This document shows positions 1 to 20,901 of a DNA stretch of 20,901 nt, one piece after another. The notes under the pieces are model-generated. The model searched no databases. It was not told the DNA's origin and was given only the letters and a program-made list of their open reading frames with translations. This DNA comes from a virus, in the IMG/VR virus record IMGVR_UViG_3300030104_002186, positions 1 through 20,901 of that record. One strand, given 5' to 3'. The position numbers and the translations under genes are program-made. Numbering within the stretch: the first letter of the stretch is position 1; each line of letters starts with the position of its first letter.

Positions 1-200
1 TTAGTTGCTGCTAAACCTTCACCATAGATCATTGCTCCTATTGACTTTACCAAAGCGCCATTAATAGCACTTCCTAAGAATAGTTCAAGCAAGTAATTAG
101 GATAAAGGTTGTCCTCACCAAAAGAAACCCAATCATTTCTAGAGTCTTCTACCAAGTGAGGTATGTTATAATGTGATAATTTTATTAAATCTAAATTCAT
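1..200 (-). CDS. Phage portal protein, N-terminal fragment (runs off the left edge)
   Basis: The leftward reading frame opens with an ATG at 200-198 and stays open for 66 codons to the window edge, so the gene is partial at its C-terminus. The visible protein begins MNLDLIKLSHYNIPHLVED and continues with WVSFGEDNLYPNYLLELF and SAINGALVKSIGAMIYGEG. A 'W-V-S-[FY]-G-x-D-N-L-[FY]-P-x-Y-L' stretch followed by 'S-A-I-x-x-A-[IL]-V' and 'M-I-x-G-x-G' is the N-terminal pattern I associate with portal proteins of Bacteroidota phages. The portal forms the dodecameric ring at the capsid vertex through which DNA is packaged and released. The start lies 3 nt after the stop of the upstream gene, with no separate promoter, so it is probably cotranscribed and coupled. 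Placement far downstream of terminase is unusual. Family call is by eye from only 66 residues. Confidence 0.72.
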   Translation of the reverse strand, partial: MNLDLIKLSHYNIPHLVEDSRNDWVSFGEDNLYPNYLLELFLGSAINGALVKSIGAMIYGEGLAAT

Positions 201-202
201 AG

Positions 203-694
203 TTAATTTGTTAAATAGACGCTTTCATTTTCTGAATCGCTAGTTGTATATTCTGTATATGTCGGACTAGGGTATGAAACATTATTTCCATCAACAGGTA
301 TTACATTTGCTAGGCCATTATAAATAACTTTTAAACCCGTAGGGTCTAAATTGCTACTGCTTGTGTTTTCATAGACTGTATAATCATAAAACCCCAAAGG
401 AGATTCAGGGTAGCCTAGATTTACATATCCCAAAACAGGAAAATTTAGCCCTCTCACACTTGCCAAACAATAAAGACCAATATATCGTTCTAAATTTGTT
501 TTTATTGCACTTGAGCAAAAATATACTGATTTTCCTGTTTGCTGACTTTTTAATTTTTGTAAAGGATTGTAAAAATCTCCTTCAGGATATGTAGCACTAG
601 CAAAACGTATATCTATTTCATTATACAAATTTAAGTATATAGTGTTTTGTATATGAAGTGGCTGAGTTACTGTATTTATTTTTAGTTGTATCAT
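203..694 (-). CDS. Virion-associated protein of unknown role, paralog of its upstream neighbour
   Basis: A 163-residue protein with ATG at 694, rich in Tyr, Asn, Ser and Thr and without membrane segments or a clear signal peptide, which suits a beta-rich structural protein. Its C-terminal part (from PLGFYDYTVYEN at about residues 99-110 through YNGLAN to ESVYLTN at the end) matches the corresponding part of the gene at 699-1256 (PLGFYNITVYEM, YNGIVN, DSVYITY). The N-terminal halves have largely diverged apart from the opening MxxxKIN. The two genes are therefore tandem duplicates. It sits 4 nt after the paralog and 2 nt before the portal gene. I do not recognise a function; proteins with this 'GFYxxTVYE...YNG' ending occur near head genes in Bacteroidota phages, so a connector, decoration or fibre role is possible but unproven. 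Confidence 0.7.
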   Translation of the reverse strand: MIQLKINTVTQPLHIQNTIYLNLYNEIDIRFASATYPEGDFYNPLQKLKSQQTGKSVYFCSSAIKTNLERYIGLYCLASVRGLNFPVLGYVNLGYPESPLGFYDYTVYENTSSSNLDPTGLKVIYNGLANVIPVDGNNVSYPSPTYTEYTTSDSENESVYLTN

Positions 695-698
695 TTAT

Positions 699-1256
699 CT
701 AATAAGTTATATATACACTATCATTATCAGCATCATTAATTGTATAATCATTGTATTGTACTTCTTCAAAATTAGTGCTATTATCATCAGCGCTAGGGTA
801 CATATTTACTATGCCATTATATAAAACAGCTTTTGCATTATCAGGATTTAAATCATCATTTGTTTCCATTTCATATACGGTTATATTATAAAAACCTAAA
901 GGAAAATCATCATCACCTACAATTACTTTGCCATCAGTTAAGTCTTCTATAGCAAGTGGATTTGTGTTATAATTCCACGATAAAGTAACAAATCTTTCAT
1001 AAGAATTAAAATTTGCAACACTACTTACAGAAGGCATATTATTTCCATTACTAAAAATCTTTGTTTTTTTAGTAAATTGACTCTCTAGCTTAAATAAAAA
1101 ATATGGAAAAGATAAAAAGTAATAAATGTCTCCAAGAAATTCATATTCAAAAAAAGTAGGTGTTTGAACGATTTTATCGCTTATATCAATACGATTAGAT
1201 ATACTACTGTTCCAATTACTAGGTGTTACTGTTTTATTGATTTTAGCTTGAAACAT
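699..1256 (-). CDS. Virion-associated protein of unknown role, tandem paralog
   Basis: A 185-residue protein with ATG at 1256, 2 nt downstream of the stop of the small ORF at 1259-1432. The C-terminal segment from PLGFYNITVYEM (about residues 119-130) to DSVYITY is shared with the next gene, including the YNG and acidic N/D-rich stretches (DDLNPDNAK, SADDNSTN, NDADND). The middle contains aromatic runs (YYFLSFPYFLFKL, about residues 45-57) too polar-flanked to be a confident membrane helix. It is about 20 residues longer than its paralog, mainly in the central region. It lies in the leftward virion operon between the tail-tube candidate and portal. No known domain recognised; a structural role is inferred from position and composition only. 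Confidence 0.7.
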   Translation of the reverse strand: MFQAKINKTVTPSNWNSSISNRIDISDKIVQTPTFFEYEFLGDIYYFLSFPYFLFKLESQFTKKTKIFSNGNNMPSVSSVANFNSYERFVTLSWNYNTNPLAIEDLTDGKVIVGDDDFPLGFYNITVYEMETNDDLNPDNAKAVLYNGIVNMYPSADDNSTNFEEVQYNDYTINDADNDSVYITY

Positions 1257-1258
1257 CT

Positions 1259-1432
1259 TTATCCTTTTAATACCTTTTTTAAGGTTTTTGTTTTTAGATT
1301 ATATCCCAATATTTCCCATTTCTCATTTTCCTTAATAGGCTTTTCATAAACAGGTTCATTTGCAATTTGCTGCTCTGTTTCTTTTATTATTTTATCTATA
1401 TCCGCTTGTGTTAGTGTTCTATAACTAGTCAT
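1259..1432 (-). CDS. Small hypothetical protein, 57 residues
   Basis: ATG at 1432-1430 opens a 57-codon frame ending in TAA at 1261-1259. The product starts MTSYRTLTQADIDKIIKE and ends KTKTLKKVLKG. It is strongly charged and probably helical in its N-terminal third, with no Cys and no membrane segment. Its start overlaps the stop of the preceding small ORF by 8 nt (ATGACTAG), and its stop lies 2 nt before the next ATG. Such tight packing on both sides supports translation. The central KPIKENEKWEILGYNLKTK could be a short beta unit. Function unknown; position suggests a virion or assembly accessory. Confidence 0.6.
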   Translation of the reverse strand: MTSYRTLTQADIDKIIKETEQQIANEPVYEKPIKENEKWEILGYNLKTKTLKKVLKG

Positions 1433-1586
1433 ATTTCTTTTTCTTCTTTGGTTTTTCTATTTCGAAATATCTGTCCCTCAATGTTTGATTCAGTTTGCTA
1501 ATCTCTGTTTGAGTTAATTCATTTAATGGTTTTTTAATGTTTGTGACTGATACGCCATCCCATTTCTTTTTTATTATATAAGCCAT
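1425..1586 (-). CDS. Small basic hypothetical protein, 53 residues
   Basis: ATG at 1586-1584 opens 53 codons ending in TAG at 1427-1425. The product begins MAYIIKKKWDGVSVTNIKKP, continues LNELTQTEISKLNQTLRDRYF, and ends in a Lys run (KPKKKKKYD). A short beta-strand-like 'KWDGVSVT' followed by a 'LT..E+..L' helix is a pattern I have seen in small proteins encoded beside head genes in Bacteroidota phages, but it has no assigned role. It is the first gene after the intrinsic terminator at 1638-1661, and a TTTTATACTTAT element sits 12 nt before its start, so it probably begins a new expression unit that continues through the paralogs to portal. It overlaps the next ORF by 8 nt. Confidence 0.6.
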   Translation of the reverse strand: MAYIIKKKWDGVSVTNIKKPLNELTQTEISKLNQTLRDRYFEIEKPKKKKKYD

Positions 1587-1598
1587 AGCATCTTTATT

Positions 1599-1610
1599 AT
1601 AAGTATAAAA
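1599..1610 (-). promoter_or_regulatory. TTTTATACTTAT element, copy 1
   Basis: On the leftward strand this reads TTTTATACTTAT, preceded by GTAAC, 12 nt before the ATG at 1586 and just after the terminator at 1638-1661. It is identical in 12 of 12 bases to copies at 4010-4021, 5046-5057 and 14025-14036. A position after a terminator and before a new gene set suits a promoter. It resembles but does not match the Bacteroidota -7 box TAnnTTTG. Confidence 0.5.
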
Positions 1611-1637
1611 GTTACATTATTGTTTTTATTCCACAAA

Positions 1638-1661
1638 AAAAGGGGCAATAAAACCCCTTTT
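1638..1661 (-). terminator. Intrinsic terminator after the tail-tube candidate gene
   Basis: Read leftward, an 8-bp stem AAAAGGGG / CCCCTTTT with an 8-nt loop is followed by a run of seven T in total (CCCCTTTTTTTG). It starts 21 nt after the stop codon at 1683. The perfect G4/C4 stem, in otherwise A/T-rich DNA, with a T tract on the leftward strand is a textbook Rho-independent terminator. The plus strand also has AAAA/TTTT ends, so weak bidirectional action is possible. Confidence 0.8.
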
Positions 1662-1682
1662 CTTATATATAGAGAGTAGCAA

Positions 1683-2288
1683 TTATGCCTCTGTTATTGA
1701 TAAATTAGCTTCATCATCTAATCCATCAAACGGATATTTGTCTTGCCCTGGTGTTCCTGCAGGTAATACAATAAATGGTGCAAGTTCTTCTGCACTTAAT
1801 TCGATTGTAAATCCTGACATATCACCTTTTGCAACACCTGAAACAACTGTTCCACCCGTTACATCACAGCCATTATTATATCCTAATAAAAACACTTGAT
1901 TATTATTATCCTGAACAAAAATTTGAGGTCTTGCATAAGCTAACAATCTTAATTGATACGCTGTTGCAGACGTTATTTTTTGCAATGTCAAAGATAATGT
2001 TTGTGTGTAAAAAGTAGTACCATTAGCACTGTCTGCATTTACATTGATAGTCATAGAACTTAAATTAGGTCTCAATGCATATCTGTAAACCGTAACCGTG
2101 CCTGGCGCTGTTCCGTCAGATTTTTGCCACGTTGAAAATCCTGCATTAGTCATAATAAATGTATCAGCAGTTACCGTGTCTACCGACTCGATATTTTGGT
2201 AATATTCATTTGTGACGTAAACATATTTCAGCCCCCCAATTTGATCTTTGCAATCTACACCGATTGCCGCTGTTAAGTTACAACTCAT
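1683..2288 (-). CDS. Virion structural protein, candidate major tail (tube) protein
   Basis: A 201-residue soluble protein starting MSCNLTAAIGVDCKDQIGG at 2288. It is rich in Thr, Val and Gly. Recognisable segments are the N-terminal CNLT...DCKD, 'TTFYTQTLSLTLQKI' (about 91-105), 'YQLRLLAYARPQIFVQDNN' (about 111-129), 'VFLLGYNNGCDVTGG' and the end 'FIVLPAGTPGQDKYPF'. This set of motifs recurs in an uncharacterised structural family of Bacteroidota phages. An alternating beta pattern with 'L..L......FVQDNN..VFLLGY' suits a tail-tube or connector fold, but that is inference. The Cys after MS is not a lipobox, as no hydrophobic signal precedes it. The gene is isolated by intrinsic terminators on both sides (2317-2338 and 1638-1661), which suggests its own mRNA and high dosage, as expected for a major virion protein. 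Confidence 0.65.
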   Translation of the reverse strand: MSCNLTAAIGVDCKDQIGGLKYVYVTNEYYQNIESVDTVTADTFIMTNAGFSTWQKSDGTAPGTVTVYRYALRPNLSSMTINVNADSANGTTFYTQTLSLTLQKITSATAYQLRLLAYARPQIFVQDNNNQVFLLGYNNGCDVTGGTVVSGVAKGDMSGFTIELSAEELAPFIVLPAGTPGQDKYPFDGLDDEANLSITEA

Positions 2289-2316
2289 AGTATTTTATTT
2301 TTAAAAAGTTAATAAA

Positions 2317-2338
2317 AGGGGGTATATTTCAACCCCCT
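2317..2338 (-). terminator. Intrinsic terminator after the major capsid gene
   Basis: Read leftward, AGGGGGT and ACCCCCT form a 7-bp stem around an 8-nt loop, followed by TTTTATTAACTTTTT. It begins 13 nt after the capsid stop codon at 2352 and ends 28 nt before the next ATG at 2288. The G5/C5 stem is distinctive in this A/T-rich DNA. Confidence 0.75.
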
Positions 2339-2351
2339 ATTAAAGTGTTAA

Positions 2352-3332
2352 TTAGTGTGTGTGACCAACTACACCGTCTGCTTTAACGGCAGTTTGTACA
2401 CCAACAGCAAAGTTCATTATAATTCTAACTGCATCATTACCCATATATTCGTATGTAGGAATAATTTGAGCTTCAGTCCAATCAGTAGCAAGGTTAGTAC
2501 CGTATACCATATTAGACTTGTATGTTAATACAATTGAATCATCAAATGTGCCTGGGCAAACGTGAATTGGTATGCCTAAGAATGTCATATTCTGTAGTGC
2601 TTGATTTGATCCTAATGAGTTAATACCTTGACCATTTCCTGCTAATGCAAGTTCTTGCATATATAATCCGTATGTTTTCATTGAAACATAAAAAGCAATA
2701 TCTGGTTTAGATAAAATGCCTGGTACACTTGCAACCGCTTTATCATATACTAATGAAAATTGAGCAACTGCATTTGAATTAGTAATAGCAGTAATTGCTT
2801 GTCCGTGGAAATTAGCCGTTGCACTTGCCGCCCAACCATCTGCATTAAATACACCATCATTAGACAAGAAACCAACAGAGTTATTAGAGCCATCTAAAAT
2901 ACCTCTCCATATTCCATTTTCTATTTGCTGACCTGCATTTGCTGCAACAGTAGCCATTAAGAAATCAGAAAAGCTAGTTGGTAAATCACCATTTCTAGCC
3001 ATTGTTTCACCAATCCAGGTAGGGAATATAGTCCCTCGGCATACTTCCTCATTTACTTTATATTGAGTTAGTGTTAATACTTGCTCATCAAAAGTAGTAT
3101 TAGATTCGTCAGAGAATCCACAAGCACTAGCAACAACAGGTGTTGGTGAACCTACGTTCCCGATAACCGCTTTAGAGTTTAAACCATCTATTTGTCTCAC
3201 AAATCCCTTTGCAACCGTGTCAGGACTTTTAACTGCCGCAGCTACATAAGGCAAAGCCAATTTACCTGCATAGGTATCAGCTATAACTTCGATATCAAAG
3301 TTTCTTTTTTTATTTAAATTTTCTTTCGCCAT
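2352..3332 (-). CDS. Major capsid protein (HK97-type fold expected)
   Basis: A 326-residue protein starting MAKENLNKKRNFDIEVIAD at 3332. It follows a protease-like gene and an acidic scaffold candidate, the usual order protease-scaffold-capsid. Features that suit a capsid subunit are the soluble mixed alpha/beta composition, 'CRGTIFPTWIGETMARNGD' (about 98-116), 'ENGIWRGILDGSN' (about 137-149), the 'IAFYVSMKTYGLYMQEL' segment and 'FLGIPIHVCPGTFDDSIVLTYKSNMVYGTNL' near the C-terminus, where HK97-type capsids carry a 'G.P+.......+.....N+..GT+L' pattern (P-domain strand region). No proteolytic delta domain is obvious at the N-terminus, consistent with the separate scaffold gene. It ends VVGHTH. 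Strong intrinsic terminator 13 nt after the stop. Assignment is by context plus pattern, not by search. Confidence 0.8.
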   Translation of the reverse strand: MAKENLNKKRNFDIEVIADTYAGKLALPYVAAAVKSPDTVAKGFVRQIDGLNSKAVIGNVGSPTPVVASACGFSDESNTTFDEQVLTLTQYKVNEEVCRGTIFPTWIGETMARNGDLPTSFSDFLMATVAANAGQQIENGIWRGILDGSNNSVGFLSNDGVFNADGWAASATANFHGQAITAITNSNAVAQFSLVYDKAVASVPGILSKPDIAFYVSMKTYGLYMQELALAGNGQGINSLGSNQALQNMTFLGIPIHVCPGTFDDSIVLTYKSNMVYGTNLATDWTEAQIIPTYEYMGNDAVRIIMNFAVGVQTAVKADGVVGHTH

Positions 3333-3342
3333 TTTTTTAAAA

Positions 3343-4002
3343 TTATTTGTTATTAATGTAATATGCTGCCCGTTCTTGTGTAGACAGTTTGGTTAAATCA
3401 ACAGTTGCACTAAAGTTTTCGCCTTCAGGATTGTATGAAATACCTTCCGTAGCAGGCTCATCACTTAATTCAACTATTTTGCTTTTAAGTTCTTCAACTT
3501 GTGTCATTAGTTCGCTAATAACTTCAGCAGACATTTCAGTTTTGTCTTCTTCAGAATCTTCGGAAACTTCTTCAGATAATTCAGCAGATGCTTCTACTTT
3601 ATCTGCTTTTAAATCAGCAACAGCGTCCTCTAAGTTTTTAATTCTTTTTTCCATTCCTTCCCAATCAGCAACATCAGCTTCTTCAGCTAATTCTTCTTCT
3701 GTAGATTCTTCAGATGCTTCAACATCTTCAGCTTCTTTTTCTTCACCTAGGTCTAGTATTTCAGAATTTTCACCGATTGTCATTTCGTTGCCATTTTCCA
3801 TTTTATAGTTTCCCGCAGATAATGCTTCTGCATCACCATCGTCACCGATAGCAAATACTTTAGAGCCGATCATAAATTGCTCATCTTCTGTAGCAATCAT
3901 TCGACCGTCATCTAATTTCATTTCAGCGTAGAACTTTACGCTATAAGATTTTGGTTCATTTTTCATTTTCAAGATATTTAAAATTTTTTCTAGAGTTCCC
4001 AT
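3343..4002 (-). CDS. Acidic coiled-coil protein, candidate head scaffold
   Basis: A 219-residue protein, strongly acidic (Glu-rich runs at about 87-112 and 136-155), with a predicted coiled-coil (WEGMEKRIKNLEDAVADLK, then ELMTQVEELKSKIVELSD). The first 80 residues look beta-rich ('SYSVKFYAEMKLDDGRM', 'ALSAGNYKMENGNEMTIG'), a 'L.xG.Y.+.NG..+.+.' hairpin repeat seen in Bacteroidota phage proteins next to XkdF-type proteases. The C-terminus (LSTQERAAYYINNK) is a short helix that could bind capsid. Position between protease and capsid, acidity and coiled-coil all suit a scaffolding protein. ATG at 4002 chosen because the TTTTATACTTAT element lies 7 nt upstream; an alternative in-frame ATG at residue 13 (MKNEPK) is possible. 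The antisense open frame here is a shadow of the Ser/Glu codons. Confidence 0.62.
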   Translation of the reverse strand: MGTLEKILNILKMKNEPKSYSVKFYAEMKLDDGRMIATEDEQFMIGSKVFAIGDDGDAEALSAGNYKMENGNEMTIGENSEILDLGEEKEAEDVEASEESTEEELAEEADVADWEGMEKRIKNLEDAVADLKADKVEASAELSEEVSEDSEEDKTEMSAEVISELMTQVEELKSKIVELSDEPATEGISYNPEGENFSATVDLTKLSTQERAAYYINNK

Positions 4003-4009
4003 AACATAA

Positions 4010-4021
4010 ATAAGTATAAAA
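4010..4021 (-). promoter_or_regulatory. TTTTATACTTAT element, copy 2
   Basis: Leftward-strand TTTTATACTTAT ending 7 nt before the ATG of the scaffold candidate (4002), in the 40-nt gap after the protease gene. Preceded by AATAAACACTTTTAAACC, similar to the AATAAACAA before copy 3. Identical to the copies at 1599, 5046 and 14025. Confidence 0.5.
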
Positions 4022-4042
4022 GGTTTAAAAGTGTTTATTTCT

Positions 4043-5038
4043 TTATCGTTTTACTGTCTTGTTTTTGATAGCCGCACAGACTTTAGCAGCCGTTTCTTTA
4101 TCTCCGTATTCTTTCATTTGATCCCTAATGCATTCATCCCACGAATATTTAAGCATAGCTTTTCTTTTAGCAAAAGCAACATATTCTAGCATTTTGTATT
4201 TTTTCTTGTATTTTCTTTTTCCATCTTTTCCATATTCTTCCCTAGCTACAGCACTAGAATGGTCTGCACAGGGCATAAATAATTTGACACCATCAACAGA
4301 ATGCGAATGTGAGCCTGAGCAACCTTTAAACATTTCTGCATATAATTCTGCTTCTTCTTTATTTCTAAATAATGGCTCACCATCTAAAACACCAACAGGA
4401 TTTAATTCGTTTTGCAAAATGACTTCTTTAATTTTTCCCATTGTAATCTCATCAGGGCAATCAATACAAACCTCATCTAAAATATCAACCTCTTTTGATG
4501 CTTCAATTAATTTGTCCGTAAAGTAGCCTTCAATACTAAAGCCCCTCACCTCTTTGTTTTTAATTGATTCCCAAATATCAGGATTATTTTCTGCTGATAC
4601 TTGCACAAACCACGTTCCGATAGGTAGATTTTTAAAGCCATACATATTAGACTTGTCGTATTTTTTATCTTCTTTAATCCATGATTCTACGACAGTTAAT
4701 CCTTGTATTGGTTGTTTGTGTTCAAAAGTGTGATTATTGTTGTTTAAACTATTCATAAATAGCTTCTGTGCTTGTTTAATAGTTTCCTTAGTAAAAAAAA
4801 CTTCGTATTCCTCATTTGTTTCCTTGTCTAATCTTGGTATTTTTTTGTCAGGTATTAAAATTGCACCAACTAATTGCTTTTTTTCTTCATCTACTTTTGC
4901 AAGTGATAAAAAATCATTATTGAAATAGACAAAGTTTTCCTCTATTGCAGGAAATTTAACAATTGAAATTGCATCAACGCCAAACATATCTGCTGTTTCG
5001 TCTATTATTAATTCGATAAGTTTTTTCTTTTTAGCCAT
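4043..5038 (-). CDS. XkdF-like prohead protease with C-terminal Cys/His extension
   Basis: A 331-residue protein. Residues 1-180 match the XkdF-like putative serine protease pattern: an N-terminal 'VDAISIVKFPAIEENFVYF', 'LVGAILIPDKKIPR', 'HTFEHKQPIQGLTVVESWI' with candidate catalytic His103 or His107, 'GTWFVQVSAENNPDIW', and 'EVRGFSIEGYF' with candidate catalytic Ser168. In phages such proteins mature the prohead. The C-terminal 150 residues are extra: a 'GCSGSHSHSVDGVKLFMPCADH' cluster (about 239-260) that looks metal- or structure-related, then a basic stretch (GKRKYKKKYK), and a last 'YSWDECIRDQMKEYGDKETA' with VCAAIKNK (about 298-326), a small 'W.+CI.DQ...YG....A..+C..IKNK' module. Upstream of scaffold and capsid, as expected. 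The extension may be a structural passenger or an autoprocessed tail. Confidence 0.7.
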   Translation of the reverse strand: MAKKKKLIELIIDETADMFGVDAISIVKFPAIEENFVYFNNDFLSLAKVDEEKKQLVGAILIPDKKIPRLDKETNEEYEVFFTKETIKQAQKLFMNSLNNNNHTFEHKQPIQGLTVVESWIKEDKKYDKSNMYGFKNLPIGTWFVQVSAENNPDIWESIKNKEVRGFSIEGYFTDKLIEASKEVDILDEVCIDCPDEITMGKIKEVILQNELNPVGVLDGEPLFRNKEEAELYAEMFKGCSGSHSHSVDGVKLFMPCADHSSAVAREEYGKDGKRKYKKKYKMLEYVAFAKRKAMLKYSWDECIRDQMKEYGDKETAAKVCAAIKNKTVKR

Positions 5039-5045
5039 AACATCT

Positions 5046-5057
5046 ATAAGTATAAAA
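5046..5057 (-). promoter_or_regulatory. TTTTATACTTAT element, copy 3
   Basis: Leftward-strand TTTTATACTTAT ending 7 nt before the ATG of the XkdF-like gene (5038), in the 32-nt gap after the tape measure gene. Its placement would start a head-gene unit separate from the tail module. Identical to three other copies. Confidence 0.5.
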
Positions 5058-5070
5058 TTGTTTATTTTGT

Positions 5071-7020
5071 TTACAAAGTTGCCTGTGTTTCTAATTCTTC
5101 TTGTAATGCCTGTGAACTTGAAATATCATTTTCAACCACAAAAGCCTTCATAGGTTCAACAGGTGTATCTTGACCTAATTGTGTATTTCCAATAAGTTCC
5201 ATATTTGGTAAAGTGCTAGTACCCGTTCTCATTCCACCACCTGACGGCACACTAACATTAGCAGAACTACCACCACCACCACCACCAGCCACTTTGCCTA
5301 AAGTAGCTTTTGCATTTGCTATTCCTGTTAATACTGTTGCAATCATTTGTGCTAAAAATACAGGTTGTGTAAATATAGCCGCTGGCCCTGTTCCAGCAGC
5401 AGCTGCAGTTGCTCCTGCAATAGCACTAGAAATACCTGTTGCTGTGTCAATAAGTATCTGAGCCATAGCCGAAGCTTTTGCGCCTGCAGTTCCTTCTTTA
5501 AACAGTCCTTGCATAGCTCCTAAAACACCTTTAGCCGCATCAACTTTTTCTTTTGATGTTACTTTAGTTATTTTAACTTGTATATTTTCAGAATCAATAA
5601 AGTCTTTTAATGCTTGATTTGTCCAGTAACCTGATTTTGCTGCTCCATCACGTCTAATCTCTGACATATCAAAATTAGCTCGTTCAGCAGCTTGTATTAA
5701 TTGTTCCCTCATTTCACCCCCATACAAGTCCATTTCTTTGTCAATTTGCCCTTGTATAACAGCGTCATTTATTTCTTTGATTTTTCGGGCTTCTTCTGAT
5801 TCTAATTCATTTCGTATGCTTAAAGCCTCACCAATTAAAATTGACTCAGAATCAATTTGTTGTTGCAATAAATCATATTTTTCTTGATAAGTGTTTTTTA
5901 TATCTTGAATTTCTTTTTCTGTTGCAGACATATTTCTGTTTAAAACCTTGTCTGTAAATTCTTGATTGTTTTTTGCTCTATCTGCATTAGCTTTTTCTTC
6001 GGCAGCTTCTACTGCAGCAATTTTGTCTAATTCAGCTTGTTCCTCTTGTTTTATTTTATTAATAGTTTCTTGCTTAATAGCATTTATTTTGTTATTAAGT
6101 TCTATTTGTTTTGTTCCTGATTCTTGCTGTATGTTAAATAATGCTATTTCTAATTCTGCAAGTTTGTCTAAATCTTCAGCAGTATTTTCACTAGCTGCCA
6201 TTTCTTCTTGTTGAATCCTTACTGCTTCTGCTGCATTAGCAACTCTTTTGTCTAATAATTCTTGTTCTATTTGGAACGCTTGTTCTGCTGCTTCTAATCT
6301 TTCTTCTTCTGTTTTAGTTCTGTCTTCTGCTATTAATTTAAGTGCTTCTACTTCAGCCCTTTGTTTAGCTGTTTCAACATTTAATTCTCTTTGACTATCC
6401 CTTAAAGCAATTGACGCTTTTTTTAGTTCAGTCATTAATTTGATCTCTTTTTTTATTTCAGTACCTATCCCTTTAAATGCTTTCTCTCCTGATTCCTTAA
6501 CATCTTTGAATGATTTTTGTACAGTATCTAAAGCACCTTTAAAATCTCCTTTTAGAGCTTTACCCACAGCCTTAATAGGTGACAACCATAACTTAACCCC
6601 ATTAATTATAAGTTCCCCTAATGCTGAAAATCTATCAATAATAACACTAACAACAGCACCCATACCTGCTAATGCTGTTTCTAAAAGTTCAGCACCTCTT
6701 TTTGTTTGTGTAAAATAAGCTGTTAAAGAACCTATTGCTACAACAAATGCACCAATTCCTGTTGCTATTAAACCTGCTTTCATAGATTTAAAAGTCAAAC
6801 TAGATGCTACTTTAAGTGCTTGAAAATTCTTTTTTAAACCACCAACACTAACACCAAATAACCCCATGCTGTCAATAAGATCTTGCTGCTCTTTTTCTTG
6901 GTCTTCTAACTGCTTTTTTCTTGCAGCCGCTTGCTTTTTTTCTTCTTTAGCAATCTTTTTAATTCCATCTACAGCTTTTGCTGAGTCTAATTTTACTGAT
7001 ATTATTTTTTCAGCTGGCAT
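5071..7020 (-). CDS. Tail tape measure protein
   Basis: A 649-residue protein that sets tail length and is threaded through the tail tube. Layout: basic N-terminal helix (about 15-50, KKIAKEEKKQAAARKK), hydrophobic segment at about 82-103 (GLIATGIGAFVVAIGSLTAY), a second hydrophobic stretch near 117-140, a long Glu/Lys/Ala coiled-coil region (about 190-440), then a second hydrophobic segment near 530-575 (AIAGATAAAAGTGPAAIF and VFLAQMIATVLTGIANA), a Gly6 linker at about residue 580, and a short acidic C-terminus (AFVVENDISSSQALQEELE) typical of Bacteroidota phage tape measures. At 649 residues it is at the short end, suggesting a fairly short tail. No lysozyme or peptidase domain is seen. The start overlaps the preceding small gene by 19 nt. 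Confidence 0.85.
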   Translation of the reverse strand: MPAEKIISVKLDSAKAVDGIKKIAKEEKKQAAARKKQLEDQEKEQQDLIDSMGLFGVSVGGLKKNFQALKVASSLTFKSMKAGLIATGIGAFVVAIGSLTAYFTQTKRGAELLETALAGMGAVVSVIIDRFSALGELIINGVKLWLSPIKAVGKALKGDFKGALDTVQKSFKDVKESGEKAFKGIGTEIKKEIKLMTELKKASIALRDSQRELNVETAKQRAEVEALKLIAEDRTKTEEERLEAAEQAFQIEQELLDKRVANAAEAVRIQQEEMAASENTAEDLDKLAELEIALFNIQQESGTKQIELNNKINAIKQETINKIKQEEQAELDKIAAVEAAEEKANADRAKNNQEFTDKVLNRNMSATEKEIQDIKNTYQEKYDLLQQQIDSESILIGEALSIRNELESEEARKIKEINDAVIQGQIDKEMDLYGGEMREQLIQAAERANFDMSEIRRDGAAKSGYWTNQALKDFIDSENIQVKITKVTSKEKVDAAKGVLGAMQGLFKEGTAGAKASAMAQILIDTATGISSAIAGATAAAAGTGPAAIFTQPVFLAQMIATVLTGIANAKATLGKVAGGGGGGSSANVSVPSGGGMRTGTSTLPNMELIGNTQLGQDTPVEPMKAFVVENDISSSQALQEELETQATL

Positions 7021-7184
7021 ATTATTCTTTTTATTTGTTTAAACATTCTTTTAAAACTTGTGTGGTATTCTTGCATTCCGTAAACAAAGTCTAATTCTTT
7101 ATTTTTGTATTCTACTAATTGAATGTGGTCAATAGAAGGTATAATTAATTTTGCGGTTGATTCTATATATTTTTTTAATTCCAT
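7002..7184 (-). CDS. Small hypothetical tail-module protein, 60 residues
   Basis: A 60-residue basic protein beginning MELKKYIESTAKLIIPSID. It overlaps the end of the large tail gene by 10 nt and the start of the tape measure gene by 19 nt, so it is translated from the same message. The C-terminal half is Lys/Arg-rich (FKRMFKQIKRIICQLKK) and probably helical. No family recognised. Position between a tail hub-type gene and the tape measure suggests a tail assembly accessory. Confidence 0.6.
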   Translation of the reverse strand: MELKKYIESTAKLIIPSIDHIQLVEYKNKELDFVYGMQEYHTSFKRMFKQIKRIICQLKK

Positions 7185-10100
7185 AATAACGATACTCTAT
7201 TTTGTAATTGTATATTAGTTGAATTTTGATATAAAGCCCAATCTGTGTCTAATGGTATAGCAATACTAGGTATTACTTGTATATGAAAATCTACTGTTAA
7301 AACCCACGCCCTTTGTGTATTAGCCCCACCATTTGCTAAGCCAAATAAAACTCTATTTTCTTGTCCTGCTGTAGTGTCTAAAGTAATACTCATATAACTT
7401 CTCACACTACCATCTGCAATACCAAAGTCTTGCACACCCCCTGCTGTTCCTATTTGTGTTCCTGTACCTTTAATCATTTTAAAAGCAGTATGATAACCAA
7501 ATGCTTCCGTAGTACCAATAGGAAAAGTAGCGCTTGTGCCACCAACTACTGTATTAATTCCATTCACTTTAATTATTACATTACTATTGTCAGGTAATGA
7601 TAAACTAGGATATTTGTCTGAACCCTTAGGGTAAGCATAAGCTGTTGTGTTTCCCAAAGTTTGACCTATTAAAACCATTCTATGGCTTTCACCCCTAATT
7701 TGTATTCTATCACCTGTCTCTGTTTGATATTTAATAGATATATCATCATTTATAAGAGGCATTATAGGTACACTCGTTTTTGTTTTTCCGCTACCTACTG
7801 AAAAATTGTTAAACTTAGAAACTAAAGCCTGTGAAGCAATTCCTTTGTAACCACCTATATCTCTAATATTAGTATTGCTAGATAAAATTCTTCTGCTAAT
7901 AGGTTTACTTCCTTGATATGCTTTACAAGGTAATTCACCATTAGTATATCCATTAGCTACCGCCGCAGCAGCAAAACTTATATCAGCTGTTCCCCCTCTA
8001 CTATGGCAACAATCTACGGGGGCAAATATAACAGGTGTTGTGCAATCTGTATCTGTATTTGGGCACCAATAAATATAAAGGTCATTATATAATTCTGTGC
8101 CTGAAGCAGACCACCCGCATTCTGATCCAATTAAAGTATCTACAATTTTTAGCAAAGTTACTTTTGTTGATGCTTTTACACCTACCTGATAATTATGTAT
8201 TTTTAAAATTCTCCAATAAGAATCTTTTATAAAAATTTCATCATTAAAATCAAAATTAAAAATATCAACTTCATTCAAATTCAAATAGCAATCCATTAAT
8301 CGAGATTCGGGGTGATGCAAACTTGTCAAATATTGATGCCAATAATATCCATATAAACAATAACCCCAATTGCTCGGTGTTGTTTCCACCCAATTAAAAA
8401 CTTCTAAATCAGGAACAACAGGTGTCGCCCAAGAATCCCAATATAAAGATTTTGTTGTAGGTGTAATAAAAGCTGTGTCAGTGGTAGCATTAGGCGTTAA
8501 TTCATAAGGACTGCATAAAGGGTAATTAGTAAAAGAAAATGCCGTCCAACCTACTAATGCAGTAAATGCATGCATATATATTGTTCTTGCTTCACCTTCG
8601 TCTTTTATGTCAGTAGGTGTTCCATTATACCAAAACAATTTAGGTTGAGTATGAGCACTTGTTATTTCAACATTATCATCATTAATTTCGTAACTAAACT
8701 CATATTGTATTGCAACATTATCAAGTTTATTGCCCCACAAATCCATAGTTTGATAGCCATTTTGAGAGTTTGGGGTTTTAAGAATCTGACCATTAATATA
8801 AGGTGAGAACATTGGGCTATTCTTTAGCTCTCCCTTAGCCCATTTATTATTAGTTTCAGTAATTTCTAATCGTCCATAAACATTAGCCCAAGCATGTTGC
8901 TCTTTGATTTCTTTATTCATCAAATCCTCATCTTCTTTGTCTGTAAAAAATATCCGTTCTTTTTGTAATGAGCTTGTATCTGTTACAATTTGCTCTTTTG
9001 ATAAATCCAATTTATCAGTCCAATATCTTATTGTTCCACTTCCTAAATAAGTATCATAAGGTTCAATTATTATATTAGAAGGGTTGTTAGGGTTTTGAGT
9101 AACTATTAGATTAAATCTTTGAATTAAATCTTTGAAAAAATCTTTTTGCTTTAAATCGGGGTCAATACAAGCAGGAACATTAATTACAGAATCATAATTT
9201 TCTAAATCATAACCATCATAATTCATCTTTATATAAGTGCTTAAGCACTCTATAGTACCTGTGGGGTTAGAATTATAAATTGAACTATATCCTGTGCACC
9301 ACATAGGTGGATCATCAAAAACATCAGCATTACAATTACACGGCAAGCCCAACGACAAAGCACAATTTGCTCCAGTTTGAAAATACCAGTTATAAACAGT
9401 AACTCTAATTCTAAATCTATTTCCAACATTAAGATCAGTTATATCAATATTAGGGCTTAATTCATTATAGCCATTGTCATTATTAGAATCAATTGTGCCC
9501 TCATGCTCTGCATAGATTACTTCATTCCCTGTAAGAGGGTTTATAGCTAGCTCTCCATTTGCTTTTACTTTTACTAATTCATATCTAATTCTAAAGCCGT
9601 AATTATTTTCCATAAATGCTGGATTACATAAACGAGCCTTTTTGCGATAACTTCTAGACTTAATGTTTAAACTTGTTTGTGTAGGGTGTAGTTTTCTAAA
9701 AAAATTTAAACTCGCATTATAACACCCGCTATCATCTACCCCCACTGTATCAGGTTCAAGATAATATTGTAAAACATTTTGGTCATCACAATTATTTATC
9801 CATGCACCCCCAGAAACAAGGTTATCTTCAGTTCCAAAAATTCCCCAACTTGAATCTTCTGCATAACCCACAATGCATTGCCCTGGTGCTACTACTGTAG
9901 TTGTTCCTGATATAACAGGCGGTAGAGCATCTTCTAAGTGACCACCTGTTGTCATAAAGATTTTACTAAAATACTCACTATCTATAAAAGCAGATGTATA
10001 TGATAATCCATTTTTTCCTAAAATGATTTTAATCATTTCTTTAATCTGAATAGCAGGTCTAAATTGTGTAATATCAACTAATGTATCAGGTTCATCATCA

Positions 10101-10750
10101 ACATCAATATCATCTTGTTGTAAATTTAAATATTGATTAACATTTGATTGATAATAGAACTGTGGTTTAGTTGCACTAAAGGGGTACATTACTTTTTGAA
10201 TATCGTGATCAGGGTCTTTTAATGATACTTCATCTGCATTTTCAAAATCACTGCTAGAACCATCCCAGCTATTTTTCATTTGTGTTACATTAAACCTGTG
10301 ATTTAATGATGTATTCCACGAATCACCATCAATGCTTAAAAATGCATCCCTTAAAGATTCATCACCAATAAGAGAAAATAAAGTTGATATTTTAGAAAAT
10401 AAAACTACTTCATAATATTGTGCTTTTTGATAAACATTTCTTAATTGTAAAGTTCCATCAAACTGCGAAACAGTTCCAACATAGATACTAGCATCAAATT
10501 CTTTTTTAGTATCAAATACTAATGTGTCTAAATTTACATTGTACCAATCTTGAAAAAATTGGTTGTTTTTATTTGTAAAAGGTAATTTAAATGTTTGACT
10601 AAAACTGCCCTTTTTTTTGTCGGGATTTTTAACATCATCAAACTGATAATTCAAACTTATATTAGGTTCTGTTAATAACTCTAATTCATAAGTTGATTCC
10701 ACTGTAGCACTTGTAGTAGCTTTTCTATATGCAATGAGTCTTACTTTCAT
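7175..10750 (-). CDS. Large tail protein (hub/baseplate candidate) with a C-terminal extra domain
   Basis: At 1191 residues this is the largest gene of the window. Its N-terminus contains 'NYQFDDVKNPDKKKGSFSQT', 'FKLPFTNKNNQFFQDWYNVN' and 'FDASIYVGTVSQFDGTLQLR', a set of motifs I recognise from large tail proteins of Bacteroidota phages; these sit where distal-tail/hub proteins are found in other siphophages. The central part is rich in Tyr, Trp, Asn and Cys. The shared core seems to end near residue 870 (IFIKDSYWRILKIHNYQVGV, KVTLLKIVDT), after which about 320 residues follow with a different, Gly/Thr/Ala-rich beta composition (RGGTADISFAAAAV, TAYAYPKGSDKYP, GGTSATFPIGTTEA, GTGTQIGTAGGVQDFG), perhaps a receptor-binding or fibre-type domain. 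The start overlaps the upstream stop by 1 nt (TAATG). Confidence 0.75.
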   Translation of the reverse strand: MKVRLIAYRKATTSATVESTYELELLTEPNISLNYQFDDVKNPDKKKGSFSQTFKLPFTNKNNQFFQDWYNVNLDTLVFDTKKEFDASIYVGTVSQFDGTLQLRNVYQKAQYYEVVLFSKISTLFSLIGDESLRDAFLSIDGDSWNTSLNHRFNVTQMKNSWDGSSSDFENADEVSLKDPDHDIQKVMYPFSATKPQFYYQSNVNQYLNLQQDDIDVDDEPDTLVDITQFRPAIQIKEMIKIILGKNGLSYTSAFIDSEYFSKIFMTTGGHLEDALPPVISGTTTVVAPGQCIVGYAEDSSWGIFGTEDNLVSGGAWINNCDDQNVLQYYLEPDTVGVDDSGCYNASLNFFRKLHPTQTSLNIKSRSYRKKARLCNPAFMENNYGFRIRYELVKVKANGELAINPLTGNEVIYAEHEGTIDSNNDNGYNELSPNIDITDLNVGNRFRIRVTVYNWYFQTGANCALSLGLPCNCNADVFDDPPMWCTGYSSIYNSNPTGTIECLSTYIKMNYDGYDLENYDSVINVPACIDPDLKQKDFFKDLIQRFNLIVTQNPNNPSNIIIEPYDTYLGSGTIRYWTDKLDLSKEQIVTDTSSLQKERIFFTDKEDEDLMNKEIKEQHAWANVYGRLEITETNNKWAKGELKNSPMFSPYINGQILKTPNSQNGYQTMDLWGNKLDNVAIQYEFSYEINDDNVEITSAHTQPKLFWYNGTPTDIKDEGEARTIYMHAFTALVGWTAFSFTNYPLCSPYELTPNATTDTAFITPTTKSLYWDSWATPVVPDLEVFNWVETTPSNWGYCLYGYYWHQYLTSLHHPESRLMDCYLNLNEVDIFNFDFNDEIFIKDSYWRILKIHNYQVGVKASTKVTLLKIVDTLIGSECGWSASGTELYNDLYIYWCPNTDTDCTTPVIFAPVDCCHSRGGTADISFAAAAVANGYTNGELPCKAYQGSKPISRRILSSNTNIRDIGGYKGIASQALVSKFNNFSVGSGKTKTSVPIMPLINDDISIKYQTETGDRIQIRGESHRMVLIGQTLGNTTAYAYPKGSDKYPSLSLPDNSNVIIKVNGINTVVGGTSATFPIGTTEAFGYHTAFKMIKGTGTQIGTAGGVQDFGIADGSVRSYMSITLDTTAGQENRVLFGLANGGANTQRAWVLTVDFHIQVIPSIAIPLDTDWALYQNSTNIQLQNRVSLLWN

Positions 10751-12234
10751 TAACTATTTGTATTATAAGGATTAGCATATTCAATTTTAAAAGTATATTG
10801 AATTTGTAATTTATCATTAGCAGTAGTTTTTCTGACTATACTTTTATCTGTAATCATTACGGGAACAGTAAAGGTAGTGTCTGCATTTTGAATAATATTT
10901 ACATTTGTAGACATTAATAAACTTTCCATTAATTCCACTTGATCCTCACTTATCCAATCTGTATTAATTGTTTCCTTTAATATAGCCGTTGTTTGTCTTG
11001 TCCTTTTTCCTCTACCAAAATTATCATAAGAATATATATCGCTATTAAAATTTCCTAACATTGTTTCATATTCATTTCTCGCAACTTCTAATGTTTGTGT
11101 AGATTTCATTTTGAAATTAAAGTAATCATAACATCCCTTGCTATTTCTCCATCCTAATCTCCTGACCTTAAACCCTTTGCAACTGCCATCTTCTAATATA
11201 AAATAATAAGGTGTTGTAGTATAGCCTGTATTATCATCAGCAGCTTCTGAACCTCTTATACTATAATAAGCATATCCACTAAAATTAGATGGTCTTGCCC
11301 CACCAACAACAGGCGACTCTCCTTCTTTTTGAGCAGGTACATCTTCTGCTTCTTCTAAATTTTTAGGCCCACATCCAAAATACAATAATCTTCTTGAATT
11401 TTTATTGTCTATTCCTGTTGCTGTATCATCAGCAGGGTTAGCACCCCCTGTAGATATAGCATTTTCAATATACCATTTACCATTTACTTTTGTTCCATCT
11501 GCCTCATAATAAACTATTTCAAAGTATTTGCATTCACTACCAAAATTTGTTTTGTCATTTAAAAAACCTATTGTATGATAATCGTCTGACCTCAGATAAT
11601 TAACAAACTGTTTACTTCCTGATGCTATGCTACTTGTTTTTACTGAATCAGTTAACATAAATTCATCTGAGCTACTAGATGTGTAATTTTCAAATGCGCC
11701 TCCTTGAAAATCGTCTGTGCCTCGCCCATCTTCTAACGGTAGTGAAGCTGCAATATAAAATCTTGTGTCATCGTGATTTGGTGTTGCTTTTTCTTCTGGT
11801 GAATTTGTAGCTAGTGATGCATATTCAACAGTTCCCTTCACATATACTTGCAAAATTTGATTATTGTTTTCACTAAATATATAGTCCTCGTTATTTTTTC
11901 CTAATGTATGAATTGACTTTGTTGGTTCTTTAGCATCTGCAATAGTATCTTCTAATTGAGAATTTACAATATTTCTCATATCAAATATAGCAGTGGCTTT
12001 ATCTCCTGAAACATCAGTCGGATTTCCATTTCTTCTTTGTTTTAATTTAGCTATTAATGTTCCTGATGTACTTGCTCCTAAATAAACCGATAATATTATT
12101 TTAAAATAAAATAATCCCGATATATCATCAACGTGAACTGTATAAGGCACTATTGGTGTCCAATTTGTTATTACAGGTGTTTTGTCTGATGTTCCTACTG
12201 GTTCTTGCGGAAATGTCATTGATCCTATAGCCAT
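10750..12234 (-). CDS. Tail protein, baseplate/distal-tail candidate
   Basis: A 494-residue soluble protein starting MAIGSMTFPQEPVG at 12234, one base after the upstream gene's stop. The N-terminal region 'YFKIILSVYLGASTSGTLIA' with 'KLKQRRNG' and 'AIFDMRNIVNSQLED' looks like a fibronectin-like or beta-sandwich module. The 'KGFKVRRLGWRNSKGCYDYF' segment followed by 'KSTQTLEVARNEYE', 'YSYDNFGRGKRTRQT' and 'TDWISEDQVELMESLL' is characteristic of large tail proteins of Bacteroidota phages that lie directly before the hub-type gene, as here. Precise role (distal tail, sheath-initiator-like or other) cannot be told from sequence. Asp/Ser-rich loops (EEKATPNHDD, SSSSDE) suggest exposed surface segments. 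Confidence 0.7.
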   Translation of the reverse strand: MAIGSMTFPQEPVGTSDKTPVITNWTPIVPYTVHVDDISGLFYFKIILSVYLGASTSGTLIAKLKQRRNGNPTDVSGDKATAIFDMRNIVNSQLEDTIADAKEPTKSIHTLGKNNEDYIFSENNNQILQVYVKGTVEYASLATNSPEEKATPNHDDTRFYIAASLPLEDGRGTDDFQGGAFENYTSSSSDEFMLTDSVKTSSIASGSKQFVNYLRSDDYHTIGFLNDKTNFGSECKYFEIVYYEADGTKVNGKWYIENAISTGGANPADDTATGIDNKNSRRLLYFGCGPKNLEEAEDVPAQKEGESPVVGGARPSNFSGYAYYSIRGSEAADDNTGYTTTPYYFILEDGSCKGFKVRRLGWRNSKGCYDYFNFKMKSTQTLEVARNEYETMLGNFNSDIYSYDNFGRGKRTRQTTAILKETINTDWISEDQVELMESLLMSTNVNIIQNADTTFTVPVMITDKSIVRKTTANDKLQIQYTFKIEYANPYNTNS

Positions 12235-12235
12235 A

Positions 12236-12790
12236 TTATTTTCCTATTATAATTTCTAATTCTTTATCTAAATCCTTCCCAAATGCATTTAATATAGCAT
12301 CTGTTTGTTTGTTTAATTCGCTTTTAAATGGTCTGCTAAAAAACTGTGTTCTTGTTAATCCTCTTTGATATATTGCTCTTTGTATTAAAAAACCTAAACT
12401 TTTATTAGTTATAAATTTTCCTGTTTCTTTATTTCTTCCTTTTATTCCTTTTTTTTTAATCCACTTTTGTATTGCACTTGTAAACTGTGGCCATTTACCT
12501 TTATACTTACCGCTACCAAATCTAAAAGGACTACCTTGCCCCCTCATTCTACCACTGCCCTTAAAACCACCTGCACCTTTAACACCTTCATCAACAAACG
12601 CCCAATAATCATCTGCTTTACCAAATTCAAATTCTAATGTTACACTATTTTTTGATGCTGTAACTAAATAATCAAAATCATTGTATAGTGTTCCACCTGC
12701 TTTTTTTTCCTTGTTAAGAATGTTTTTACCGTCCTTGACAACATTACCGCCAAGTTTCTGCATTGCTTGTATAGTATTTTTAAATTCCAT
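12236..12790 (-). CDS. Tail-completion/HK97 gp10-like protein candidate
   Basis: A 184-residue very basic protein. ATG at 12790 (MEFKNTIQAM) is preferred to the longer open frame because it sits in a TAATG overlap with the upstream stop; the ten residues further upstream (from 12820) run inside the upstream gene. The central 'YWAFVDEGVKGAGGFKGSGR' with 'SPFRFGSGKYKGKWPQFTSA', 'IQKWIKKKGIKG' and 'TGKFITNKSLGFLIQRAIYQ' is typical of a Bacteroidota phage family placed between tail chaperone and tail-tip genes. The 'F-V-D-E-G' element is also found in HK97 gp10-type tail-completion proteins, so that is the best guess. No membrane segment. Confidence 0.6.
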   Translation of the reverse strand: MEFKNTIQAMQKLGGNVVKDGKNILNKEKKAGGTLYNDFDYLVTASKNSVTLEFEFGKADDYWAFVDEGVKGAGGFKGSGRMRGQGSPFRFGSGKYKGKWPQFTSAIQKWIKKKGIKGRNKETGKFITNKSLGFLIQRAIYQRGLTRTQFFSRPFKSELNKQTDAILNAFGKDLDKELEIIIGK

Positions 12791-13284
12791 TAGCTGTTTG
12801 GGTTTACGGGTACAATGCAAAGATTGTTTTTGTTATTAACTTGCATACTTATTGTAGCTGACCATCCTGTTAAAAGATTATCAAATCTAGCTGTAAATGG
12901 TTCACAAGATATTGGAAGGTCTAATATAACTTCATCATCAACCCAACTTGTAGAATATAGGTTTTGATGAAACTCATTTATTACATCTTGCAGTATTTGT
13001 AGGTTTTCACTCAATGTATCTAATCTTCCTAATCTTTCATTGTTAGGTGCATCACCAACAATTTGGTCATTTATCATATCTAAAACATAAAGTGTAAAAG
13101 TATAAGTTAATGCACCTTTATCTACTGTTGCTGTTCCTGGCTCTGCATATAGGATAACGTAATCTTCTACACCAAGTTTGTTTATATCCACTTCGTCCAT
13201 AAAACCACTGTGAAAACTTTTAATTATTGTATGTTCTTTAGCTATTGTTTCTAAAAATCCTACTGCGTTTCTAAAAGTTATCAT
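12790..13284 (-). CDS. Minor tail / head-tail joining protein candidate
   Basis: A 164-residue acidic protein starting MITFRNAVGFLETIAKEHTI at 13284. The open frame extends upstream to 13335, but the ATG at 13284 is preferred: it lies 14 nt inside the end of the frameshifted chaperone frame and matches the expected family start ('M-I-T-F-+-x-A-[IV]-x-F-L'). Further features are 'HSGFMDEVDINKLGVEDYVI', 'ALTYTFTLYVLDMINDQ', 'RLDTLSENLQILQDVI' and a 'PFTARFDNLLTGWSATISMQ' beta C-terminus. This architecture recurs in Bacteroidota phages next to the gp10-like gene, and may be the analogue of tail-terminator proteins. Function is inferred from position. Confidence 0.62.
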   Translation of the reverse strand: MITFRNAVGFLETIAKEHTIIKSFHSGFMDEVDINKLGVEDYVILYAEPGTATVDKGALTYTFTLYVLDMINDQIVGDAPNNERLGRLDTLSENLQILQDVINEFHQNLYSTSWVDDEVILDLPISCEPFTARFDNLLTGWSATISMQVNNKNNLCIVPVNPNS

Positions 13285-13516
13285 AGTTATTCTTTTGTTT
13301 GTTATTAAAATCCATTGTATAAGACAAATATGCAAACACCTCTAAAATAGGTAGTCTTGTAATTTTACTTATGTTGAGTATATTATCGTTACTCAATGAA
13401 AACAAAACATTGTACCAGCCCCATTTGCTTTGCAAACTTATACCTTTTGTGCTTTCATTTCCTGTGCTTTCAAATAATTGTGCGAAATCCAAGCTAATTC
13501 TTTTCCTAAAGTCAAA
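13271..13516 (-). CDS. Downstream frame of the tail assembly chaperone, expressed by -1 frameshift
   Basis: This frame continues the chaperone after a -1 shift at the T9 run (13522-13514) and ends in TAA at 13273-13271. It adds 81 residues (FDFRKRISLDFAQLFESTGN, 'LQSKWGWYNVLFSLSNDNIL', 'ISKITRLPILEVFAYLSYTM'), giving a predicted 250-residue fusion. The frame has no ATG before its last 15 codons: the only upstream initiation possibility is a TTG at 13555, inside the chaperone gene, so independent expression is unlikely. 'W-G-W-Y-[NG]-[VI]-[LI]' followed by 'L...+I+.+..+..LPI.EV+.YL.+..D' is the kind of domain that follows the frameshift in lambda gpG-gpT-type tail chaperones. It overlaps the next gene by 14 nt. 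Confidence 0.7.
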   Translation of the reverse strand, partial: FDFRKRISLDFAQLFESTGNESTKGISLQSKWGWYNVLFSLSNDNILNISKITRLPILEVFAYLSYTMDFNNKQKNNYDNF

Positions 13517-14022
13517 AAAAAACCTAGACTGTTTAATGCAATATCCATAGGGCAATCTTTAAATAGTTCTTCTTTAAATTCATCAGGGTTATAATCCTCA
13601 ATAGCATATCTCTCATTCCTTTTAAAAGTAATTTTCCTATATAGTATTGACATAATAATATGCAAGTTTTTAATTGGTTCTTTACAATATGTTTCAAGAT
13701 CAATATATTCCCCCGTTGTTATTTTAGAAAGATTAGGCACAAAACCATATTCTTCTTTTTTAAACATAAACTTTTTTTTAAAATCTTTTTTGTCAGGCTC
13801 TGTGTCAACTAATTGCTTTATAATTTTTATAATATCTACCAAATCAGCATAGCTCATTTTTCTAACTATTTGAGGTGTAGTATTACATAATAACGCAATA
13901 CTTTTAACTATTTTATTTTTCTCGCTTTCTTTGCTCTCCTGTGTTTTAATGTATTCCTGATATGTTCTAATATTTATATCTGACCAGTGGTCAGGTATTA
14001 AAAGTTTAATGTCCTTCATCAT
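13438..14022 (-). CDS. Tail assembly chaperone (lambda gpG-like frame)
   Basis: A 194-residue helical, charged protein with ATG at 14022 (a second ATG follows at once: MMKDIKLLIPDHWSDI). It lies directly after terminase and, through small genes, upstream of the tape measure. 'DHWSDINIRTYQEYIKTQES', 'IALLCNTTPQIVRKMSYADL' and 'YGFVPNLSKITTGEYIDLET' are recurrent in an uncharacterised family of Bacteroidota phages at this spot. A T9 run encoding G167-F168-F169-L170 makes a perfect slippery heptamer, and the -1 frame continues for 81 more codons. That arrangement is the hallmark of tail assembly chaperones such as lambda G/GT. Without the shift the protein ends KAQEMKAQKV. The 12-mer TTTTATACTTAT sits only 2 nt before the first ATG. 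Confidence 0.72.
   Translation of the reverse strand: MMKDIKLLIPDHWSDINIRTYQEYIKTQESKESEKNKIVKSIALLCNTTPQIVRKMSYADLVDIIKIIKQLVDTEPDKKDFKKKFMFKKEEYGFVPNLSKITTGEYIDLETYCKEPIKNLHIIMSILYRKITFKRNERYAIEDYNPDEFKEELFKDCPMDIALNSLGFFLTLGKELAWISHNYLKAQEMKAQKV
13516..13522 (-). promoter_or_regulatory. -1 ribosomal frameshift slippery heptamer T-TTT-TTT
   Basis: Read leftward in the chaperone frame the codons are GGT TTT TTT TTG, so T-TTT-TTT fits the X-XXY-YYZ rule for -1 slippage exactly. Re-reading base 13516 continues as TTT GAC TTT AGG into an 81-codon frame. Only nine T are present; I saw no convincing pseudoknot just downstream by eye. Confidence 0.68.
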
Positions 14023-14024
14023 TA

Positions 14025-14036
14025 ATAAGTATAAAA
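14025..14036 (-). promoter_or_regulatory. TTTTATACTTAT element, copy 4
   Basis: Leftward-strand TTTTATACTTAT in the 31-nt gap between terL and the tail chaperone, ending 2 nt before the first ATG (5 nt before the second). It shares four more bases, TAAC, directly upstream with copy 1 (TAACTTTTATACTTAT). The very short distance to the start codon argues against a simple -10 box here unless initiation uses a leaderless transcript. Confidence 0.45.
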
Positions 14037-14053
14037 GTTAATAATTTGTTTTT

Positions 14054-15211
14054 TTACAATATATAGTATTTGCCACTATGATTAACACTAAGTTTATTTA
14101 AACACAAATAACGTGTTGCATCAATTAAATGGTCATTGACTTTTACGGGCGTATTAAGAACATCACCATTTTTGTCTGTTGCCCATTTATATCCTCTAAA
14201 CTCTTTGATTGCATTTAAACTATCTTTAGTTATATGCAACTTATATCTTCTCATTATATCTATGCCTAAATGTATTCCTGCACCTTTCTTAGCAGGTTTT
14301 ATGTTAAATCCTTGCCTGTATATTTCTTCAATAGATTTAGGTTCTGCTGAATCGCCTATTATTTCTGATTGTCTATCTATTCTAAATTCCTTTAGCTTAT
14401 TTGCTAGGTCAGTATTAGTCAATCTCTTTTCATATAACATCTCTTTGATATATAAATTATCATCTGATTGATATACTGCCACTAATGCTGTTGGTGAATT
14501 AGTAAAGCCGAAATCTAATCCATAGCCGATTAATTTTCCTTGCACTTCATCTGTCAATTGAAAATTTCTAAAAATCGCAGTTTGTATATTACCGACATTT
14601 CCAAGACCATAAACTTCCCAATACTCAGGGTCTATTTCTTTAAGTCTTTCTATCTCTGCAATAGTGTCTTTACCAAGAAAAGGATTAGCTAAATATGTTG
14701 ATTTAATAAATGTGCAATCATCTCTTGTTAATACTTTGTCATATATCCAAGAATAAGGATCAGAAGGATTATAGTCTAAATATATTTGTTCAGTACATCT
14801 GAAAATAATTTGCTGATAATCTTCGTAGGTAAATTCTGTTGCCTCATTAAGCCAAGCATAATTTCTTTTTCTACCTTTTAATTTTTCGGGGTTATCGACT
14901 GATAAAAATTCTATTGTACAATTATTTAACAAATAAGATAAGTCTGATTTATTGTGATTGTCTTGTGTATATAAATCAAGGTCTTTTAAGATGTTTATAA
15001 AATCACGATATACACTACCCTTACACGCAGGTAATGTTTTACGAATAATACTAAATACTTTGCCTGGCTCTTGTAATGCTTTTACAATAATCATTTGACA
15101 AAGCGAATAGGTCTTAGAGCTTCTAGTCCCCCCCTGAAGACAAGTCACTCTGCTTTTAGACCCATACGCCTTGTGAAATACATTTGTAGTATTAATCTTT
15201 ATTTGTGTCAA
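14054..15211 (-). CDS. terL: Terminase large subunit, PBSX/Terminase_3 type
   Basis: A 385-residue DNA-packaging motor. The ATPase half has a deviant Walker A, GGTRSSKT (residues 27-34), and Walker B 'YAWLNEATEF' with Glu123; 'LDYNPSDPYSWIYDKVL' follows. The nuclease half has 'YGLDFGFTNSPTALVAV' with Asp233, 'IIGDSAEPKSIEEI' with Asp287 and 'NDHLIDATRYL' with Asp360/Asp364, which form the RNase H-like metal site. All catalytic residues are present. Total length is slightly short but complete for the PBSX-type family. It overlaps the small subunit by 20 nt, as usual for coupled terS-terL. The clear match makes this the anchor for the phage call. Confidence 0.95.
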   Translation of the reverse strand: MTQIKINTTNVFHKAYGSKSRVTCLQGGTRSSKTYSLCQMIIVKALQEPGKVFSIIRKTLPACKGSVYRDFINILKDLDLYTQDNHNKSDLSYLLNNCTIEFLSVDNPEKLKGRKRNYAWLNEATEFTYEDYQQIIFRCTEQIYLDYNPSDPYSWIYDKVLTRDDCTFIKSTYLANPFLGKDTIAEIERLKEIDPEYWEVYGLGNVGNIQTAIFRNFQLTDEVQGKLIGYGLDFGFTNSPTALVAVYQSDDNLYIKEMLYEKRLTNTDLANKLKEFRIDRQSEIIGDSAEPKSIEEIYRQGFNIKPAKKGAGIHLGIDIMRRYKLHITKDSLNAIKEFRGYKWATDKNGDVLNTPVKVNDHLIDATRYLCLNKLSVNHSGKYYIL

Positions 15212-15551
15212 ACACTTCTATTTTTATATCTGTAATTGATTTACCACCACTTGTAACATCCAATTCAGACTTTTCAGTATATCCTCTGCTCTTGCCTTTA
15301 GTCTTTAAAAAGAATATAGTCGCTGCTGTTGAGTTATCTTGAATCTGTTGATGTAATTGGCTTTCTGCAAAGTCTAGTGCAACATTCTCAATCTCTTGAA
15401 CTTGCTGTCTAAATTCTTCATCATCTTTAAGCCATTTGTAATATGTGCTTCTAGGAATATCAGCTTTTTTACAAGCTATTGTTACTACCCCTAAACTCTT
15501 TTCTAATGCCTTTAATAGCGTTTCTTTTTTAATGTGTCTACTTTTGTTCAT
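15192..15551 (-). CDS. terS: Terminase small subunit
   Basis: A 119-residue DNA-recognition subunit. The N-terminal helix-turn-helix (LLKALEKSLGVVTIACKKAD then IPRSTYYKWLKDDEEF, about 12-48) matches the homeodomain-like HTH of phage terminase small subunits. It is followed by the oligomerisation helices (QEIENVALDFAESQLHQQIQ) and the recurrent 'STAATIFFLKTKGKSRGYTE' segment seen in this family, then a short acidic tail (VFDTNKD). Start overlaps the ParB-like stop by 4 nt (ATGA) and the C-terminus overlaps terL by 20 nt, so ParB-like, TerS and TerL are one coupled set. Confidence 0.9.
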   Translation of the reverse strand: MNKSRHIKKETLLKALEKSLGVVTIACKKADIPRSTYYKWLKDDEEFRQQVQEIENVALDFAESQLHQQIQDNSTAATIFFLKTKGKSRGYTEKSELDVTSGGKSITDIKIEVFDTNKD

Positions 15552-16057
15552 AGTTTTATTTTAACATTATAACCTTTTTTCTTTAAATCATCGTGCAATT
15601 TCTGTGCCTTAACTAAATCATCTTCTTTAATAGTTATAGTAGCTGTATCTTCTTGTTCTTCTTCTATTTTGTCTATATTAAAACCAAACTCTAAATCTTT
15701 AAATCCCCATTCTTTTAATTCTTCTATATCAAATTCATTAGCTAGTATATCCATATCCCACTCACCACCTGACTTGTTTAGCCTAATGTTTAATTCTCTT
15801 TCTTGTTCTTTGTTAAGGTCTAACACTACACAAGGTATTGTTATATCATCAACATTACTTTTCTCTGCGTTTTCTTTCCATATTTTATATCGTTGATGAC
15901 CACCGATAATAGTCATATCTTTATTTACTACTATTGGTTCTACAAGTGAGAACTTATCTAATGAGTCTTTGAGATCATTATACTGCTTCTTAGTAATCTG
16001 TCTAGGATTATATGTTGCAGGTTTTAATTTATTTATTAGTATTCTTTCTATTTTCAT
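15548..16057 (-). CDS. ParB N-terminal-domain (ParB/sulfiredoxin fold) protein
   Basis: A 169-residue protein. 'KLKPATYNPRQITKKQYNDL' and 'SLVEPIVVNKDMTIIGGHQR' (GGHQR at about residues 52-56) are the ParB/Srx box motifs; the family binds or hydrolyses CTP in true ParB proteins, and phage members are often annotated as ParB-like nucleases or DNA-methylase-associated proteins. The middle 'CVVLDLNKEQERELNIRLNK' with SGGEWDMDILA is typical of phage copies found next to terminase. The C-terminus is acidic, then ends 'KKKGYNVKIKL'. It is too short to hold a ParB HTH and dimer domain, so plasmid partition is unlikely. Overlaps the HNH gene by 29 nt and terS by 4 nt. Possibly acts in packaging-site recognition; that is inference. 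Confidence 0.82.
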   Translation of the reverse strand: MKIERILINKLKPATYNPRQITKKQYNDLKDSLDKFSLVEPIVVNKDMTIIGGHQRYKIWKENAEKSNVDDITIPCVVLDLNKEQERELNIRLNKSGGEWDMDILANEFDIEELKEWGFKDLEFGFNIDKIEEEQEDTATITIKEDDLVKAQKLHDDLKKKGYNVKIKL

Positions 16058-16376
16058 ATATTTTTTGGTATTCTATTTTAGCATATACTTGATGACACAC
16101 ATTCTCAAGATGTTTTATACGACAAAACATATTAAACATTGAATCGCTTTCAGCTTTTATATGACACTCACGACACAAAGCCATTAAATTTTCAATGTAA
16201 TTTCTCTGACTATTTTTACCTGCTCCCATTCCACGCCTTTCTAAATGATGAATGTCAGTAGCTTCAGCACCACACATCATCTCACAAATAATTTTGTCGT
16301 CTAATACATAGTCAAAAAAGTCAATATATATTTTAGTGTGTTTTTTCAACTCTCTTAGGTAATTTATGTAAATCAT
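16029..16376 (-). CDS. HNH-type endonuclease
   Basis: A 115-residue protein from the ATG at 16376; a longer frame from GTG at 16409 is possible but adds sequence (GGILYCPSLL) outside the recognisable family. Motifs: 'HTKIYIDFFDY' (about 13-23), zinc ligands Cys31 and Cys35 (ICEMMC), catalytic-type His43-His44 (TDIHHLERRGMG), 'NYIENLMALCRECH' with Asn63 and the second Cys pair Cys68/Cys71 with His72. This is the HNH beta-beta-alpha-metal nuclease layout with structural zinc. HNH proteins beside terminase often assist packaging-linked DNA cleavage (known for HK97-like phages); for this protein that is inference. It overlaps the ParB-like gene by 29 nt and the small CxxC ORF by 44 nt. Confidence 0.8.
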   Translation of the reverse strand: MIYINYLRELKKHTKIYIDFFDYVLDDKIICEMMCGAEATDIHHLERRGMGAGKNSQRNYIENLMALCRECHIKAESDSMFNMFCRIKHLENVCHQVYAKIEYQKIYENRKNTNK

Positions 16377-16446
16377 CAGAAGGGAGGGACAATATAAAAT
16401 CCCCCCCACAAAAAAAACATCTGCCTTTTTGTATCAAACTAACCAT
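16333..16446 (-). CDS. Possible CxxC microprotein, 37 residues
   Basis: ATG at 16446-16444 opens 37 codons ending in TAA at 16335-16333. The product reads MVSLIQKGRCFFCGGDFILS, then LPSDDLHKLPKRVEKTH. 'RCFFCGG' is a rubredoxin/zinc-knuckle-type CxxCG turn, but only one such pair is present, so a zinc site would need a partner. It lies 31 nt after the Cys-rich gene and overlaps the HNH start by 44 nt in another frame, which is long. It could be real, or merely an open frame. There is no further support. Confidence 0.35.
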   Translation of the reverse strand: MVSLIQKGRCFFCGGDFILSLPSDDLHKLPKRVEKTH

Positions 16447-16477
16447 TGTACAACTTATACAGAATCTAAATATTTGA

Positions 16478-16834
16478 TTATCCTTCTTTTTTGCAACTGT
16501 TTTCATATACTTTTTCTAATTTTGTTAATGTACTTTTTACACAACTTCCGCACCCTGAAGGTTTTTTATTTGTTTTAAATACTTTATTATAAATCTTAAT
16601 TAATAATCCTTGATCCTCTGCTGTTATTGTTCCTTTAGTTCTTGACATTACTTCTTCATAAATAGCAATCTCATCTTCTGTCATTTGTCTAGAGTATGGA
16701 AACAATTTGTTTAGCTTTTCCTTTCGTTCTTCACATCCGCAATCGTCTCCTAGTATTTTTTTAGCCACTTTGTCAATGCCTGTTGCCTTTAAAACTTTTT
16801 CAACTGAGTCGCCAAGTCCTTTTGATTTTACCAT
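16478..16834 (-). CDS. Conserved Cys-rich phage protein of unknown function
   Basis: A 118-residue protein starting MVKSKGLGDSVEKVLKATGI. It carries two Cys pairs, 'GDDCGCEERKEKLNKLFPYS' (about 29-48) and 'KKPSGCGSCVKSTLTKLEKV' (about 90-109), plus one near the end (NSCKKEG). 'GLGD[ST][VI]EK[VI]LKATGIDKVAK..LG.DCGC.ER+.KLNKLFPY' is a pattern I recognise as recurring in Bacteroidota phages just upstream of terminase genes, but without known function. The CGC and CGSC sets could bind a metal. Start overlaps the stop of the 29-residue membrane ORF by 7 nt. Confidence 0.7.
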   Translation of the reverse strand: MVKSKGLGDSVEKVLKATGIDKVAKKILGDDCGCEERKEKLNKLFPYSRQMTEDEIAIYEEVMSRTKGTITAEDQGLLIKIYNKVFKTNKKPSGCGSCVKSTLTKLEKVYENSCKKEG

Positions 16835-16917
16835 ATCGCTGATATTAATAATGTTAATACTGTTAATGTAGTTAATGCTACAATAAAATTAGCAATTAAA
16901 TCTTCTTTATTTTTCAT
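16828..16917 (-). CDS. Single-pass membrane microprotein, 29 residues
   Basis: ATG at 16917-16915 opens 29 codons ending TGG TAA at 16830-16828. The product is MKNKEDLIANF followed by IVALTTLTVLTLLISAIW: a charged N-terminus and one hydrophobic span of about 19-20 residues, with a final Trp. It overlaps the sigma-like gene's end by 11 nt and the next gene's start by 7 nt, so it fills exactly the space between them in a frame that only makes sense if it is translated. Too short for a classical holin, though a holin-like, regulatory or anti-factor membrane peptide is possible. No family recognised. Confidence 0.55.
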   Translation of the reverse strand: MKNKEDLIANFIVALTTLTVLTLLISAIW

Positions 16918-17413
16918 CTAATAAATATTTTTTTACGTTGTTAATTGATTTAAATAATGTGTTTCTATTTATTTTTGTTGCCTTAGCCATTGTGTTTAAT
17001 GAATGTCCTTCTCTGTAATATATTCTAAATACTTGTGCATCAAACCAAAAAACATTTTTTAGTTTTTTCTCAATCCAATCTAATCTTTTTTCAATTAATT
17101 CTTTTTCTTCTTTATTAGATTGACTGTTATCAGGTGAAATAGATTCTATTATTCCAGTAACGTGATATTCATAATATTTATAATATTTATAATAAAATCT
17201 GCTTGTCTTTGAATGATACTGATTTATCATTACTCTAATAATATAATAAAGTAATTTTTTTTGTTTAATAGTATCATTTATTTTTTCCTCATCAACTTTG
17301 TATAGTTCCACAATTACAAAGCTTAATAAATCATCTTGGTCTTTTCCATTAGTGATATTATAAGCTATATCATATAGTTTGTTATAATTATCATTAAGAA
17401 ATTTATTCAACAT
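16907..17413 (-). CDS. Sigma-70-like (ECF-type) transcription factor candidate
   Basis: A 168-residue protein with ATG at 17413. Residues 1-80 resemble sigma region 2: 'NKLYDIAYNITNGKDQDDLL' with 'SFVIVELYKV' is the region 2.1-2.2 type helix pair, and 'LLYYIIRVMINQYHSKTSRF' is the region 2.3-2.4 type. Residues 105-166 resemble region 4: 'FDAQVFRIYYREGHSLNTMA' then 'KATKINRNTLFKSINNVKKY' form a helix-turn-helix. The middle is a linker (SISPDNSQSNKEE). Its length matches ECF sigma factors. It lies at the end of the replication genes, upstream of the packaging and virion genes, where a late-transcription activator is often found. Divergent enough that DNA-binding without RNA polymerase cannot be excluded. 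ATG overlaps the upstream TGA by 7 nt. Confidence 0.6.
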   Translation of the reverse strand: MLNKFLNDNYNKLYDIAYNITNGKDQDDLLSFVIVELYKVDEEKINDTIKQKKLLYYIIRVMINQYHSKTSRFYYKYYKYYEYHVTGIIESISPDNSQSNKEEKELIEKRLDWIEKKLKNVFWFDAQVFRIYYREGHSLNTMAKATKINRNTLFKSINNVKKYLLDEK

Positions 17414-17688
17414 ATTTTGATTACTGAGGGTATATTTTTCAGCTTCATTAAATTATATTCTACATTGCTTATTTTAGATATATCTATTTCTATTATATTG
17501 CTAAAACGATTGTGCAATTTCTTATAAATATAATTTTCTATATTATCGTTTTTTGTCAAATCTCGTAAAATAAAAGATAGTTCAGCTCCAGACTCAAACA
17601 AAATTGTAAACAACCTATTGTTAGTATCTGTGTAATCCCAGAACAATCTTTCGTTCCTGCTATTAAAAAATGTTCTCTTAGCTTTCAC
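17407..17688 (-). CDS. Hypothetical protein, 93 residues, GTG start
   Basis: The frame begins with GTG at 17688-17686, immediately after an in-frame TAA, so no longer version exists; no in-frame ATG occurs until near the C-terminus. The product starts MKAKRTFFNSRNERLFWDYT, continues 'RLFTILFESGAELSFILRDL' and ends 'KNIPSVIKIC'. Mixed alpha/beta, no motif recognised. It overlaps the VRR-NUC gene by 11 nt and the sigma-like gene by 7 nt, which supports coupled translation. Neighbours suggest a role in replication or its control, but nothing in the sequence specifies one. Confidence 0.6.
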   Translation of the reverse strand: MKAKRTFFNSRNERLFWDYTDTNNRLFTILFESGAELSFILRDLTKNDNIENYIYKKLHNRFSNIIEIDISKISNVEYNLMKLKNIPSVIKIC

Positions 17689-18031
17689 TTATTTGTCCTT
17701 TTAAATATCTATCTATTACTGCAACTGCTTCATCATATCCATATACGATTTCTGACACAAAATTTCTTTCATTAAGTTTTTCTCGCCACCATAACTGTTC
17801 TTTTGTTGGTCTGCCTTTTTTTGTTTTAACTTCTAAAAACAAAGAATGAAAATTACCAATAGGTTCTAGGATTGACAGATCAGGATAACCCTTTATGTAG
17901 CCACTAGCTTTCATCTTTACCGCCTGAGTCATTGATGTTCTTAAACCACCTGCACTAGCACAATACAATACATTAGGGTATTGTAATTTAATATATGTAA
18001 CTATTGCTTTCTGTAATTGATATTCTTTCAT
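17678..18031 (-). CDS. VRR-NUC domain nuclease
   Basis: A 117-residue PD-(D/E)XK-superfamily protein. It is started at 18031 (MKEYQLQKAIVTYIK) because this gives the classical 4-nt ATGA overlap with the upstream stop; an ATG four codons earlier (MGKE, 18043) is the alternative. Motifs: 'NVLYCASAGGLRTS' (about 20-33), 'GYIKGYPDLSIL' with catalytic Asp51, 'SLFLEVKTKKGRPTKEQLWW' with Glu67-Val-Lys69 and Gln79. These are the VRR-NUC catalytic residues. Phage VRR-NUC proteins are thought to cut branched or structured DNA in replication and recombination. Compact size is usual for stand-alone phage copies. It follows the DUF4373-like replication gene. Confidence 0.9.
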   Translation of the reverse strand: MKEYQLQKAIVTYIKLQYPNVLYCASAGGLRTSMTQAVKMKASGYIKGYPDLSILEPIGNFHSLFLEVKTKKGRPTKEQLWWREKLNERNFVSEIVYGYDEAVAVIDRYLKGQISES

Positions 18032-18615
18032 TTCTTTACCCATTTAGCTTGACCATTGTAATTATTTATGTCTTTTACATAACCTAAAGACTCCAAGTGT
18101 TTATGATACTCTTTAGTTTTATTAACATCTTGTTCTATTCTTTTTGCGTAATGAATATCATAATAATCAGGAAAAGAAATATCATTATAATAATTGCTTT
18201 TCTTTGCTTTTGCTTTTGCTTTTGCTTCTACTTCTACTTTACTAGCATTGCCGTTGCTCTGCTTTTGCATTGCCTTTGCATTATTCCACCTCTTTTTTGC
18301 ATTCTCTTTAGCTATATTGCTTTTATTATTTATTTCTTCTATTTGATTATTTAACCTTCTAGAATAAAAACAACCATCTTCTATAACAAATAGATCAAAG
18401 TCCTCAATTACTTGCTTTAAGATTTTAGAATCACATTGTAAGCCATAAGCTAATATATCATATTGATTTATACATATTTTATTTTCTTCTGTGAATAATA
18501 ATTCTAGTAATGCCCAGAACACCCCATATCCTTCATATCCAAGTTTTGCCCTCATAGAAATAATTCTGTAGTCTGTTCTTGCAGTTGAGTCGTGGTTAAA
18601 GTAAGTTTTTTTCAT
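18028..18615 (-). CDS. DUF4373-type (Lin1244/Lin1753-like) replication protein
   Basis: A 195-residue protein. The N-terminus 'YFNHDSTARTDYRIISMRAK' with 'LGYEGYGVFWALLELLFTEE' (about 5-45) and 'AYGLQCDSKILKQVIEDFDL' with 'FVIEDGCFYSRRL' (about 55-90) match DUF4373, a winged-helix, DnaD/replication-initiator-like N-terminal domain found in phages and mobile elements of Bacteroidota and Firmicutes. The middle is a low-complexity basic linker (AKKRW, then VEVEAKAKAKAKK) encoded by a hexanucleotide tandem repeat, and the C-terminus holds a small 'ISFPDYYDIHYAKRIEQDV' and 'KHLESLGYVKD' module. It begins the nuclease/sigma-like run of genes and is preceded by an inverted repeat. A role in origin recognition or helicase loading is inferred from the domain only. 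Confidence 0.82.
   Translation of the reverse strand: MKKTYFNHDSTARTDYRIISMRAKLGYEGYGVFWALLELLFTEENKICINQYDILAYGLQCDSKILKQVIEDFDLFVIEDGCFYSRRLNNQIEEINNKSNIAKENAKKRWNNAKAMQKQSNGNASKVEVEAKAKAKAKKSNYYNDISFPDYYDIHYAKRIEQDVNKTKEYHKHLESLGYVKDINNYNGQAKWVKK
18202..18242 (-). repeat. Hexanucleotide tandem repeat inside the DUF4373-type gene
   Basis: On the plus strand three perfect CTTTTG units (18207-18224) are flanked by a CTTTG on one side and two CTTCTA units (18225-18236) on the other. Read in the gene they encode alternating GCA-AAA (Ala-Lys) and GTA-GAA (Val-Glu) codons. Because the unit is 6 nt, copy-number change keeps the reading frame and only alters linker length. Confidence 0.7.
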
Positions 18616-18634
18616 AGTATAATAGTTAAGATAA

Positions 18635-18681
18635 TGCCTGTGTCAATATAGAAAAAGAATAAAACAAGTAAAACACAGGCA
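18635..18681. repeat. Inverted repeat upstream of the DUF4373-type gene
   Basis: TGCCTGTGT at 18635-18643 and its perfect complement ACACAGGCA at 18673-18681 are separated by 29 A-rich bases. A further A pairs after one mismatch. It sits in the 79-nt gap between the SSB-like gene and the replication gene. The large loop and lack of a T tract make a terminator unlikely; it may be a protein-binding site, a structured leader or an origin element. Confidence 0.55.
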
Positions 18682-18694
18682 CTATCAGGATTAA

Positions 18695-19021
18695 TTAAAA
18701 TGGTAAGTTCTCATTAGTGTCATTATCAATAACAAGATTTTCTTCTAAATTAATGTTTTTTACATTTAAAGTATTAAAGAATTTACCTTTCCATTCATTT
18801 GATTTAATATAAAACTCTATTGTAGCATAACTATCTAGCTTAACATATTGTTCGTGAACAGCAATTCTTTCTGTACCAAATATCTCAAACTGATATTTAT
18901 TATCAAAATCTGTTCCTGCTTCTATTATTGTTATCAGCATTTTTTCATAAGGATCACCGCCCTTTTTATTCTCAATAGTTTCTATTTGTTTATCTATTAT
19001 TTTACCTCTTATTTTAAACAT
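18695..19021 (-). CDS. SSB-like single-stranded DNA-binding protein (DUF3127-type)
   Basis: A 108-residue OB-fold-type protein. 'MFKIRGKIIDKQIETI' opens the first strand, 'EKMLITIIEAGTDFDNKYQF' and 'EIFGTERIAVHEQYVKLDS' follow, then 'ATIEFYIKSNEWKGKFFNTL'. 'F.+.GK+........Q+.FE+FG......V+F...S.EWKGK+F.TL' is the DUF3127 (Bacteroidota SSB-like) pattern. The last residues, NDTNENLPF, have an acidic run and a terminal Leu-Pro-Phe like the DDDIPF tip of bacterial SSB, which recruits partner proteins. It lies directly after a probable annealing protein, so the two probably act together on phage ssDNA. SSB function is inferred. Confidence 0.78.
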   Translation of the reverse strand: MFKIRGKIIDKQIETIENKKGGDPYEKMLITIIEAGTDFDNKYQFEIFGTERIAVHEQYVKLDSYATIEFYIKSNEWKGKFFNTLNVKNINLEENLVIDNDTNENLPF

Positions 19022-19038
19022 TTTATTTTATTTTTTAA

Positions 19039-19440
19039 TTAATTACTTCTTTTAAACGATTCACTTTCATCTTCACCGAAAAACCCTAAAGCATACAAAC
19101 CTGCTAACTTTAAAACTGCTCGGCTCATTGCTCTCTTTTCTGCCATTTCCATTACATACCAAGTGTTAGTATTTCCATCTTTATAGTTGTCACCTTTTAA
19201 TGCACTACCAAAAGTTTCAATATAATTATTTTTATTTAAAGTTGCTTTTGCTTTAACTACTGCAAATCTAGGTTCACATTTAACAACTTCAAACTCTATA
19301 CTAATATCCATATTAGCTTGAATCTTGTCAATTCCTGCACGAGTTATAATTGTATAATGTTGATGTGCAAATACATCTTCGGCTGTTAAATTATTTTCTA
19401 CAAATAATCTATTTAAAGTTTCTTTTTTTGTTTCCTTCAT
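19039..19440 (-). CDS. Probable single-strand annealing/recombination protein
   Basis: A 133-residue protein starting MKETKKETLNRLFVENN. 'EDVFAHQHYTIITRAGIDKI' and 'IEFEVVKCEPRFAVVKAKAT' with 'YIETFGSALKG' are followed by 'TWYVMEMAEKRAMSRAVLKL' and 'AGLYALGFFGEDESE'. The combination of a beta-sheet that ends 'ETFGSA' and a helix 'EMAEKRAMSRAVLKLAG' is the kind of signature seen in Rad52/Erf-superfamily annealing proteins (an 'A.K+A..RAV+..' helix) and in a family of Bacteroidota phage proteins found next to SSB. It is short for Erf or RecT. It begins the operon after the HTH gene, with SSB directly downstream, the standard pairing for phage recombination. Homology remains a guess without a profile search. 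Confidence 0.55.
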   Translation of the reverse strand: MKETKKETLNRLFVENNLTAEDVFAHQHYTIITRAGIDKIQANMDISIEFEVVKCEPRFAVVKAKATLNKNNYIETFGSALKGDNYKDGNTNTWYVMEMAEKRAMSRAVLKLAGLYALGFFGEDESESFKRSN

Positions 19441-19442
19441 AA

Positions 19443-19652
19443 TTAAAATGGTTTTATAAATTTAACAATATCCAAGTCTATAAGGTCGCATAGCCTTTCA
19501 GCATCATTTACACTTAGTTTACTTGGGTTATTTATTTTTTTTAAAGTAGTTGGATAAGACCAATCTAATGCCTTTGCAATATCCATCTTATTCATTTCCT
19601 TAATAGACATAGCAATCTTAATCACTTGCCTACGCATCTGTCTTGAATTCAT
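19443..19652 (-). CDS. Small HTH DNA-binding protein, repressor/Cro-type candidate
   Basis: A 69-residue protein started at the ATG at 19652 (MNSRQMRRQVIKIAMSIKEM). The longer frame to a TTG at 19679 is rejected because that TTG falls in the predicted -7 box of its own promoter. Residues about 21-60 ('NKMDIAKALDWSYPTTLKKI', 'KLSVNDAERLCDLIDL') show an XRE-type helix-turn-helix: the 'MDIAKALDWSYPTTLKKI' helices and the 'LSVNDAERLCDLI' wing helix. It is the first leftward gene of the divergent region and lies beside a GATTGTT/AACAATC inverted repeat. A transcription regulator for the genome switch or the recombination operon is the natural reading; orientation of its control is not known. Confidence 0.7.
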   Translation of the reverse strand: MNSRQMRRQVIKIAMSIKEMNKMDIAKALDWSYPTTLKKINNPSKLSVNDAERLCDLIDLDIVKFIKPF

Positions 19653-19676
19653 ATATTTATTTTTATAGTTAAAGCA

Positions 19677-19706
19677 CAATAATAGTAAATATATTTAACA
19701 AAACAA
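19677..19706 (-). promoter_or_regulatory. Candidate leftward promoter for the HTH gene
   Basis: On the leftward strand TTG (19706-19704) is followed after 19 nt by TATTATTG (19684-19677), one mismatch from the Bacteroidota -7 consensus TAnnTTTG. Transcription would begin about 8-10 nt further left, leaving a short A/T-rich leader before the ATG at 19652. Weaker match than the rightward promoter. Confidence 0.45.
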
Positions 19707-19709
19707 AAA

Positions 19710-19734
19710 GATTGTTTAATACTTATTAACAATC
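19710..19734. promoter_or_regulatory. Candidate operator: inverted repeat GATTGTT - 11 nt - AACAATC
   Basis: Perfect 7-bp arms GATTGTT (19710-19716) and AACAATC (19728-19734) around an 11-nt A/T spacer. It lies next to the -33 box of the leftward promoter and upstream of the rightward one. The arm and spacing geometry suits a dimeric HTH repressor. Confidence 0.55.
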
Positions 19735-19771
19735 ATAATGTTAATAACTTATAAAGTTTTTTTAACATAAT

Positions 19772-19803
19772 TTGCTTTGTATATAAAAAAATGTTTATAT
19801 TTG
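19772..19803 (+). promoter_or_regulatory. Rightward promoter, Bacteroidota type
   Basis: TTG (19772-19774) and a perfect -7 box TATATTTG (19796-19803) are 21 nt apart, matching the Bacteroidota TTG / TAnnTTTG consensus. The first ATG is at 19847, about 36 nt beyond the expected transcription start. This is the clearest promoter of the window and the best sequence evidence for host phylum. Confidence 0.7.
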
Positions 19804-19811
19804 TATCATAC

Positions 19812-19837
19812 AATTAAAACAAGTATTAAATTAAAAA
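19812..19837 (+). repeat. Duplicated leader, copy 1 (AATTAAAACAAGTAT)
   Basis: AATTAAAACAAGTAT then TAAATTAAAAA precedes the first rightward gene. The same sequence with one T deleted is found at 20123-20147 before the second gene. The first 15 bases are identical. Confidence 0.6.
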
Positions 19838-19846
19838 AAACTAAAA

Positions 19847-20113
19847 ATGAAAAATTTTACTACATCTTTAAACGATAATCAATTATTAAATAAATTACAA
19901 AATTTAAAAAAACATAATGACGAGTTCACATTATATACAACTTATGAAGACGAAAACGGCAGTTTAGATAATGACGATTTTAAACATCCGACGTTTATAA
20001 ATTTGGAAAAAATTTCAAATCCTGAACACGAATTTCAAATTTGGGTTGGATTAACTGCATTTCCACATACTGCACAAGGACACAAAGAAATTGTTCAATA
20101 CTGCAATTATTAA
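19847..20113 (+). CDS. Hypothetical protein, 88 residues, first rightward gene
   Basis: An acidic, soluble protein starting MKNFTTSLNDNQLLNKLQNL. It has an N-terminal helix, then 'LYTTYEDENGSLDNDDFKHP', 'NPEHEFQIWVGLTAFPHTAQ' and ends HKEIVQYCNY. No membrane span, one Cys near the end. No family recognised. ATG at 19847 follows the duplicated A-rich leader and the rightward promoter, so it is probably an early-expressed small protein; early phage genes of this size often encode host-takeover or defence-evasion factors, which is only a general prior. Confidence 0.65.
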   Translation: MKNFTTSLNDNQLLNKLQNLKKHNDEFTLYTTYEDENGSLDNDDFKHPTFINLEKISNPEHEFQIWVGLTAFPHTAQGHKEIVQYCNY

Positions 20114-20122
20114 TTAAAAAAT

Positions 20123-20147
20123 AATTAAAACAAGTATAAATTAAAAA
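20123..20147 (+). repeat. Duplicated leader, copy 2 (AATTAAAACAAGTAT)
   Basis: AATTAAAACAAGTAT then AAATTAAAAA, ending 9 nt before the ATG at 20157. One-base indel from copy 1 at 19812. It suggests a reused translation or transcript-start signal in the rightward operon. Confidence 0.6.
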
Positions 20148-20156
20148 TTAAAAATT

Positions 20157-20411
20157 ATGACAACAGTATTTAAAAATATAGAATGTAATGTTACACAGTT
20201 AGCAACTACAATGACTTTAATAGATAATTATATTAAAGAGCAAAAAGAAATGATAGAATTATATAAAGATGAATTAAATGGCTCTGACAATACAGAACAA
20301 GTTAGATTTTATCAAACTACTATTAAAGATAAAAAAGCTAACATCAAATCTATGATTGCTTTACAAGAGCAAATGTCAACTAAGGAATTAATTACTAAAC
20401 ATACTTTATAA
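20157..20411 (+). CDS. Hypothetical helical protein, 84 residues
   Basis: A charged, probably all-helical protein starting MTTVFKNIECNVTQLATTMT. 'LIDNYIKEQKEMIELYKDEL' and 'YQTTIKDKKANIKSMIALQE' look like amphipathic or coiled-coil helices, so it could dimerise. No known domain seen. Its stop overlaps the next ATG by one base (TAATG), giving translational coupling to the following gene. Confidence 0.65.
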   Translation: MTTVFKNIECNVTQLATTMTLIDNYIKEQKEMIELYKDELNGSDNTEQVRFYQTTIKDKKANIKSMIALQEQMSTKELITKHTL

Positions 20412-20647
20412 TGAAAGAATATATAATAACAGGAGATGGATATTACAACACGCAAGTTGCAAGTCCAACATCTTTAAAGCCAATAGGAGATATTACTTGG
20501 CAAAGAGGAGCTATACACTTTAAAGGCACAGAAGAACAATTAGATGCTTTTATAGATACCTTAATACAAGATGAAACGTATTTTAAATACAGAGATCATT
20601 TTACAAAAGAAGAATTTAATAACCTTGAAAGAATACCAATACTATGA
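20411..20647 (+). CDS. Hypothetical protein, 78 residues
   Basis: Starts MKEYIITGDGYYNTQVASPT. The layout 'YIITGDGYYNTQVAS', 'IGDITWQRGAIHFKGTEEQL' and 'DAFIDTLIQDETYFKYRDHF' suggests a small alpha/beta protein. No recognised family. It begins in a TAATG overlap with the upstream stop, and its end overlaps the next start by 4 nt, so the last three genes of the window are one coupled set. Confidence 0.65.
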   Translation: MKEYIITGDGYYNTQVASPTSLKPIGDITWQRGAIHFKGTEEQLDAFIDTLIQDETYFKYRDHFTKEEFNNLERIPIL

Positions 20648-20880
20648 TAATAAAATTAAAATGGGGTACTCATAAACAGATAGTATATGATTACCTACTA
20701 AAAGGAAATAAAATAACAACTAGAGATGCTATGATTGATCTTGGCGTTGGAGATTTGCAAGGCACGATAAGAGATTTAAAGAAAGCAGGGGTTCAGATTA
20801 AAGATAAGTATATCAGCGTTCCAACTAGATATGGCAAGAACGCAACAGTAAAAGAATACTGTTTAGCTAGTTTATTTTAG
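20644..20880 (+). CDS. Winged-helix (HTH) DNA-binding protein candidate
   Basis: A 78-residue basic protein starting MIIKLKWGTHKQIVYDYLLK. 'GTHKQIVYDYLLKGNKITTR' with 'DAMIDLGVGDLQGTIRDLKK' and 'AGVQIKDKYISVPTRYG' fits the small winged-helix family in which 'V..YL..G..IT...A....G...L...I..L+..G+.I' leads into a C-terminal wing ending 'Y.L' (here VKEYCLASLF). Such proteins are common in phage accessory operons of Bacteroidota and are annotated as helix-turn-helix domain proteins. ATG overlaps the preceding stop by 4 nt. Possibly regulates the rightward operon or a host function; target unknown. Confidence 0.65.
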   Translation: MIIKLKWGTHKQIVYDYLLKGNKITTRDAMIDLGVGDLQGTIRDLKKAGVQIKDKYISVPTRYGKNATVKEYCLASLF

Positions 20881-20901
20881 ATTTTTGATAATCTCACTAA
20901 T

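Follow-up and report, generated by a model that had tools for sequence, protein, structure and literature searches.

The question raised by this locus is whether a run of nine T's near the end of an open reading frame (ORF) serves to join two protein domains encoded in different frames, which machine would slip there, and what the joined protein would be. The window, that is the whole stretch of DNA analysed, is a 20.9-kb IMG/VR virus record, and the phage is ascribed to marine Bacteroidota. Its minus strand carries an ORF of 194 codons (14022-13438, the 0 frame), in which the codons at the site read CTA GGT (13524-13522) TTT TTT TTG (13515-13513) ACT. The first-pass annotation, made from the sequence, had read GGT TTT TTT TTG as holding a phased T_TTT_TTT heptamer, followed by a -1 frame open for 81 codons that would yield a 250-residue fusion. 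Both readings were confirmed: the heptamer lies at 13522-13516 of the ORF, and the -1 frame, read from 13516, stays open for 81 codons until its stop codon at 13273-13271, giving a predicted fusion of 169+81 = 250 aa. The features of the site are the following.

13438 to 14022, minus strand: 0-frame ORF, short chaperone-like protein (194 aa including its tail, stop 13440-13438), with a PHROG 32199 match and an AF2 model of residues 1-169.
13514 to 13522, minus strand: T9, the candidate slippage run, within GGT TTT TTT TTG, from sequence and conservation.
13516 to 13522, minus strand: T_TTT_TTT heptamer in the X_XXY_YYZ phase of the 0 frame, from sequence.
13271 to 13516, minus strand: -1 frame C-terminal domain, 81 aa, FDFRKR...KWGWYN..., stop 13273-13271, conserved as protein in the -1 frame.
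13438 to 13513, minus strand: 0-frame tail past the run, overlapping the -1 domain, near neutral expectation as protein in pairwise comparison.
13409 to 13426, minus strand: KWGWYN motif, the best-conserved stretch of the -1 domain in the comparison of relatives.
13433 to 13435, minus strand: TTG right behind the 0-frame stop, at which a free C domain may start as a minor product (ATG in 85/99 close relatives).

T9 or A9 runs are not rare in such AT-rich DNA (two were seen in the window, versus 7.7 expected from dinucleotide shuffles), and the significance of the T9 run therefore rests on its conservation. The second 9-base homopolymer, at 12449-12457 (+), is A9 on the minus strand and encodes KKK (AAA AAA AAA) in the neighbouring ORF 12236-12820. 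It is present in two relatives, broken in four others, and probably incidental.

Relatives were picked by protein patterns, such as KWGWY and an N-terminal motif, and not by the T-run. About 210 loci in viral contigs gave 175 distinct fusion sequences, the window included, which form 18 groups below 65% identity (representatives at least 35% apart). The window's own clade, clade A, has 99 members; a distant group has 62, and the Nonlabens-type phages number 12. Cultured relatives are the Nonlabens phages P12024L and P12024S, whose records list each half as a hypothetical protein of its own. A search of Bacteroidota genomes (up to 1,089) gave three relevant genomes in all. One prophage-like locus of Galbibacter pacificus carries a homologue, and an HMM search of bacterial genomes added two more loci, which align over their full length with the family profile at ~18-20% identity.

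The first-pass annotation had proposed, as a check, a comparison of the run and of both frames in homologues, and the outcome was uniform. The C domain was in the -1 frame in all 175 distinct fusions, and the run at the junction was T9 in 153 and T10 in 22; it was never shorter than nine, no T7 or T8 being found there. The two relatives at ~18-20% identity have T9 at the site too. The heptamer was in the X_XXY_YYZ phase in 175/175. Throughout clade A, GGTTTTTTTTTGANTTTA is invariant down to the wobble T of its Gly codon, whereas another Gly codon, four codons later, varies freely. Across the relatives the run occupies each of the three codon phases (GGT TTT TTT TTG; [GC]TT TTT TTT T[AG]N; TTT TTT TTT CT[GC]), the T10 form of the site being [GA]TT TTT TTT TT[CG], a possible bridge between phases. 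At least 6 changes between phase and length classes are required on the tree, a small number drawn from related sequences that are not independent. On this comparison the conserved property is the length of the run, at least nine T's in any phase, and not the heptamer alone.

We compared the protein conservation of the two frames with an expectation obtained by randomising the synonymous codons of the 0 frame. After such randomisation the -1 frame stayed open in 12% of cases for clade A, and in 0-0.6% for the four groups with long overlaps. All pairs tested were more alike in the amino acids of the -1 frame than expected (60/60 for each of the three largest groups). Past the run, the 0-frame tail stayed about at expectation; some groups lay slightly above it, and Nonlabens-like groups below. 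This indicates that the functional reading switches frame at the run. Judged by these comparisons, the conserved protein beyond the run is that of the -1 frame, not of the 0 frame, and the 25-aa tail of the 0 frame is probably dispensable. The alignments thus support a programmed, deeply conserved frame change that joins two domains at the T-run.

The same -1 domain could also be made without any fusion, as a separate gene starting at an ATG or TTG just past the 0-frame stop, by overlap or re-initiation. According to the first-pass annotation the -1 frame had no plausible start, and homologues with an ATG of their own would speak against a fusion. The claim held for the window, where the codon in question is TTG (13435-13433) and the sole ATG of the -1 frame falls within its last 14-15 codons, but it failed for most close relatives: an ATG stands a few bases past the 0-frame stop in 85 of the 99 clade A members, and nearby in 12/12 Nonlabens-type phages, whose gene 41 is annotated from it. 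That ATG is nevertheless missing from 13 other members of clade A, at least eight clade A members having TTA or CTA at its position, and it is not a feature of the large distant group. There the 0-frame ORF contains most of the -1 frame, and 60/62 sequences lack an ATG in the stretch from the previous -1 stop to KWGWY. In 32/62 neither ATG, GTG nor TTG occurred, and in these a separate gene is excluded because no possible start codon exists. Furthermore, the -1 frame upstream of the putative ATG is conserved as protein, and viral single chains of 234-258 aa, matched by the AlphaFold models of both domains, cover the two together (A0A516L611, A0A6J7XA66, A0A6J5N3F3 and A0A6J5SVK3; for all but the first, the C domain matches weakly, and homopolymer errors may be present in some records of this kind). 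With start codons absent in many relatives, we rejected a separate downstream gene as the general explanation and consider it highly improbable, although clade A phages may make the C domain on its own as well, for instance by re-initiation. As T-runs are error-prone, and as single-frame relatives may exist (unahavirus 23T/FPSV-D15, a weak match), the locus might also be one ORF broken by a homopolymer error of assembly or sequencing. However, the frame relation is identical in 175 distinct sequences, two isolate phage records and a Galbibacter genome. This breadth rules out error as a general explanation, and its probability is negligible.

Two genes outside the set of fusions deserve mention. 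A second locus of Galbibacter pacificus (L222, locus 1471-2097, minus strand) holds a single-frame gene directly behind a terminase gene. By hhalign, its C-terminal portion is similar to the -1 domain (E 6e-6), and it is possibly a relative with both domains in one frame; no relatives of it were found in viral contigs. In Flavobacterium phage 6H (L223, 9990-10960), indels interrupt a gene that 23T (L226, 834-1715) and FPSV-D15 carry as one 293-aa ORF. Phage 6H was given no weight as a frame-shifted relative, because the split looks like indels and the homology is weak (hhalign prob 18%); its sequence may hold errors at this gene.

In the scheme that we propose, ordinary expression would give the short protein, made of the 169-aa N domain and the 25-aa tail, and at T9 a fraction of expression would move to the -1 frame and yield a 250-aa product in which the 81-aa helical C domain follows the N domain. 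Every T9 contains the phased ribosomal heptamer, and sequence alone cannot separate the two machines. For the main mechanism we lean towards RNA polymerase slippage rather than ribosomal -1 frameshifting, because the run is kept at nine or more in any phase, no structure lies downstream, long A/T runs are avoided elsewhere, and T7/T8 heptamers are tolerated. The host RNA polymerase would add one U on the T9 template (U10), and ordinary translation would then enter the C domain. Some ribosomal -1 slippage may come in addition from the in-frame U_UUU_UUU.

The avoidance of long runs was measured in 557 other genes (434 kb) of related phages, a set that includes mutual homologues, so that the following counts are not fully independent. 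An in-frame T_TTT_TTT occurred 41 times (33 T7, 8 T8 and no run of nine or more). Runs of at least nine T's were absent, versus 3.5 expected. Runs of at least nine A's, surveyed in the genes of loci L002-L216 and of the window, numbered 24 versus 96.6 expected from synonymous shuffles, a four-fold depletion seen in every codon phase. The depletion of A-runs sets in sharply at nine (A8, 68 versus 86 expected; A9 and longer, 24 versus 97). Long A/T runs are thus avoided elsewhere in these phages, yet a length of 9-10 is always kept at the junction. The pattern is the one that Baranov et al. ascribed to selection against transcriptional slippage, an avoidance that shows from nine A/T upwards in many bacteria (PMC1088944). 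Replication slippage could be another cause. No RNA structure was detected within 115 nt downstream of the run (47 sequences, mean z 0.03; alifold 0 kcal/mol in clade A; nested structures only), and a search of Rfam gave no match. Downstream of ribosomal -1 sites, a stimulatory structure is common, but not obligatory.

A canonical ribosomal -1 frameshift, by tandem slippage of tRNA-Phe at U_UUU_UUU, is the reading to which the first-pass annotation had come, and the extra T's would then be by-products of coding or boosters of slippage. The frame change and the phased heptamer of that reading both stand, the correct phase of the heptamer in every fusion speaks for it, and tail chaperones offer precedents, with ribosomal -1 shifts of low efficiency (PMC5009743) and of 6-7% in HK97-like cases (PMC3711429). 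Moreover, flanking T's may be partly fixed by hydrophobic residues. However, seven phased T's would be enough for the ribosome, and none of the 175 sequences has seven or eight; the total length is held at 9-10 while the codon phase changes; ordinary genes of these phages tolerate in-frame T7/T8 heptamers; and no stimulatory structure was found. We regard a purely ribosomal shift as a serious candidate that falls somewhat short of probable, and polymerase slippage fits the conserved run length and the lack of RNA structure better.

What the two proteins do was approached through sequence, fold and gene neighbourhood. The 0-frame protein matched PHROG 32199 (E 2.9e-11), labelled unknown function in the database; this family covers the 0-frame protein and includes neither the frame change nor the C domain. 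The C domain gave nothing significant against Pfam or PHROG, and no tail-assembly-chaperone family of either was matched by sequence. AlphaFold modelled the N domain (residues 1-169) with confidence (AF2 pLDDT 89, pTM 0.81), and the C domain as a helical structure of modest quality (pLDDT 72). Searches of the PDB by sequence and by fold gave no significant match. Foldseek against viral models returned mostly unnamed proteins; its matches to proteins annotated as tail assembly chaperones were weak (E=0.019 and 0.45; ctCpR1 E=0.019, ctgFB34 prob 0.99). The gene directly follows that of the terminase large subunit (PF04466/PF17288), and a likely tape measure gene (PHROG 1538, E 8.5e-4) lies ~6 kb further on, so that it does not occupy the λ G/GT-type position between the major tail protein and tape measure genes.

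On the strength of the two-form architecture, we favour a gpG/gpGT-like role for the two forms, as paired tail assembly chaperones, and consider it probable. The first-pass annotation had named such a chaperone; architecture and weak fold similarity agree with it, whereas the place beside the terminase, the distance to the tape measure and the lack of a match to any curated chaperone family do not. These latter points would suit a real fusion with another function, for example a different head-tail or packaging accessory, which would fit either slippage machine. Such a protein seems rather unlikely to us, since tail assembly chaperones typically come in two overlapping forms, the longer with a helical C extension, the weak fold matches point the same way, and no other candidate with two frames came to notice in this partial genome.

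Tail-chaperone frameshifts are textbook ribosomal recoding. Those of λ and HK97 are already known (PMC5009743, PMC3711429) and, as in λ gpG/gpGT and HK97-like chaperones, a short N-domain protein would here be accompanied by a rarer -1 fusion with a C-terminal domain, the overlap lying, as in λ, close to the end of the first ORF. Unlike in λ, where the site is G_GGA_AAG, the run here is T9/T10 with its length conserved in all phases, the gene stands beside the terminase and not the tape measure, and no sequence similarity was found. In Shigella mxiE and spa13, RNA polymerase slips on a homopolymer, and the resulting mRNAs fuse a second, out-of-frame segment (PMC5009743, PMC1088944). The present run is predicted to act in the same way, and it shares with mxiE-type sites an A/T length of at least about nine regardless of phase and the avoidance of such runs elsewhere. 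The Shigella genes belong to bacterial secretion systems, whereas the gene studied here is part of a phage structural module and its mechanism is inferred. In open-licence papers we found neither a report of transcriptional slippage for a tail chaperone nor a description of a far-conserved, probably polymerase-made chaperone version depending on T9/T10. The closest known counterparts are genes 40/41 (and 38/39) of Nonlabens phages P12024L/P12024S, with homologous N and C domains, T9 in the same place and the same -1 relation. Their run has another phase (CTT TTT TTT TAT), and they are annotated as two hypothetical proteins, in keeping with the expectation that the frameshift of this presumed chaperone had gone unannotated.

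If this family does use polymerase slippage, a simple rule for annotation would follow as well: in Bacteroidota phages, T9 or more just before a -1 frame, after the terminase gene, would mark a domain that present annotation overlooks or treats as a gene of its own. The Nonlabens phages, together with their host, allow a direct test of the mechanism. We tentatively propose that a widespread group of Bacteroidota phages may make a two-form tail chaperone by polymerase slippage on T9/T10, and not by a λ-like ribosomal frameshift. If polymerase slippage is at work, the same need, a fixed ratio of short to long chaperone, would be served by a different machine, and if the proposal is true, the ratio of the two chaperone forms would be set during transcription.
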